A DNA stretch of 64,000 nt from NCBI RefSeq assembly GCF_009936045.1, contig NZ_QWEQ01000005.1, positions 1-64,000 on the forward strand, read 5' to 3'. The notes under the pieces were generated by a model. It had not been told where the DNA came from and made no database searches. It saw only the letters and a program-made list of their open reading frames with translations. Each line of letters starts with the position of its first letter. The first letter of the stretch is position 1. The DNA is from Emergencia sp. 1XD21-10. GTDB taxonomy: Bacteria > Bacillota > Clostridia > Peptostreptococcales > Anaerovoracaceae. This document shows positions 1 to 64,000 of this stretch, piece by piece. Position numbers and translations under genes: made by a program.

Positions 1-45
1 TTAACTGCTCACGGTAACCCTTGCTTTTTGGTGCTAATATTGCAC

Positions 46-1200
46 TTATTTTTGGACTTTTTCAATTACGGTTGACAATCCATCTGTACGTTCCGGTGTT
101 GCTGTCATTCCCAGTAAAAATTTCGGCTGAAAATACTCAATGATTCTCTGATAAGAGCTTGCACCAGCTTTGTGTACTTCGTCAATGACAATATAGTCAA
201 AATGCTCTTTCCCAAAGCGTTCCATAATGTCAGGCTTTGAGATGGTCTGTATGGTCGCAAACATATAGTCACAGTCAAAGTCTTTGCTGCTGCCGAGCAT
301 AAATCCCGCATTAAGATTATATCCCAACACATTTTCAAAGCTACGTCTTGCCGCTCTTGCAATATTTTCACGGTGTGCCACAAATAAAAATTTCTTCGGC
401 GCAAAGACTTGCACATCAAAAGCACTTAAATAGGTTTTTCCAGTGCCAGTTGCAGAAATCAGCAGCCCTTTCTCCTTGCCTTCCATGCGAAGTTTTTCCA
501 GCTCATTCAAAGCCTCCTTCTGCATTTTGTTCGGCGTAATCTGGTTCACCCTGATTACCTGACCTTGCTTTTGGGTTTTCTCCACAGCCTTTCGCAGCTG
601 ATTCATATAATAGTACTCTCTTTCGTACCTATGAATCCACGCTTCATCAACAACTTCCGCCTCATTAAAGGTGTTTCTGAATTCTTTAACCAGGCTGCGC
701 ATCGCAAAGCCATTTTCACTAGCTGATAGGCGAATATTCCACTCTTTGTTCTCGCTCAAAGCATTCTGCGTCAAATTGCTGCTTCCAATCAAAAAAGAGA
801 AAGTGCCATCTTTCTTTCGGAAGATATATCCCTTTGCATGAAAATTACCTTCGGTCACAATCCGAAGGTCAATATTCTTGTATTTCAAAAGTCGCCGCAG
901 CGCCCTTGGCTGCGTAAAATTTTGATACTGTGAAGTAATGATTTTTCCTTTTATACCCTGAGCTTCCAGCATGTCCAGCAAATTGACGATGGACTGCACC
1001 CCGCTATTTGTGATAAACGCCACAGAAAAGTAGAACTCCGTGCATTCACGCAGCTCCGCCTCTATGGTAGATAAAACCTTTATCCCTTCTTTATAGTTGT
1101 TTACAATGAGTCTCGGTGCATACTGCTCCAAAGCCGTGGTTTCACTATCAATGAAGCCATAATGTAGCCCTTGCGCAATCTTTTCAGCTGCACGATCCAT
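46..1200 (-). CDS. PLD-like/DEAD helicase of the DUF3427 kind, 3'-truncated
   Basis: The protein joins an N-terminal phospholipase-D-like domain (HAKGY at residues 121-125, GSSNLT at 139-144) to an SF2 helicase core (ATGTGKT at 250-256, DEVH at 340-343, TAT at 366-368). Relatives run to roughly 900-1,000 residues with a second RecA domain and a DUF3427 tail. This copy stops at residue 384, right after motif III, so it lacks motifs IV-VI and should not act as a helicase. The last ten residues after TPERTDG do not look like the family and are probably read from joined foreign DNA (about positions 1-78). The ATG follows GAGGATTTTAACC and sits 2 bp after the Nudix stop, so the two genes form an operon. 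Membership of a defence island is inferred from the neighbours. Confidence 0.75.
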   Translation of the reverse strand: MDRAAEKIAQGLHYGFIDSETTALEQYAPRLIVNNYKEGIKVLSTIEAELRECTEFYFSVAFITNSGVQSIVNLLDMLEAQGIKGKIITSQYQNFTQPRALRRLLKYKNIDLRIVTEGNFHAKGYIFRKKDGTFSFLIGSSNLTQNALSENKEWNIRLSASENGFAMRSLVKEFRNTFNEAEVVDEAWIHRYEREYYYMNQLRKAVEKTQKQGQVIRVNQITPNKMQKEALNELEKLRMEGKEKGLLISATGTGKTYLSAFDVQVFAPKKFLFVAHRENIARAARRSFENVLGYNLNAGFMLGSSKDFDCDYMFATIQTISKPDIMERFGKEHFDYIVIDEVHKAGASSYQRIIEYFQPKFLLGMTATPERTDGLSTVIEKVQK

Positions 1201-1202
1201 GG

Positions 1203-1607
1203 TTAAAATCCTCTCTTTACCAGCGCATCAACGACCGGACGGTCAGCCGGCAACCAGTCCAGTTTTTCGATTTCATCGATGGTAGCCCAGCACATGTCCG
1301 CGTGCTCCTTTAAGTTTACCTCACAATCGCTCACTTTGCAAATAAAGCAGTGCATGCGCAGCTCAAAATCCGGATATTGGTGTTCCACTACATAGAATGG
1401 TTCCATATCCTCCGCATCAACATGCACGTCCATCTCCTCAATCAATTCCCTGTGCAAAGCCTGCGCCGCAGTTTCCCCTGCTTCCAGCTTTCCGCCGGGA
1501 AACTCCCATCTATATGAAAGGTAATCGTATTTGTTTTCACCTCTCTGTGCACAGAGCACTTTGTTCTCTTTTAGTAAAATCGCACCGCATACTTCTAAGG
1601 GTTTCAT
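1203..1607 (-). CDS. Nudix hydrolase, MutT-like
   Basis: This 134-residue Nudix protein probably hydrolyses a (deoxy)nucleoside triphosphate of the 8-oxo-dGTP type. The Nudix box starts at GGKLEAGE and continues through RELIEEMDV. It matches the GX5EX7REUXEEXGU pattern except that the last glycine is Asp. The N-terminus (KPLEVCGAILLKENKVLCAQ) and the WEFPGGK segment are typical of MutT. The ATG has a strong ribosome binding site (TAGGAGG). It lies directly upstream of the PLD-helicase gene. That pairing is familiar from genome neighbourhoods, but the substrate cannot be told from the sequence. Confidence 0.85.
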   Translation of the reverse strand: MKPLEVCGAILLKENKVLCAQRGENKYDYLSYRWEFPGGKLEAGETAAQALHRELIEEMDVHVDAEDMEPFYVVEHQYPDFELRMHCFICKVSDCEVNLKEHADMCWATIDEIEKLDWLPADRPVVDALVKRGF

Positions 1608-1706
1608 GTTGGCCTCCTATTGTTGTGTTGTACTGCTTTGTATTGCATGATTCAGTTACCAAGTTTAATATTCTTTTAACATCACCACCAAATTCAAATC
1701 GCCCGT

Positions 1707-2753
1707 TTATTCTTCTTTTGTTTTCTCTTCCAACTCAAGTAAATATCTGTCATAGTCAGACATAAACAATCTATCTTGAACGACACGATATTTCTCAAAC
1801 TCCGTTTCAGCGTGAAGTTTAGCGATTTCTGCAGAAACCTTTCCAGCATCCTGTAAAATACCATAATCAAACATTTCAACAAAGCTATTGAGTCGTTTTT
1901 CCCAATCCTCCATAGTAAGAGGAATACGTCTTAAGGTCATATTTTCAGCAAAATCCAGATATGCAGTTACCATTCGGTTCAGTTGATGCAATTCATTTTC
2001 ACTCAGATAATTTTTGGCAATTGTCACATCGCTTTTTTTAATCTTGCCGTCCGGAGCATCTGCCCATGTAGTAAGTCCCATATGTTCCTTTTGATGGTCG
2101 ACACGTTCTACAATCAATTCAGCAGCCGTATGACCGTGAACCGCAAAGTGCATTTTATTCTGGACTGTTGCATAAAATCTTTTCGTTGTTGCAGAATTTT
2201 TGTCATAGTCTATGGCAGTAGCATAAATATCTGTGATTTTCTGATAAAACTTTCTTTCACTTGCACGTATTTCTCTGATTCGTTCAAGCTGTTCATCAAA
2301 ATACTTATCCGTCAGATAAGTGCCGCGTTTCAGACGTTCATCATCCATAACCCAGCCTTTGATGGTGTAGTCCTTTGCAATCTGATTTACCCATTTACGG
2401 AACTGCACTGCACGCTCAGAATTGACCTTAAAACCAACTGCAATAATCATTTGAAGATTGTAGTGTTTCGTATCACGACTCACCTGACGAGAGCCTTCGG
2501 TTTGAACTATCCGGAAATTCCGGATAGTTGCTTCTTCCTCAAGCTCTGAGTCGGAATAAATCTTCTTAATATGCTCATTGATTGTACGAACATCTACATC
2601 ATATAGTGTGGCCATCATCTTCTGTGTCAGCCATATATTCTCATCCTCATAGCGCATCTCAATACTGTCCTGCTGATCGCCAACTGAGGCAACATAGGTC
2701 AAATATTCCGCTGCACTGGAACGGATGGTTATTTCATCTTTTTTCTTTTTCAA
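1707..2753 (-). CDS. rhuM: RhuM family protein
   Basis: This RhuM ('virulence protein') family member carries the typical blocks IWLTQKMMATLYDV, TINEHIKKIYSD and AVGFKVNSERAVQFRKW. RhuM proteins have a helix-turn-helix-like N-terminus and are common passengers of type I restriction loci; their biochemical role is unsettled. An ATG at 2804 overlaps the end of the upstream gene but has no ribosome binding site. A TTG at 2753 follows AAAGGAGG by seven bases and gives the natural N-terminus KKKKDEITIRSSAAEYL, so I chose that start (348 residues). It is the last gene of the hsdR-DUF262-rhuM run; about 100 bp separate it from the Nudix gene. Confidence 0.85.
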   Translation of the reverse strand: MKKKKDEITIRSSAAEYLTYVASVGDQQDSIEMRYEDENIWLTQKMMATLYDVDVRTINEHIKKIYSDSELEEEATIRNFRIVQTEGSRQVSRDTKHYNLQMIIAVGFKVNSERAVQFRKWVNQIAKDYTIKGWVMDDERLKRGTYLTDKYFDEQLERIREIRASERKFYQKITDIYATAIDYDKNSATTKRFYATVQNKMHFAVHGHTAAELIVERVDHQKEHMGLTTWADAPDGKIKKSDVTIAKNYLSENELHQLNRMVTAYLDFAENMTLRRIPLTMEDWEKRLNSFVEMFDYGILQDAGKVSAEIAKLHAETEFEKYRVVQDRLFMSDYDRYLLELEEKTKEE

Positions 2754-2784
2754 ATAGGATGCCTCCTTTAACGTTCCCAGATTA

Positions 2785-4851
2785 TTATTCTGCCTGTACA
2801 TCATAGGATTGCTTCACAATTTCCATAATTTGATCTAATTCATCCTGATGCTCCATAAACAATTCTACATCACCATTTCCCCAACGACCTAAACCTGTAA
2901 TATCCTTGCAGATACCGTTAGGATCATTAATCTCTGAAAACTTCATATTAATCGAAATACGCAATCTTTGTTTCTGGAAGACAATATCAACAAAATTAGT
3001 ATCCAGCTTATAAGCAACATACAACTTTTTATATTCCTTCTTCACCGCTGGAGATAAGTTCATAATACGCTTATCCAAAGACTCAAACAGCATTCTTGTA
3101 AAAGCATTAACATCATATGATTCTAAGGAATACTTCTGCACTGTTTTTTCTTCTGCTTGATATGGTGCTAGTTCTGCAGCTGTTAAAGTTGGATATGGCC
3201 AAATAGTTTCTGCTTTCTTTGCTAATTCATTTGCTCTCTCTTGGATGTGTTTCTCATTCCATTCATTCTGCAAAACCACATATTTATTAAGCCTAAGTGC
3301 ACTTTCCTTAAATCCACCCGGCATATCCATCTTATCCAAGAAAGGCCTGTCACTCATCTCGGAATTATATGCAGTCAAAGTAAGATTGCCAATTGTATGT
3401 AAATATTTCTTCTGTACCTCCTGCCACTCAGGGCCAAGATCAGTTTGCCACTCCAAAGAAAGATTTTTGTTTTGCGGCATAATATGCTCAATGGTGTAAT
3501 TTTCTATAGTAATTGGAGCTTTGTTTTCAAAATTTTCCAAGCGACTTAGAATATAATTTCTAGCACGCATATTATAAATATCACGATTTACGAATGCGCC
3601 TTCAAACTTATCGTTATCCGGAAATTCTTTATAAGTATCCTGCATTACAAAGAATGCCTTAACAGAATTCAGGTAATCATCTGGTTTAATATAATTCTTC
3701 AACGTTGCAAAAGTCTTGTTCATCGAATTAGTCGGAATTTCGCAAATTGCACGTCTCAGGACATAGCTAATACAAAGCTTCAGAATTTCCTTCAACTCAT
3801 CTGATGTTATCAGTTCTTCGGTACAGTCATGATGAATTTTCAGTAAGAACGGATAAGATACTTCCATTCTCAAATCAATAATATCTTCATATAACTTCTT
3901 TAAATCCGTGTCAGAATTTCGCTTAAATACGATGTTAGTGTAATATTTTGCGTAGTCCAGCAAATCTTGACATAGTTCTCTAATACTTCCAAATTCGCAG
4001 TTCAAGTGATACAACTTGAACTCTTCATATACACGTCCTTGCTTTGGAATACGAGAAAGCTTCATGGTCAAGTAATGGCGGAAAAAAGCATCCATTACAG
4101 ATCCTTGCGTTTCATAAATAAACAGTTGTTCCATAGGCCGCCAGAGATGCTCATATACATAGGTTTGCTCTGATGGCTCTAATCCCATCAAAACATAGTT
4201 ACGAATCAAATCAGATTCTGAAAGTTCCTTACCGGTAGAGTTCAAGCTTTCAAAAATTGCCTGTGCATCGTCTACAGTACGGTCTAACGTGATATTAACA
4301 ATCTGTAATTTCCCAATTGACTCGTATACCTCTGCAGGCTGAATTTCTTTATCGGCCAGCTTGTTAGCGAAAAAGTTGTAATTTTCAATTAGCCTTGATC
4401 GAGTACCTTCTGCAATTGGCTTTTCCTCAACAAGGCTTATAAGAATGTCCCGATCTGTTTCGGTTAACAGTAACTTATACCGTTCATCACCATTTTCGTA
4501 CTCATTTTTTAGAAGCATATTATCTATACGACGAGCATTAATTGTTGTGTCACCAGGATTCTTTATTGCATAATCGCGCAAAGCCAGGAGAAGAAGAGTT
4601 AACGTAGTCATTCGCTGCTGCCCATCAATAATCATATACTTCTGAACTCCTGTTGGCATTGCCTGCTCAGCAATATTAACAATAGATCCAACAAAATGAC
4701 CAGCTTTACCTTTTCTCTGCATCTCTACAATATCGTTCCAAAGTCGTTTACACTGATCAATGTCCCAGCTGTAAAATCGCTGATAAACTGGAATCAAAAA
4801 CTGTTTATTTCCATTTAATATCTCATAGATATTGCCTTTACGTGCATCCAT
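2785..4851 (-). CDS. DUF262 + DUF1524 (GmrSD-like) nuclease with DUF5655-like tail
   Basis: The 688-residue protein begins with a DUF262 domain (IPVYQRFYSWD at about 20-30, DGQQRMTT at 76-83, the NTP-binding/hydrolysis motif). A DUF1524 HNH-type nuclease domain follows (EHIMPQ near residue 454, then HTIGNLTLTAYNSEMSD). The C-terminus (RLRISINMKFSEI, GLGRWGNGDVE) looks like DUF5655. DUF262 and DUF1524 are the GmrS and GmrD halves of type IV enzymes that cut glucosylated or otherwise modified phage DNA, and single-chain fusions are common. All key motifs look intact. The start has a good ribosome binding site (GGAGGTGCGGT) 12 bp after the hsdR stop. Anti-phage function is inferred from the family and location. 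Confidence 0.9.
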   Translation of the reverse strand: MDARKGNIYEILNGNKQFLIPVYQRFYSWDIDQCKRLWNDIVEMQRKGKAGHFVGSIVNIAEQAMPTGVQKYMIIDGQQRMTTLTLLLLALRDYAIKNPGDTTINARRIDNMLLKNEYENGDERYKLLLTETDRDILISLVEEKPIAEGTRSRLIENYNFFANKLADKEIQPAEVYESIGKLQIVNITLDRTVDDAQAIFESLNSTGKELSESDLIRNYVLMGLEPSEQTYVYEHLWRPMEQLFIYETQGSVMDAFFRHYLTMKLSRIPKQGRVYEEFKLYHLNCEFGSIRELCQDLLDYAKYYTNIVFKRNSDTDLKKLYEDIIDLRMEVSYPFLLKIHHDCTEELITSDELKEILKLCISYVLRRAICEIPTNSMNKTFATLKNYIKPDDYLNSVKAFFVMQDTYKEFPDNDKFEGAFVNRDIYNMRARNYILSRLENFENKAPITIENYTIEHIMPQNKNLSLEWQTDLGPEWQEVQKKYLHTIGNLTLTAYNSEMSDRPFLDKMDMPGGFKESALRLNKYVVLQNEWNEKHIQERANELAKKAETIWPYPTLTAAELAPYQAEEKTVQKYSLESYDVNAFTRMLFESLDKRIMNLSPAVKKEYKKLYVAYKLDTNFVDIVFQKQRLRISINMKFSEINDPNGICKDITGLGRWGNGDVELFMEHQDELDQIMEIVKQSYDVQAE

Positions 4852-4863
4852 ACCGCACCTCCA

Positions 4864-7800
4864 TTACTTCTTTTCTCCGTAAGAAACAGTATCTTCTGCC
4901 ACCTTGCTTAGTTCTATTTCAGACACATATTTATATAGTTTTTCCTCTTTTCGTGGTTCCACATTATCTGTCCAAAGCTCACACTGACTAATTACTGTGC
5001 TTATTGCAAAATCGTAATCTTCAGGCGGATACTTATATTTCTTAAGGAGTCGCTTAACCATCTTACGCATTTGTGCTCTAGCGGTTTCTTTTTTCTGCCA
5101 ATCGATAGTGCGATTTTTTCGAAGCATTTCTGTAAGTTCTCTTGTCAGAGCAATCAATTCATCATTCTTATAAAAATCTTTGATATGCTCTGGTTTTGTA
5201 AGGGCGTCATAAAATGCCAGCTCTTCTTGCGAAAGCCCCAACTCTTGACCATTCTTATAGAGATTTGCAATTTCCTCCGCAGTTTTAAGCAGTTCTTTAA
5301 TAACTTCTTCATTGGTGATTAATCCGTTATAATAAGAGTTCATCAGTTGCGCTATCTTTTCTGAGAATTTTTGTGACTGCACCACATTTGTTCTCTTGTA
5401 AAGAGCCACCTGCTCAGCCATAAGTTTTTTCAAAATCTCAACAGCTATATTCTTTTCCTTCATTCTAGAGATTTCATCCAAGACAGCCGGATCAAACAAG
5501 CTGAAATTTTCACCGCCACTTTTGCTGCTGTCAAATAAGCTGATGACACCTTCGCTCTGTACTGCCGCTTTCAAAAGTTCATTGATTTGATCGTTAATCT
5601 CGGTAAGCGACAGGCTCTTTCCACCAGTACCACCGTAAGTGATTTTAATAACCGTAGATCGCAAAGCCTCCATATAAGCTGCTTCATGCCTTTCCTGTTC
5701 TGTTGTCATACTGGAACAAAGCGAATGAGACTGTTTCAAAAGCATAGCTTCCTTCAAGAACAAATCTTTTCTTTCTGGTACACTTGCATCGAGAATAAAG
5801 TTTACACCACCCGTAATAAGCTTAGCCATTGTAAGCGGAGATCCACCTACAAAGCCGCTAAAATCAAAGCCATGCAGTAAATCCTTGCAGACCTGCAGCT
5901 TTTCTTGAAACTTCGGATAGGCCATCTTTGCAATGTTCATGTCACCATATTTAGACTGATCGCGCTTCGTATATTCTTTCATCGCCGCCTTTAGAGCTGA
6001 CGCAATTCCAACATAGTCAACGATCAATCCACCTTCTTTATCCTTGAATACACGGTTAACACGAGCTATTGCCTGCATCAAGTTATAGCCATGCATTGGC
6101 TTGTACACATACATGGTAGCCAAAGAAGGTACATCAAATCCGGTAAGCCACATATCTACAACGATGGCTATTTTCATCGGATCGTTATTATCTTTAAATT
6201 TTCTCGCGAGTTCTTCCTTGTGCGCTTTGGTTCCGATAATCTCTTTCCAATCTTCTGGATCATTGTTACCGCCAGTCATGACCACACCCACTTTATCTAT
6301 CCATGTAGGTCTAATTTTTAAGATACGGCGGTAAATTTTCATTGCAATCGGACGAGAATACGCCACAATCATAGCTTTACCTGTCAGAAGATTTGCTCTG
6401 TATTTTTCATAATGTTCAACGATATCATCACAAAGAGATTCAATCGTAGAATCTGCTCCCAGTACGCTTTCCATCTGGCCAAGCATCTTTTTGCTCTTCT
6501 CAATCGTTTGCGCGTCGGATTGTTGCTCCAAGACATCATAAGTGGAATCAATTAACGCCAGCGTATTCTCATCCAACTTTAGATGAACCACACGACTTTC
6601 ATAATAAACCGGACGAGTAGCACCATCTTCCACTGCCTGTGTCATATCATAAACATCGATATAGTCACCAAAAACCTCACGAGTATTTCTGTCCTTAGCT
6701 GAGATCGGTGTACCAGTAAAGCCAATAAATGTAGCATTCGGCAATGCGTCATGAATAACACGGGCATTACCAATTACCGTATGCGCTTCCTTTTCACCGT
6801 TTTCATTCTCTGACATAACGATTTTCTCATCAAAACCATACTGCCCACGATGTGCTTCGTCTGCCATAACAACAATGTTTCTACGTTCCGATAAAGCTTT
6901 CTCTCCACGCTCAAACTTAAACATCGTAGTAAATATGATTCCATTCGCACTTCTGCCATCAAGAAGTGACTTCAAATGTTCCTTGCTCTCTGCTTGTACC
7001 GGTGTCTGACGCAAAAAATCTGCGCATTGTGAGAACTGTGCATAAAGCTGATCATCCAAATCAATACGGTCTGTCATAACTACGATTGTTGGACTGTCTA
7101 ATGCATCCTGCAATAAATGTGCATAGAAAACCATAGATAACGACTTACCAGAGCCCTGTGTATGCCAGAACACGCCACCCTTGCCGTCGGTCTTAGTTGC
7201 TACCTTTGCTTTTTCGATTGCTTTGCGGACTGCGAAATATTGATGATATCCGGCTAATACTTTGAAACGACTATTGCTAACGCCTGAGAAAAGAATAAAA
7301 TTCTTCAAAATATCAAGTAAACGTTCCTTTTGGAACATACCCTCATAGAAAGTTTCAAAGGACGCATACGCAGTATCTTCGTAATTACCGTCTTTTGTTT
7401 TCCATTCCATAAAGCGATCTAATCCGGAAGTGATCGTTCCTGCTTTATTCGTAGACAAATCGCTAATTACACAGATTGCGTTATAATAAAAGATAGATGG
7501 TATGTCCTGCATATAATTGCGAATCTGATGGAATGCATTCTCCGCTCCCACTTCATCTTTCGCCGGACTCTTTAATTCCATCAAAACAAGCGGCAATCCA
7601 TTTATAAATAGAATAATATCCGGACGACGGTTGTTTCCGTTTTCAAGGAATGTAAACTGATTTACCACATAGAAAGAGTTGTTCTTTATATTTTGATAAT
7701 CAATCAAACGTACAATCGACGATTGCTCCTCGCCCTTCACAAAGAACTTAACCGTGATGCCATTTTGCAGATAATCCATAAATATCATATTCTTCTGCAG

Positions 7801-8025
7801 CAGGCTTCCGGTATCAAAATTCTTCAATTTGGCCATTGCCTCATCAATAGCTTCTACAGGCAGACCACGGTTGATACGCACCAAACTATCTCTCAGAATA
7901 GAATCCAGAATCGGACTGGTATAATCTCTATCAAAATCCGGAGCGTAGAGGTGGTCATAGCCCATGTTTTCAAACAATTCAATGATTGCCTGTTCATATG
8001 TATCCTCTGTAAATAAATTTGGCAT
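4864..8025 (-). CDS. hsdR: Type I restriction endonuclease subunit R
   Basis: HsdR is the DNA-translocating and cleaving subunit of the type I restriction complex. The protein shows the PD-(D/E)XK nuclease signature (RPDII at about 135, then MELKSP near 149-154), Walker A (TQGSGKS at about 289-295) and a DEAH box (DEAHRGQYG from about 389), followed by the second helicase domain (AIARVNRVFKDKEGG) and a C-terminal helical domain. Its length of 1,053 residues is normal. The ATG at 8025 follows AGGAGGTTGAAC; the TTG two codons upstream lies inside that ribosome binding site. It is the first gene downstream of the hsdS/recombinase region and is intact. Confidence 0.95.
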   Translation of the reverse strand: MPNLFTEDTYEQAIIELFENMGYDHLYAPDFDRDYTSPILDSILRDSLVRINRGLPVEAIDEAMAKLKNFDTGSLLQKNMIFMDYLQNGITVKFFVKGEEQSSIVRLIDYQNIKNNSFYVVNQFTFLENGNNRRPDIILFINGLPLVLMELKSPAKDEVGAENAFHQIRNYMQDIPSIFYYNAICVISDLSTNKAGTITSGLDRFMEWKTKDGNYEDTAYASFETFYEGMFQKERLLDILKNFILFSGVSNSRFKVLAGYHQYFAVRKAIEKAKVATKTDGKGGVFWHTQGSGKSLSMVFYAHLLQDALDSPTIVVMTDRIDLDDQLYAQFSQCADFLRQTPVQAESKEHLKSLLDGRSANGIIFTTMFKFERGEKALSERRNIVVMADEAHRGQYGFDEKIVMSENENGEKEAHTVIGNARVIHDALPNATFIGFTGTPISAKDRNTREVFGDYIDVYDMTQAVEDGATRPVYYESRVVHLKLDENTLALIDSTYDVLEQQSDAQTIEKSKKMLGQMESVLGADSTIESLCDDIVEHYEKYRANLLTGKAMIVAYSRPIAMKIYRRILKIRPTWIDKVGVVMTGGNNDPEDWKEIIGTKAHKEELARKFKDNNDPMKIAIVVDMWLTGFDVPSLATMYVYKPMHGYNLMQAIARVNRVFKDKEGGLIVDYVGIASALKAAMKEYTKRDQSKYGDMNIAKMAYPKFQEKLQVCKDLLHGFDFSGFVGGSPLTMAKLITGGVNFILDASVPERKDLFLKEAMLLKQSHSLCSSMTTEQERHEAAYMEALRSTVIKITYGGTGGKSLSLTEINDQINELLKAAVQSEGVISLFDSSKSGGENFSLFDPAVLDEISRMKEKNIAVEILKKLMAEQVALYKRTNVVQSQKFSEKIAQLMNSYYNGLITNEEVIKELLKTAEEIANLYKNGQELGLSQEELAFYDALTKPEHIKDFYKNDELIALTRELTEMLRKNRTIDWQKKETARAQMRKMVKRLLKKYKYPPEDYDFAISTVISQCELWTDNVEPRKEEKLYKYVSEIELSKVAEDTVSYGEKK

Positions 8026-8061
8026 GTTCAACCTCCTGTATTTTTCGTTATATTTCTATGG

Positions 8062-8075
8062 TAAACAAGAATTTA
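8062..8075 (+). repeat. hsdS inversion site A
   Basis: TAAACAAGAATTTA, plus orientation, 6 bp beyond the hsdS stop codon. On the plus strand it is followed by GCGGCTTAA and the antisense of the hsdS 3' end, the same context as site D on the other strand. With site B it flanks the C-terminal half of hsdS as an inverted pair. Confidence 0.8.
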
Positions 8076-8080
8076 GCGGC

Positions 8081-9292
8081 TTAAAGGTCGATAGCAGAGA
8101 CATCAAGTTCGCAGGACATGAGCTTAGATAACAATGCATCTCTAAGTTGTGATAAACGAGCATTCTCTTCTTGGTTAGATATAACAGTACTTGTCATTGG
8201 AATGACCAGTTCATTAAATTTACTGAGAGTATCTTCATCAGGCAGAGGAAGTTCCATAGCTTTAACTCTGTCTCTTGGAAGTTCCGTTTGTCCAGTGCTT
8301 CCTGTGTGTTGAGCTTCAATTTCACTTTCATGAGAAAGTCCCCAAAAACCGATATAGCTTTGTAATATTGAATCTTTTGGGCGAACAATAGTTACATGGG
8401 AATCTACAGTCATGTTATTTGCTTCAAACCAAACTTGAGCAACACGCCCTAGCGTTCCGGTGCCTGTAGAATTAATGAGTAGATCACCTTTTGAAATCCA
8501 TTTCTCATTGATTTTCTTTGGAAGATGTCGTCGAGCGAGAGAAATGTCAATGGTGTGATCACGAATGCATTTTTGGTTAAGAACTATTTGATCGCTGCTA
8601 TCATCATATTTAGGCGCGATACCTCTGGTAACCAAGCTGGAAATTGCATCAATTGTTGTAATCTTCCAGTTTTCGGGGAGAGTCCCATCCGAAAGAGCAT
8701 AATCACAAAACCAGTCCTTATAAATTGCTAATGCTTGCTCAAGTAAATTCTTGTTTATCTTATCGTTCACTTTTATTTTTTCATCTATATTCAACAGAAA
8801 ACGAGCGATACGCTCTTGAGTTTCTTTTCCTTTGGGGAAAGAAATCACAATTTCTTCCTGCAATCTTTTTCGATTTATCTCTGTCTGACCGGTTGAGCCT
8901 TCTGCAAGTGTTTCAATTTTAGGTTGGAACGCTTTAATCGCATACCCATAATAAATAGAATCAATTTCCTCGGTTGGACGAAGAAGTATCATATGTCCAT
9001 CTATTGTTGTTGGGATTGGCACATCATACAATTGAGCAACACGACCAGCCGTTCCAGTACCGGTAGAGTTAATCAGCACATCTCCTGGTTGAAGCATTTT
9101 ATCAGCGGGCACTTTCTTTTTTGAACAGTCATGTAATCTTGATTCCTCATACTTGATTTCAAAATTTCGATTACATTTCTGATTTAACACACGAACTGTA
9201 TTCTCATTTTCTCTTTCTACATATTTAGGTGGAATGCCTTTAGACATAAATGATGTGATTTCTCCCAAACATCTTTTTCTCCACTCTGTCAT
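8081..9292 (-). CDS. hsdS: Type I restriction specificity subunit S, complete copy
   Basis: HsdS reads the bipartite DNA target and bridges HsdM to HsdR. This 403-residue copy has the full layout: target recognition domain 1, a central helical spacer (DEKIKVNDKINKNLLEQALA), domain 2, and a C-terminal repeat (ARLSQLRDALLSKLMS). The two recognition domains are clearly related to each other (both have VLNQKC, LINSTGTGT and GRVAQ), so the two half-sites may be alike. Inversion site B falls inside the central spacer at NKNL, and site A lies just past the stop, so the whole C-terminal half can flip. The ribosome binding site is AGGAAGGTGAT. It is 12 bp downstream of the recombinase gene. In this assembly the copy is joined and should be functional. 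Confidence 0.93.
   Translation of the reverse strand: MTEWRKRCLGEITSFMSKGIPPKYVERENENTVRVLNQKCNRNFEIKYEESRLHDCSKKKVPADKMLQPGDVLINSTGTGTAGRVAQLYDVPIPTTIDGHMILLRPTEEIDSIYYGYAIKAFQPKIETLAEGSTGQTEINRKRLQEEIVISFPKGKETQERIARFLLNIDEKIKVNDKINKNLLEQALAIYKDWFCDYALSDGTLPENWKITTIDAISSLVTRGIAPKYDDSSDQIVLNQKCIRDHTIDISLARRHLPKKINEKWISKGDLLINSTGTGTLGRVAQVWFEANNMTVDSHVTIVRPKDSILQSYIGFWGLSHESEIEAQHTGSTGQTELPRDRVKAMELPLPDEDTLSKFNELVIPMTSTVISNQEENARLSQLRDALLSKLMSCELDVSAIDL
8744..8757 (-). repeat. hsdS inversion site B
   Basis: TAAACAAGAATTTA on the minus strand, in frame inside the central conserved region of hsdS (codons for INKNL). It divides the gene into N-half (8757-9292) and C-half (8081-8743). Confidence 0.8.
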
Positions 9293-9304
9293 ATTATCAC
9301 CTTC

Positions 9305-10291
9305 CTAACCGATATATTTCTTGTGAGCCAACTTAACATTGCTCTGTTTGACCATTGCGTACTGCAAGGTCGTATCTATTCGTTTATGCCCCAAAAGCTG
9401 CTGTAACTGCTCAATCGGCATTCCTTTATCAATCGCCATCGTTGCAAGCGTCCGGCGGAACTTATGCGGATGGACTTTGGGAATGTCCAACTGCTTACCC
9501 ATTTCACGCAGGCGAGATTCGATACCGCCTATCTTGATTCTCTCATGCGGAGAATGCAGAGTGACGAACAATGCCGGATTATTATCCGTTCTGCTGTCAA
9601 TATAGTTTTGCAGATGAATCTTTGTCCTAGCATCAAAGTATACGATGCGTTCCTTATCGCCCTTACCGAAAACCACACACTCCCGCTCATTAAAATTGAT
9701 GTCCGCTTTGTTCAGCAAAACCATTTCACCGATACGCATTCCGGTAGAGGCCAGCATATCAATTATTGCCAAGTCTCGAAGTTCTGTGCAGCTGTCACGC
9801 ATTTTCTCCAAATCCTCGTCCGTATAGGTTTCCTTGATATTAGTTGCCGTTTTCACCTTATGGATACGGCGAACAGGGCTTTTCAAAATATAGTCCTCGT
9901 CCTCCAACCAAGAGAAAAAACTTGACAGAATTCTACGGATATTATCTATCGTCACACGACTGGACTGGTTCTTGCTCTGGTAATCCGTCAGATAGGAACG
10001 CAAATCCTCTGTCTGAATATGACGGATACTTTTGTCTATCGAAGCCACCATCGTTTCAATGGTTGTGCGGTAATATTTCAGCGTTTTCTCTGAACAGCCT
10101 TCAATCCGCTTTGCCGAAACAAAAGCATCTATCAGCTTTGGGTTATCGTCTGTATCTTTCTTTTCTGTCTGTGCTGTAATCTCACAGCCAAACAATGTGT
10201 TCTCAAGCACCTTTTGCAGCTGCTGCATTTGGGCGTTGTCGAGATGTGGCAGCATTTGCTGCACCACCTCTGAAATAATTTGTTGTTTCAT
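9305..10291 (-). CDS. Tyrosine recombinase of the hsdS inversion system
   Basis: This 328-residue phage-integrase/XerC-type recombinase has the full catalytic set: Arg186 (STGMRIGE), Lys210 (FGKGDKER), His276 and Arg279 (HPHKFRR), His302 (LLGHKR) and Tyr311 (TLQYAMV). An N-terminal SAM-like domain spans about residues 50-140. It lies between two hsdS loci that share four 14-bp sites. This matches known systems in which a dedicated recombinase shuffles type I specificity genes (for example the pneumococcal ivr locus). It probably exchanges strands at TAAACAAGAATTTA; that is inference from position. It lies on the segment between sites B and C and would itself be turned round by a B-C inversion. 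It is upstream of hsdS and probably co-transcribed. Confidence 0.9.
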   Translation of the reverse strand: MKQQIISEVVQQMLPHLDNAQMQQLQKVLENTLFGCEITAQTEKKDTDDNPKLIDAFVSAKRIEGCSEKTLKYYRTTIETMVASIDKSIRHIQTEDLRSYLTDYQSKNQSSRVTIDNIRRILSSFFSWLEDEDYILKSPVRRIHKVKTATNIKETYTDEDLEKMRDSCTELRDLAIIDMLASTGMRIGEMVLLNKADINFNERECVVFGKGDKERIVYFDARTKIHLQNYIDSRTDNNPALFVTLHSPHERIKIGGIESRLREMGKQLDIPKVHPHKFRRTLATMAIDKGMPIEQLQQLLGHKRIDTTLQYAMVKQSNVKLAHKKYIG

Positions 10292-10354
10292 AGGTCATTC
10301 TCCTTCAAATTTATTTTCCAGAGAACGACTCAACGGCAGTTCCGTTGGCTTTAG

Positions 10355-10380
10355 CTCCCGCCGTTGGTGGGAGTTTTATT
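10355..10380 (+). terminator. Hairpin with T-run, plus strand
   Basis: CTCCCGCC and GGTGGGAG form an eight-pair stem with a GTT loop, followed by TTTTATT on the plus strand. It faces against the minus-strand operon, so it would stop transcription coming from the left, for example after an inversion. A second small palindrome (CAACGG/CCGTTG, 10331-10347) lies beside it. Confidence 0.55.
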
Positions 10381-10381
10381 C

Positions 10382-10576
10382 TTAATAAAGGTCTATATCA
10401 TCGTGATCTTCTCCATCATAATGATTATAATAATGGAATCCATCTTCGAGTGGTTTTCCACACCTACAGCAAACATCCCAATATCCCCATTCTTCAATTT
10501 CTGATGTAACAGACGATATGGATGAACATTTACAGTAGCCTACTTTTTCAATTGGCACACCTTTAAAATACATCAT
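10382..10576 (-). CDS. Small cysteine-rich (zinc-ribbon-like) protein
   Basis: This 64-residue protein has five cysteines in two clusters (Cys15, Cys17 and Cys36, Cys37, Cys39 in CKC and CCRCGKPLEDG) and an acidic, His-rich tail (YYNHYDGEDHDD). The CxC/CxxC pattern suggests a zinc ribbon. The start has a strong ribosome binding site (AGGGAGGAACACAAA). It sits immediately beside inversion site C, ahead of the recombinase gene, and lies on the invertible segment. I do not recognise a named family. It could be an accessory factor of the recombinase, but only its position supports this. Confidence 0.65.
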   Translation of the reverse strand: MMYFKGVPIEKVGYCKCSSISSVTSEIEEWGYWDVCCRCGKPLEDGFHYYNHYDGEDHDDIDLY

Positions 10577-10591
10577 TTTGTGTTCCTCCCT

Positions 10592-11263
10592 ATGTTAAAC
10601 AAGAATTTAGAGCAGCAAGCTCAGGCTCTTTTTCACTCATTATTTATTGAGAATGCTAACCCAACGTGGAAAGATGGTGTGCTTTCCGACCTTGGAACTG
10701 TAGTCGCAGGTGGAACTCCATCCAAAACAAAGCCAGAATATTACTCCAAGCAAGGCATAGCATGGATTACTCCAAAGGATTTATCTCTTAATAAGTCAAA
10801 ATTTATCTCTCATGGCGAAATTGATATTTCAGAATTAGGATTTTCCAAGAGTAGTGCAACTAAAATGCCAACCGGAACAGTTCTGTTTAGTTCTAGAGCA
10901 CCTATTGGGTACATTGCCATTGCTGCCAATGAAGTAACAACTAATCAGGGATTCAAATCGGTAGTTCCAAATAAAAATATTGGTACAGCCTTTATATATT
11001 ATCTTCTGAAATTTTTATTGCCGACCATTGAGGGAATGGCTTCGGGTTCAACTTTTAAGGAAATATCAGGTGCAGGGATGAAATCTGTCCCTGTTGTAAT
11101 TCCTGATAACGAGACTATCGAAAAGTTCAATGCCTTTTGTACCCCAATCTTCCAACAGCAAGAAGTGCTTGAAGCAGAAAATTCACGACTTGCTGATATT
11201 CGAGATGCATTGTTACCTAAGTTGATGTCTGGTGAGCTTGATGTCTCCGACCTTGACATTTAA
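10592..11263 (+). CDS. hsdS: hsdS C-terminal half cassette, inverted (silent)
   Basis: This is the back half of a specificity gene in the opposite orientation to the operon. It starts with the central-spacer sequence NKNLEQQAQALF, contains one recognition domain (GGTPSKTKPEYY, IAWITPKDLS, PIGYIAI) and ends with the usual C-terminal repeat (RLADIRDALLPKLMSGELDV). There is no ribosome binding site or promoter for this strand; the bases before it are the upstream region of the cysteine-rich gene. Its first codons coincide with site C. Flipping the C-D segment would join it in frame to the neighbouring N-half and give a full hsdS of about 400 residues. Confidence 0.88.
   Translation: MLNKNLEQQAQALFHSLFIENANPTWKDGVLSDLGTVVAGGTPSKTKPEYYSKQGIAWITPKDLSLNKSKFISHGEIDISELGFSKSSATKMPTGTVLFSSRAPIGYIAIAANEVTTNQGFKSVVPNKNIGTAFIYYLLKFLLPTIEGMASGSTFKEISGAGMKSVPVVIPDNETIEKFNAFCTPIFQQQEVLEAENSRLADIRDALLPKLMSGELDVSDLDI
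10596..10609 (+). repeat. hsdS inversion site C
   Basis: TAAACAAGAATTTA, plus orientation, at the first codons of the silent C-half cassette. With site D it forms the inverted pair around the OFF-oriented C-half. Confidence 0.8.
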
Positions 11264-11799
11264 GCCGCTAAATTCTTGTTTATCCTATCATTGAGTGCAA
11301 TTTTATCATCAAACGCCTTCAGGAATGAGCCGATTTTTTCTTGTTCGACTAATGGTGGAACATCAATTTCAAGATTCTTTACCACATCCGTCTGCACACG
11401 CTGTCGCCCTGATGAACCGACCATAGATTTTATTGCTGGTTCTCTTACTTCCGGGCTACAAATGAGATAGTACAAGTAGTCCTTATCAGCGATTCCTTCT
11501 TTTGCTCTAAACACTATATATTCCGTTGAGCCAAACCCGACCTCTCCATCATTTAAGATTGAGACCTGCGCTGTTTTTCCGTTTTCTAAACACGGCGTAA
11601 TTCGTGCCATAATTGTATCTCCATTACGGAACTTCGTACCACCAGAAAAACATTCTTCAACATAATATGGAACATCGCGATAAAATGGGCGAAGCACATC
11701 CATAGGGATTTTCTTAGCTATAGCACCTTTTTTTATTGTTTCTCTCGGATTGAAATCTGCAATATCAGAGAGCTTCTTTTTTGTCCATTCAGATTTCAT
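11260..11799 (-). CDS. hsdS: hsdS N-terminal half, currently split from its C-half
   Basis: This front half of an HsdS (MKSEWTKKKLSDIADFNPRE, then a recognition domain) runs through the central spacer (FDDKIALNDRINKNL) and then ends at AA-stop, because the C-half beyond site D is inverted. The recognition domain differs from both domains in the complete hsdS. The ATG at 11799 overlaps the end of a 24-codon mini-ORF, the arrangement expected for translational coupling. As it stands it would make a 179-residue single-domain S protein. Half-length S proteins can sometimes dimerise into working specificity subunits, so it need not be inactive. Confidence 0.88.
   Translation of the reverse strand: MKSEWTKKKLSDIADFNPRETIKKGAIAKKIPMDVLRPFYRDVPYYVEECFSGGTKFRNGDTIMARITPCLENGKTAQVSILNDGEVGFGSTEYIVFRAKEGIADKDYLYYLICSPEVREPAIKSMVGSSGRQRVQTDVVKNLEIDVPPLVEQEKIGSFLKAFDDKIALNDRINKNLAA
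11269..11282 (-). repeat. hsdS inversion site D
   Basis: TAAACAAGAATTTA on the minus strand, in the codons for INKNL of the N-half gene. It is followed by GCGGCTTAA and then the antisense 3' end of the C-half cassette. Confidence 0.8.
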
Positions 11800-11863
11800 A
11801 CCCAATCGCCTCCAGTTTTTCGCGAATTACAAATTCGTTTATTCTTTCTTGTCCTGTATTCAT
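11789..11863 (-). CDS. 24-codon coupling mini-ORF copied from the hsdM 3' end
   Basis: An ATG three bases after the PIN gene stop opens a 24-residue frame whose end reads IREKLEAIGYEI. The HsdM protein ends IRKKLGAIGYELKQ, so the mini-ORF looks like a copy of the hsdM tail. Its stop overlaps the hsdS N-half start by 11 bp, just as hsdM normally overlaps hsdS. The likely role is to hand ribosomes from the PIN gene to hsdS. It was too short for routine ORF calling. The resemblance is directly visible; the role is inferred. Confidence 0.6.
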   Translation of the reverse strand: MNTGQERINEFVIREKLEAIGYEI

Positions 11864-11866
11864 AAG

Positions 11867-12916
11867 CTAACTCTCACTTTCAGTTTCATCCTCATCCGTT
11901 CTATAAGCATCTTCAACCGAATAAGTAGCATCATCCAGCATCTTAACATCTATGCCTACGTTGATTGTGTCCTGTGTTTTTCCTCCATCTTTCAATTCGT
12001 ATATAAACTGCAAAGCTGCCTCAATATAATATTCAATTGCATTCTCGTCCGAATTCAAGGATTCAATATTATCAATGCTAATCAAATGAGCTGTAGTTGA
12101 AGTAATCAACCGTCCTTTTTCAACAAGGCCAAAGTCTCGCTCTATTATCTGCACAGAAAAATCTCCAGAATTTAACCAATCAACAATTTCCTTATTTTCA
12201 TCATAATCTTCAATTGGTTGATAGGAATATTTGTCAATTTCCTTTGCCCACGCTTCTAACTGCACCTTAACTTCATTTTCATTTTTGCATATGAACAGTG
12301 ATGAAGCTGATACATTTTCTGCAAACTCCTTTAGCAGAAATTCTCCAAAAGCATTATCTTTGGAATAGTATATGATTTTTGAGTTGTGGTGTTTTAATGC
12401 AAATTCCAAAACACTTTCCCATAGCAATGCATCCTTAAATCCTTTATCAGACTTTTTGTCTTTTCCTTCAAAAGGAGGCAACTTACTAAATGCACGATTT
12501 ACAATACTTTCAAATCTATTATTAGAAGCAATCGGTATCTCTATAACTTCATTCAACCCTTCTGAGATTTCCTTCTTATATTCCTCAATCTTAGTTTGTA
12601 TGTATTCCGGATAATTTATTTCCGGATTCTCATATATAGAATACTCAGGGAACCGTTTCTTCGATATCGTGTTTTTATAAGCTATAAGTAATTCATCATG
12701 CTTTTCTATAATCTGCTTTTTCATTTCGCTCCAGACAACTGATGGAATTGCTATGGTTACCTGATTATATATATCAAGCTGATTAATCATATCAATTACA
12801 TTTTCAAATGTTGAATTAAAGCTAAACGTTGTGAAATCTGCTTTCTTTTCATATGCTTGAAACAGAGCATTCGTATCAAAAATCAAACAATACGTTATTT
12901 CATTGCTTGAGCTCAT
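11867..12916 (-). CDS. PIN-like nuclease domain protein embedded in hsdM-hsdS
   Basis: This 349-residue protein has a PIN-type acidic set: Asp14 (LIFDTNALFQ), Glu64 (SVVWSEMKK), Asp162 (KGFKDALLWES) and Asp187 (YYSKDNAFGEF). This order fits the PIN-like domain of the DUF4935 kind. The N-terminal 200 residues are the domain. The remainder is acidic, of unknown fold, and ends DEDETESES. PIN domains are usually Mg-dependent ribonucleases. The ATG at 12916 overlaps the hsdM stop by 17 bp (GGATATGAGCTC), so it is translationally coupled to hsdM. A longer frame to 12985 has no support. Its place between hsdM and hsdS suggests a toxin-like or abortive module tied to the restriction system; this is inference. 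Confidence 0.8.
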   Translation of the reverse strand: MSSSNEITYCLIFDTNALFQAYEKKADFTTFSFNSTFENVIDMINQLDIYNQVTIAIPSVVWSEMKKQIIEKHDELLIAYKNTISKKRFPEYSIYENPEINYPEYIQTKIEEYKKEISEGLNEVIEIPIASNNRFESIVNRAFSKLPPFEGKDKKSDKGFKDALLWESVLEFALKHHNSKIIYYSKDNAFGEFLLKEFAENVSASSLFICKNENEVKVQLEAWAKEIDKYSYQPIEDYDENKEIVDWLNSGDFSVQIIERDFGLVEKGRLITSTTAHLISIDNIESLNSDENAIEYYIEAALQFIYELKDGGKTQDTINVGIDVKMLDDATYSVEDAYRTDEDETESES

Positions 12917-14408
12917 ATCCGATCGCCCCCAGCTTCTTCCTGATCTCTCCCTCCAGCTCATGTGACTTTGCAAACATTTCCGCAAGTTCAGATGTTAACC
13001 GATCCATCTTTTCTTCAAATGGCTCATCGTCATCTTCTTGTTCTTCAATGCCTACATATCTGCCCGGAGTAAGGATAAAGTCTTGCTTTTCAATTTCCTG
13101 CAAATCGGCAACGGCGCAGAAGCCTTTAACATCTTCAAGTGTTCCGTCAACAAAAGCTTCATAGGTATCTGAAATCTTCTTGATATCATCATCTGTCAAC
13201 TCTCGAAGCTTACGACTCACCATCGTTCCCATCTTGCGAGCGTCAATAAATAAAGTCTTTCCCGGTTGTTTCTTCTGTTTATTGATAAACCAGAGCGAAA
13301 CAGGAATCTGCGTTGTATAGAATAGCTGAGTAGGCATTGCAACAATGCACTCAACTAAATCGGCATTGATAATGTTCTTACGAATATCACCCTCTCCACC
13401 TGACTGAGAAGATAGTGAACCGTTCGCTAATACCATACCAATACGACCTGCTGGTGCAAGATGAAAAATCATGTGTTGAAGCCATGCAAAGTTGGCGTTT
13501 CCTGCTGGTGGTGTTCCATATTTCCATCTCTGATCTTCTTTTAGTTTATCCAATCCCCAATCGGAAAGGTTAAACGGAGGATTAGCCATAATATAATCTG
13601 CTCGCAATGTTGGATGGCGATCATCTAGAAACGTATCTGCAGCATAGGCTCCAAGATCTGGTTCAATTCCACGAATAGCAAGGTTCATCTGTGCCATCTT
13701 CCATGTAGTAGGGTTTGAGTCCTGACCATAGATAGAAATATTGCTGATATTACCACTGCGATTCTCAACAAACTTCGCAGACTGAACAAACATACCTCCT
13801 GAACCACAACAAGGGTCATATACTCGTCCCTTGAAAGGTTTCAAGACTTCCACTAAAGTACGTACTACGCATGAAGGCGTAAAGAATTCACCACCACGTT
13901 TCCCCTCTTGCTCAGCAAACATAGAAAGACAATATTCATAGGTACGACCCAAGATATCTTTTTCACTGCCGTGTTCAATCATCTGGATATTGGTAAATAA
14001 ATCTACCACATCTCCCAATCTTCGTTTGTCCAATTCTGGACGTGCGAAATTCTTAGGAAGAATGTCTTTCAATCGTTTATTTTCTTTTTCAATTGCACGC
14101 ATAGCCTCATCAATAACTGTACCAATCTCTGGCGTATGTGCTTTTGCTGCAATCTCACTCCAACGTGCACCTGCTGGTACAAAGAAAATACCCTCAGAAG
14201 TATATTCATCAATATCTTCCTCGAATCCGTCGCCTTCTTCAACAAGTTCCTGATATTTATCGTCAAATCTATCTGAGATATATTTCAAGAAAATCAACCC
14301 CAGGACAACGTTCTTATATTCTGATGCATCCATATTGCCACGAAGTACGCAGGCCGCATCCCATATTTGTTTTTCAAATCCAATATCGGCTGTATTTTTA
14401 TCTGCCAT
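12900..14408 (-). CDS. hsdM: Type I DNA methyltransferase subunit M
   Basis: HsdM is an N6-adenine methyltransferase that works with HsdS to protect the host and with HsdR to restrict. The 502-residue protein has the N-terminal HsdM helical domain (FEKQIWDAACVLRGNMDASEY begins it), the SAM-binding motif (DPCCGSGGMF from residue 198) and the catalytic NPPF (276-279). The C-terminus ends IRKKLGAIGYELKQ. The ATG has a strong ribosome binding site (AAAGGAGGAAAACTAAA). It follows a small XRE gene by 47 bp and overlaps the PIN gene start. Everything looks intact. Confidence 0.96.
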   Translation of the reverse strand: MADKNTADIGFEKQIWDAACVLRGNMDASEYKNVVLGLIFLKYISDRFDDKYQELVEEGDGFEEDIDEYTSEGIFFVPAGARWSEIAAKAHTPEIGTVIDEAMRAIEKENKRLKDILPKNFARPELDKRRLGDVVDLFTNIQMIEHGSEKDILGRTYEYCLSMFAEQEGKRGGEFFTPSCVVRTLVEVLKPFKGRVYDPCCGSGGMFVQSAKFVENRSGNISNISIYGQDSNPTTWKMAQMNLAIRGIEPDLGAYAADTFLDDRHPTLRADYIMANPPFNLSDWGLDKLKEDQRWKYGTPPAGNANFAWLQHMIFHLAPAGRIGMVLANGSLSSQSGGEGDIRKNIINADLVECIVAMPTQLFYTTQIPVSLWFINKQKKQPGKTLFIDARKMGTMVSRKLRELTDDDIKKISDTYEAFVDGTLEDVKGFCAVADLQEIEKQDFILTPGRYVGIEEQEDDDEPFEEKMDRLTSELAEMFAKSHELEGEIRKKLGAIGYELKQ

Positions 14409-14455
14409 TTTAGTTTTCCTCCTTTGAAGATTAATCTAGGACTATTTCCACAATA

Positions 14456-14635
14456 TTAGAATGTCTCACAATCGAGATACTTACATGCCCTTACTTGCAT
14501 ACATATAGTGGTATTAAACCCATTGCCAAGCTTTGCTACAAATGTAGAACTAATTCCCGCCTTCTTGGCAAGCTCTGTTTTCTTCATATCTAGTTCTACC
14601 AGTTTTACCCATAACTTTTTATATGATAGTTTCAT
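14456..14635 (-). CDS. Small XRE-family regulator heading the restriction operon
   Basis: This 59-residue reading frame is shorter than usual ORF thresholds. It starts MKLSYKKLWVKLVELDMKKT and contains a Cro/CI-type helix-turn-helix (ELAKKAGISSTFVAKLGNG). The last third (CKYLDCETF) resembles the family only loosely, and the normal form is about 65-70 residues, so it may be slightly degraded. It precedes hsdM on the same strand, and a palindrome lies just upstream. It is plausibly the autoregulator of the restriction operon, similar in purpose to a controller protein. Confidence 0.6.
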   Translation of the reverse strand: MKLSYKKLWVKLVELDMKKTELAKKAGISSTFVAKLGNGFNTTICMQVRACKYLDCETF

Positions 14636-14653
14636 TCTGTCGCATTATCTTCC

Positions 14654-14684
14654 ATATAAAACCACTATGTCTATTGTTTTATAT
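14654..14684. promoter_or_regulatory. Palindromic operator candidate upstream of xre/hsdM
   Basis: ATATAAAAC and GTTTTATAT form a perfect 9-bp inverted repeat with a 13-bp spacer, ending 19 bp before the XRE start codon. This is the expected place and form for an operator of a Cro/CI-type dimer. No convincing sigma-70 pair could be assigned with certainty. Confidence 0.5.
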
Positions 14685-15147
14685 TTCAAATACAACACTT
14701 TAATCATATTAGTAATATTCAAAATACCTTTCCTGAATCTCAATCTTTGTTTTATTATAAGACAATATTTCCTAGGATGCAATAGTATTCGCCATTTCAG
14801 CATTATCGTATAATACAAATCTGCACTCGCTTCAAAATTACACAAGCAGTACCATCATTCGCTACATGAATAAAATTTAGTTTTTCTCTCAATGACAAGA
14901 TATTCATATATTACCGCATCTCTCAATATACTGTAGCACCTCATGGCCTATTAGATTTCCAGTTGTACACAGTTTTATAATGTACTAACAGCATTGTTTA
15001 TAATACACTTCACTCGGCATTTCCACAATCTCAGCTATCTCTGGCTGCAACTAGTTTATTGTCCCCCAGTGCCTGCATGAAATCAAAATTCCATACATCC
15101 AAACTCTCTCATCATATCGTCCGTTAAGGTTTTATTGTATCGTGTTT
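14685..15147. other. Decayed DNA at the island edge
   Basis: No intact gene is seen. The minus strand contains short protein-like runs bounded by stops (for example PEIAEIVEMPSEVYYKQCC and NLIGHEVLQYIERCG), suggesting remnants of lost genes. Confidence 0.4.
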
Positions 15148-15603
15148 TTATATTGAGGAAAAAACAAAATCTTTATCCCTCTGATTGATATATTTCGTTC
15201 CACCACCTGTTTTTCGGTTAATAAGGTCAATAACTATATCTAACATCAATTGTCGCAGTGCTCTTGCTTTATCACTTTCAGATAAAAGCATCTCCATATT
15301 TAAAAATGCACGAAAATCAAATACTCCGAGCACCTTAGTTTTGGTAGGGACACAAATGTCCTTACCAAAATCCTTTGCACACTCTAAAAAAGCTTTCAAT
15401 TTCTTACCCCGGAGCACCTGATATCCATTTTCAGTAAGTTCTTCTCCGTATTGCTCCAAATAGTGACTAATTGTTCTTATATCGACTTCAAAAAAATTGG
15501 CTGTTATTTGTCGAGTTACAAAGATTTTCCCAGCCCATAAAATACCGTCAATTCCTGACTTCTGCTGTATTTCCTCTATGGCAATTTCATTATTTAATAT
15601 ATT
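15148..15603 (-). pseudogene. RhuM-like DNA-binding protein, broken at both ends
   Basis: The frame reads NNEIAIEEIQQKSGIDGILW, then VTRQITANFFEVDIRTISHY, FGKDICVPTKTKVLGVFDFR and KTGGGTKYINQRDKDF. This is the N-terminal part of the RhuM-related 'DNA-binding protein' family found beside restriction and Fic genes. Family members have about 300 residues or more; here only about 150 remain. No ATG precedes the conserved start (a stop lies at 15604-15606) and the frame breaks at the C-side after KDFVFSS. It is different from the intact RhuM at 1707-2753. Confidence 0.7.
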
Positions 15604-15700
15604 TTACCTGTCCAGCCTCGAATTTGTTAAAGCCTCCATCATACTTACCCTCCTGTTTCTCAAGTCATGAAATCATCTTAAAACGTCCCCTTTGTCACCC

Positions 15701-15934
15701 TGCTTACCGCGCCCTTTCTTCCCTCACCAGCTTCGTCACTACTTCCGCAGTCGTCTGCACCCAATCCTCCTGCACTTCGCTCGCTTTCTTGGGCAGACTT
15801 TGCATGAGACGTACCGCTGCTTACTGCTCCCCTTCTGTCCTAACCAGCTTCGTTACAACTTCCGCAGTCGTCTGCACCCAATCCTCCTTCACTTCGCTCG
15901 CTTTGTTGGGCAGACTTTGCATGAGACGTACCGC
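15701..15934 (-). repeat. Two 117-bp tandem repeats copying the rlmD 3' end
   Basis: Units at 15701-15817 and 15818-15934 are near-identical, and a third, partial unit is the last roughly 45 bp of the rlmD gene itself. The period of 117 equals 39 codons. On the minus strand each unit carries an ATG-to-stop frame of 33 residues (15704-15805 and 15821-15922) starting MQSLP and containing EDWVQTTAEVVTKLVR. Several differences between units fall at third codon positions (three Val codons). No ribosome binding site precedes the ATGs. Whether the frames are translated is unknown. Confidence 0.8.
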
Positions 15935-15937
15935 TGC

Positions 15938-17467
15938 TTACCGCGTCCCTTCGGTCCTAGTAAGCAGGGTTACGGCTTCACAATGCACGCCCCAAGGGAA
16001 CATATCCACAGGCGTCCCCTTCTCAAACCGATACCCATGCTCGCCCAGATATTTCACATCCCGCGCCAGGGTAGCCGGATCGCAGGACACATAGACGATT
16101 CGCTCAGGCTCCACAGAAACCACAGTTTTCAGTAACGTTTCCTCACAGCCTGCCCGAGGCGGATCCAAAATCACCACGTCGGCTTTTTCCACCCGAAGTC
16201 CGGCATCGTCCGCTGCAGCGCCTTCGCCTGAGACCAGCTTCGGCAGTTCTTCTTCGGCACGGCCGCACACATATCTGGCATTGACGATGTGATTGATGAC
16301 CGCATTGCGGTTAGCGTCGAGGACGGCGCCTTTGACCGACTCGATACCGATGACGCGACCCACTTTGTCATAATCCAGCACGCCATCGTGGCGCGCCATA
16401 TAAGCCTCTTCCATCTGCCGCGCTGCGAAAAGCCCGATGGTGCCCACGCCGCAGTAAAGGTCCAGCACTGTCTCCTCGCCGGAAAGGTCGGCATATTCCA
16501 TCGCCTTGGCGTAAAGTCGCTCCATCTGCACCGGATTCACCTGATAAAAAGAATGAGGTGAAATTTCAAAGACCAGATCGCCCACTTCTTCATTGATGAC
16601 AGGTTTTCCGGCAAGGGTAATCAACTCCTCCCCCATAACACTGCCCGGCATCGCGCCGTTTTTACCTTTGCAGACGCTGATGACCACGCTCTCCAAGCTG
16701 TATTCCACGCCGTCATCGGATACCGGCAGTTCATAAATGACATCATCCAGCATTTCCACCAGCTTGGCAGCATTAGGAATCCCTTTGCCGTTGATGACCA
16801 GCACTACCATCACCTCGCCGGTGCCACGGGCAGTTTTCACCACCAGATGGCGCATTAAACCCTTTTCCCACTTGGGGTCGTAAGCCGTAATATGGTCGCT
16901 TTCCATAAACTGACGCAAAGCCTCCGCCGCTGCCATAGCAGGCGCTGACTGAATCAGACAGTCGTAGCAGTCCACTACCTCGTGGCTCTTTGCACGATAA
17001 AAGCCCACCGCCGGCTCGCCCAAATTCTCCACGATACCGCCTTTGCGGGTGATAATGCCGCCGGTCCAAACAGGCATAGAAGCCTTGTTCCGATAGCGAA
17101 AAGGCTCCTCCATACCGATAATCGACTCCATCTCTGGCTCCAAAATTCCGCCCAGCCGTACCAGCTTATCGCGCACCTGCTTTTCCTTGAGTGCAAGCTG
17201 CGCCTCATAGGAAAGATTGCTGTAAGGGCAGCCGCCGCACTGACTGCTATATTCGCACATTGGCGTAATCCTGTCCGGTGACGGCTCCACTAGGCGAAGC
17301 AGCTTTCCGAAGGCGTAGTTCTTCTTTACCTTAGTAAGCTCCACTTCTGCAAGATCGCCGACCACAGCGCCCTTTACAAAGATCGCAAAGCCATTACTTC
17401 TTCCGAGCCCCTGCCCTTCGTTTGTCATGTCCTCTATTTTGATTTGAACGATTTGTCCTTTTTCCAT
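15938..17467 (-). CDS. rlmD: 23S rRNA (uracil-C5)-methyltransferase, RlmD/RumA family
   Basis: This 509-residue SAM-dependent enzyme makes 5-methyluridine in 23S rRNA. The family in Firmicutes often modifies two sites (RlmCD type). It has an N-terminal TRAM domain, an iron-sulfur cluster site (Cys71, Cys77, Cys80 in CEYSSQCGGCPY; a further Cys near 170), a SAM motif (LDLYCGVGTIGLF), an ILDPPRAGC motif and the catalytic Cys in YVSCDPATLARD. The ATG overlaps the upstream DEAD-box gene by 74 bp. The last codons (RTEGTR) are the start of a tandem duplication that continues past the stop. Confidence 0.92.
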   Translation of the reverse strand: MEKGQIVQIKIEDMTNEGQGLGRSNGFAIFVKGAVVGDLAEVELTKVKKNYAFGKLLRLVEPSPDRITPMCEYSSQCGGCPYSNLSYEAQLALKEKQVRDKLVRLGGILEPEMESIIGMEEPFRYRNKASMPVWTGGIITRKGGIVENLGEPAVGFYRAKSHEVVDCYDCLIQSAPAMAAAEALRQFMESDHITAYDPKWEKGLMRHLVVKTARGTGEVMVVLVINGKGIPNAAKLVEMLDDVIYELPVSDDGVEYSLESVVISVCKGKNGAMPGSVMGEELITLAGKPVINEEVGDLVFEISPHSFYQVNPVQMERLYAKAMEYADLSGEETVLDLYCGVGTIGLFAARQMEEAYMARHDGVLDYDKVGRVIGIESVKGAVLDANRNAVINHIVNARYVCGRAEEELPKLVSGEGAAADDAGLRVEKADVVILDPPRAGCEETLLKTVVSVEPERIVYVSCDPATLARDVKYLGEHGYRFEKGTPVDMFPWGVHCEAVTLLTRTEGTR

Positions 17468-18950
17468 CTTTTTTACCTTTCTTGCTCTTTGCGGAAGAAC
17501 CCTTGCCGGACTTTTCCGCCTTACGCTTTTCCTTTACACCTCGCGCAGATTTTTCGCCTCGACGCTTTTTTTCGCCCGATTCATTGTCACCTTTTCCTTT
17601 ATCATTACGGTGACTTTTTTCTCGCAGGCGTCGTTTTTCTGAAGGTTCCTGCTCTGACTCTGGTTCAATTTCTCCCAGATTCATGCGCAAAAAGGCTGCC
17701 GCCACTTCCAGCGGATCCAGCCCATCGTCTACACATCGTTTATATACGATTTTCATATATGGAGTCAGGTCTTTGCCCTCACAATATTCCACAGCATCCG
17801 ACACCGATTTGTACGCTTTGACAGTCAAAGCACTTGCCGCCGTCGGCATATCCTTTTCCTTAATCTTCGTATTGCAGTAATCCTCCAGGGAGCGAATTTT
17901 GTACTTCTCCCGCGGCGTAATCAGGGAAATCGCCTTCCCCTTTCTGCCTGCGCGGCCGGTTCTGCCGATTCGGTGCACATAGTACTCCATATCCTGAGGC
18001 ATGTCGTAGTTAAACACCATATCCACATCGTCCACATCAATACCCCTTGCCGCAACATCCGTCGCCAGCAAAAGCTCCAGCTTTCCGCTTCTGAAAAGGG
18101 CCATGACCCGGTCTCTCTGATGCTGAGACAAATCCCCGTGCAAAGCCTCCGCTGAGTATCCCTTTCCCTTCAAAATCAAAGTCAGCTGATCGACTTTTCT
18201 CTTGGTATTGCAGAAAATCAGCGCCCGCTTCGGTGACATATAGTCCAGAAGCCTGCAGAGAGACGTATCCTTTTCCCTTCCTTTTACCACATAATAGGTC
18301 TGCTTGACGAGAGGAATGGTCATTTCCTCCTGTGGCACGTGAATGTGCAGCGCATTCTGTTGATACTTTCCGGTGATTTCCAGAATTTCATCGGGCATGG
18401 TGGCGGAAAACAGCGCAGTCTGCCGCTCCTCCGGAATAGACTCGCAGATAGTCTCGATGTCCTCGCGAAATCCCATGTTCAGCATTTCGTCCGCTTCGTC
18501 AAGTACCAGCATTTGCAAAGCGTCCAGCTTCAAAGTACCTCTACGCATGTGATCCATCACACGCCCCGGCGTTCCCACTACAATGGAAAGCTTTCCACGA
18601 AGCAGTCTAAACTGCTTTTCGATGTCCTGACCGCCATAAATGGCGCCGATTTTTACACCGGGCACATGCTTTGCCATTTTCTTCAGTTCTTCTGCAGCCT
18701 GTATGGCAAGTTCTCTGGTCGGGCAAAGAATCAGTCCCTGGACGCCGCCTATCTTGCTGCGAAGGTTTTCTATCATAGGGATACCGAAAGCTGCCGTTTT
18801 GCCGGTACCTGTCTGGGCCTGCCCGATGATGTCCTTACCCTCAAGGAGCACCGGAATCGCCATCTCCTGAATGGGCGTCATTTCTACAAAGCCCATCTCT
18901 GCAAGGCCTTTCAGTATCCTCTTATCAATCTGTGATTCGTTGTAATTCAT
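17394..18950 (-). CDS. DEAD-box RNA helicase, CshA/DeaD-like
   Basis: This ATP-dependent RNA helicase probably acts in ribosome assembly or mRNA turnover. It has a Q motif (GFVEMTPIQ), Walker A (AQTGTGKT), PTRELAIQ, DEADEML, SAT and the C-terminal HRIGRTGRAGRKG. After the core comes a very basic, low-complexity tail of about 100 residues rich in Lys, Arg, Ser and Gly, typical of RNA-binding extensions. Its 3' end overlaps rlmD by 74 bp in another frame, so the RNA helicase and the rRNA methyltransferase are tightly coupled, consistent with a shared job on 23S rRNA. Confidence 0.93.
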   Translation of the reverse strand: MNYNESQIDKRILKGLAEMGFVEMTPIQEMAIPVLLEGKDIIGQAQTGTGKTAAFGIPMIENLRSKIGGVQGLILCPTRELAIQAAEELKKMAKHVPGVKIGAIYGGQDIEKQFRLLRGKLSIVVGTPGRVMDHMRRGTLKLDALQMLVLDEADEMLNMGFREDIETICESIPEERQTALFSATMPDEILEITGKYQQNALHIHVPQEEMTIPLVKQTYYVVKGREKDTSLCRLLDYMSPKRALIFCNTKRKVDQLTLILKGKGYSAEALHGDLSQHQRDRVMALFRSGKLELLLATDVAARGIDVDDVDMVFNYDMPQDMEYYVHRIGRTGRAGRKGKAISLITPREKYKIRSLEDYCNTKIKEKDMPTAASALTVKAYKSVSDAVEYCEGKDLTPYMKIVYKRCVDDGLDPLEVAAAFLRMNLGEIEPESEQEPSEKRRLREKSHRNDKGKGDNESGEKKRRGEKSARGVKEKRKAEKSGKGSSAKSKKGKKDGKRTNRSNQNRGHDKRRAGARKK

Positions 18951-19039
18951 TTAATTCTCTCTTTCTTTTCTCGTTAATAAAAGTATACCATACCTTCCGC
19001 CGAAAAGACAGGATTAATGCCGGAAAACACAACAAAATC

Positions 19040-19076
19040 AAGGCTGTCGCAGATAAAATGAGACAGCCTCTTTGCA
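19040..19076 (-). terminator. Terminator of the ABC/two-component operon
   Basis: AGGCTGTC and GACAGCCT form a strong stem with loop CGCAGATAAAATGA. The minus strand continues TGATTTTGTTG and the plus strand TCTTT. It lies downstream of the 19463-25984 operon and may work in both directions. Confidence 0.6.
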
Positions 19077-19079
19077 TAT

Positions 19080-19415
19080 GCACCATTTAAAGCAAATATG
19101 CGATGAATGGTGCGAATTATTTTTTTGCAGTTTTTATTTTTGCACCATTTTGGGCTAAAACAGATGGAATGGTGCACATAAAGTCTCTAAAAACATAAAA
19201 TCACCGGTGATTCGTTTTCATCTGGAAATTATATATAGAACCCAGAAGCAATACTTTTCATAATTCACCATTTATTTCCAGCACTTCCAATCACTTTAAA
19301 GCTCTCACAGAAAAATCTGCACCATCAAGTATTATTTCTCTATAAATGGTGCGCAGTGGCGGGGTTGTGCACTTAACAGCCGCACCATTTCCAGTATTTT
19401 AAAGGAAAATGGTGC
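19080..19415. repeat. Array of four 34-bp palindromes (GCACCATT family)
   Basis: Four units lie at 19080-19113, 19142-19175, 19319-19352 and 19382-19415. Each is exactly 34 bp, with arms GCACCATT and AATGGTGC (one arm has a single change) and an 18-bp centre that is mostly T-rich and otherwise variable. A degenerate half copy lies near 19265-19290. A 14-bp perfect palindrome (AATCACCGGTGATT, 19199-19212) is also in the gap. No gene is seen in 18951-19462. A fifth unit occurs 40 kb away at 59545. The function is unknown. Confidence 0.8.
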
Positions 19416-19462
19416 AGGAGCGACAAAACTAATTTTGAGACATCCCCGGCTCAAAAGCAAAT

Positions 19463-20047
19463 CTAATCCAATTCAATCATTTTCTGATGAGGATACTGAC
19501 TAATCAGCAGTTTGGGAGCATCCTCTGTCAGATGCTTTACACTGACCGTCTGAGACATGACGTCAAAGGTCAGCAGCAATTCCATACTAGTGCCCTTTTT
19601 CATAGAAAATGAAGACCCCGGCATCTTTGGATTTGCTATCAGAAAACAGCTTTCCTCAAGGCTCAAAATATAGTCAGTTCCACAGAGCATATACTGCTGT
19701 AGCGAAATCCCCTTTTCCCCTGTATGAGGATTATCTCTGTTGGCGATACGCACGTGCACCGTATAGATATAGTCGGTAAAAATTCCCAGAAGTTGCGCCT
19801 TTGCTTCTGCGTGATAAGTTTTCAGAAAATCTGTCGCAGAAAGCAGTTCTGCGTCCAGCACTGTAACTATATAACCGTCCATATCCTCATCGGCATAGCT
19901 AAAAAAATCCTTGCCGACCGGCACCTCTTCTCCCTTTGAAAACATCTGGATCACAGGGATATCCACAGACCGGTTCACTGTATAAACCCTAAGTCCCCCT
20001 CCTATCGCCAAAACAACAGCCAGCAGCACTATCACAACCTTTTTCAT
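19463..20047 (-). CDS. Membrane-anchored exported protein, DUF5028-like
   Basis: This 194-residue protein has an N-terminal signal anchor (KKVVIVLLAVVLAIGGGLRVY) and a mostly beta-strand exported part (YADEDMDGYIVTVLDAELL, YIYTVHVRIANRDNP). It resembles an uncharacterised family I believe is DUF5028, often found beside the ABC genes seen here. The start overlaps the ATPase stop by 4 bp, so it is the last gene of the operon. A role as an accessory or sensing protein of the transporter is only inferred. Confidence 0.65.
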   Translation of the reverse strand: MKKVVIVLLAVVLAIGGGLRVYTVNRSVDIPVIQMFSKGEEVPVGKDFFSYADEDMDGYIVTVLDAELLSATDFLKTYHAEAKAQLLGIFTDYIYTVHVRIANRDNPHTGEKGISLQQYMLCGTDYILSLEESCFLIANPKMPGSSFSMKKGTSMELLLTFDVMSQTVSVKHLTEDAPKLLISQYPHQKMIELD

Positions 20048-20733
20048 TGCTTAAGCTCCCTTCTCCCCTGCGCAAAATCGCTAAAATCACTGCTGTGCAG
20101 ATGAGCTTTCAATCGACCTGATTCCAACACAAAAATTTCATCCGCCAGTTCCTGCAGAATTACTCCATCGTGGCACGAAATGACCACCAGGGCGCCCCGC
20201 CCCTTTTCACTTGTCAGAATTTCTTTGACTCGTGCAATGCCTTCTGCATCCAGTGCATTGGTCGGCTCATCCAAAACAACAATATCTGGCTTCTCCATGA
20301 TTGCCGCTCCAATACCGAGCCGTTGCTTCATGCCTAAAGAATATTTGCGATATTTTTTCTCTGCAGCATCAGAAAGCCCTACAGCATCCAGCACGCACCT
20401 GATTTCCTCATCGCAGATTTGACCCTGCAGCCCTGCCAGCATTTTCAAATTTTCAAATCCCGAATAGCCGTCCAGAAAAGCCGCATTTTCCAAAAATAGC
20501 CCCAGACTCTCCGGAAAAGTTATATCTCTTCCCAGGCACTTTCCGTCTATTTCTATACTGCCGCAGGTTGGGCGAATTAACCCGCAGAGAAGTCGCATCA
20601 GCATAGTTTTCCCAGAACCGTTGACCCCCTGAAACCCATAGATATGCCTCGATTCCATGAGCATGGTAACATCCTCTATCACCGGCTGCTTATGTATAAT
20701 CTTCGATACGTTTTTTAATTCTATCCTTGCCAT
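20044..20733 (-). CDS. ABC transporter ATP-binding protein
   Basis: This 229-residue ATPase has Walker A (GVNGSGKT, residues 36-43), a signature motif in the degenerate form YSLGMKQRLGIG, Walker B with VVLDEPTNALD and the switch His in ISCHDG. It should power the two membrane proteins encoded just upstream. The arrangement (one ATPase, two permease-like proteins, lipoprotein, two-component system) is like transporters for antimicrobial peptides or lantibiotics. It overlaps the next gene by 4 bp. Confidence 0.92.
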   Translation of the reverse strand: MARIELKNVSKIIHKQPVIEDVTMLMESRHIYGFQGVNGSGKTMLMRLLCGLIRPTCGSIEIDGKCLGRDITFPESLGLFLENAAFLDGYSGFENLKMLAGLQGQICDEEIRCVLDAVGLSDAAEKKYRKYSLGMKQRLGIGAAIMEKPDIVVLDEPTNALDAEGIARVKEILTSEKGRGALVVISCHDGVILQELADEIFVLESGRLKAHLHSSDFSDFAQGRRELKQ

Positions 20734-20754
20734 TCAAAATTCCTCCCACGCTCT

Positions 20755-21597
20755 TTAATCTCTATTCAAAATATCATAGCGATGAAAGCTCCAGCATCCT
20801 ATCACTATGCAGCCAAATATCATGATCAAACAAAGCACTAAGCCCGTCGTCTGACTGACACCAGATATGACAACCTCTTCGTAGCGCATCGTCATAGCAT
20901 AATTTCCAATCAGGTACGGCGAAACACAATACGCCGAAGAAACCATGATCAGCGCCACCCCGAAAAAACTGAACACAGGCTTTAGATACAGTGACAGCAC
21001 CATCTGTGCAAGGCTCACTCCAAAGGAAACAAAAACCGGCACAAACAGCATTGCAAAGGACCATGGTTCGACATCCTGCGCCATCTGCGATTTTTCCACT
21101 CGAAACACCTCGTAAAGTAGTGCCTTATGGATTTTTCCCGTGAAAACTGCGTTCTTACTTCCTGCGCAAAACAGGCCGGCGGTGAGGAAAATCATGCTGT
21201 GATAAACAGCAGCACTGAGCAAATTCCAGCTGCATTTGGACAGCCACCATGCCGTTCTGCTCTTTGTTCTTATGAGAATCTGCTGTCCCACGCCCTGCAT
21301 GTCCTGATAGGGATACTGCAGCGTCAGAAAGCAAAGGACAAGAAATACTGCCGCCCAGCGCACAGGCGAATCGCTCAGCTCCGGAAATGGCCCCAGACCT
21401 CCGTAAATGTACATGACAAAGTCCCCAAAGCTCGCCTTGATTTCATCGCCGAAGTAATCCATACTGGCGAAAGCCGCAGTGCGGGCGCTTAAATCCAGAC
21501 ATGAGGTCAGGCAGATAATAACAGGCGCTGCAAAGAGCAGCGGCTTTTGTAAAAGCCCATGCACCAGATCAAAACAAAGCAGTCTAATATATTTCAT
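20755..21597 (-). CDS. ABC-2-like permease subunit
   Basis: This 280-residue hydrophobic protein has about six membrane segments (for example PLLFAAPVIICLTSCLDL, AAVFLVLCFLTLQYPY, TTGLVLCLIMIFGCIVIG). The start overlaps the preceding permease gene by 14 bp. It lacks any recognisable substrate motif. With its neighbour it probably forms the membrane part of the transporter. Confidence 0.75.
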   Translation of the reverse strand: MKYIRLLCFDLVHGLLQKPLLFAAPVIICLTSCLDLSARTAAFASMDYFGDEIKASFGDFVMYIYGGLGPFPELSDSPVRWAAVFLVLCFLTLQYPYQDMQGVGQQILIRTKSRTAWWLSKCSWNLLSAAVYHSMIFLTAGLFCAGSKNAVFTGKIHKALLYEVFRVEKSQMAQDVEPWSFAMLFVPVFVSFGVSLAQMVLSLYLKPVFSFFGVALIMVSSAYCVSPYLIGNYAMTMRYEEVVISGVSQTTGLVLCLIMIFGCIVIGCWSFHRYDILNRD

Positions 21598-22468
21598 GAC
21601 GGATCCCCCTTAGTACCACTGGTAAAAAAGTCAGCAGAAACAGCACCGCTGCCCAGCCAAAGACTACAAATCCATTGGTATCGTATGTCGCAGGAGTAGC
21701 CCGCAAAAACGTCATAGGCGACAGTTCCGTATAAATTACCGTGCTGGACCGATAGACAAACGATTGGCAAAGATAGCTAAAGCCAAGCAGCAGAAAGAAG
21801 GGCAGCAGCGTAACCATCACAGGCCTTTTCACGAGAACAGACAGGACAAAGCACAGACACGCAATAAGACCACAGAGCAGAAAATCAATGAAAAGATACA
21901 AGATCACATATAGAAATGGTCTGGTATAAAACAGCATCGACATAAAAGACGATGCGCTGATGCCATACGCCGTATCATACACTGCACTGGGCGTGACTGC
22001 AGGAAAAAACATAGCGGCAAGAAGAAAGTTAAACAGCTGCGGCAGCACCATAGCAAGACCGCCAGATAAGAACAGCGCCAGATATTTAGCAAAGTAGTAC
22101 CGCAGCCTGCCCGTCCTAATGACTACATTCTTTTCGTAGCCGCTGCGCCGCTCAGCACAGTAAGACCACCCGTAAGGAATCGAAATCAAAAGAGGAAACA
22201 GCAAGAAATAATCCTGCGAACCTGTAGAGTGCGGTTCTCCGCCAATCCAGTGGTTAAACAGGGTCTCCATAGGCATCAGAGGATTGCGCAGTCCGAACTC
22301 CTCCGAAATCCGTAGGTGGGCTTCCATATCCTGCAGATAGCTCTCCAGACTGGGGATCAGACTCAAAAAAGTGATGCCAATACCAATGACTACAACAAGA
22401 ATAAAAAACTTATTGCAAATCGCTTTTTTACATTCCAGTTTTACTATATTCCAAAGCATCCCCTTCAC
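21584..22468 (-). CDS. ABC-2-like permease subunit
   Basis: This 294-residue protein has about six membrane segments. It starts with a conserved-looking cytoplasmic helix (VKLECKKAICNKFFILVVVIG) as in ABC-2 permeases, followed by a long exported loop (residues about 40-80). It sits 5 bp downstream of the lipoprotein gene and overlaps the second permease gene. The substrate is unknown. Confidence 0.75.
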   Translation of the reverse strand: MKGMLWNIVKLECKKAICNKFFILVVVIGIGITFLSLIPSLESYLQDMEAHLRISEEFGLRNPLMPMETLFNHWIGGEPHSTGSQDYFLLFPLLISIPYGWSYCAERRSGYEKNVVIRTGRLRYYFAKYLALFLSGGLAMVLPQLFNFLLAAMFFPAVTPSAVYDTAYGISASSFMSMLFYTRPFLYVILYLFIDFLLCGLIACLCFVLSVLVKRPVMVTLLPFFLLLGFSYLCQSFVYRSSTVIYTELSPMTFLRATPATYDTNGFVVFGWAAVLFLLTFLPVVLRGIRHEIY

Positions 22469-22473
22469 CCCCC

Positions 22474-23169
22474 CTAAAAAACCAATTTGATGTACTTTTG
22501 CAGTTCATCAAATCCAAATGTCAAATACAGATTTTTCGGATCATAGCACTGTGTATCCACATACCAGCAGACCTTCACATTTTTTTCTCGACCGATAGGC
22601 AATCTGTATTTGTAGTAATCCTTCCAGCCGTCTGTCGTTCTTTTCCCGCTCGGACAGGAGAAATACACCGGACTTGTCGGATACAGTTCATAAAATTCTG
22701 TCTCACCGTTTGCACAGAGAATATCCAGGCTTGTGATATTTCGTTCGGGCTCTGCCCGTACATTTTGCACAGTCAGCGCAACCATCAAAAGCTTTACACT
22801 TTCCTTCAGCTTCCCGTTTGCATCCATCAGTTCCTCCGACACACCGTCAAGCAGCAGTTCCTCTGGGCTCAGATTTATCTCCTGTGGTGTATCCACTAGC
22901 TGCACCTCATTGACTGTGTAAAACAGTGCATCGGTAACGACTTCTCCGTTTTGCACATCGTAAGTGCCCACAGGCTCTCCCATCTCGCCAAGCTGCTCCG
23001 GTTTTATGGTGAAATTCTGCGGCTGCTCTTCTTCCAGTCCTGGCATAACTTGCGTCTTGCCGGCTTTATCAAAACCGGCGTCAAAAGTGCTGCATCCGCT
23101 CAAAATTCCTAATGCCAAAGCTATAACAAGAAAAATCCAGGCAGTCTTTTTATTTTTACTCTCCTTCAT
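22474..23169 (-). CDS. Lipoprotein, DUF5027-like
   Basis: The product has a lipobox signal (FLVIALALGILSGCS) with the lipidated Cys at about residue 26. The mature part is beta-rich and ends LYLTFGFDELQKYIKLVF. It resembles an uncharacterised lipoprotein family that I believe is DUF5027. The ATG at 23169 follows AGAGGGGGA; an upstream in-frame ATG at 23187 has no such site. It could be the extracytoplasmic ligand-facing part of the transporter or the sensor. Confidence 0.7.
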   Translation of the reverse strand: MKESKNKKTAWIFLVIALALGILSGCSTFDAGFDKAGKTQVMPGLEEEQPQNFTIKPEQLGEMGEPVGTYDVQNGEVVTDALFYTVNEVQLVDTPQEINLSPEELLLDGVSEELMDANGKLKESVKLLMVALTVQNVRAEPERNITSLDILCANGETEFYELYPTSPVYFSCPSGKRTTDGWKDYYKYRLPIGREKNVKVCWYVDTQCYDPKNLYLTFGFDELQKYIKLVF

Positions 23170-23191
23170 CACAAATCCCCCTCTCATAGGA

Positions 23192-23848
23192 TTACTCCAT
23201 ACTCTTCTCCAATGCGTTTTGCTTTTCTAGTTGCCGCGTCCAATCTTCCTCACTGGACGGCAACCAGTGAGTTTCCTCCAAATTCAGCGCTTCTCCATAC
23301 GCTGCAACGGAATTTCCGTGGCGTATATATGCACCGCTAAATGCATTGATTTCCACCAACGTGTATCTGGTATAGCTGTAGTAAGCACGAATGCCCGGCG
23401 TCCCATCTGCACCAGTGCAGTCTTCCACCCTTCCTAAGGCTGCAAGTTTTTTCCTGCTTTCGCTGTTGATATCATCGCCAAATACGTAGGCATATCCTTT
23501 TTCATCGCTGCGAAAGATGACCGCCCAAACGGGATCCCCCGCAGGGGCACTTTCTGCAATATAGCGCACCTCAACCGGCTGGCTTTTCAGTTCCCTCATA
23601 TCAAAACCTTGTTCTTTCAGGGCTGCAATTGCAGACTCCACGGCTGTTTTCTTTGAAACTGCATTTATATCCGCAGTCTGTACAGCTTCTGCTGCTCCTA
23701 AATTCGTCTGATTCAACGATACCGACTGTATCCTTGAATTACCGGGTACAGCCGCCAGTACCGGCGGCATTACGAAAAAGCTAAAGCCCAGCAGGATACA
23801 TATAAGCACAGTCGTGACAGCTTTTCCGCTCCTATCTTTGTATTGCAT
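23192..23848 (-). CDS. Exported protein of unknown function
   Basis: The ATG at 23848 follows GGAGGAAAGGAAC; the open frame to 24022 upstream overlaps the kinase gene and has no ribosome binding site. The 218-residue product has a signal sequence or anchor (AVTTVLICILLGFSFFVMPP). The exported region includes SAIAALKEQGFDMRELK and VWAVIFRSDEKGYAYVFGDD, which resembles PepSY-like folds of peptidase-inhibitor type. It is the first gene after the histidine kinase in the operon. Confidence 0.65.
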   Translation of the reverse strand: MQYKDRSGKAVTTVLICILLGFSFFVMPPVLAAVPGNSRIQSVSLNQTNLGAAEAVQTADINAVSKKTAVESAIAALKEQGFDMRELKSQPVEVRYIAESAPAGDPVWAVIFRSDEKGYAYVFGDDINSESRKKLAALGRVEDCTGADGTPGIRAYYSYTRYTLVEINAFSGAYIRHGNSVAAYGEALNLEETHWLPSSEEDWTRQLEKQNALEKSME

Positions 23849-23927
23849 TGTTCCTTTCCTCCAACCTCTGTGCTCTACAGTAAATAGTCTAGCTTCAGAA
23901 GATTTCCGCTTTAATATGAAATGATTA

Positions 23928-25328
23928 TCAACTTGTAAAACATATCCGCACCGTGGTTCCGTTCCCCGGCGCAGATTCAATTTCCAGCTTTGCACCGTGA
24001 AGTTCCGCAACTTGAGAGACAATGCTAAGCCCCAAACCTACGCCGCCCAATTTGCGGGAACGAGACTTGTCCACCCGGTAAAAAGGCTCTGTGATTTTCT
24101 GAATTTCATCTGCTTTCATTCCATGACCTTCGTCTCGCACCCAAAGCACCCGGCAGCCAGCCTGCCTGCAGGCGCAAACCGTAATTCTGCCTTGAGGCAA
24201 AGATGCTTTTGCAGCATTTTCTACAAGATTTGCAAGCATGGAAAGAAGCAAGACTTCATCACCTTCAAGTTCAGAAATATTTGCCTGCATCGTCAAGGTT
24301 AGCCCTCTCTCTGCCAGAATTGGACTCATTGCAGCCTTTAAGGCTTCAAACAACTCCGCCACATTGACTTTCCCAAGCTGAATTTGCTCCCCGCGCAAAT
24401 AAGCCAGTGCCAGCAGCTTTTCCGACAAATTCTTTAGCCTAAGCGCCGCATCATACAGATGCTCTGCGGCAAGTTCCCGCTCTTCCTCCGTGGTGTTGAC
24501 CTTTTGCAGATACTCCGCATAACCTAAAATCGATGTGACTGGGGTTTTCATCTCATGAGTCAGATCATCGATAAACCGCTGTCTGTCAGACGCTGCCTGT
24601 GCAAGCTGCGCCATATTTTCTTCAATCGATTCCGCCATCTGATTAAAATTCTGCGCAAGCTGCCCAAACTCATCACTTCTGCGCAGGTCAACTCTCTTGT
24701 TATAGGCGCCCCCTGCAATTTCAGCTGTCATTAAATGTAGCTGATCGATAGGCTTTGTCATGTGTCTCAGCAGGAAGTAAATGGCAGCTGCCATTGCGGC
24801 TATAACCGCCAGATTCAGAATCAGGAACATGCGGCTGACCTCTTTACGAAATCCGTCCAGCTGGCTAATATCTCGTCCGTAGACCAGCGTTAAATGAGGA
24901 TAATCTGGAATTTTGGATGCGACAAAGACATATCTCCTGCCTTCCCACATTCCGTCCATGGTGTTTTTATGTTCCGTATCCGAAAGGTGCAGAAGCTTTA
25001 GCGCAGGCACTTCCAATTCCCCATAAATCGCTGTATCTTCTTCATACAATGCCAAGACAACCCCTTGAGGTTTATAGTACTCCCCAAGAGGCTGCAAAAG
25101 GGCAGTCAGCCGGTCCTCGTTCCAAGCGGCATCTCCATAAACAGTTTCCGCATTAGAAATTCTGCCGGTAACCGAGGATAAAATGACGTTCTGCTCACGA
25201 ATGCTGTTATTCGTCTCTCTCTCCCTGTTAAAATCATAGACGCGGCTGGTCAAAATATATACGCCGGCATCAAAAGCAATCACGAAAATGAGCAGCGTGC
25301 CTAAAAAGATTTTTTGCCAAAATTTCAT
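23928..25328 (-). CDS. Sensor histidine kinase
   Basis: This 466-residue kinase has two membrane segments (about 7-29 and 168-188) around a 140-residue extracytoplasmic domain, a HAMP linker (from about 190), the phospho-acceptor His258 (DLTHEMKTPVTSILGYAEYL), and an HATPase domain with VENAAKAS, DEGHGM and GGVGLGLSIV. The start codon overlaps the response regulator stop by one base (TAATG). The adjacent lipoprotein/ABC operon is its likely target, giving a sense-and-export unit. Confidence 0.95.
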   Translation of the reverse strand: MKFWQKIFLGTLLIFVIAFDAGVYILTSRVYDFNRERETNNSIREQNVILSSVTGRISNAETVYGDAAWNEDRLTALLQPLGEYYKPQGVVLALYEEDTAIYGELEVPALKLLHLSDTEHKNTMDGMWEGRRYVFVASKIPDYPHLTLVYGRDISQLDGFRKEVSRMFLILNLAVIAAMAAAIYFLLRHMTKPIDQLHLMTAEIAGGAYNKRVDLRRSDEFGQLAQNFNQMAESIEENMAQLAQAASDRQRFIDDLTHEMKTPVTSILGYAEYLQKVNTTEEERELAAEHLYDAALRLKNLSEKLLALAYLRGEQIQLGKVNVAELFEALKAAMSPILAERGLTLTMQANISELEGDEVLLLSMLANLVENAAKASLPQGRITVCACRQAGCRVLWVRDEGHGMKADEIQKITEPFYRVDKSRSRKLGGVGLGLSIVSQVAELHGAKLEIESAPGNGTTVRICFTS

Positions 25329-25984
25329 TATCGCACCTCCAGACGGTACCCATGCTTATATACCGTCTTAATGTAATCTTCCAGTTTCAGCTTCTTCCGC
25401 AGTTTTGTGATGTGCACGTCCACAGTGCGGGTGTCGCCAAAATAGTCATAGCCCCACGCCAGATTCAAAAGTTTTTCGCGGGACAATGCGATATTGCGGT
25501 TTTGAATCAGCACCTCCAGCAGTTCAAATTCTCTGTTGGTCAGTTCTACTGTCCCGCCGTCCACCGCAGCCGTTCGCTGATCCAGATAAACCACAGTTCG
25601 TCCAATTTCAAATACCCGCTGCGCACTGCCTGTCCGTCGCAAAACTGCTTCCACCCGTGCATGCAACTCCACCGCTTCAAAAGGTTTTGTCAGATAATCG
25701 TCAGCACCAAGATTCAGCCCTTTCACCTTATCTGCGGTGGAGTCTTTCGCCGTGAGAAAAATTACAGGTTTTTCTCCAAATACCTTTTGTTCCATCAGCG
25801 AAAAACCATCTCTTTCAGGCAGCATCACATCCAGTAAAATCAGCGCTGGCTGCCATTGCTCCATCACGGCAGCCGCTTCTTTGCCGTCAAATGCCTGCTG
25901 GCACACATGTCCTGCCAGCCTCAAATTCAATACAATCAAGTCGCTGATTGCCTTTTCGTCTTCAACTATGAGAATATTCGCCAT
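25328..25984 (-). CDS. OmpR-family response regulator
   Basis: The 218-residue protein has a receiver domain (EDE at 8-10, phospho-acceptor Asp52 in LLDVMLPERDG, Lys in FLTAKDS, TKPFEAVEL) and a winged-helix DNA-binding domain (ELTNREFELLEVLIQN, TVDVHITKLRKKL, KTVYKHGYRL). It is the first gene of the 19463-25984 run; a TATAAT element precedes it at about 26019 on the minus strand. Confidence 0.95.
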   Translation of the reverse strand: MANILIVEDEKAISDLIVLNLRLAGHVCQQAFDGKEAAAVMEQWQPALILLDVMLPERDGFSLMEQKVFGEKPVIFLTAKDSTADKVKGLNLGADDYLTKPFEAVELHARVEAVLRRTGSAQRVFEIGRTVVYLDQRTAAVDGGTVELTNREFELLEVLIQNRNIALSREKLLNLAWGYDYFGDTRTVDVHITKLRKKLKLEDYIKTVYKHGYRLEVR

Positions 25985-26130
25985 CTTGCCTCCCTGCTTT
26001 CTTTCTCGTTATGGATCTATTATAACAAAAACATGTTAGAAAGTTGTAAAGAAAGATAAATCAGTCCGACTTGTTCCAGTCCAAGACCTGTGTTATGATA
26101 CTAGAAAACCCCCAGAAAGGAACGAATACT

Positions 26131-26877
26131 ATGATTATATATTTCACCGGCACCGGAAACAGTCGCCATCTGGCGCAGCAGCTAGCAAAAATTCTGGACG
26201 ACGACTGCATCTCCGCCGTTTCCTATATTAAAGAAAACAAAGTCGGCGACTTCCATTCGGAAAAAGCCTACATCTTCGTCTGTCCAGTCTATGCGTGGCA
26301 AATGCCTCACATCTTTGAGGAATTTTTAAATAAAAGTACTTTTTCCGGAAGCACTGACTGCTATTTTGTCATGAACTGCGGAGATGAAATCGGAAATGCC
26401 GAGAAAGGCATCAAAGCTTTTTGCGCTCGCAAAGGATTTCAATATCGAGGGGTATTGGGTATAAAAATGCCAGAAAATTACATTGCTATCTTCCGTGCAC
26501 CCGATGAAGAAACAGAGAAAAGAATTATCACTGCCGCTGATAAGAAAATTGCCCGTGCGGCAGAGACAATTCGCCACAGAGAAGCCTTTCCGCCATGCAA
26601 TATTACTGCCATCGACAAGCTAAAAAGCGGCATAGTCAACAAGACTTTTTATAAGATGGTTATTTCTGACAAAAAATTCCATACCACTGAAAGATGTACC
26701 GGCTGCGGCGCTTGCGCCAAAAGCTGTATGCTCAATAACATCATTATCAAAGACGGAAAGCCTTCCTGGGGCGGTAGCTGCACCCACTGCATGGCATGTA
26801 TCTGCGGCTGCCCTGAAGAAGCCATCGAATACGGCAAGCACACCGTTGGCCTTCGCAGATATTTCTTAGAAGACTAA
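26131..26877 (+). CDS. EFR1-type flavodoxin/ferredoxin protein
   Basis: This 248-residue protein joins a flavodoxin-like domain (IIYFTGTGNSRHLAQQLA, the FMN phosphate loop) to two 4Fe-4S motifs (CTGCGACAKSCMLN and CTHCMACICGCPEEAI). Proteins of this EFR1 type are common in anaerobic Clostridia and probably shuttle electrons. The ATG at 26131 follows AGAAAGGAAC; the frame upstream to 26071 lacks support. It is a single-gene unit divergent from the two-component system. Confidence 0.93.
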   Translation: MIIYFTGTGNSRHLAQQLAKILDDDCISAVSYIKENKVGDFHSEKAYIFVCPVYAWQMPHIFEEFLNKSTFSGSTDCYFVMNCGDEIGNAEKGIKAFCARKGFQYRGVLGIKMPENYIAIFRAPDEETEKRIITAADKKIARAAETIRHREAFPPCNITAIDKLKSGIVNKTFYKMVISDKKFHTTERCTGCGACAKSCMLNNIIIKDGKPSWGGSCTHCMACICGCPEEAIEYGKHTVGLRRYFLED

Positions 26878-26905
26878 ACTTTTACAAAGAAACTCCAAAA
26901 AACAG

Positions 26906-26949
26906 AAAACTCGAAGAAAAGATACTCTCATTTCCTTCGAGTTTTTTAT
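26906..26949. terminator. Bidirectional terminator
   Basis: AAAACTCGAAG and CTTCGAGTTTT form an 11-bp stem, with T-runs on both strands. It lies between convergent genes and should serve both. Confidence 0.85.
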
Positions 26950-26963
26950 TTTGACAAAAATGC

Positions 26964-27416
26964 CTACACTCTCATGGCTTCGCTTCGCTCTCCGATTACC
27001 ATAAAACTGCTCATGGAAGTTGCACAGAGCTTTCCGCTCTGTCTGTCATATGCTTTTCCGATGGTTCTGACCATGCGCCGCCCCACATTGTTATAATCGA
27101 TATGGAACACGTACTGCGTACCGTTAAAAGGTTTCAAAAAACTGACAGAAAGATCTATCGTTGTCACATTCTTCTGGGTCAGCGCCACAGCGCCCATGCC
27201 TGTAGCCGTATCGAAGAGACTACAAATGACACCGCCGTGAACATCACCTGATGGGTTCTTACTCCACTCCCCTACATCAAATCCCAGTTCAATCCACTTT
27301 TCCTCAATATTACAATCCAGATAGTAAAGTCCCAGTCTGTTATTAAGCCGCTCCGGCTGCTTCGCCGCGCTTCCCGTCACACTCTTTAATTCTTCAACAA
27401 ATTCTGTCTGATTCAA
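26964..27416 (-). CDS. Hotdog-fold thioesterase, PaaI-like
   Basis: This 150-residue acyl-CoA thioesterase of the PaaI kind has the HGG motif (GDVHGGVICSLFDTATG), with Asp as the probable catalytic residue, and the strand TTIDLSVSFLKPF. The substrate is unknown. It stands alone; the gap upstream holds a palindrome array. Confidence 0.85.
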   Translation of the reverse strand: MNQTEFVEELKSVTGSAAKQPERLNNRLGLYYLDCNIEEKWIELGFDVGEWSKNPSGDVHGGVICSLFDTATGMGAVALTQKNVTTIDLSVSFLKPFNGTQYVFHIDYNNVGRRMVRTIGKAYDRQSGKLCATSMSSFMVIGERSEAMRV

Positions 27417-27516
27417 AACGACTTCCCTGCCTTTCCCTCTTCATATATCACTAAACCATGCTATCACAACTTTGCGATTTTTTCAATGGCCGCTTTCGAC
27501 GGTTCTCGCTCAGTCT

Positions 27517-27686
27517 GTGACAGATTTTCGAATTTGCCTCCGTTTTGTCACCAAAATAAACGAATTCCAACTCCATTTTCCCTCAAATCGTGACAACTGC
27601 GACAGTTTTCCGCTAGCCTGTCACTATAGTCACTATATTTCAAGAAATTCGTTGACAAAAATAACGCTTTTGGATAACTCTGTCAC
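27517..27686. repeat. Array of three 35-bp palindromes (GTGACA family)
   Basis: Units lie at 27517-27551, 27590-27624 and 27652-27686. Each is exactly 35 bp, with arms GTGACA and TGTCAC (the third starts TTGACA) and a variable 23-bp centre. They fill the gap between the thioesterase and the 27838 operon, where I see no gene. The layout is like the 34-bp family at 19080-19415, but the arms differ. Confidence 0.75.
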
Positions 27687-27768
27687 AGGTACAGCAAAAG
27701 GTATATTTTAACCGCAAATTCCCAATTTTATATATCTTTCTATATATTTTATATTTTCTGAAATACGA

Positions 27769-27797
27769 TTGACAATTTTAAATTAATGTTATATTTT
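27769..27797 (+). promoter_or_regulatory. Promoter of the 27838-29021 operon
   Basis: TTGACA at 27769-27774 and TATTTT at 27792-27797, with a 17-bp spacer, lie in very AT-rich DNA. A strong ribosome binding site (AAAGGAGGAC) follows at 27821. Confidence 0.65.
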
Positions 27798-27837
27798 ATA
27801 TATAAGGATTTTATTAAGATAAAGGAGGACTAAAATC

Positions 27838-28428
27838 ATGAAAAACAAAACAAAATTCCACATCATTTTAACTGTTGTTACTATTCTAATTCTTAGCATG
27901 ACATGTACTTCTTTTGCTGACTCTGTCACGGAGGAATGTACAAAAACTGATTGCAATTTTTCAGAGATTGCTTTCACAGACTCAGAATCCGAAATGAGAA
28001 CTGCAATCCTTATTTCAGATGATGAGGCTGCACCTGTCATTGTGCCAATGTTCGATGGAAATTTGAAGCTTCCTTCAGATATCACGCCATCTTCCATTGC
28101 GACTTACCAAGGCTACTTTAAAGTTCATAGCTGGAAAGGCTCTAATATTACTTTTGGAGTCGGCATTACATGTTCTCATTCAATATTGACAAGCTATCAC
28201 GCTGACATTGAAATTTGGGATGCTAATTTGCTTAATCATAAACTGTTAAGCAGCGCAACAATTGACATTCCATCAATCGGCACAACTAAAACGCTCGTAA
28301 ATGATAAAACCATGTACACTGGTTCTTCCGTAAAAGAAGTACTGATTCGAGTGAAGAATATTAAAGTTACTACAACTGCCGGTCCGATTTCCAGAGAAGC
28401 TGTCAACGGCACATTTAAGAGACCATGA
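27838..28428 (+). CDS. Secreted protein of unknown function
   Basis: This 196-residue protein has a clear signal peptide (KNKTKFHIILTVVTILILSM, cleavage likely near SFA-DS). The mature part is rich in Ser, Thr and Ile with alternating hydrophobic residues (YFKVHSWKGSNITFGVGITC, VLIRVKNIKVTTTAGP), suggesting a beta-sandwich. I do not recognise a family. It has a strong promoter and ribosome binding site and overlaps the next gene by 4 bp, so the two form an operon. Confidence 0.75.
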   Translation: MKNKTKFHIILTVVTILILSMTCTSFADSVTEECTKTDCNFSEIAFTDSESEMRTAILISDDEAAPVIVPMFDGNLKLPSDITPSSIATYQGYFKVHSWKGSNITFGVGITCSHSILTSYHADIEIWDANLLNHKLLSSATIDIPSIGTTKTLVNDKTMYTGSSVKEVLIRVKNIKVTTTAGPISREAVNGTFKRP

Positions 28429-29021
28429 AACAAGAATCTTTAGTTATCATAAATCATATTGCGCTTCAATTTTCACTAGCGAAAATGCGCTTTGCAGATA
28501 CCTTCACTGTACCTTCTATGCTGTGCGACAATGTATATGTGACAAAAATAGATCCAATTGATGGCCATACCTTACGTAAAGCTTATTTGTCTGTAAACCG
28601 CTCCAAAACCGAGGCGAATGAACCCTACGCTGTTGGAATACCTAAACAGGAATATTTATCTGCCTTTGATGATTGCGCTACCGGAAAGTTCCTTAACGAA
28701 GGTCTTTCTTATCTCTGCTTAGGAACTCCCACAAAAGCAAAAAAAGCCGAAAACTCCTATGAACGTATTCCTTTTACAGTTCCATCGGAAACGCCGGTTT
28801 TAGCAGAAGGAAAAGAGTGGAGCTTATTTGTAGAGTTTCTGAAGGAGACAGCTTTACTACAAGGCGTATGTTCTATTCCAGTCTTTGGATATACGTTCAC
28901 ACAGCTGCAAAAAAATCCTCACGTTGCAGCGTTATCAAAAACATTTTCTCAAATGTACTTTGCCGCACAAACATTCGAGACCTCTGCATTTTCATTTTCC
29001 TTTTTGGAACTTTACCTTTAA
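28425..29021 (+). CDS. Conserved-looking protein of unknown function
   Basis: This 198-residue soluble protein (starts KQESLVIINHIALQFSLA) has no signal peptide or membrane helix and no motif I recognise. The ATGA overlap with the secreted protein gene implies coupled translation. The product could process, chaperone or bind the secreted partner, but nothing in the sequence proves it. Confidence 0.7.
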   Translation: MKQESLVIINHIALQFSLAKMRFADTFTVPSMLCDNVYVTKIDPIDGHTLRKAYLSVNRSKTEANEPYAVGIPKQEYLSAFDDCATGKFLNEGLSYLCLGTPTKAKKAENSYERIPFTVPSETPVLAEGKEWSLFVEFLKETALLQGVCSIPVFGYTFTQLQKNPHVAALSKTFSQMYFAAQTFETSAFSFSFLELYL

Positions 29022-29042
29022 CAAATATGATTTTTGCAGTAA

Positions 29043-29080
29043 AACACCCCGGCAACAAAATCTTGCCGAGGTGTTCTTTA
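29043..29080. terminator. Terminator between convergent operons
   Basis: AACACCCCGGCAA and TTGCCGAGGTGTT pair with one mismatch around a short loop and are followed by CTTTATT on the plus strand. Confidence 0.75.
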
Positions 29081-29094
29081 TTCCTAATCCATTT

Positions 29095-29781
29095 TCATTT
29101 AGCGCCAAAAACCGCCGCATCTTTCGCTCTCTTCTCAGCAAGGGTTTCTTCCAGCATCATATCCTTGACCTTCATCAGCCTGGTCTGATTACCACGCTCG
29201 TTTTCATCCAGCTTCATCTGGATATACTTGATGGTCGCCTGCAGCTTTGGAATCATGACGTATTCCAGAGCATTTACACGGCGGCGCGTTTTTTCCAGTT
29301 CCGCCGCCAGAAGCTGGGTCTGTTTTTCCTTTGCGGCAAGTTCTAAAAGCGCCGGAAACAAATCCGACAGCGCTCCTACCGCATTGTCCAATTCTCCCGA
29401 AGTTCTGGCAAAACCGTAAGGAAAGATATTGGTCGGATCCTCCGCCGTGGTCTTAAATCCAAAGACCGGAACATCCACGCTCATAATGTTTTTATTCTCC
29501 ACTTCCAGCAGAACCCCCTGCTTTGGAAACATCAGAGATTCTTCCATAACCTCCTGGCTCATCATGGCGCTGGCTACAGAAAAATTCCGGTACACACCGG
29601 ACAGGCTTTCTTCAACCTCTTTGCGAAGTCTGCCGTTTTCCCGCGCCAGCTCCAAAAATTCCTTCATCAGCTCGTCTCGCTTATCCTTGAGGAGCTTGTG
29701 ACCTCGGGTGGCAGTCTTCAGCCGCTTTTTTAAAGATGTGAGCATCATGCGGGTAGGATTTACATTCATTCTTTCAGCCAT
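29095..29781 (-). CDS. ntpD: V-type ATPase subunit D (central stalk)
   Basis: This 228-residue subunit D forms the long helical coiled coil of the rotor shaft. The N-terminus (MNVNPTRMMLTSLKKRLKTA, RGHKLLKDKRDELM) and the C-terminal helix (TRRRVNALEYVMIPKL) are diagnostic. It is the last gene of the operon, ending at a bidirectional terminator. Confidence 0.95.
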   Translation of the reverse strand: MAERMNVNPTRMMLTSLKKRLKTATRGHKLLKDKRDELMKEFLELARENGRLRKEVEESLSGVYRNFSVASAMMSQEVMEESLMFPKQGVLLEVENKNIMSVDVPVFGFKTTAEDPTNIFPYGFARTSGELDNAVGALSDLFPALLELAAKEKQTQLLAAELEKTRRRVNALEYVMIPKLQATIKYIQMKLDENERGNQTRLMKVKDMMLEETLAEKRAKDAAVFGAK

Positions 29782-29791
29782 AACGCCTCAC

Positions 29792-31159
29792 CTACCCTAA
29801 ATATTTCTCAATGTACTCGTCTTTGATTCTCTTCAGTTCGCTCTTTGGCAGAAGTTTCAGAAGCTCCCAGCCTAGATTCAGTGTTTCCTCGATAGTTCTA
29901 TCCTTTTCATACCCTTGGGATACGTACTGCTTTTCAAACTCCTGACTGAACTTTGCGTACATCAGGTCAATATCGGAAAGCGCCGCTTCGCCCAGAATAG
30001 TCATCAGTTCCAGAGATTCTTTTCCGCGGGCATATGCCGCAAAGAGCTGGTTCATGGTGTCCGCATGGTCTTCACGAGTTTTTCCTGCACCGATTCCCTT
30101 ATCTTTCAGACGGGAAAGCGACGGCAGTACATCGATCGGCGGCTGTACGCCTTTTCTGTAAAGGTCGCGGGACAAAATAATCTGTCCTTCGGTAATATAT
30201 CCGGTCAGGTCGGGAATCGGATGCGTCTTATCTTCTTCCGGCATAGTCAGAATCGGAATCATAGTGATAGAGCCCTCCTGCCCCCGCTTACGACCAGCTC
30301 TTTCGTACATAGTCGCAAGGTCGGTATAAAGATAACCCGGGTAGCCGCGGCGTCCCGGCACTTCCTTACGAGCTGCCGAAACTTCACGAAGGGCTTCCGC
30401 ATAGTTGGTAATATCGGTCATGATAACCAGAACATGCATGCCCAGATCAAATGCCAAATATTCCGCTGCGGTCAGCGCCATACGCGGCGTTGCGATACGT
30501 TCAACCGCCGGGTCGTTGGCAAGATTCATAAACATAACCGTTCTGTCGATAGCTCCTGTGCGGCGGAAGTCCGATGCAAAGAAATCCGCTTCTTCGTAGG
30601 TAATACCAATCGCTGCAAATACTACCGCAAAATTACTTTCACCACCGATTACTTTCGCCTGACGGGCAATCTGTGCCGCAAGATCAGCATGAGGAAGACC
30701 TGAAGCTGAGAAAATAGGCAGCTTCTGTCCTCTAACCAGTGTGTTCAGTCCGTCGATAGCAGATACACCGGTCTGAATAAATTCTGCCGGATAGTCTCTG
30801 GCTGCCGGATTCATCGGCAGACCGTTGATATCCAATCTTTTTTCGGCAATGATATCAGGACCGCCATCAGCAGGGCGTCCCATACCGTCAAAAACTCTGC
30901 CCAGCATTTCCGGAGAAACAGAAAGCTGATTGCCTCTTCCGAGAAACTTCACCGAACTTTCCGCAAGGTTAATGCCTGCAGCGCTTTCAAAGAGCTGCAC
31001 CAGAGCGTCCGTGCCGTTAATTTCCAAAACTTTGCATAACCGTTTTTCGCCGCTTTGCAGAATAATTTCGCCCAGTTCGTCGTAGGTCACATTTTCCACA
31101 TCTTTGACGAGCATTAAAGGCCCTGCAACTTCTGATATAGTCTTATATTCTTTCATCAT
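29792..31159 (-). CDS. ntpB: V-type ATPase subunit B
   Basis: This non-catalytic nucleotide-binding subunit of the V1 head has about 455 residues. It has the blocks [17 protein letters not shown] and [21 protein letters not shown] and lacks an intact P-loop (SASGLPHA in its place), as expected for B. ATGs at 31165, 31159 and 31156 are possible; 31159 has the best spacing from GGGAGG. The gene overlaps ntpA. Confidence 0.96.
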
Positions 31160-32930
31160 CGTCATCAGCCTCCCCTCTGGTCAAATCCCCAATAGACTGC
31201 TTCATGGTGTTCATAATTTCGTCGTAGGTTTCGTCAACCTTAGCTTCCTCTACATACTTAAATCTACCGATGGACTCACGTTCAGAAAGCCCTGTCAATG
31301 CGTCAAAATCAGCACCTTTGCCCACTGCATCCTTCGCCATCTCGTAGTAACCCAAAATCAGTTTCAGCATTTTAAACTGTTTGTCTAAGGAAGCATAAGT
31401 ATCCACATCGTGGAACGCATTCTGATGGAGATAGTCTTCGCGAATAGAACGCGCCGCTTCCAATTTCAGGCGGTCTTCAAAGGACAAAGCGTCCACGCCG
31501 ACCAGCTGTACGATTTCCTGCAGCTCCGCCTCTTCTTGCAAAAGCAGCAGCGCCTGTGCGCGCAGCGCAGGAAACTCTTTGCTGACGTTTTCTTCATACC
31601 ACTTAGTTAGGCGATCTACATAAAGGGAATAGCTCTGCAGCCAGTTAATAGCTGGGAAGTGACGCTTGTAGGCGAGAGAAGAATCCAGGCACCAGAACAC
31701 CTTTACAATACGTAGTGTTGCCTGAGAAACCGGCTCAGAAATATCACCGCCCGGAGGAGATACTGCACCGATGGCGGAAAGCGCACCGAGTCTTCCTTCT
31801 TTACCCAGAGAAATAACTCTACCAGCCCTTTCATAGAACTGTGCCAGTCTGGATGCCAGATAAGCAGGGTATCCTTCTTCGCCCGGCATTTCCTCAAGAC
31901 GACCGCTCATTTCACGAAGAGCTTCTGCCCATCTGGATGTAGAGTCAGCCATCAGCGCTACAGAATAACCCATATCTCTAAAATACTCTGCAATCGTAAT
32001 ACCAGTATAGATAGATGCTTCACGGGCCGCAACTGGCATATCTGAAGTGTTCGCGATGAGGACAGTTCTCTTCATCAATGACTCTCCCGTCCGTGGGTCT
32101 TTTAATTCAGGAAACTCCATCAGTACGTCGGTCATTTCGTTTCCGCGCTCACCGCAGCCGATATAGACTACGATATCTGCATCTGCCCATTTTGCCAGCT
32201 GATGCTGCACCACAGTTTTTCCGGAGCCGAATGGACCCGGTACTGCAGCAACGCCACCCTTTGCAATTGGGAACATAGTGTCGATCACACGCTGCCCTGT
32301 AACCAGCGGCATTTCAGGCACCAGTTTTTCTTTGTACGGTCTGCCACGGCGAACCGGCCATTTCTGCATCATGGTAAGCTCTGCCAGACTTCCATCTTCC
32401 TTGCGTACGGTGCACACCACTTCATCTACAGTAAAACTGCCGCCGGTGATGGATTCCACCGTACCACAAACGCCGTAAGGCACCATGATTTTCTGCTCTA
32501 CAATAACGGTTTCCTGCACTGTACCGATGATGTCGCCAGCCTCGACTTTGTCGCCGGCAGCGACTGCAGGGACAAATTCCCATTTCTTTTCTCTATCCAG
32601 TGACGGTACCTTAATACCTCTGGTGATATTTGCGCCAGCCACTTCGCGCATGGCGACGAGAGGTCTTTGAATACCGTCGTACATGGTCTCAATGAGTCCC
32701 GGCCCCAGTTCTACAGAAAGCTGAGCCCCTGTTGAAACTACCGGCGCGCCAGGTCCGATTCCTGCTGTTTCTTCATATACCTGAATGGACGCCATGTCAC
32801 CGCGCATTTCTATGATTTCACCGATTAACCCCTGATCTCCTACATGTACAACGTCGAACATATCGGCGTCTTCCATGCCCGAAGCGATGACCAGCGGCCC
32901 GGAAACCTTTACGATTTTTCCCTGACTCAT
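31143..32930 (-). CDS. ntpA: V-type ATPase subunit A (catalytic)
   Basis: This catalytic subunit of 595 residues has the P-loop [16 protein letters not shown], the V-type specific non-homologous insert, and [20 protein letters not shown]. It hydrolyses or makes ATP in the V1 head. It starts right after the subunit F/G gene and overlaps ntpB by 17-23 bp. Confidence 0.97.
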
Positions 32931-33254
32931 CTATTTTTCACCTCCAAATAGTATGTCTGCTCCCACAGCACGCTCCACTGCCTTGCTTACGCTGCGCATA
33001 CCTTCTCCGGTTGCGCCTTCTTTTCCTGGAATGGAAATAATCGCAGGCAGTCTGCTGTCTTTGTATTTGTCAATTTCCTCCGCCATATCCTTTGCGAGCA
33101 CTTCTGTGATATAAATAATCGCATAGCCCTCTTTTACAAGTCGGCGCAGGATGCTCTTTGCTTCTTCGCTTTCAGCAGCGGGAAACACATCAAGTCCAAC
33201 AGCTTTAAAGCCCAGAACCGATTCCCTGCCGCCAATTACACCTATCTTATACAT
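32931..33254 (-). CDS. ntpG: V-type ATPase subunit F (ntpG)
   Basis: This small 107-residue rotor subunit has the typical start YKIGVIGGRESVLGFKAVG and the AIIYITEVLAKDM segment. It overlaps ntpC by 8 bp and abuts ntpA. Confidence 0.93.
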   Translation of the reverse strand: MYKIGVIGGRESVLGFKAVGLDVFPAAESEEAKSILRRLVKEGYAIIYITEVLAKDMAEEIDKYKDSRLPAIISIPGKEGATGEGMRSVSKAVERAVGADILFGGEK

Positions 33255-34254
33255 ATGGCTCCCTCAATTTCTCTGCAATCTGCTCCGGCGTAGAGCCGAT
33301 TAAAATTCCCGTCAGAATAATTCGCAGATTGTCAATTTCCAGTTCCTTTGCATACCAGTATCCCGCAATTGGCACGATGCCGAAGCTCTCATATTTCGCC
33401 TTTTTGTTAAATTCCATCAGCGCATCCTCGCAGAGCTTTTCAAAGAGAGCAAAATCTCCCGTCTCAGAAAGCTTTGCGCCGCCTTTTGCCATCGCCTCTG
33501 AAAGTCCATACGGGGTCAGCTTATCTGCAATCTGGCTGTAATTTTCTTCCCATGCGGAAAAGAAAAAACTTTCGCTGATATTTCCGCCTGCAAGATAAAC
33601 CTTCTGGAAAAAGCTCCATGGCTTCTTCATCTGGCGCAGTCTTACAAAGGTCTTTAAATTCAAAATGTCGATCTGCCGTTTTACAATACCGATCAGGAAA
33701 TCCTCACCTGTTTCTTCTGCTGCCTGCAGCATTTGCTTGTAACAGGCTTTATCCAAAATGATGTCAATTTCCTGCGGATCGCCGCTTCTGCCAAAGAGAT
33801 CTGTCGCCTCAATAATCGCTTCTTTCATCACAGTAGGCATAAACGTGAAGTTTCTGTCTCGCACCATAGCTACCATGTGCTTCCAGTCGATATCGCCGTT
33901 TGACATCAGATGATCTTCCGTTGGGGTTATGCCCAGAAACTCTGATTTCAGGCAGACCTTTACGTTGTGATAATCATAGGGAAACAGACACATAGACAGT
34001 TCTTTTCTCTCCGGCACCGTGTCGTAAATCAGGTTGAACAGCTTGTTCTGCTCTCTTCTGATAAACCACTCGATATCGTCATCGTAAAGCTCCTTGGCCT
34101 CACCGTAACCGAACTCCTGAAGTACTGCCTCCGCTGCCTTTAAATCCCTGCAGGAAGCCAGTCTCATCATATCCTTGCGGCTCATCAGATTTCGTGTGAA
34201 ACTACCAATATATGCGTCTGCAAAGGTGTATTCTTCTATTTTTCGCTTTGCCAT
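33247..34254 (-). CDS. ntpC: V-type ATPase subunit C
   Basis: This 335-residue socket subunit couples the rotor shaft to the membrane ring. It is recognised by length, helical character, position between E and F, and blocks such as ADAYIGSFTRNLMSRKDMMR, LFPYDYHNVKVCLK and YWYAKELEIDNLRIIL. Confidence 0.92.
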   Translation of the reverse strand: MAKRKIEEYTFADAYIGSFTRNLMSRKDMMRLASCRDLKAAEAVLQEFGYGEAKELYDDDIEWFIRREQNKLFNLIYDTVPERKELSMCLFPYDYHNVKVCLKSEFLGITPTEDHLMSNGDIDWKHMVAMVRDRNFTFMPTVMKEAIIEATDLFGRSGDPQEIDIILDKACYKQMLQAAEETGEDFLIGIVKRQIDILNLKTFVRLRQMKKPWSFFQKVYLAGGNISESFFFSAWEENYSQIADKLTPYGLSEAMAKGGAKLSETGDFALFEKLCEDALMEFNKKAKYESFGIVPIAGYWYAKELEIDNLRIILTGILIGSTPEQIAEKLREPYV

Positions 34255-34266
34255 AGCACGTTCTCC

Positions 34267-34848
34267 TTACTGAAATAACTGCTGTGCGACCTGACCGATC
34301 AGCTGCTCCCTTGCTTCCTCTAAAAATGCGGAAATCGTGCAGTTGAGATATACCTGCCCTTTTTTCAGAAACAGTCCACCGCCGGTCTCTCTGGTTTCCT
34401 CTGCCAAAGTAAAATTACCCTGGGGCAGTTGTTCCTTCAGCGCTGCAATCAGCTTATCGCCGATTTGCGCTCTGTCGCCTGCACTCAAAATCACTTCGCC
34501 GGAAACTTCTTCGGTACTGGCAATAACCCTCGCAAGAAAAGCAATATACCGCTCTTCCTCCATATTGTGCAGCGCTTCTTCCGCCTTTTCAAAGCAAGAT
34601 GCAATGAGCTTTTGTTTCGTTTCCAGAACCAACTTGCGTCCGTCAATATCCGCCACCGCCTTTTTTCTCTGGATCCGTTTTTCTTTTTCTTCCAGACCGC
34701 GTTTTTCGCCATCTTCTAAAATGGCTGCTGCCTCTTTCTCTGCATTTGCAAGGATTTCATCACACTGCATTTTCGCATCTTCCGCGATGGTCAGTGCCTG
34801 CTCCCTCGCGTCTGCGGTAATCTTTGATGTAATCTTTTCTATGCTCAT
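34267..34848 (-). CDS. ntpE: V-type ATPase subunit E (peripheral stalk)
   Basis: This 193-residue protein has a long N-terminal coiled coil (ITADAREQALTIAEDAKMQC, then Ala/Glu/Lys-rich) and a globular C-terminus (TRETGGGLFLKKGQVYLNCT). It pairs with the small first gene of the operon to form the outer stalk. Confidence 0.9.
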   Translation of the reverse strand: MSIEKITSKITADAREQALTIAEDAKMQCDEILANAEKEAAAILEDGEKRGLEEKEKRIQRKKAVADIDGRKLVLETKQKLIASCFEKAEEALHNMEEERYIAFLARVIASTEEVSGEVILSAGDRAQIGDKLIAALKEQLPQGNFTLAEETRETGGGLFLKKGQVYLNCTISAFLEEAREQLIGQVAQQLFQ

Positions 34849-34866
34849 GATCTCACGTCCTATCCG

Positions 34867-37317
<2,451 letters not shown>

Positions 37318-37340
<23 letters not shown>

Positions 37341-37641
37341 TCCTTTCTATTATCAATTCAATTGCCCTATTTTCGCGGGAAGCGGCCTGCTCTGTCATTT
37401 CCTGACACTGCTGCCTGCAGCGATTCAGCGCCTCCTCATACTGGCTGCCTGCAATGCTTTCTCCCTCTGCGATAAGAGCTTCTTTTCGCAAACTGCTGCT
37501 TTTTTTTGCGTCTTCGATGATTTGCTCCGCTTTGCACCTTGCATTTTCCAAAGCCTTTTTTCCATCCTGTTTTGCCTGCTTTATCAGGCTATCCGCTAAA
37601 GATTCGCTTTCCCTGATTTTTTCCAGTTCTTCGACAAACAT
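37318..37641 (-). CDS. ntpF: V-type ATPase peripheral-stalk subunit (H/G type, ntpF)
   Basis: This 107-residue coiled-coil protein (FVEELEKIRESESLADSLIK, QAKQDGKKALENARCKAEQI) matches the short partner of subunit E. The ATG at 37641 follows GGAGGTGGGAGA; the ten extra upstream codons are inside the leader. It is the first gene of the operon. Confidence 0.85.
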
Positions 37642-37693
37642 TCTCCCACCTCCATAGCATCTTCCTAGCATCAGGAAGATTTTACCTAATTTG

Positions 37694-37723
37694 ATTATAC
37701 CACCAATTCCATTTGCTAAACAA
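37694..37723 (-). promoter_or_regulatory. Promoter of the V-ATPase operon
   Basis: Minus-strand TTGTTT (37718-37723) and TATAAT (37694-37699) are separated by 18 bp, about 50 bp ahead of the first start codon. Confidence 0.6.
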
Positions 37724-38103
37724 TCACAGCAATTACAAACTTTCTATATCTTTTTTGTATTATACACAAAAACAAGTTCAAATATCCCGTTTCTGCGCCA
37801 GCTGGCAGTTTTCATTTTTCAAAACACCAAAATGCGAATCTTTGCCCATATTACCTCCGACATCTTGTCAAAGTCAAGATAAAAAAGCGCCTGTTCCTAA
37901 CAATTCCATGTTCTTTTTCCAATACACCCTCCTGCTCAAAACAAAAATCTCCAAATTCCAACACTTTCGCGCTGTTATGCGATAAAGCGCTTTAATTGGT
38001 TAAAATATGCTATTTTCGGATGTTTTTTGGATGATTTTTTCCTCTTTGCTCGGCTTAATTGATTTACTTATCTGCAGTTTACCAGAATTTCACAGAAAAA
38101 AAA
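37724..38103. other. Gene-free gap
   Basis: I see no credible gene, RNA or repeat in this AT-rich stretch between the V-ATPase promoter and the terminator of the MFS gene. Confidence 0.5.
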
Positions 38104-38158
38104 TAGACACCTGCCACACCGGTGTCTAAAAAACAGACAGCAGTGCAGCAGGTGTCTA
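38104..38158 (-). terminator. Terminator with two alternative stems
   Basis: TAGACACCTGC (38104-38114) can pair with GCAGGTGTCTA (38148-38158), a perfect 11-bp stem, or part of it (AGACACC) with GGTGTCT at 38121-38127. On the minus strand the short stem is followed by ATTTTTTTT, a classic terminator for the MFS gene. Confidence 0.75.
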
Positions 38159-38168
38159 ACCGGATATC

Positions 38169-39419
38169 TTAATGAGCTTCCTCTTCATCAAGCGGCTCAA
38201 ATCCATAAGTCTTCTTAATTGCATGCCCCATCGCAAACATCAAAAGTCCGCCTATGACGCCGACAAACCAGACAACCTTATACCCGGCGTTACCCATCGT
38301 ATCAAGATAATGACCGCAAATGGTGTAAAGATACAGATCGGACGAATATCCGATTGCAGAGGCGATACCGAATACGCTTCCTACATAGAGATTCGGCACC
38401 TTTGCAGTGGTTACCAGGGTATAGAGGAAATTTGACATCATCGCATTGCAGGCAAGGAGCAGAATGGCTGCAAGCATAACCCAGATGACGTACGGTCTTC
38501 CCTGCGGAATTAACATCAGCACCACAGAAAATATAATACAACCGATAGACAGCTTGTTAATCATGGAACTTGCCGTATGCCCTTTGTCGCGGAGAGTACC
38601 TCCGATTGGCGAGAAAATCATTAGAATGCCAGTTCTAATCGCTGCTGAAAATGCCTGGGCAAAAGGAATACTGATTTCAAAAGCATCTGTCAAATAAGGA
38701 TTCAAGTAGGTAATATTAGAGCGAATCAGAAAATATCCCAGTGTAAAGAAGGATAAATACCAGGTGATTGGAAGCTTTACGGCATGTCCCATGAGGCGTA
38801 GGTCCTCTTTGATTCCCTTGCCTTCCTTTTCGTAGCTCATGTTCGGAATCGCAAAGTGTACCACAACGCCAACGATAATAGCCAGCGCGCCGTAGATGAT
38901 GTACGCTGCCTTAAATCCGTTTGGATTGTCTGCCAACGCCCATGTGATAATGGCAAGAACGATATACTGCAGACCCAGCGACAGCGCAGCATAAGCGATA
39001 TCCGACATAGCGAAAAGTCTTCCCTGCTCGTCTTCATCTCCAAGCATTTTGATAATTTTCAGGTATGCACTCCAGTTCAGCGTGATTGCAGTAATTCCAA
39101 AGAGGAAAAACAGAATCGCCAGCATGGTATAAGAACTACTGACGGCTACGCCAAAGGCAACCAGACCTGTCAGTGCGCAAGATGCGATTACCAGCTTTTT
39201 CGGGTTGAAAATATCAGCAACCCAACCACCGATAAAATAACTCGGAACAGCTGACGCGCCGTATATGGTCAAAAGCCAGCCCATCTGTGTGTCGGTCACG
39301 CCGTATGTATTCAAAAACTGATTGTAAAAATCGTACGCCAGATAAGGGATGAGCAGTACGATACAGGAAAAGGTCACGATTACGACCAGTCCTAATTTCT
39401 TTCTCATATTCATCGTCAT
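38169..39419 (-). CDS. MFS transporter
   Basis: This 416-residue transporter has 12 predicted membrane helices and the MFS loop 2-3 motif (GGWVADIFNPKKL) and loop 8-9 counterpart (SPIGGTLRDKG). The substrate is unknown. It is 10 bp downstream of an amidohydrolase, so the transporter probably brings in that enzyme's substrate. ATGs at 39419 and 39413 are both possible; the second has better spacing from AAGGAG. A shortened paralogue lies at 56380. Confidence 0.88.
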   Translation of the reverse strand: MTMNMRKKLGLVVIVTFSCIVLLIPYLAYDFYNQFLNTYGVTDTQMGWLLTIYGASAVPSYFIGGWVADIFNPKKLVIASCALTGLVAFGVAVSSSYTMLAILFFLFGITAITLNWSAYLKIIKMLGDEDEQGRLFAMSDIAYAALSLGLQYIVLAIITWALADNPNGFKAAYIIYGALAIIVGVVVHFAIPNMSYEKEGKGIKEDLRLMGHAVKLPITWYLSFFTLGYFLIRSNITYLNPYLTDAFEISIPFAQAFSAAIRTGILMIFSPIGGTLRDKGHTASSMINKLSIGCIIFSVVLMLIPQGRPYVIWVMLAAILLLACNAMMSNFLYTLVTTAKVPNLYVGSVFGIASAIGYSSDLYLYTICGHYLDTMGNAGYKVVWFVGVIGGLLMFAMGHAIKKTYGFEPLDEEEAH

Positions 39420-39429
39420 TTCTCCTTTT

Positions 39430-40623
39430 TTATACTAGAATTTCTCCATCCTTCAAAACGTGTACCGGCGGTTTTGTCATGACGTAAATATCTTCGTCAG
39501 GATTACCGTCAACCAGCACAAGATCCGCAAGTTTTCCGACCGCCACTGTACCCAGTTCGTCGCCGTAACCCATAATCTCCGCGCTGTTCTTTGTCGCCTG
39601 AATCAGAATGTCCAGATCTTCAAAATTGTAATATTCTTTTCTTGCAATAAATTCATAGCCCGGGTGTTTGCGAAGCGCCTCAAGGTCTATGTCTGAACCA
39701 AAACCCAGTTTCAGACCTCCGCGATACGCTCTGTTGATGTTATCGATTTCAATCTGTGCCGCCGCTTTGCTCTTTTCATAAAGTTCCTGTGTGATGTCCG
39801 GGTTGCTAGTATCCAAACAGTAAAGTCCTACTGCACCTGTAGGCACCAGGTAGCAGTCCTTGCTTTCTTTCAGCATCTGCAGCCCTTCATCGTCGAGGAA
39901 AGTACCGTGTTCAATTGTTCTGACTCCTGCTCTGATGGCATCTTTGATAGAGCCTGCCCCGTGGCAGTGGGCGCACACATAAGTATTCTTGCGCCTTGCC
40001 GCAGCCACTGCCGCCTCAATCTCATCAAACTCCGCAACCTGAATACCCGGCTCTGCGCCTTCGTTCATAAAAGCACCGCTAACCATCAGCTTAATAAAGT
40101 CGTTGCCCTTCTGCAGTTCTGTGCGCACCGCTTTTCTCATTTCCCAAGGTCCGTCCGCTTCCAAATACAAATCACTGAAGCAGTCATTTCCTGTTTCTGT
40201 AGGTGTGATAATCAGACCGCAAGGCACCAGTCTCGGTCCTTTGATAATCCCTTCTTCGATGGCATTTCTTACGGTTGCCACGGCATTATATGAACTGCCG
40301 CAATCTCTAATCATAGTAAAGCCCTGCTTCAAATACTCATTAGCAAAATCCACTACGCCAAAAATAATCTTACCCTCCGGCATACACTGCAGTTCATAAT
40401 AATTAAAGATAAAACCATATAAATGCGCGTGCATTTCAATCAGTCCGGGAATTAGGGTCTTCCCCGTGCCGTCAATTACCGTCAGCGGCTCATCTGCCTC
40501 ATAGGGCGTGCCTGCTGCCTGAATCTGTGCAATCTTATTTCCCTTTACATATACATCTGTCGTACTGCCGTCATAGCCTTCTGTCAAAGCATTTACCAAT
40601 CTGCAATTACGAATGACAATCAT
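39430..40623 (-). CDS. Metal-dependent amidohydrolase
   Basis: This 397-residue enzyme of the imidazolonepropionase/Xaa-Pro-dipeptidase branch has the metal ligands HAH (His65, His67 in MHAHLYG), Lys in DFIKLMVSG (possibly carbamylated), HCHGAG, TIEHGTF and GSDID. It hydrolyses an amide or related bond; dipeptides or cyclic amides are candidates. The ATG at 40623 follows AGGAGGTAGACCC; the 47 codons upstream overlap the promoter region. It is divergent from mocR and paired with the MFS gene. Confidence 0.88.
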   Translation of the reverse strand: MIVIRNCRLVNALTEGYDGSTTDVYVKGNKIAQIQAAGTPYEADEPLTVIDGTGKTLIPGLIEMHAHLYGFIFNYYELQCMPEGKIIFGVVDFANEYLKQGFTMIRDCGSSYNAVATVRNAIEEGIIKGPRLVPCGLIITPTETGNDCFSDLYLEADGPWEMRKAVRTELQKGNDFIKLMVSGAFMNEGAEPGIQVAEFDEIEAAVAAARRKNTYVCAHCHGAGSIKDAIRAGVRTIEHGTFLDDEGLQMLKESKDCYLVPTGAVGLYCLDTSNPDITQELYEKSKAAAQIEIDNINRAYRGGLKLGFGSDIDLEALRKHPGYEFIARKEYYNFEDLDILIQATKNSAEIMGYGDELGTVAVGKLADLVLVDGNPDEDIYVMTKPPVHVLKDGEILV

Positions 40624-40702
40624 GGGTCTACCTCCTTGTTTCGTTTTTATCAGTTTATACTCCCTGTCAAAAATAAAAAGTTCCAAATGGTACCCTTTTA
40701 AA

Positions 40703-40779
40703 TAGTCCAAATTTCTGTTTACTTGCCGTTTTTTTGGGTTTATAATAAAAAAAGAAGAAATCATACGACTTTTGGACTA
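40703..40779. promoter_or_regulatory. mocR promoter with flanking operator half-sites
   Basis: TTTACT (40718-40723) and TATAAT (40741-40746) with a 17-bp spacer form a promoter for mocR. TAGTCCAAA (40703-40711) and TTTGGACTA (40771-40779) are a perfect inverted pair around it. A similar AGTTCCAAA lies at 40679-40687. These are probable binding sites for the MocR regulator, controlling both divergent units. Confidence 0.65.
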
Positions 40780-40794
40780 TACGGAGGGTGCCAA

Positions 40795-42291
40795 ATGAAA
40801 ATTTCTATCAATCGAAAAGCCCACACGCCGGTCTACGCACAGATCCGAAATGACATTCGGCAGAGGATTCTTTCTGGTGAGCTTGCTAATGGATTCAAGC
40901 TGCCGGCGGAGCGAACACTGGCAGCCAATATTGGCGTGCATAGAAATACCATAGTCAAGGCTTACGAAGAACTAATCAGCGAGGATCTAATCAAATCCTC
41001 CATCTCTCCTAGGGGCTATTTTGTAACGTACAGTCAGCCTGCCGACTTTAAACGGGGCGGCAGCTTTAAAAGCAGCAGATATCCCGGCGCACTGAGTTTC
41101 ATGTTAAAAGAGGAGTATCTGCAAATGGACAACCTTTTCGCCAAACTGTTTTACAGCAGCGGTGTCGACAGCCCCAACGTGCCGCTGATTTCCATGGCTG
41201 CTGATATCATTACCCCTGACCTTTATCCGAGAAAACAGCTGAATCAGATTCTCAGCGAGCTTTCTGAAAAGGGCCGCTTCGACTGGTGTGACTTTGCACC
41301 TTCCCAAGGGCTGCCTCAGCTGATTCAAAGCATTCAATCCCTTTTAGAAAAGCGGCACATTCACGTTTCTCCCAAGGAAATTCAAATTGTGGGCGAAACC
41401 TACGAAGCGCTGCAGTTTGCTGCTCGAATTTTTCTCTCTGCACGTGATACCATTATCTGCGAAGAGCCAATCTCCCCTGATATGCTGCAGGTGCTGCAGT
41501 CTCTCGCCCTGAATGTCATCACCATTCCCATGGATGAAAACGGCATGCAGACCCAGTATCTGGAAGGTCTCATTGTAAAGTACAGACCTCGCATGATTTA
41601 CACCATACCAACCTTCCATTTTCCAACAAACACCATCATGAGTCTTTCCAGACGATATGAGCTCTTGGAATTGTCCTATAAATACGACATTCCCATCGTG
41701 GAAGAAGACTGCGACTCCGTTCTTGGCTATGAAGGAGTTCCCATTCCGTCCCTAAAATCTCTGGATACCATGGGAAATGTCATCTACGTCAATTCCTTTA
41801 TCGCCACCATCTGCCCCGGCGTAAGGGTGGGCTATATGGTCGCACCGGAGCGAACAGTAAACAGGTTTTCCATGCTGATGGAAAACAGCCGGATCTTCGT
41901 CAATCCTATCGGTCAGTATCTGGCTTCGGAATTTATCAAAAAAGGCTACATCTATGACCACATCGACACTCTTTGCGACTTCGGGAAAAAAAACAGAGAC
42001 TGCCTCTGCAGTGCACTTTCTTCTTACGATGAAATTGCCTACAGGTTTCAGGTTCCAAAGGGCGGTACTGCCCTCTGGTGCTGCCTAGACGAAGATATCA
42101 ACCCACAGGCACTTCTGTACAAAGCCCATGAGCTGGGCATTTCCTATATGCCCGGCGATTTGTTCTTCCCATTCATGAACAAAGGAGACAACTTCCTCCG
42201 TCTCGCCTACGGCAACGTAACCGAGGAAGAAATCGCAGAAGGTGTCGGCAGGCTGTCCGCCGCTGTTGCCGCAGTGCGCGGGCGCAGATGA
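40795..42291 (+). CDS. MocR-type GntR/aminotransferase-fold regulator
   Basis: This 498-residue regulator joins a GntR winged helix (KAHTPVYAQIRNDIRQRILS, LPAERTLAANIGVHRNTIVK) to an aminotransferase-I-like domain. In MocR proteins the second domain binds PLP through a Lys in an SK motif before the PGxRxGY segment. Here that segment reads FIATICPGVRVGY, with Ala337 at the Lys position, while the Asp of EEDCDS and the Arg of FLRLAYGN remain. It probably senses something other than an internal PLP aldimine. The ATG at 40795 follows ACGGAGGG. Divergent placement suggests it controls the amidohydrolase/MFS pair. Confidence 0.9.
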   Translation: MKISINRKAHTPVYAQIRNDIRQRILSGELANGFKLPAERTLAANIGVHRNTIVKAYEELISEDLIKSSISPRGYFVTYSQPADFKRGGSFKSSRYPGALSFMLKEEYLQMDNLFAKLFYSSGVDSPNVPLISMAADIITPDLYPRKQLNQILSELSEKGRFDWCDFAPSQGLPQLIQSIQSLLEKRHIHVSPKEIQIVGETYEALQFAARIFLSARDTIICEEPISPDMLQVLQSLALNVITIPMDENGMQTQYLEGLIVKYRPRMIYTIPTFHFPTNTIMSLSRRYELLELSYKYDIPIVEEDCDSVLGYEGVPIPSLKSLDTMGNVIYVNSFIATICPGVRVGYMVAPERTVNRFSMLMENSRIFVNPIGQYLASEFIKKGYIYDHIDTLCDFGKKNRDCLCSALSSYDEIAYRFQVPKGGTALWCCLDEDINPQALLYKAHELGISYMPGDLFFPFMNKGDNFLRLAYGNVTEEEIAEGVGRLSAAVAAVRGRR

Positions 42292-42311
42292 AAGTAAAAC
42301 ATGCAGCGAAA

Positions 42312-42345
42312 AACACCAGCCGAACGTTCCGGCTGGTGTTTTGGT
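42312..42345. terminator. Bidirectional terminator
   Basis: AACACCAGCCG and CGGCTGGTGTT form an 11-bp stem around AACGTTC, followed by TTGGTTATT on the plus strand; the minus-strand side has TTTTTCGC. It lies between convergent mocR and the toxin gene. Confidence 0.8.
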
Positions 42346-42369
42346 TATTATCTGAGGACAACAAGATTC

Positions 42370-42633
42370 TTATTTATAAATTTCTCTTCTATGTCCGATG
42401 TCTACCGCAATAATTACCAGCTGCTCATCTATAATTTCAACCAGTAATCGATAGCCCCCAATTCTGTATCTCCAATATCCCTTTAAATTGGCAGTGAGTC
42501 CTTTTCCTTGTGCTCGTGGATTTTCACAGTTTATCAAGTGTTTCCTTATCCATTTAGCAATTAACTGCTGTACGGATTTATCTAACTTTCCAAATTGCTT
42601 GTCAAAAGTTGGAGTCGTCTCAACTCTATACAT
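42370..42633 (-). CDS. RelE/ParE-type toxin
   Basis: This 87-residue protein has the RelE-family layout (TTPTFDKQFGKLDKSVQQLI, LKGYWRYRIGGYRLLVEI, VDIGHRREIYK). Such toxins cut ribosome-bound mRNA. The ATG at 42633 is 2 bp after the antitoxin stop; the eight codons further upstream overlap the antitoxin and are not needed. Confidence 0.9.
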   Translation of the reverse strand: MYRVETTPTFDKQFGKLDKSVQQLIAKWIRKHLINCENPRAQGKGLTANLKGYWRYRIGGYRLLVEIIDEQLVIIAVDIGHRREIYK

Positions 42634-42635
42634 AC

Positions 42636-42860
42636 CTACAGCTCCAATTCTTCCCACAGCGCTTCAATAGGTCTTGTTTCCAGCGTTCCACTTGCCTTTT
42701 CTTTCTCATATCTTTCAATGATCTGCAAGTCATATTCCTCTTCCAATTTATCAAAAACAATCTGTTTGATCATGCTGGATACCCCACATCCATACAGTTT
42801 ACTCACATTCTCAAGCATTGTCATTTCATCATTTGTTACTCTGACGCTAATCACACTCAC
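42636..42860 (-). CDS. RelB-like antitoxin (DUF6290 kind)
   Basis: This 74-residue protein has an N-terminal ribbon-helix-helix (SVISVRVTNDEMTMLENVSK, GVSSMIKQIVFDKL) and an acidic C-terminus that would wrap the toxin. A GTG at 42860 with GGAGGT seven bases upstream is the best start; the ATG at 42881 lies before the ribosome binding site. Confidence 0.85.
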   Translation of the reverse strand: MSVISVRVTNDEMTMLENVSKLYGCGVSSMIKQIVFDKLEEEYDLQIIERYEKEKASGTLETRPIEALWEELEL

Positions 42861-42935
42861 TTCCCACACCTCCAACGTCATACATTTGTAGTTAACCTTA
42901 TTGTATCATATTCTTCCCAATTGTCAAGGAAACCA

Positions 42936-44186
42936 TTACGCCACCAGCGTTCCAATTCTGAGCACAAACAGCGCCGCTGAAATCCACATAACCGGCGGGA
43001 TACTTCTGCCTTTTCTTGTAACCAGTTTCAGAAATACCCAGGTCAGAATGCCGAACATAATCCCGTTGGATACGGAGTAAGTAAACGGCATCATAATCAT
43101 GGTGAAAAAGCCGCTGACGGTGTCTGCAATATCGCCGCTGAAGTCAATTTTTTTAATGGAATCCATCATCAGAAGTCCGACCCAAACCAGAACCGGTGCC
43201 GTTGCAAAAGACGGAATCGCCAGGAAAATCGGAGAAAACAGCAAGGCTGCGACAAACAGAACTGCCGTCCTCACAGAAGTCAGTCCTGTTCTACCGCCGT
43301 TGGCAACGCCCGCACTGGATTCGATATAACTGGTTACCGTAGAAGTTCCCAGCGCTGCGCCTGCAACGGTACCGCAGGCATCGGCGAGAAGCGCTCCCTT
43401 TGCCTTTGGCAGATTGCCTTCTTCGTCCAGCATATCTCCCTTGGATGCAATACCGATTAGACCCCCCTACCGTATCAAAGAGGTCGACATATAAAAATGA
43501 GAAGGTAATAAAGCAGAAATGAATCACATGGTCTGCCACCCAGCTGAAATCAAATGTCAGAAAATGCAGTGCAGCAGGCAGCGCCAGTCCTGCTGACAAG
43601 CTAGGGAACAGAGAGTACACGCCCGCCTCCGGATCCACCGTATACCAGCCGCAGCTTTCTGCAATCATGCCCATAGCCCATGTTGCCAGAATCCCAATCA
43701 GGATATAGTCCTTTACATTAAATCTGTAAAGTACCGCCACCAGAACGGTGCCCGCAATAGCAAGAACAAGCTGAGGAGAACTGAAATCACCTAAATCCAC
43801 CAGCGTTGATGGACTAGCAACAATAATCCCTGCACCCTGCAGTCCAATAAAAGTAATGAACAGCCCAACGCCGCCGGTAATGGCGTACTTTAAATTGGCT
43901 GGCACATCGTTAATGAGCCGCTCTCTGAAATTGCATAAAGACGATACCTTCCACAAAAAACGACGCCAGCGCAATGGGGTAGTTGGTAAAAAACGCCATA
44001 AACAGGGTACTTACCGCCGCCGAAACTGCCGTTGCCGTAAATACTGCGGCACTGTCCATGCCTGCGTCTGCCAGCATAGCAGGATTCACTGCCAGTATAT
44101 ACCATCGATACAAAAATAGTGGCACCCGCCATGATTTCCGTCCTGACCATGGTGCCATGCTCTTTCAGTTTAAAAATTTTGTCCAA
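42936..44186 (-). pseudogene. NCS2 purine permease (AzgA/PbuG type), broken
   Basis: Pieces in different frames align end to end with an adenine/guanine/hypoxanthine permease: DKIFKLKEHGTMVRTEIMAG, then ILAVNPAMLADAGMDSAAVF, then NFRERLINDVPANLKYAITG to YVDLFDTVG, then MLDEEGNLPKAKGALLADAC to the end. Breaks are near 44100 (frame change), near 43930 (frame change plus loss of about 30 codons after NYPIALA, including a membrane segment) and at a six-G run at 43462-43467 (one base too many). Three lesions make it a pseudogene rather than a sequencing slip. Confidence 0.88.
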
Positions 44187-44364
44187 ATGTATCTGTTCTC
44201 CCTTCTATAACCTATTTTTTTTTAATTTCCAATTTTTATTATATTTCATAAAACAACAATTCCAAGAGAAAAGCTATATATTTCTTTGGAAAATCACAAC
44301 GTTACTGCACGTAGTCTATTGCAACTCATTACGACCATTTTTAAAATCCTGTACATATAAAACA

Positions 44365-44400
44365 TGACCGCAGAGATGCTATTTCTCGTCTCTGCGGTCA
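44365..44400 (-). terminator. Terminator of the surface-protein gene
   Basis: TGACCGCAGAGA and TCTCTGCGGTCA form a perfect 12-bp stem; the minus strand continues TGTTTTATATG. Confidence 0.8.
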
Positions 44401-44409
44401 GATTCGTCA

Positions 44410-45687
44410 TTACAGAAGTTTCATTTTTTTCATTGTAACAACTGCCGAAACAGCTGCAGCCAGCACCAACACATAGGTACCCAGCGGCAGTTCATCACCG
44501 GTCGCCGGCGCGGATTGCCCATCGCCCTTGCCGGACGTACCTGCTGTGCTGCCAGCAGCTGCACTGCCATCTTTATCATAGACATAACGCAGCACCAGAC
44601 CCGAACCGGATTCATAGTCACCAAGGGTCAGCGACTTCATACGATAATACTTCCAATTGTAATCATCATACAACGCATAGTCACTGTAGCTTCCCAGATA
44701 CTCGTAGGTCTTTCCCTGATATACCGGCTGCTTAAAATCCTTTGCGTAGATGATGTCTCCTTCGGTTCCCATCAAATAATAGTTATTCGCTTTTTCACCT
44801 TCGTTAACAGTTCCGACAAGCTTTAATTTTCCGTCTACACGTTCGTAATAGCGGTGTTCCACAGTATAGTCACAAATTTGCGGACACTCGCAGACAAGAT
44901 ACGCGTTTGCGATAAGAATACCGCTGAATTCCTCGCTGGTTATGTACTCAATCAGGGGGTCGAGATTTGCAATCAAAGTCTTGATGTTCTCGATGTCCGC
45001 TTCTGTAATACCCATCTCTTCAAGGATTTCCCAGTCCTCCTGGGTCCAGGCTGAAGTATCTAAAACTTCATCAAGATCAAGACCCAGCTGCTTCATCAGT
45101 TTATCAAAAAGCTCAGAAAAGCTATTTACTTCCCCAAACTCTTCCCTTGCCGCTTCCATAATCATGTCGATTGCAGCTTTGCAGATTTCGTGGGTTAAAA
45201 TAGCTGCAGAACCGTCCACTACATAGTGTCCCTCCGGCAGTCCCTCCACAGTGATTTCCACTTCGGTCAAAAGATTCTCAATATCTTCGATGACATCGCC
45301 TGCATCTTCCATGCTCGTCATGTCCAGCTTAGGGTCCTCTTCCAGCTCGCCTAAATCCAGTTCTCCCTGCATCTCCGCCAGCTTGTTCATGATTGCATCG
45401 CTGATTTTTTCAGATGGAAAGCCCAGCCAAAGTCCCATGGTTTCACCATCCATCTGCACTTCTTCCACAGGTACAGTCATATCCAGTCCTGCGCCCGGAC
45501 ATGTGAGGCGCACTTTCAAATCCTTTAAATTTTCAAGTTCCAGACAATCTTCATTGTCCACACTTACCATGACTACTGCATTGGGCGACTGTTTTACATC
45601 GTCCATAAAATCTGCAAATACGGTCTGGCAAAGGGATGCGATTACCATCATAACCGCAAGCAAACAGATAAAAAGTTTCTTTCTCAT
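44410..45687 (-). CDS. Secreted acidic protein with PATGD cell-wall sorting signal
   Basis: This 425-residue protein has a signal peptide (KKLFICLLAVMMVIASLCQT, cleavage after VFA), a long acidic helical middle, and a C-terminal sorting signal: PATGD at 394-398, a hydrophobic stretch (LGTYVLVLAAAVSAVVT) and a basic end (KKMKLL). The PATGD motif is an LPXTG-like variant used by sortases of Clostridia. The function is unknown. It starts 1-2 bp after dusB, so it is probably co-transcribed with a tRNA-modifying gene, an unusual pairing. Confidence 0.82.
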   Translation of the reverse strand: MRKKLFICLLAVMMVIASLCQTVFADFMDDVKQSPNAVVMVSVDNEDCLELENLKDLKVRLTCPGAGLDMTVPVEEVQMDGETMGLWLGFPSEKISDAIMNKLAEMQGELDLGELEEDPKLDMTSMEDAGDVIEDIENLLTEVEITVEGLPEGHYVVDGSAAILTHEICKAAIDMIMEAAREEFGEVNSFSELFDKLMKQLGLDLDEVLDTSAWTQEDWEILEEMGITEADIENIKTLIANLDPLIEYITSEEFSGILIANAYLVCECPQICDYTVEHRYYERVDGKLKLVGTVNEGEKANNYYLMGTEGDIIYAKDFKQPVYQGKTYEYLGSYSDYALYDDYNWKYYRMKSLTLGDYESGSGLVLRYVYDKDGSAAAGSTAGTSGKGDGQSAPATGDELPLGTYVLVLAAAVSAVVTMKKMKLL

Positions 45688-45688
45688 G

Positions 45689-46651
45689 TTAAATCTCCCC
45701 TATCATTTGTAATAAAGCGTCTGCGTCATCAATCTGATTGATTTTCCCGCGAATGGCGGCGCTTCCCGGAAGACCTTTCAGATACCAGCCCATATGCTTA
45801 CGCATTTCGCGAACTGCAACGCGATCTCCCTTTAATTCAATCATATCACAAAAATGCCTTTTCATCACCTGCTTTTTTTCGGTAATTTCTGGTGGCGGAG
45901 GCACTTCTTCTCCACGCCATGCGGCGGTCACTTCTCTAAAAATCCAAGGATTTCCAAGTGCACCTCTTCCAATCATGACAAAGTCACAGCCAGTTCTAGA
46001 AAGCATCGCCATGGCGGAAGCTGCGTCCACCACATCACCATTTCCAATGACAGGAATAGACACTGCTGCTTTGACGGCAGCAATTTGACTCCAGTCAGCC
46101 TCTCCGCTATAATACTGCTCTCTGGTTCTGCCGTGAACTGCTATAGCCGCTGCCCCCGCAGCTTCTACTGCCTTTGCCGTCTCTACCGCATTGATAGAGT
46201 GAGAATCAAAACCAATGCGAATTTTTGCGGTAACCGGTTTGCTTGTATTTGCCACCATAGCGGCAATCAAATCGTGAATCAAATCCAAATTTTTCAGAAG
46301 AGCAGAGCCCTCTCCATTCTTCACGATTTTGGGCACCGGACAACCCATATTGATATCCAGTATAGCGTTTTCGTAGGAGTCCAACTTCTTTGCTGTAAAT
46401 GCCATAATCTCCGGCTCGCTGCCAAAGACCTGAAAAGCTACCGGCTTTTCATGCAGATCTACATAAAGCAGCTGCTCGCTCTTCTGCCCGCGATAAAAGA
46501 GCCCCTTTCCGCTGACCATTTCCGAATATACCAAAGCCGCCCCCATCTCGCGGCAGATTCTGCGAGTGGGAGCGTCTGTAATTCCTGCAAGTGGTGCCAG
46601 CAAAAATGGATTGTCCAAAGTTACATTTCCAATCTGCAAGGATTTATTCAT
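45689..46651 (-). CDS. dusB: tRNA-dihydrouridine synthase
   Basis: This 320-residue FMN enzyme reduces uridine to dihydrouridine in tRNA. It has the flavin barrel start ([20 protein letters not shown]), the catalytic Cys in [20 protein letters not shown] and the phosphate site [15 protein letters not shown]. It overlaps coaX by 8 bp. The neighbourhood is the conserved Firmicute coaX-dusB region. Confidence 0.95.
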
Positions 46652-47465
46652 TTTCTTTCGTTCCTTTACATGGCTTGCTAGCCTTTTTGTTCTTCTGATA
46701 AATTAGTTCCAGACCTTCTAAGGTCAACATTTTATCTACATAGTCGATACAGGAAACACCACTATCTATGAGAGTGGAAAGCCCTCCCGTCGCAACAACT
46801 GTCACAGGCTTATCCGACTCAGTCAGAACTTCCAGTTCCTTCTTCATCATCTTAACGATGTAATCCACCATGCCCATATGACCGTAAACAAGTCCCGACT
46901 GCATACTTTGAATGGTATTCTTGCAGATAGTGTGCCCTGGTTCCTCCAGCTCAACCTTCGGCAGCTTTGAGGTCTTTTCAAAAAGCGCCTCAGAGGAAAT
47001 CTTCAGTCCCGGTGCAATAGTGCCTCCCAAATACTCGGCATTTTCCGTAATAGCGCAGAAGGTGGTCGCTGTACCAAAATCAATAATAATCAGCGGTCCA
47101 CCATATTTATGTACTGCTGCAACGGCGTTGACAATTCGGTCAGCACCAACCTGTTTAGGGTTGTCATATTTTACGATTAGACCAGTCTTAATGCCAGACT
47201 CCACAGTGATAGCACGTCTGTTAAAATATTTCACAGAAAGATGCTGCAGCGTATAGAGCACGGACGGCACAACCGTTGAAATAATCACATCTTTGACCTC
47301 AGAAGTCTTCAGACCCTCGTAAGCAAACAGCTGGTTGACAATCATGCCATATTCATCGGCACTCTTGTTCGTATCAGTCTTAATTCTCCAGTTGGTAATC
47401 AGCTTTCCGTCTTTAAATACGCCAAGTACGATATTACTGTTTCCAACGTCAAAAGCTAAAAGCAT
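46644..47465 (-). CDS. coaX: Type III pantothenate kinase
   Basis: This 273-residue enzyme catalyses the first step of CoA synthesis, pantothenate to phosphopantothenate, in the cation-dependent, CoA-insensitive form. ASKHA motifs are seen: [27 protein letters not shown] and IDFGTATTF. It lies between pucR and dusB. Confidence 0.96.
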
Positions 47466-47487
47466 TTCCGTATATCTCCTTCATATT

Positions 47488-49071
47488 TTACTTCACAACT
47501 CGGTCAAGCCGCTTTAGGGCAAGCGCCATGGTAAGTCCCGGAATGACTCTGTTTCCGGTGATTTCTGCGCCCAAAACTTCGTTAATCCGTTTCAGTCTGT
47601 ACTGCACGGTATTGGTATGAATTCCCATGAACTCGGAAGTCTTTCCGCTGTTCATGCCTGCATCAAGGACAAAGGTTTCCAAAGTCTCCAGAAGCTGCTT
47701 TGCCTTGTTTTCACCCATTTCCTTTTTAAATGGCTCTAAAAGATCCATATAATTCTTCTTCAAATAACCTCCCTGCACCTGCAGATTAATGCAGTTCGAT
47801 ACGAGTGCAAGTTCGTATTTGGTGAACACTCTCTTATATGGGAATACGCTCTCCACAAAAGTCCAGGTTTCACTAATCAGTCGGAATGCGTCTCCTGCAC
47901 CCTCGATTCCGTCAATGCCCGTAGCATGGAAAATGCGCACCGTCTTACTGCCTTCTTTCAGCTTATCAAAGAGGTTCAGACAGCTGGTTTTCCGGGATAC
48001 TTCCTCGTCCTCCCGCTTCTCTTCGTTTTTTAAAATCATACCATAGGTTTCTTCACCTTCGGTAATACGAAGCACTTCAATGCCTTCCCGCTTTTCAAAA
48101 TCGCTGATAACACTGTTTCCCTGATTATTCTCAATGCCCTTTGCGTAAAAGACACTGATGATGTTGTCAGCTTTGACATTCATTTCGTCCTTCAGGGAAT
48201 ACGCTAAAGACTTGTTGCCGCGAATCAGCGCTTTAATCAGCTCTGCCCGCACGTCCCTCTCCGGCGTGTACTTCCACATGCCCATAGCAAGCTCTATAAT
48301 CTCCGACAGCTTGGTGATTTCACCTGCTGAGTAATTATCCTCATTATCTACGATAAACAGGAAATATTTTTCTTTATTGATCGTAATTGGTCCCCAATAG
48401 GTCAGTACGCCGTTAACATCGATAAAAGTGTAAATACCAGCTTTTTCAACATCGCGTTCCTTACCTAGGCGAATGGCGTCGGCGATGGTAGTTCTCTGCC
48501 TCGTTTCAATAGACAGAATCGGATTAAAATCCTTAGATAACAGCACTACCTGAAAATCATTGCTGACAGCCGCCTCTCTCAGCGCCGCCTGAAAGGTCTT
48601 GTGTTTTTCAAAGTTCAGTAAATGGTAGATGGTGTTGTTGATAAGACTGTTCTTGAAATTGTCTCCGTATAAAAGCTTATCCATAATCTGCTCGATGGCA
48701 TCAGAATATTCCGCCTTGTTATTTTGAGGAATCACAATCAGCGGCAGACCAACAGCTTCCGCCGTTTCTATGACCTCGCTGTCAGTGCTGGTCAGTCCCT
48801 TTTCTACATGAAAAATAACCAGCGCACTGACACCGCTTTTGGCAAGTCCCTTGATGACCTCACACTGGAGTTTTTCTTTGCCATGCATTCCGTAAAATGA
48901 TGTCAGAACAATCTGCTCACGCACACCGTTATTTTTAACAGCAGTTTCCACGCTGACTGCGTCCATGACCGACACAGAGCGCACACGATTTCCAATATTA
49001 CGCTTTCCTGCTGCAAGAATACTGGGGCTGAATGCCTCTAAACTCAAACAATCATTTACAGTGATCTTCAT
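47488..49071 (-). CDS. PucR-family transcriptional regulator
   Basis: This 527-residue protein has an N-terminal PucR/PurC-like domain (KITVNDCLSLEAFSPSILAA), a central domain (GKERDVEKAGIYTFIDVNGV, ENEDNYSA region) and the C-terminal PucR helix-turn-helix (TSEFMGIHTNTVQYRLKRIN). Family members often sense purines or related nitrogen compounds. Its place between ftsH and coaX is not standard. The target is unknown; it lies 9 bp after ftsH. Confidence 0.88.
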   Translation of the reverse strand: MKITVNDCLSLEAFSPSILAAGKRNIGNRVRSVSVMDAVSVETAVKNNGVREQIVLTSFYGMHGKEKLQCEVIKGLAKSGVSALVIFHVEKGLTSTDSEVIETAEAVGLPLIVIPQNNKAEYSDAIEQIMDKLLYGDNFKNSLINNTIYHLLNFEKHKTFQAALREAAVSNDFQVVLLSKDFNPILSIETRQRTTIADAIRLGKERDVEKAGIYTFIDVNGVLTYWGPITINKEKYFLFIVDNEDNYSAGEITKLSEIIELAMGMWKYTPERDVRAELIKALIRGNKSLAYSLKDEMNVKADNIISVFYAKGIENNQGNSVISDFEKREGIEVLRITEGEETYGMILKNEEKREDEEVSRKTSCLNLFDKLKEGSKTVRIFHATGIDGIEGAGDAFRLISETWTFVESVFPYKRVFTKYELALVSNCINLQVQGGYLKKNYMDLLEPFKKEMGENKAKQLLETLETFVLDAGMNSGKTSEFMGIHTNTVQYRLKRINEVLGAEITGNRVIPGLTMALALKRLDRVVK

Positions 49072-49080
49072 ACATTACCT

Positions 49081-51141
49081 CTATTCTTCTTCCTTATGCT
49101 CCTCTTCAGGATCAGCTTCCGCCTCGCCGCTTTCAGTTTCCTTTATTTCTTCGCCATCGGAATCAGATGATTCTGCTTCTTCCATATAATCCGTATCATA
49201 CTTTGCAAGCTCTGCTGCTTCTCTTTCCGCTTCTTCTTTGCGGATTCTTTCGAATTCAGCAGCCTCTTCCTCGTTGATTTTGCGGATTTCTTCGTCTTTT
49301 GCTCTCACCATGTCAGCCAGCTGCTTTGCGTCGACTTCTCCAGTATAAAGAGCTTCGAACTGCTCGCCGTCCAGAGTTTCCACTTCTAAAAGCGCCTGCG
49401 CTACTCTTTCCAGCTTATCCATATTTTCTTCTAAAATTTTTACAGTTTCATTGTAAGCGTCTTCAATGATGTTTCTGACTTCGTTATCAATTTCTGCCGC
49501 AACCCCCTCAGAGTAATTCTTTCTGGTGGAGAAATCCTTACCTAGGAATACCTCATCGGAATCGCTGTAGTTAACAGGTCCGATTTTTTCACTGAAACCG
49601 TATTTGGTAACCATACCTCTTGCAATTTCGGTCGCACGCATAATATCGTTGCTGGCACCAGTACTGATATCATCCAGTGTCAGCTGCTCTGCAACACGAC
49701 CGCCAAGAAGATGTTTGATGGCATTGAGCATGCCTTTCTTGGTCTCGTAAGCCTTATCTTTCTCAGGCAGAGACATGGTAAATCCGCCGGCATTTCCTCT
49801 CGGAATGATGGTAATCTGATGTACCGGGTCGGAATTTGGCAGGGTACGCATTACCACTGCGTGACCGGCTTCATGATAGGCTGTCAGCTTGCGTTCTTCC
49901 TCGCTAATCACTCTGCTCTTCTTCGCAGGTCCTGCCATTACCTTGGTTGCAGCTTCTTCAATCTCTGCCATTCTGATTTTGCGGCCATTTCTCCTTGCCG
50001 TAATCAAAGCAGCTTCATTCAGCAAGTTCTCAAGATCCGCAGGAGTAAAGCCCGGCGTTCTTCTTGCCAGAATCTTCGGAGAAACCTCGTCGGATAACGG
50101 CTTGTTCTTTGAGTGAACCTTGATGATTTCTTCTCTGCCTTTGATATCTGGAACGCCAATGACAATCTGTCTGTCGAAACGCCCCGGTCTGAGCAGAGCC
50201 GGATCCAGTACATCCGGTCTGTTGGTCGCTGCCAAAATGATAATGCCGGAATTTTCTCCAAATCCGTCCATTTCAACCAGTAACTGGTTCAAGGTCTGTT
50301 CTCTTTCATCATTGCCGCCGCCAAGACCTGCGCCTCTCTTTCGACCTACTGCGTCGATTTCGTCGATGAATACAATGCAAGGTGCGTTCTTCTTCGCCTG
50401 GTCAAAGAGGTCTCTGACTCTGGACGCACCGACACCTACGAACATTTCTACAAAGTCGGAACCGCTGATGGTGAAAAACGGCACGCCAGCTTCACCCGCA
50501 GTCGCTCTGGAAACGTAGGTTTTACCGGTTCCCGGAGGCCCCACAAGAAGAATTCCCTTTGGAATTCTTGCGCCGACTTCTTTGTATTTTCTAGGATCCT
50601 TGAGGAAATCTACTACCTCTTCAAGTTCTTCTTTTTCTTCATCAAGACCTGCTACATCATTAAAGGTAATTCGTTTGCCATCACCTTTATAAAGTCTCGC
50701 CTTGCTCTTTCCAAAGGAAAAGGCTTTGCCGTTTCCGCCCTGATTCATCATCAGGTAGAACAGGAATCCCAAAGCAATTACCATAATCAGAGTCGGCAGC
50801 AGATTCAGAATCACAGAACCAGAAGAAGGCTTCGGTCCGCCCTTGTATTCCAGTTTCTTTTCCTGTACCTGCGGGAAAATATACGTATCCTCAATCCAGT
50901 CGATATCCGTAATATTTGCCGCAAAGGTGTAGACATACTTGTCTTTTCCAATCTGTGCAGTGATCTTTCTGTCCTCGATTTCGATTTCGGTAACTCTGCC
51001 GCTTTCTAAGTAGTTGGACAGTGTCGAAAACTTGACTTGCTTGTATTCTGCGCTGCCGCCTCCCTTATAGAAGAAAGCCGCTGCCAGTACCAGTGCAAAA
51101 ATCACTAAATAAATACTGATATTCTTTACGAATTTTTTCAA
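49081..51141 (-). CDS. ftsH: ATP-dependent zinc metalloprotease FtsH
   Basis: This 686-residue membrane AAA protease has two N-terminal membrane segments ([17 protein letters not shown] and [19 protein letters not shown]), Walker A ([13 protein letters not shown]), DEID, the SRH arginines ([19 protein letters not shown]) and the zinc site HEAGH near residue 422. The C-terminal 80 residues are a strongly acidic Glu/Ala tail, longer than in the Bacillus protein. It controls quality of membrane and regulatory proteins. Confidence 0.97.
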
Positions 51142-51229
51142 TTTAGTTTTCTCCTCCCGTGTCTATTGATAGCAATTTTCTGAAAAAATTGTTCTCTCTT
51201 AACAAAACAGTTTTATAATTTTATCATAT

Positions 51230-52651
51230 TTAACAAATTATTTCAATACAAATCACTTTTTTTGTTGTCCCGCACAGCTTATATTTTCCCGAAAATCTTC
51301 CTTTTGGGTCTGCTTCGCAGGGAAGCACCCACAAAACCTCTCTGCCTATTTTCAGAAGAGGAACATCTGGACGCTGAGACTTAGGAATTTTCTGGTCCAC
51401 AAAGTAATCCTGCAGCTTCTTTGTCTTTCCCTCGCTTAGGGCGATATAGTCGCCCGGCTGCCGGAAGCCCAATGTCATAGATTTTTCAGGCAGTAAGTCC
51501 TGACTGTCATACATCTGTGTCAATGCATCATAGTCAAAGACCGCTCTGCGATTTTCAGCCGGTGCCAAATAATCATAGGCGTCTTTACTAAGGACATAAA
51601 CTTCCAGCGCAGGAAGATTCTCCCCCGCCTCAATAAACGGACGCATCACATCAATATCCTCATACCACTTCTGCAGGCGATAGCCTTTCGGCAGGCTGCA
51701 GCTGGCTGACGGTCCTTCATGAAAAACGATGGCTTCACAATTTTCAAAATGGGTCCACGCCAAATCCTGAGAAAGTCCTAAATCCGCACAGACTCTGGCA
51801 AGCACCCGCTGTCTGATTGCCCGATGAAGCTTCTTAAGACTGCGGCCATCGAGCAGCACATGGGTTTCACTGCTTTTCTTCACCAGTTTTTCGTATACGT
51901 CCTGTGCCTGCTGCCATAGAAAATCACTGTCGCACGCCGCCGCTTTCCCCATCCTAATCATTGTATCCTTCACCGCCGGATTGTATTCCTGTTCCAGATG
52001 CGGAATTAGACTGAGTCTGATTTTGTTTCTGGTATATTTTTCCTCCTCATTGGTGGAATCCATCCTCGGTAAAAGGTTCTGCACTTTGCAGTACGCCATG
52101 ATTTCTTCTCGTTTTACGTCGAGAAGAGGTCTGATAATGCGATTCCCCGTCTCATCAAAGCGGGAGTATCTCATGCCGGAAAGTCCGTCAGTGCCCGCAC
52201 CGCGAAGAAGTCTGAACAAAATCGTTTCAGCCTGATCGTCCGCATTGTGGCCAACAGCAATAACAATTTCACTGCGGGAAATGCCTCTCTTTACAAGCTG
52301 GTCTGCCACCTCTGCAAAAGCGCAATAGCGCGCCTTTCTGCCCGCTTCCTCCGGCGTCAAATGCTCTTCTTCTGCCAGCTTTACGCAGTCGATGACAAAA
52401 GTTCTGCAAGAAAACCCTGCCGTCTCGCAAAGCTGCTCCACATAAGCCTGATCCTCCTCCGCAGCGCCGGGACGAAATTTGTGGTTGACGTGAACCGGAT
52501 AAAGGTGCAAGTCCATCTCCTTCGCCAGCTCTAAAAATACGTGAAAAAGGCACACCGAATCAGGACCGCCTGACAGTCCTAAAACGATGTGCTGATGTAG
52601 TTTGACTAAATTATGTCTTTGTATGGTTTCTAAAATTTGTTTTTTCATCAT
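51230..52651 (-). CDS. tilS: tRNA(Ile)-lysidine synthase
   Basis: TilS puts lysine on C34 of the AUA-reading tRNA-Ile. The PP-loop (VLGLSGGPDSVCLFHVF) and the GHNADDQAETILFRLLRG motif are intact, and a C-terminal TilS domain follows (GDYIALSEGKTKKLQDYFVD). No good ribosome binding site marks the start; ATG at 52651 or 52648 fits family alignments. It follows spoIIE by about 50 bp. Bacillus has hprT between tilS and ftsH; here there is only an 88-bp gap. Confidence 0.93.
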   Translation of the reverse strand: MMKKQILETIQRHNLVKLHQHIVLGLSGGPDSVCLFHVFLELAKEMDLHLYPVHVNHKFRPGAAEEDQAYVEQLCETAGFSCRTFVIDCVKLAEEEHLTPEEAGRKARYCAFAEVADQLVKRGISRSEIVIAVGHNADDQAETILFRLLRGAGTDGLSGMRYSRFDETGNRIIRPLLDVKREEIMAYCKVQNLLPRMDSTNEEEKYTRNKIRLSLIPHLEQEYNPAVKDTMIRMGKAAACDSDFLWQQAQDVYEKLVKKSSETHVLLDGRSLKKLHRAIRQRVLARVCADLGLSQDLAWTHFENCEAIVFHEGPSASCSLPKGYRLQKWYEDIDVMRPFIEAGENLPALEVYVLSKDAYDYLAPAENRRAVFDYDALTQMYDSQDLLPEKSMTLGFRQPGDYIALSEGKTKKLQDYFVDQKIPKSQRPDVPLLKIGREVLWVLPCEADPKGRFSGKYKLCGTTKKVICIEIIC

Positions 52652-52702
52652 TAAAAGTATATCATATTTCACTTCATTTTGAAAGCAAAATACGAAAAGC
52701 AT

Positions 52703-54451
52703 CTAAATTGCTGCAACCACCACCGTTAAATCATCTCGTTCCCTAAGTCCGTATTTCTCCGCCGCCTTATTTACAATCAGCTCTGCAATGGTTCCCGGGT
52801 CTTTGGTTCCAATCTGAGACAGCCGCTCCTGCAGCCATTGGCATCCTGTATCCTGTCTGTCGCAGTCGGTCACACCATCTGAAACCATCACCAAAAGGTC
52901 GCCTTTCTTTAACCGCACGTCAATATACGCAAGACTTACCCCCTCCACAATGCCAACAGGCGGTGCAGGTCTTTTCAGCGTGGCTACCTTTCCCTCGTGT
53001 TTCACAAAGGTTGAAGCTGCACCCATTTTGTAAATCTGCGTTCTTCCGGTCACTTTATCGATGATGGCAAGATCCACCGTAGCAAACATGTCTCCCCCAT
53101 TTTCCGTCATAAGAATTCCATTTACCGTCTTTACTGCCAAATCCACATCAAACCCAGCTTCCAAAAGCTGAGACAGGGTCTTAACGACCAGATTGCTTTC
53201 CGCTGCCGCCCTGCTTCCTTTTCCCATCCCGTCACTGATAATAATAGCCTGTTTTTGCTTCCCAAAGGAGAAAGAAAGACTGCTGTCTCCGGATACCGCC
53301 TCAAAGGCATAAGACGCCTCTCCGATGATCACCGGCTTCACACGTTCCGCTTCGCCGGCGTGCGTCCTCTGTATCTGCAGATCTGTCAAGAGGCTATCCA
53401 CGGTTCTCGCCATGCCTGCAAACTGGTAGGAGATAATCTGATGACTTTCCACATCACCAGCGTAAAGTTTACTCAGCGCAGTAAAAACCTGTTTTTTCTT
53501 CCTCAAATCCCCCTGGGCAGCATAAAGCTGCATATCTGCCTCGCTAAAAACTTCCGGCATGAGCCGCTGCTCCCCAGCACACCAGCATTTTACCAGAAGG
53601 CTCTGAGGGATAGTGATAAACAGCGATATCACCGCTACTAGTCCAAAAATTTCTTCTCTGCACAGGCTGCAGACCGTAAAAAACATCACCATTGCCAGAA
53701 TCCCTTTTCGGTATTTTCCATCGACAAAAGCAGCCAGAAACCATGACACCACCACAGCTGTCATAATCGCTGTCATGAGTTTTGCTAACTCCTGCCCCTG
53801 ACAGACTGCAAAGACTGCCATCACAGCCGTATACGCCAGCGCCTGCCGCATACCTTTGCAGTACTGCACCACAAGTACTACAAAAATCCAAAGAGGTATC
53901 ACCAGAAGAGAATACTCTACAGCGCCGACGATAGAAACAGTTAAAATCGTAAGGGCAATCTCCGCCTTTTCCGTTGAAACTGCTCGCTGCTCTTTGCCTA
54001 CAAAAATCATCTTCGCTGCTGTATTAAAAACTCTTATGTAAATCATCACCGCAATGGCTTCTTTCAGCAAAACCTGAAAATCCAGCAAATAAAGAATGTG
54101 CGCTGCCGAGTAGTAAAGACAATTTCCTACCGCCACAGCGATGACCGCTGCTGCCGTTGTCTGATGAATAGAAAATCTGATTTTGTGAAAGAACAGAAAA
54201 AACAGTCCGCACAGAAATACTGCGATAATGTCCCCATAGAAATCTCCTGTAGCAGCGGAATTTGTGAGTATCGCCGCAACCAAAACCGGTATTAAATAAA
54301 TATACACCGTCGACACTGCTACCATTACCGCAATCAGCGCAATAGCGGCTGGAAAAGTATCCCCAAACAGTCTGATTCTCCCAAGAAAAAAAGCCACTGT
54401 CAAAGTGGCTAAAATCGTCTTTACATGAATCTGATTTCCTATAAATTCCAT
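52703..54451 (-). CDS. spoIIE: SpoIIE-family membrane phosphatase
   Basis: The 582-residue product has about ten N-terminal membrane helices (to about residue 300), a linker, and a PP2C-type phosphatase domain (IISDGMGKGSRAAAESNLVV, GDMFATVDLAIID, LLVMVSDGVTD, RDDLTVVVAAI). In Bacillus SpoIIE (827 residues) dephosphorylates SpoIIAA to fire sigma-F in the forespore. The location beside tilS supports orthology and hints that the organism sporulates or descends from a spore former. The ATG at 54451 follows AAAGGGGAAAA. Confidence 0.9.
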   Translation of the reverse strand: MEFIGNQIHVKTILATLTVAFFLGRIRLFGDTFPAAIALIAVMVAVSTVYIYLIPVLVAAILTNSAATGDFYGDIIAVFLCGLFFLFFHKIRFSIHQTTAAAVIAVAVGNCLYYSAAHILYLLDFQVLLKEAIAVMIYIRVFNTAAKMIFVGKEQRAVSTEKAEIALTILTVSIVGAVEYSLLVIPLWIFVVLVVQYCKGMRQALAYTAVMAVFAVCQGQELAKLMTAIMTAVVVSWFLAAFVDGKYRKGILAMVMFFTVCSLCREEIFGLVAVISLFITIPQSLLVKCWCAGEQRLMPEVFSEADMQLYAAQGDLRKKKQVFTALSKLYAGDVESHQIISYQFAGMARTVDSLLTDLQIQRTHAGEAERVKPVIIGEASYAFEAVSGDSSLSFSFGKQKQAIIISDGMGKGSRAAAESNLVVKTLSQLLEAGFDVDLAVKTVNGILMTENGGDMFATVDLAIIDKVTGRTQIYKMGAASTFVKHEGKVATLKRPAPPVGIVEGVSLAYIDVRLKKGDLLVMVSDGVTDCDRQDTGCQWLQERLSQIGTKDPGTIAELIVNKAAEKYGLRERDDLTVVVAAI

Positions 54452-54550
54452 ATTTTTTCCCCTTTGCTTCCTTTGATAATGACAGAATAGCACAAAAGCT
54501 GTGCAGGAAGCTGTCGAAGCAGGGTGTCGAAGCAGGAAATTTTTGTGTGT

Positions 54551-55381
54551 CTATTTAATTCCGTAAAAAACTTTTGCATTTTCGCAGGTAATGCTTGCTG
54601 CCTCTTCATAAGAAATTCCCTTTAACACAGCAAGGCGTCTTGCTGTGTGTTCCACATAAGGGCTTTTATTGGGATGTCCACGAAAAGGCTCCGGCGTTAA
54701 GTACGGTGCATCGGTTTCTACTAGCAGAAATTCTAATGGAATTTCCTGCACGACCGCCTGGGTCTTGCGATTGTTTTTAAACGTCACCGGTCCGCAAATA
54801 GAAAGAGTGGCACCCAGCTTCACATACTGCTTAGCAAGCTCTTTACTGCCGGAGAAACAGTGAAGCAGCACCCTGCTGTCTGGTAAAAACGCTCCGTCTG
54901 GTCCTTTCCTCTTCGGAAACCAGCTTTGCCGTTCCTCCGAAAAAGCGCCCTCTTCTTTCAAAATGTCCATCGTCTCCTGATCTGCTTCTCTGCTGTGAAT
55001 TGCGATAGGCATCTTCAGCTCATTTGCAAGCTTTATCTGTCTTCTGAACCAGTACCGCTGCACATCTCGCTCTGAAAAATCATAATGAAAATCCAGACCG
55101 ATTTCACCAATCGCCTGTACCTTTTCTTTTTTCGCAAGACCGCGAATCAGTTCCAAGGTCATGTCATCCAAGTTTTTTGCATCATGCGGGTGAAAGCCTA
55201 CTGTCGCATAGCACCAAGGCTTTTCTGCTGCATGTTTTACCGCCAGCACAGAGCTTTCAAGGTCAAAGCCCACGTCCATGACATAAGAAACCTCCGAGCT
55301 TTCTATTTCCTCCATCAGCTGCAGCACTTCTGCTTCGCTGTACCGTTCATTGTTTAAATGGGTATGTGAATCAAATAACAT
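54551..55381 (-). CDS. tatD: TatD-family metal-dependent hydrolase
   Basis: This 276-residue DNase/hydrolase has ligands in DSHTHLN, AIGEIGLDF, IHSREA, LHCFSGS and VETDAPYLTPEPFRG. A Firmicute TatD-like insert (FSEERQSWFPKRKGPDG) is present. It follows the XRE gene by about 25 bp and may share its transcript. Confidence 0.94.
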   Translation of the reverse strand: MLFDSHTHLNNERYSEAEVLQLMEEIESSEVSYVMDVGFDLESSVLAVKHAAEKPWCYATVGFHPHDAKNLDDMTLELIRGLAKKEKVQAIGEIGLDFHYDFSERDVQRYWFRRQIKLANELKMPIAIHSREADQETMDILKEEGAFSEERQSWFPKRKGPDGAFLPDSRVLLHCFSGSKELAKQYVKLGATLSICGPVTFKNNRKTQAVVQEIPLEFLLVETDAPYLTPEPFRGHPNKSPYVEHTARRLAVLKGISYEEAASITCENAKVFYGIK

Positions 55382-55406
55382 AAAATTACCTCTTTATATC
55401 TTAAAT

Positions 55407-56087
55407 TTATATCTTAAAAAAATTTAACTGTTTCATGTTCCTAAACTCTTCCCCGGAAAGCTGCAGCTTTTCTATCAAAAACATCTTATCCGTCACCGGT
55501 GCGCAGCTTGCCAGTACCTTGATGGCAATGTTCTGATATGTAAAGGTCATGGAACTCATCATTCCAATCCGATAATCCTGTTCCTCTGAAAGCGTTGGCA
55601 TACTAAAAGTCAGCATATCAAACGGCGGTGAAGCATTAAAAAACACAAAATTAATGCTGATATCACTATAAATCACTTCTCCGAAATAGATAAAACTGCT
55701 TTCGTAAATATTAGAGACATCCGCAACATCTAAATAAAGAGTGGCGCGCATCTTTGTGTTATCTATTTCAATTACATCAATATGCAGCTTGTTTTTGTGT
55801 CCCATATAGCTGTAGAGATACAGCCTGTCTATATAATTCCCAGCATACCTTTGCTTATCTGTTTCCGTCTCTTTCGAGCTCGGAAGCAGCGTTGCTATGT
55901 CAACATTTAAATATCTGCACCAATCAATCAAAACTTCTAAATCTACGACAATCTCGCCTTTTTCATACTTAGAAACGGTCGCAAGACTTTTATTCAGTGC
56001 TTCCGAAAGCTGTTTCAGCGTTATCTGCTGTATTTTTCTATAGACACGCAGTTTTGCGCCTAAATTTTGATAAAACTTATCAGACAC
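55407..56087 (-). CDS. XRE-family regulator with unknown sensor domain
   Basis: The protein has an N-terminal Cro/CI helix-turn-helix (ITLKQLSEALNKSLATVSKY, KGEIVVDLEVLIDWCRYLNV) followed by a 150-residue beta-rich domain (LHIDVIEIDNTKMRATLYLD) that I do not recognise. A GTG at 56087 sits seven bases after AAAGGAGA; the ATG at 56138 lies before it. It is divergent from the second MFS/amidohydrolase operon and probably regulates it. Confidence 0.8.
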   Translation of the reverse strand: MSDKFYQNLGAKLRVYRKIQQITLKQLSEALNKSLATVSKYEKGEIVVDLEVLIDWCRYLNVDIATLLPSSKETETDKQRYAGNYIDRLYLYSYMGHKNKLHIDVIEIDNTKMRATLYLDVADVSNIYESSFIYFGEVIYSDISINFVFFNASPPFDMLTFSMPTLSEEQDYRIGMMSSMTFTYQNIAIKVLASCAPVTDKMFLIEKLQLSGEEFRNMKQLNFFKI

Positions 56088-56146
56088 GGACACTTCTCCT
56101 TTCTCTGCTGCATTTATTCTATCATCAGATTTCTCCATTTACCAGC

Positions 56147-56180
56147 AAAAATTCTCATATAAATTGAAAATTCTATAAAA
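56147..56180. promoter_or_regulatory. Direct repeat in the xre-MFS intergenic region
   Basis: AAAATTCT followed by an AT-rich run occurs twice (near 56148 and 56167) in the 292-bp divergent region, spaced about two helical turns. It may be an operator for the XRE protein. No other structure stands out in this gap. Confidence 0.35.
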
Positions 56181-56379
56181 ATGGCGATGATGATTTGCAT
56201 ATTTTTTTGTAATCTGCTCTATTCTCCATTTTTTCTCGTAACACGAAAAAAAAAGCTTTTAAATCTATCTTAAAAAGAAATCTCTGATAATTTGTCAGCT
56301 TCGGCACATTATTTTATAATTTTTTTGAAATGATATCCAACTTCTATTTTGTGATAGAATTTATGGAAAGGAGACTTAA

Positions 56380-57249
56380 ATGAACGAAAATATCACTTCT
56401 AAATTAAAGAACAACATTTGGCGTCTAGTAATTCTTACAATCGCCGGGTCATTGATTTACGGTCTGCCGTATTTCAGGTCCTACTATTACGATGCTTATC
56501 TGGAAACGTATCATCTTACCAACACGCAGATGGGAACCTTTGGCTCCATTTTCGGAATTCTTGGCGCCATCTCTTATCTCTTTGGCGGCGTCGTCGCGGA
56601 CATGGTTTCACCAAGAAAGATTATGTCTGTTTCTCTGATTTTAACAGGCGCCGCAGGGCTTCTCCATCTGATGCACCCAAGCTACGGTATGCTGGTTGTC
56701 ATCTATCTGATTTGGGGGTTTACTTCCCTGTTTGCCTTCTGGCCTGCCCTGTTAAAAGGCCTTCGCGGTATTGCAGCTGAGCACGAACAAAGTAAGGCCT
56801 ATGGCTCTATGGGAGGCGGCATTTTAGCTGATAGACTGGGCAGAAGTAAGGTTATGTTTATTGGCTTTTTCCTCATGGGTGTCAGCACATTTATCATCGC
56901 GCTGCTTCCAAATATGAGTGTACCGTTCTTCATTGTCGTCTGCGCTATCATCTACCTTGGCATGTATCTGAACTACGGCATCGTTTTCTCCATGATGGAA
57001 GAAGGTGGCATACCAGCCAGCGTAGCTGGTACTGCCATTGGCGTTGTCTGCACCCTTGGCTATCTGCCTGAAGTTATCTGCCCAACCCTTGCAGGTCACG
57101 TTCTTGACACTTATACCGAGCTGGGTTATAAATATTACTTTATCGGCGTCGGCATTGTAATGGTCGTTGGTATTGCCGCACTCTTGATTTGGAATCGTTA
57201 TCTCGCAGGCATAAATAAAAAAAATAGCAGGGAGGCATCTGCATGTTAG
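56380..57249 (+). CDS. MFS transporter with internal deletion of four helices
   Basis: This 289-residue relative of the MFS protein at 38169 (416 residues) matches it at both ends (TNTQMGTFGSIFGILGAISY, GGVVADMVSPRKI; then GGILADRLGRSK). The stretch equal to residues about 139-272 of the paralogue is missing in frame, at GSMGGG (about 56803-56820). About eight helices remain, so transport is doubtful. It has a good ribosome binding site (AAAGGAGACTTAA) and overlaps the amidohydrolase start by 7 bp. Confidence 0.82.
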   Translation: MNENITSKLKNNIWRLVILTIAGSLIYGLPYFRSYYYDAYLETYHLTNTQMGTFGSIFGILGAISYLFGGVVADMVSPRKIMSVSLILTGAAGLLHLMHPSYGMLVVIYLIWGFTSLFAFWPALLKGLRGIAAEHEQSKAYGSMGGGILADRLGRSKVMFIGFFLMGVSTFIIALLPNMSVPFFIVVCAIIYLGMYLNYGIVFSMMEEGGIPASVAGTAIGVVCTLGYLPEVICPTLAGHVLDTYTELGYKYYFIGVGIVMVVGIAALLIWNRYLAGINKKNSREASAC

Positions 57250-58430
57250 TTTTAAGAAATGCAAGACTTGTTCCGCAGCTGACCGAAGGTTTTTCGGATC
57301 AGTTTGGCGACGTAATCATAGAAAATGGTTTGATTCAGGAAATCAAGCCTGCTAAAACAGCGAATATCACTGCGGCTGAGGTCATCGACTTAACCGGAAA
57401 AACTTTAATTCCCGGTCTCATCGAAGCACATCTGCACTTAGATCTTTGCGGCATGGACGTCTTTGAAGAAAATGTGCAGCAGGAAAGCTACCGCATGATG
57501 CGGGCTCTTCGTCTGGCGCAGGATAACCTGCGGATGGGTTACACCACAGTACGCGACGTGGGCGACCGGAACAACATAGTAATCGGTATTGCCCGCGCTG
57601 TAAAGGAAGGTCTGGTCATGGCGCCTGATATTTTGGCAAGCGGCATGATTCTTTCACCCACAGAAGCAGGCAACGACTATTTCGGAGATATGTACGCAGA
57701 GTGTGATTCTAACGACGCTTATACCAAAGCGGTTCGCCGTCAATACCAGCTTGGCGCTGACTGGATTAAAATCATGGGGACCGGATCTGTCATGAATCCG
57801 GGCGGTGTGCCGGGAAGTCCTGTTCTCTACGAGGAAGAACTTGCTGCTGCCTGCCGAGCCGCAGATTATGTTGGTCTTCCTGTTGCTGTGCACTGTCACG
57901 GCACAGAAGGTATCAAAATGTGTATTCGCTGCGGCGTACGCACCGTGGAACATTCCACCATTATGGACGATGAATGTATCAGAATGTATCAGAATGCTGA
58001 CCGTTCTTTTCCGGTTCCAACACTCTCACCTTTGGTAAACTTTATAGAAAATCCAGAAGGAAAGCCTGCACATTACGTCGAAAAATCGAAGCAGATGGCG
58101 GAGGTCATGTTTGAAGGTCTGCGGGCACTGCGAAAATCAAAGGTAAAAATCGGTTGGGGCACTGATGCGGGCGTTTATTCCGGCAGCCATGGAAACGGGC
58201 TGTATGAATTCCGCGCCAGAGTCAACCTTGCTGGTTTCACTCCGCTGGAATGCTTAATTCAGGCAACGAAAAACAACGCTGAAATCCTAAATATCAGCGA
58301 TACGGTCGGCACTATCGCCTGTGGAAAGCGCGCAAATCTGGCAGCCTTTGACGGAAAACCTGACGAAGACATCGAAGCCTTGAGGCAGATAGCTCTGGTA
58401 TTTAAAAAGGGAGAATCCGTTCCTCTATAA
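57243..58430 (+). CDS. Metal-dependent amidohydrolase (paralogue)
   Basis: This 395-residue protein is a paralogue of the enzyme at 39430, with metal motifs EAHLHLDL (His63, His65), DWIKIMGTGSVM, AVHCHGTEG, TVEHSTIMDDE and GWGTDAG. All ligands look intact, in contrast with the truncated transporter upstream. Substrates are unknown; dipeptides or cyclic amides are candidates. Confidence 0.88.
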   Translation: MLVLRNARLVPQLTEGFSDQFGDVIIENGLIQEIKPAKTANITAAEVIDLTGKTLIPGLIEAHLHLDLCGMDVFEENVQQESYRMMRALRLAQDNLRMGYTTVRDVGDRNNIVIGIARAVKEGLVMAPDILASGMILSPTEAGNDYFGDMYAECDSNDAYTKAVRRQYQLGADWIKIMGTGSVMNPGGVPGSPVLYEEELAAACRAADYVGLPVAVHCHGTEGIKMCIRCGVRTVEHSTIMDDECIRMYQNADRSFPVPTLSPLVNFIENPEGKPAHYVEKSKQMAEVMFEGLRALRKSKVKIGWGTDAGVYSGSHGNGLYEFRARVNLAGFTPLECLIQATKNNAEILNISDTVGTIACGKRANLAAFDGKPDEDIEALRQIALVFKKGESVPL

Positions 58431-58450
58431 ATTTCTTCCTTGTATCTATG

Positions 58451-58488
58451 CAGCCGGCATTTGGTCATTATCTACCAAATGCCGGCTG
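58451..58488. terminator. Perfect 15-bp hairpin between convergent genes
   Basis: CAGCCGGCATTTGGT and ACCAAATGCCGGCTG pair perfectly around an 8-base loop. No T-run follows on the plus strand, so intrinsic termination there is not certain. The position between convergent genes fits a terminator. Confidence 0.55.
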
Positions 58489-58518
58489 TCGTTCAGTTAC
58501 CGCACAAGCTGAATTTTT

Positions 58519-59022
58519 CTACTCTTCTCGGGTAGCCAGCTGTTTCATTTTTTTCTCTATCACCGCAATACGCTCTGACATGTCCGCTATTTTAACTCTA
58601 TCGTATAGTGAAAAAGTAAAACGCATTTTAAAACCTTCCTTTTCTGGAACAATCGAAAAACTATCCGCGGCAGACAAAATCTCATTAAAGTCTGCCAAAC
58701 CTTCAACGCCGTCAATATCCAATATGAGATTCTCTCCGATATAGATGAGTTCTGCAAAATAGGTATCTTCACACGCATTCATTTTAACATATCCGCCCTG
58801 AATCTCTGCAATATGGCAAAGGGATGGGTAAAGTACCTCTACAAAATTATCCCACTTCTGCTCATTTCTTCTTCTTTCATATTGAGACTCTTTCGTTTCT
58901 ATTAGTGATCGAAGCAAATCAAAATGCGCTTTTTGCTCATTTGTCAAAGGCATAGCCTCCCCTTTCTCAAAAACTGATTTGTCCCACTGATGTTCTTCAA
59001 TGTAATTAACTTCTTTTTTCAT
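58519..59022 (-). CDS. Hypothetical protein
   Basis: This 167-residue soluble protein is charged at the N-terminus, with a central beta part (YFAELIYIGENLILDIDGVE) and a C-terminal coiled coil (DMSERIAVIEKKMKQLATRE). I do not recognise a family. The start follows AGGGAGTTGCAGT. Confidence 0.65.
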   Translation of the reverse strand: MKKEVNYIEEHQWDKSVFEKGEAMPLTNEQKAHFDLLRSLIETKESQYERRRNEQKWDNFVEVLYPSLCHIAEIQGGYVKMNACEDTYFAELIYIGENLILDIDGVEGLADFNEILSAADSFSIVPEKEGFKMRFTFSLYDRVKIADMSERIAVIEKKMKQLATREE

Positions 59023-59067
59023 ACTGCAACTCCCTATTAAACAAATATTAAGCCAACAAAGAATGTC

Positions 59068-59330
59068 ATGTCTAAAGTTCCATTATATATGGGCATAGGC
59101 GTTAGTGCTGTTACAGGAATTGACAAAAAGACAAATGCAACTAAACAAAGCTATTAGCAAACGACTATTGGGACTGCTTGCAGTGCGAAATATTATGCAG
59201 TATCAGCTTTTTACTAAAAGCGTTGTGCACAAGAGTACCACAATGGAAATGTGGTTAACGATGCTTACACATTATGCGATTTTCGCTCATCGCTATTCGA
59301 TGATGAAAATCTTGAATCCTAGCCTCAAAT
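59068..59330 (+). pseudogene. Decayed coding remnant
   Basis: Short protein-like runs occur in changing frames with stops between: SKVPLYMGIGVSAVTGIDKK, then QTTIGTACSAKYYAVSAFY, then QEYHNGNVVNDAYTLCDF. They look like the remains of one secreted protein gene. The 59370-59540 stretch after it holds nothing I can support. Confidence 0.35.
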
Positions 59331-59544
59331 CAATATGTCAAATTTATAATGTCATTCTCTTCTCCTAGTATACCATGAGATGTACAATTAATCTTCTATT
59401 TTTTTCTTCCATTTGTAATTATTATTGCAAGATGACATACAAGCCAAAAGTAATCGAAACTTCTCAGCACTAATCAGAAAGAACAATCCGCCATACTGCA
59501 CTATTTCTCTTGCTTCAGCGTCAAATGGTACAAAAACACGAATT

Positions 59545-59578
59545 GCACCATTACCAGCATTTTTGCCTAAAATGGTGC
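59545..59578. repeat. Fifth 34-bp palindrome (GCACCATT family)
   Basis: GCACCATT, an 18-bp centre, and AATGGTGC, exactly as in the array at 19080-19415 (outer bases TT/AA also pair). A degenerate half (AAATGGTAC) lies just upstream, and CAGCCTCTTT follows shortly after, as near the first array. Confidence 0.75.
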
Positions 59579-59626
59579 AATCTATTGCTCAGTAGCTTAT
59601 TGAAACAGCCTCTTTCTTTTCATCTT

Positions 59627-60160
59627 TTACACTTTATCTCTCTCATACTCAAGGATTGCGCCTCTCTTTGAGAATTCAAAATCATATTCGTAACCATCCT
59701 TATACGCCTCTGCCTCATAGACGTATCTTCCATCATCTCTAGTCAATTTTACATAGATGATGATAGCGCCAGGCACTTTGTTTTTAATTTTGTTGCGAAT
59801 GGTGGTTTTGCTTACAGCACCCACCTTGGAAGCTGTGTATCTGGAACCTTCGTTGTCCTTATCCTTATCTAAAATTCTGCCGTCAGACGCCGCTATTTCT
59901 ATAGAGTACACATACTTGCTCTTTACCGCTTTACCTTTATAAACGCTGCGCCCGTCATCTCTGGTCAAATGCACATATTTTACAGTTGCACCCTTTGGCA
60001 GTTCTTCCTTAAAAATCGCTTTAGCTTTGCTCCACGAAATCTTAGAAGCCGCGGCGGCATCAGCACCTCCCGCTGCACCTGCATATGCAAAGGCGGTCAC
60101 TACCAGCGATAAAGCCAGCAATATGCTTAACATTACTTTTCCAGTTCTTTTCTTTGTCAT
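59627..60160 (-). CDS. Secreted protein with two PepSY-like repeats
   Basis: This 177-residue protein has a signal peptide (VMLSILLALSLVVTAFAYAG) and two similar units: YVHLTRDDGRSVYKGKAVKS with SIEIAASDGRIL, and YVKLTRDDGRYVYEAEAYKD with DFEFSKRGAIL. This is the pattern of PepSY-type domains, which may inhibit proteases or sense peptides outside the cell. It is very basic. It stands alone. Confidence 0.75.
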   Translation of the reverse strand: MTKKRTGKVMLSILLALSLVVTAFAYAGAAGGADAAAASKISWSKAKAIFKEELPKGATVKYVHLTRDDGRSVYKGKAVKSKYVYSIEIAASDGRILDKDKDNEGSRYTASKVGAVSKTTIRNKIKNKVPGAIIIYVKLTRDDGRYVYEAEAYKDGYEYDFEFSKRGAILEYERDKV

Positions 60161-60288
60161 TTTTCTATCCTCCTAAATTAGATTTCTGTTTGATATGCTC
60201 TTACTATACTGAAGAAAAATGAAAACAAAATGAAAACGCTTTTTTATTTTAAAAAATTTTTTTCACCAGTTTTCTCCTCAAAGTCACA

Positions 60289-60326
60289 AAAAATCCCCGG
60301 CGTTTACCTTCGCTGGGGATTTTGTA
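60289..60326 (-). terminator. metK terminator
   Basis: AAATCCCC and GGGGATTTT pair around GCG-rich sequence; the minus strand continues TTTTTTGTGAC. Confidence 0.75.
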
Positions 60327-60349
60327 TTGCTCTATTATTCTGCTTACGC

Positions 60350-61531
60350 TTATTTCAAATAACCTTTCAACTCATCCACTTTATCCAGTTCTTCCCAAGG
60401 CAGCTGGACGTCCTTTCTGCCGAAATGTCCGTAAGCGGCAGTCTGTCTGTAAATCGGTCTGCGCAAGTTAAGATCGCGGATAATTGCTGCAGGGCGCATA
60501 TCAAAATGCTTGTCGACAATGTCAGCAATTTCCTCATCGGAAAGCTTGCCGGTACCGAAGGTATCCACCATGATGGAAACCGGTTTTGCCACGCCGATTG
60601 CGTAAGCCAGCTGAATTTCACACTTGTCCGCAAGTCCTGCTGCTACCACATTCTTCGCAGCGTGTCTTGCCGCATAGGAAGCGGAACGGTCTACCTTTGT
60701 AGGGTCTTTACCGGAAAATGCGCCGCCGCCATGACGCGCATAGCCGCCGTAAGTATCGACAATAATTTTTCTGCCGGTCAGACCGGAATCGCCATGAGGT
60801 CCGCCGATGACAAATCTGCCAGTCGGATTGACATAGTACTTGGTTTCATCATCCAAAAGTTCTGCAGGAATCACCGGTTTAATCACGTGCTCAATCAGAT
60901 CATTTCTAATCTGCTCCTGGGTCGCTTCCGGATCGTGCTGCGTGGAAATCAAAACGGTATCGATTCTCTTTACCTGATTTCCATCGTATTCCACAGTAAC
61001 CTGGGTTTTTCCGTCAGGACGAAGATATGCAAGTGTACCGTCTTTTCTGACCTTAGTCAACTGCAGTGCCAGCTCGTGTGCCATCTGAATCGGCATCGGC
61101 ATATATTCCGATGTTTCGTTGCAGGCATAGCCAAACATGATGCCCTGATCGCCCGCTCCGATGGTATCGATCTGATCATCGAGGGTACCTTCCTTATATT
61201 CCAGCGCCTTGTCAACACCCATAGCGATATCGCCTGACTGTTCATCGATGGCAGTCAGCACTGCACAGGTATTTCCGTCAAAGCCATACTCCCCTTTGTT
61301 ATAGCCGATATCCGTGATGACGTTTCTCACAATTTTCGGAATGTCGATATAGCACTTGGTGCTGATTTCTCCCATAACCATTGCATAGCCTGTGGTAGTT
61401 GTCGTCTCGCAGGCAACGCGTCCATAAAGATCCTGCTCCATAATTGCGTCCAGAACAGCGTCAGAAATCTGGTCACAGATTTTGTCAGGATGTCCTTCTG
61501 TCACGGATTCTGATGTAAATAATTTCTTCAT
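60350..61531 (-). CDS. metK: S-adenosylmethionine synthase
   Basis: MetK makes S-adenosylmethionine from methionine and ATP. The 393-residue protein has [52 protein letters not shown] and [18 protein letters not shown]. All active-site blocks are intact. The upstream SAM riboswitch gives feedback control by the product. Confidence 0.98.
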
Positions 61532-61562
61532 GTTTTATTTCCTCCCAAATATTACCAAACAA

Positions 61563-61732
61563 AAAACCTTTTCTCTCATATGGAAGAAAAGGTCTGATTA
61601 TCGGTCATCATTCCTCATCTTTCAGAATAAGATAATTCTGTAGGATTTAGCACCTTTTCTGTCAGTACTAGCTGACACCTAGGTTGCCGGGCTTCGCAGG
61701 GCCTATTCCCTCAGCCACTCTTGATAAGGATT
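61563..61732 (-). promoter_or_regulatory. SAM-I (S-box) riboswitch with terminator
   Basis: Read on the minus strand, the leader has CTTATCAAGAGTGGCTGAGG, GGCCCTGCGAAGCCCGGCAA, CC...GTGCTAAATCC and GATGAGG, the conserved S-box core. P1 forms between CCTTATC (61724-61730) and GATGAGG (61613-61619). An expression-platform terminator follows (ACCTTTTCT/AGAAAAGGT with a T-run, 61563-61594). SAM binding should shut off metK. Confidence 0.95.
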
Positions 61733-61851
61733 ATCATATAAATTATACTCTTTTTAAATTCTTTGTCAATGACATATTGTATTTTTGTCAAAATAGGATA
61801 TACTCTATTTATTGAACCATTTAAAAATTTTTAGCTTATTGAGGTAGACGT

Positions 61852-63045
61852 TTGGAAAAGAATCAATTTACAGTTTTACGCGGCGGCTTGCTTGACAGTG
61901 CCGCTACCAGCAGAAAAGAATTTGTATCAGCTTATATAACAAACACCCGATTGATGGGCGTACTGGGCATGTATATGCATTTTAAACTCCCAGATAACCT
62001 CGTCCAGCGAGATTTACATCAATTCTTTTACTTTGATGCCGAAGAATACGGCTTTGAAACCTATCACAGCGTTCTGGGAGAAAACAGAACACGCATCTTT
62101 GAAATTGAAAACTCTCTGATTGGCGGTCTTGGCGGCAAAAAAATTCCCCTAACGGAAAAACAGGCACAGTATCTGCTGCAGGAATATGCCGAATTTAACC
62201 GTGCTCACAATATCCCTTTGCCGGAGGGCCTTTCCGAATATGAATTCCTTCTTAACGAAAAGGCTACTCTTTCAGAGCCCGAGCTTTACATTTTGATGCA
62301 AAAACAGTGTGTCAGACCCGAAAATGCTTACGAATCAATCAACTATTTTCTCATGCGTATTTTTGGCAGAGATTTCAAAGCCGCTGCATTTCTCTCTGAT
62401 AGAGACATTTTGCTGGATGTTTTTCCAGAATATGACGCAGGAACCTTCTGCAAAAATACGATCGAGCCCACAGACGCACCGAACACTTTTCTGTGTCAGT
62501 CCCTGGTTGAATTTCGCAATTCCTATTATATCGTACTGACGGAAATCACATTGTCTGGTCTGACTGTTTGCAGCTTTGAAAGAAACAGCATCATGAAAAT
62601 TTCTCCGATTGAAGCCGCTATGCTGCTATCTCGTTCGGAGTTTGTTACCGTCTATGAAATGCTGGAGGAGCCAGATTCCTTCTCCTCAGAAACGACTCCA
62701 AAAGCCATGACTGCAATGGTAACACCTCACGATACCGGAAAACTTTACATGATTTTTCATTCCGATAATAAACATGTCGCACGAAAGGAATATCGTCTCA
62801 ATGAAGATGTCCTGGGCATGTATTTCGTTTCCGATGCGGGGCAGGTAATTGCTGCTGCTTATACGCTTGAAGATATCTATCTCTTGGAAAAAGACCTGGC
62901 AGGCTCTACCATTTCCAAAAGTCTGATTCCAACTCAGCGTTACGAATTTCAGGAGCCAGTTCTTTATGAATTTATCCAAAGTACTATGGATCGTTTTGAA
63001 ACTTTTGTAGATATTATTCAGAACAATCCTGGTGATGAAATCTAA
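61852..63045 (+). CDS. Uncharacterised protein, TTG start
   Basis: This 397-residue soluble protein starts at TTG after GAGGTAGACGT. It has no signal peptide or membrane helix. Visible parts are VLRGGLLDSAATSRKEFVSA at the start, IGGLGGKKIPLTEKQAQYLL, and a C-terminal region with an acidic helix (QSTMDRFETFVDIIQ). I do not recognise a family. It is a single-gene unit with its own terminator. Confidence 0.7.
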   Translation: MEKNQFTVLRGGLLDSAATSRKEFVSAYITNTRLMGVLGMYMHFKLPDNLVQRDLHQFFYFDAEEYGFETYHSVLGENRTRIFEIENSLIGGLGGKKIPLTEKQAQYLLQEYAEFNRAHNIPLPEGLSEYEFLLNEKATLSEPELYILMQKQCVRPENAYESINYFLMRIFGRDFKAAAFLSDRDILLDVFPEYDAGTFCKNTIEPTDAPNTFLCQSLVEFRNSYYIVLTEITLSGLTVCSFERNSIMKISPIEAAMLLSRSEFVTVYEMLEEPDSFSSETTPKAMTAMVTPHDTGKLYMIFHSDNKHVARKEYRLNEDVLGMYFVSDAGQVIAAAYTLEDIYLLEKDLAGSTISKSLIPTQRYEFQEPVLYEFIQSTMDRFETFVDIIQNNPGDEI

Positions 63046-63065
63046 TCCCAAATTTACACTCAAAA

Positions 63066-63108
63066 AGAACACAAGTTGTCGTTTTATGTCAACCTGTGTT
63101 CTTTTTTA
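63066..63108 (+). terminator. Terminator of the 61852 gene
   Basis: GAACACAAGTTG and CAACCTGTGTTC pair with one mismatch and are followed by TTTTTT. Confidence 0.8.
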
Positions 63109-63160
63109 ACGAAGATTTTTCAACAAGGGAGAATTCCTTGAATTTAGACATTTCAGCGAC

Positions 63161-63293
63161 TTATCCACAAGGATAAGTCGGATTGTATACATTTTTCTGC
63201 ACATTACGATATGGATAACTTTACAAAGCATAAACGTTCATTTTTCAATACTACTTCGTATATTACAAATTTGTCAATAGGAAGTTATCCACA
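63161..63293. promoter_or_regulatory. Cluster of DnaA-box-like sequences
   Basis: Perfect TTATCCACA occurs at 63161-63169 and 63285-63293, with a near match (TTATCCATA on the minus strand) at 63210-63218, in AT-rich DNA between genes. This could be a DnaA-binding regulatory site. It is too sparse to call an origin. Confidence 0.45.
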
Positions 63294-63312
63294 TTTTTTG
63301 TATAAATTATCC

Positions 63313-63924
63313 TCATGGATTTGTTCGACTGTCTACAATCTTTGTTCGCCCATTTTTTGGCAAAGATAAATTATAATATTCTGCCACTGCACTGATTATT
63401 CCTTCTGCAATCTTTTGCTGATATGTCGGATTTTTCAGATTTCCAAGGTCCTCCGGGTTAGATAAAAAACCGCATTCCACTAAAATCATCGGATGATCTG
63501 CATTTCGAAACAGATACATCCCGCTCTTAGGAAGTACAATTCTGTCAGCACCATCTCCCAGCTGCTCTTTTAGACTCTCCTGTATCTTCTCTGCAATTTC
63601 CTTGCTATCCTCCATAAGCGACGTTTCCACTTCTTTCGGATAAAACACCTGTGCCCCATGAACACTGCTATCCGATGGAAAACTATTGAGATGTATGCTG
63701 ATAGTCAAGGTGGGTGATGCCGCCTCTATTACCTCTTTTCGCGCTTTTAAATCTCCAACCTTTGTCCATTTTTCTGTCCCTTCAGCAATAAGACCGTCCT
63801 CTGTTGCTCTGGTTAAAATAATCTGCATACCATAATTCTCCGCCTCTTCCTGCAAAGCCTTTACAATATCTAAATTTATCTTCTGCTCTTTTGTTCCGTC
63901 ACCGCCTATCGCACCGCCGTCCAT
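63313..63924 (-). CDS. N-acetylmuramoyl-L-alanine amidase, 5' end frameshifted and cut by the window
   Basis: This zinc amidase of the Amidase_3 (CwlD-like) family cleaves the peptide from the glycan in peptidoglycan. The seen part covers MDGGAIGGDGTKEQKINLDI, ISIHLNSFPSD (second zinc His), and LVECGFLSNPEDLGNL (catalytic Glu). The first zinc-ligand segment (expected PGHGG-like) is upstream as PAHGG, but it is out of frame with the N-terminal part ICAIN that runs off the window at 64000. Two extra bases (or one lost) near 63938-63945 (AACACCCA) cause this. The ATG at 63924 is only the ORF limit. It is either a pseudogene or carries a sequence error. Confidence 0.75.
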   Translation of the reverse strand: MDGGAIGGDGTKEQKINLDIVKALQEEAENYGMQIILTRATEDGLIAEGTEKWTKVGDLKARKEVIEAASPTLTISIHLNSFPSDSSVHGAQVFYPKEVETSLMEDSKEIAEKIQESLKEQLGDGADRIVLPKSGMYLFRNADHPMILVECGFLSNPEDLGNLKNPTYQQKIAEGIISAVAEYYNLSLPKNGRTKIVDSRTNP

Positions 63925-64000
63925 ACCTCCATGTGCTGGGTGTTAATTGCGCAAATTATATATGTATCTTCCCCCAGACTGATTAGGGGATTTAGAAATG

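What the first reader, a model, noticed from the sequence alone, without database searches (positions are those of the whole stretch)
8062..11282. Phase-variable type I restriction: four 14-bp sites at hsdS half-gene joints
TAAACAAGAATTTA occurs at 8062 (+), 8744 (-), 10596 (+) and 11269 (-). Each copy is in the NKNL codons or beside an hsdS end. A-B and C-D are inverted pairs around the C-halves of two hsdS loci; one locus is joined (ON) and the other split (OFF). A-D and B-C inversions would swap C-halves between N-halves and would also turn the recombinase and small-protein genes. Up to four combined specificities plus OFF states can be made by the neighbouring tyrosine recombinase, all of whose catalytic residues are present.
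Basis: partly seen in the sequence, partly recalled or inferred. Interest (0 to 1): 0.85.

Follow-up and report, generated by a model that had tools for sequence, protein, structure and literature searches.

The report
Restriction specificity switch, one on
This is a shuffling module that lets a gut bacterium change which DNA sequence its restriction enzyme reads; in its relatives exactly one of the two recognition genes is almost always complete, which suggests that switching changes the target without turning the enzyme off.

Summary
The 14-bp site occurs exactly four times in the 3.39-Mb genome, all at or beside the joints of two hsdS loci of one type I restriction-modification operon. Two N-halves (both with start codon and ribosome-binding site) lie in line with a Xer-like tyrosine recombinase between them; each is followed by a C-half flanked by inward-pointing sites. 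All four N/C fusions are open, 396-403 aa.

The kind is known (phase-variable type I R-M). New, as far as I could search, is a rule: of 82 four-site loci with the recombinase in the window's orientation, 79 have exactly one C-half joined and the other reversed (38 N1-on, 41 N2-on, 1 both, 2 neither); independent inversion predicts half. The state shows no signal on the recombinase tree. Two Lactococcus plasmids differ by what two long inversions would make, and two relatives carry duplications ending exactly at directly repeated sites. I infer long inversions plus direct-site exchange, with flipping of a single C-half rare; selection against both-on and both-off remains a rival.

The parts
12900..14408 (-). 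hsdM, type I methyltransferase subunit
   Evidence: Pfam N6_Mtase E 2e-110, HsdM_N; PADLOC MTase_I
11867..12985 (-). PIN_12 domain protein between hsdM and hsdS1 (accessory, role unknown; also in L026, L027, L076)
   Evidence: Pfam PIN_12 E 6e-29; tblastn hits in 3 of the 80 relatives
11260..11799 (-). N1: N-half of hsdS1, at present ending in the stub NKNLAA* (split). ORF caller gives start 11805 TTG; ATG at 11799 with GGAGG upstream
   Evidence: ORF, Pfam Methylase_S, start region
11269..11282 (-). Site D (14 bp), end of N1
10580..11263 (+). C1: C-half of an hsdS, reversed relative to N1; pocket P1 between sites C and D
   Evidence: ORF, Pfam Methylase_S E 3e-20
10596..10609 (+). Site C (14 bp), head of C1
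10382..10576 (-). Small ORF, 64 aa, with cysteine clusters CKC and CCRC; no family match; lies between P1 and the recombinase
   Evidence: no hit in Pfam, NCBIfam or PADLOC; no tblastn hit in the 80 relatives
9305..10291 (-). Tyrosine recombinase, 328 aa, XerA/XerC-like, with the R-K-HxxR-H-Y residues expected of the family (motif recalled)
   Evidence: Pfam, NCBIfam; alignment to PDB 4a8e shows the motif stretches matched
8081..9292 (-). hsdS2, joined: N2 (9292-8758) + C2 (8743-8081), 403 aa, own ribosome-binding site
8744..8757 (-). Site B (14 bp), N2/C2 joint
8062..8075 (+). Site A (14 bp), non-coding, just beyond the hsdS2 stop
4864..8031 (-). hsdR, type I restriction subunit
   Evidence: Pfam HSDR_N, SWI2_SNF2, T1RH-like_C

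Best explanation
The locus is a phase-variable type I R-M system whose specificity subunit is assembled from two N-halves in line and two exchangeable C-halves. Each C-half sits in a pocket between two inward-pointing 14-bp sites (TAAA, a 6-nt core, TTTA) acted on by the tyrosine recombinase encoded between the pockets. Shown by sequence: layout, frames, four open fusions, different arrangements in relatives, breakpoints at the sites. Inferred: the recombinase joins sites in different pockets. Inverted pairs (A-D, B-C) give long inversions that swap C-halves; direct pairs (A-C, B-D) give excision, duplication or re-insertion that moves the forward C-half from one N-half to the other. The two sites of one pocket seldom recombine, so one C-half stays forward and one reversed, and nearly always exactly one hsdS is complete. 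The cell thus changes target rather than switching off. Present state of the window: N2-C2 on.
For: Four sites and frames. Both N-halves have a start and ribosome-binding site, so joining alone can decide. One-joined rule 79 of 82 in the recombinase-forward state, binomial p 4e-20. No tree signal: 28 changes against 27.0 (sd 2.3) for 500 shuffles, on 81 loci including two later set aside. Cores: N1-end and N2-end sites found independently share the 6-nt core in 85 of 86 loci, against 16% of pairs between loci, as expected of a strand-exchange region. Lactococcus plasmids with the same recombinase and N-halves (100% as printed): pJM2A (Ca+,Cb-) and pUCCL627F (Cb+,Ca-), which two long inversions would interconvert. 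L061 and L078: tandem copies run exactly from site C to site A, 3618 and 2274 bp, no mismatch, identity ending 0-1 bp outside the site. The long blastn match of the window to L026, L027 and L029 stops at the edge of site A, and that to L027 at the edge of site D. In recombinase-reversed loci, where one-joined is automatic, the pockets are still opposite in 6 of 7.
Against: No reads and no experiment; activity in this strain is not shown. Exceptions exist: L085 both on, L080 and L136 both off, L065 reversed with equal pockets. Of 35 incomplete or ambiguous loci printed, 14 could be judged by hand: 11 opposite, 3 equal (L032, L067, L090). Close pairs L054/L058 and pJM1A/pJM2A show a C-half flipped within its own pocket, which fits a short flip more simply than the route I favour. 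L061 and L078 come from MAG records, and their duplications could be an assembly over an excised circle's junction. 6 of 7 reversed loci is weak (p 0.06), and reversed loci may be too young to have lost an inherited parity. The tree is a quick one, 13 of 76 inner branches well supported.
Confidence: 0.6

Rival explanations
1. All inversions, including the short ones, happen freely, and selection (or assembly of the majority state) removes both-on and both-off cells, leaving one joined hsdS.
For: Short in-place flips are the simplest reading of L054/L058 and pJM1A/pJM2A; a few both-on and both-off loci exist.
Against: Both-on looks tolerable elsewhere: 13 of 13 loci with the second recombinase type in which both N-end 10-mers could be read have both C-halves forward (in L209 the N-halves are interrupted), and in the window's own genome a locus of that recombinase type has two hsdS ORFs of 393 and 329 aa. 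Both-on and both-off are similarly rare (1 and 2 of 82), which selection would reach only by coincidence. Pockets stay opposite in 6 of 7 reversed loci, where nothing is gained by it.
Confidence: 0.27
2. One reading: two independent ON/OFF cassettes (A-B and C-D) giving four specificities plus OFF states.
For: Site geometry allows it; 16 arrangements can be reached by inversion.
Against: It predicts half of the recombinase-forward loci both on or both off; 3 of 82 are.
Confidence: 0.05
3. In this genome the locus is a frozen remnant: the arrangement was made in an ancestor and the recombinase no longer acts.
For: No direct evidence of switching in this strain; the island is shared with distant hosts at 87-94% identity, so it may have arrived in this state.
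Against: Recombinase ORF intact with the motif residues; four identical sites; four open fusions.
Confidence: 0.08

Closest known systems
Type I R-M 'shufflon' of Lactococcus megaplasmids pMPJM1/pMPJM2 (PMC6458302, passages read)
   Same: Probably the same family: plasmids of strains JM1 and JM2 in my set (pJM1A, pJM2A) have a similar operon order (with a DUF3800 gene before hsdR), four sites and a recombinase 62% identical to the window's
   Different: [quoted passage not shown] no sites, states or rule are given in the passages read. That pJM1A/pJM2A are its pMPJM1/pMPJM2 is my inference from strain names
Pneumococcal SpnIV tvr locus (PMC6265443, abstract and two result sections read)
   Same: hsdM and hsdR around shuffled half-hsdS segments with a central tyrosine recombinase; excision and re-integration of circles
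   Different: tvr repeats all point the same way and guide N- and C-type segments by two repeat types; here sites alternate in orientation, so inversions are also possible
Pneumococcal SpnIII (ivr/cod) with PsrA (PMC4948785, passages read)
   Same: Tyrosine recombinase PsrA acts on a 15-bp inverted repeat and swaps the 3' half of hsdS
   Different: Three hsdS units with further 85- and 298-bp repeats that PsrA does not use, and one expressed hsdS (the last point recalled); here one short site serves all four places and both N-halves have start and ribosome-binding site
Listeria monocytogenes CC8/CC4 hsd loci (PMC4783014 and PMC7662400, passages read)
   Same: hsdRMS with two hsdS genes flanking an integrase or recombinase gene, four allelic states by inversion
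   Different: The two hsdS genes are oppositely oriented and use two different repeat pairs (CC8); the second gene lacks a proper start and a promoter (CC4)

Membership tests
Type I restriction-modification system | hsdR, hsdM and hsdS in one operon | tested here: met
   Pfam and PADLOC; all on one strand except the reversed C1
Type I restriction-modification system | Methylation or restriction of a bipartite target | not testable with these tools
   needs methylome or restriction assay
Phase-variable (inverting) type I R-M | More than one hsdS unit sharing inverted repeats with a recombinase gene nearby | tested here: met
Phase-variable (inverting) type I R-M | Different arrangements in otherwise near-identical loci | tested here: met
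   met in relatives (Lactococcus plasmids, L054/L058), not in this strain
Phase-variable (inverting) type I R-M | Rearrangement within one clone, dependent on the recombinase | not testable with these tools
   no reads, no mutant
tvr-type (excision-reintegration) locus | Only directly oriented repeats guide shuffling | tested here: not met
   sites alternate in orientation
tvr-type (excision-reintegration) locus | Circular intermediates through direct repeats | tested here: inconclusive
   C-to-A hybrid junctions in L061 and L078 fit a circle or a tandem duplication
SpnIII/Listeria type | Second hsdS oppositely oriented and silent for lack of start or promoter | tested here: not met
   N1 and N2 point the same way and each has start and ribosome-binding site; promoters not tested

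The most novel reading that the evidence does not exclude
A built-in exclusion by geometry: the four-site module recombines only between pockets, so one C-half is always forward and one reversed, and every switch passes directly from one complete specificity to another without a dual or an off state. A related recombinase type keeps the opposite parity (both C-halves forward), so parity would be an inherited design feature of each family.
Probability: 0.4. Interest if true: 0.7.

Novelty: new variant of a known kind. Interest (0 to 1): 0.5.

Why it matters
In several phase-variable R-M systems the single active hsdS is set by position: the other copy lacks a start or a promoter. Here both N-halves can be translated, yet relatives under names from several bacterial classes almost always keep exactly one hsdS complete. 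If the cause is site choice by the recombinase, this is a simple genetic device for exclusive choice, open to test with a plasmid reporter. It would also give many gut Bacillota, and plasmid-borne loci in dairy Lactococcus, a way to change their restriction target without a gap in defence.

Tried and rejected
Independent pockets: rejected by the counts. A first automatic classifier missed loci with a longer gap to the recombinase and mixed in the second recombinase type; it was replaced by a search for TAAA-6 nt-TTTA with equal cores. In one search L061 was scored both-on and L112 one-on because their extra units were mispaired; both, and L078, were set aside as having more than four sites. 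Six repeated records were dropped before counting (L059, L096, L141, L177, L203, L204). Kept as separate loci although closely related: the Lactococcus plasmids L138, L139, L140, the Ligilactobacillus plasmids L133, L134, L136, and L054/L058. Of 176 loci read, 103 had both pockets; the other 73 were cut by contig ends, had no such site (many of the second recombinase type) or were partial. Of 35 incomplete or ambiguous loci I could not judge 21. L135 (Ligilactobacillus) has an extra hsdS fragment and did not fit the scheme. I considered that sites recombine only if the sequence beside the core matches (head with head, tail with tail); this would explain fixed parity but not the frequent N1-on/N2-on changes, so I do not claim it. 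That the 10-mers of the second recombinase type are recombination sites is not shown; they lie in coding sequence, and L105 itself has only one. No structure was predicted. A term search in PMC7096588 returned no passage. For print, six searches of the held library were made; none of the listings or of the passages read showed the one-joined rule or this four-site layout in detail, but subscription papers are mostly missing and I read passages and sections, not whole papers.

Full report
Observation. The 14-bp sequence TAAACAAGAATTTA is present exactly at the four reported places and nowhere else in the genome. Read on the minus strand the order is hsdM, a PIN_12 gene, N1, site D, C1 reversed, site C, a 64-aa ORF, recombinase, N2, site B, C2 forward, site A, hsdR. 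N1 ends in the stub NKNLAA*, N2 is joined to C2 (403 aa). All four N/C combinations would be open: N1C1 396, N1C2 399, N2C1 400, N2C2 403 aa. N1 has GGAGG before ATG 11799 and N2 has AGGAAGG before ATG 9292, so neither is silent for want of a start.

What could happen. A token simulation of inversions reaches 16 arrangements. Eight have the recombinase in the present direction; four of these have exactly one joined hsdS, two both, two none. In the eight with the recombinase reversed one is always joined, because N1 and N2 then face the same pocket. From the present state B-C inversion makes N2-C1; A-D inversion keeps N2-C2 and leaves N1 unjoined.

Relatives. Further loci came from genome searches (stretches), plasmids (11 of 13 hits fetched), one phage record (1 of 4 hits) and viral contigs (22): 176 loci in all with the window and the second locus of its genome. 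In the main recombinase type the sites read TAAA-core-TTTA with 13 different 6-nt cores among the 103 rows with both pockets. N1-end and N2-end sites, found without requiring equal cores, agree in 85 of 86 loci (exception L032); two different loci agree in 16% of pairs. Constant ends and a core that varies between but not within loci are what a recombinase's strand-exchange region should look like.

The rule. After dropping six repeated records and three loci with more than four sites, 82 loci with the recombinase forward and both pockets readable (the window among them) have 41 N2-on, 38 N1-on, 1 both (L085), 2 neither (L080, L136): 79 of 82 opposite, binomial p 3.8e-20, Fisher p 1.1e-19. Some of the 82 are close kin that differ in arrangement, such as three Lactococcus plasmids. 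Seven loci have the recombinase reversed: 6 opposite, 1 equal (L065). Of 35 incomplete or ambiguous loci printed I judged 14 by hand: 11 opposite (L040, L063, L070, L094, L097, L098, L099, L173, L182, L211, L222), 3 equal (L032, L067, L090). N1-on and N2-on are spread over the recombinase tree as if at random (28 changes; shuffles 27.0, sd 2.3; 379 of 500 at or below 28; 81 loci, two of which were later set aside; a quick tree with 13 of 76 inner branches well supported), so I take the loci as nearly independent samples.

How C-halves move. In four Lactococcus plasmids the recombinase, N1 and N2 are the same (100% as printed). pJM2A and pUC073A hold Ca forward behind N1 and Cb reversed; pUCCL627F holds Cb forward behind N1 and Ca reversed, which A-D plus B-C inversion would make; pJM1A holds Ca in both pockets, reversed in P1 and forward behind N2, and lacks Cb. 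L054 and L058 share N1, N2 and recombinase; the P1 C-half is flipped, the P2 C-half is a different one. Other pairs share a C-half across pockets: L026/L027 97%, L075/L083 95%, L072/L217 98%, L135/L136 96%. L061 and L078 carry tandem copies of recombinase-N2-C2 running exactly from site C to site A (3618 and 2274 bp, no mismatch, identity ending 0-1 bp outside the site). Sites A and C are direct repeats, so this is the product of direct-site crossing-over, or an assembled circle junction. Between the window and L026 and L027 the operon is 87-94% identical in blocks between about 1723 and 14437, but the long match stops at 8076, the edge of site A, in L026, L027 and L029, and at 11269, the edge of site D, in L027; beyond it only the conserved C-half tail matches for about 0.1 kb. 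C-halves are thus replaced site to site.

Why one on. Either the recombinase avoids the two sites of one pocket (about 0.55-0.9 kb apart, facing each other) or both-on and both-off cells are removed. Against removal: loci with a second recombinase type (54-62% identical; 10-mer GATTTGTCGA at three or four similar places, not proven to be sites) have both C-halves forward in 13 of 13 readable loci (L191, L192, L193, L209, L213, L214, L216, L224-L228, L230), so two joined hsdS genes are tolerated there; both-on and both-off are similarly rare; and pockets stay opposite in 6 of 7 reversed loci, where it brings nothing. For removal: the in-place flips named above. I favour site choice, at moderate confidence.

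Known or new. Inverting type I systems are well known: a REBASE survey with perfect inverted repeats of at least 20 bp found 3.9% of hsdS genes (PMC7394358, the first part of its results and two later sections read). SpnIII, SpnIV/tvr and the Listeria loci work similarly but differ in repeat layout. The Lactococcus pan-plasmidome paper names a type I R-M shufflon on the JM1/JM2 megaplasmids without detail in the passages read. I found no statement of the one-joined rule in six searches of the held library. Hence: a variant of a known kind, with a new and testable regularity.

Noticed in passing
L105 (G000:C59:131000-147000): A second type I R-M locus on the same contig with a recombinase 56% identical to this one and two hsdS ORFs of 393 and 329 aa; other loci of that recombinase type have both C-halves forward.
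   Followed up: partly
window 1723-14437: Island with hsdRMS, a PIN_12 gene and two further genes (365 and 688 aa, 1707-4851) that is 87-94% identical in blocks to Streptococcus sp. Marseille-Q5986 (L026) and Hominisplanchenecus murintestinalis (L027), while the hsdS halves mostly differ: it looks like recent transfer between distant hosts with specificity turnover.
   Followed up: partly
window 8081-9292: N2 and C2 are 39% identical over 142 aa, so the present HsdS may read a near-palindromic target.
   Followed up: no
L112 5823-10200: A viral-contig locus with three hsdS units and one recombinase: first two joined, third reversed.
   Followed up: no
L084, L103: Small contigs with hsdM divergent from the recombinase and both ends lying in a site: another layout, or assembly breaks at a mixed locus.
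   Followed up: no
L095 and L096: The compared parts of the R-M locus are identical in two MAG records named as a Lachnospiraceae and a Peptococcaceae bacterium; one bin may be contaminated.
   Followed up: no
window 15471-16094: A plus-strand ORF antisense to a 509-aa gene shows two near-identical repeats of about 38 residues.
   Followed up: no
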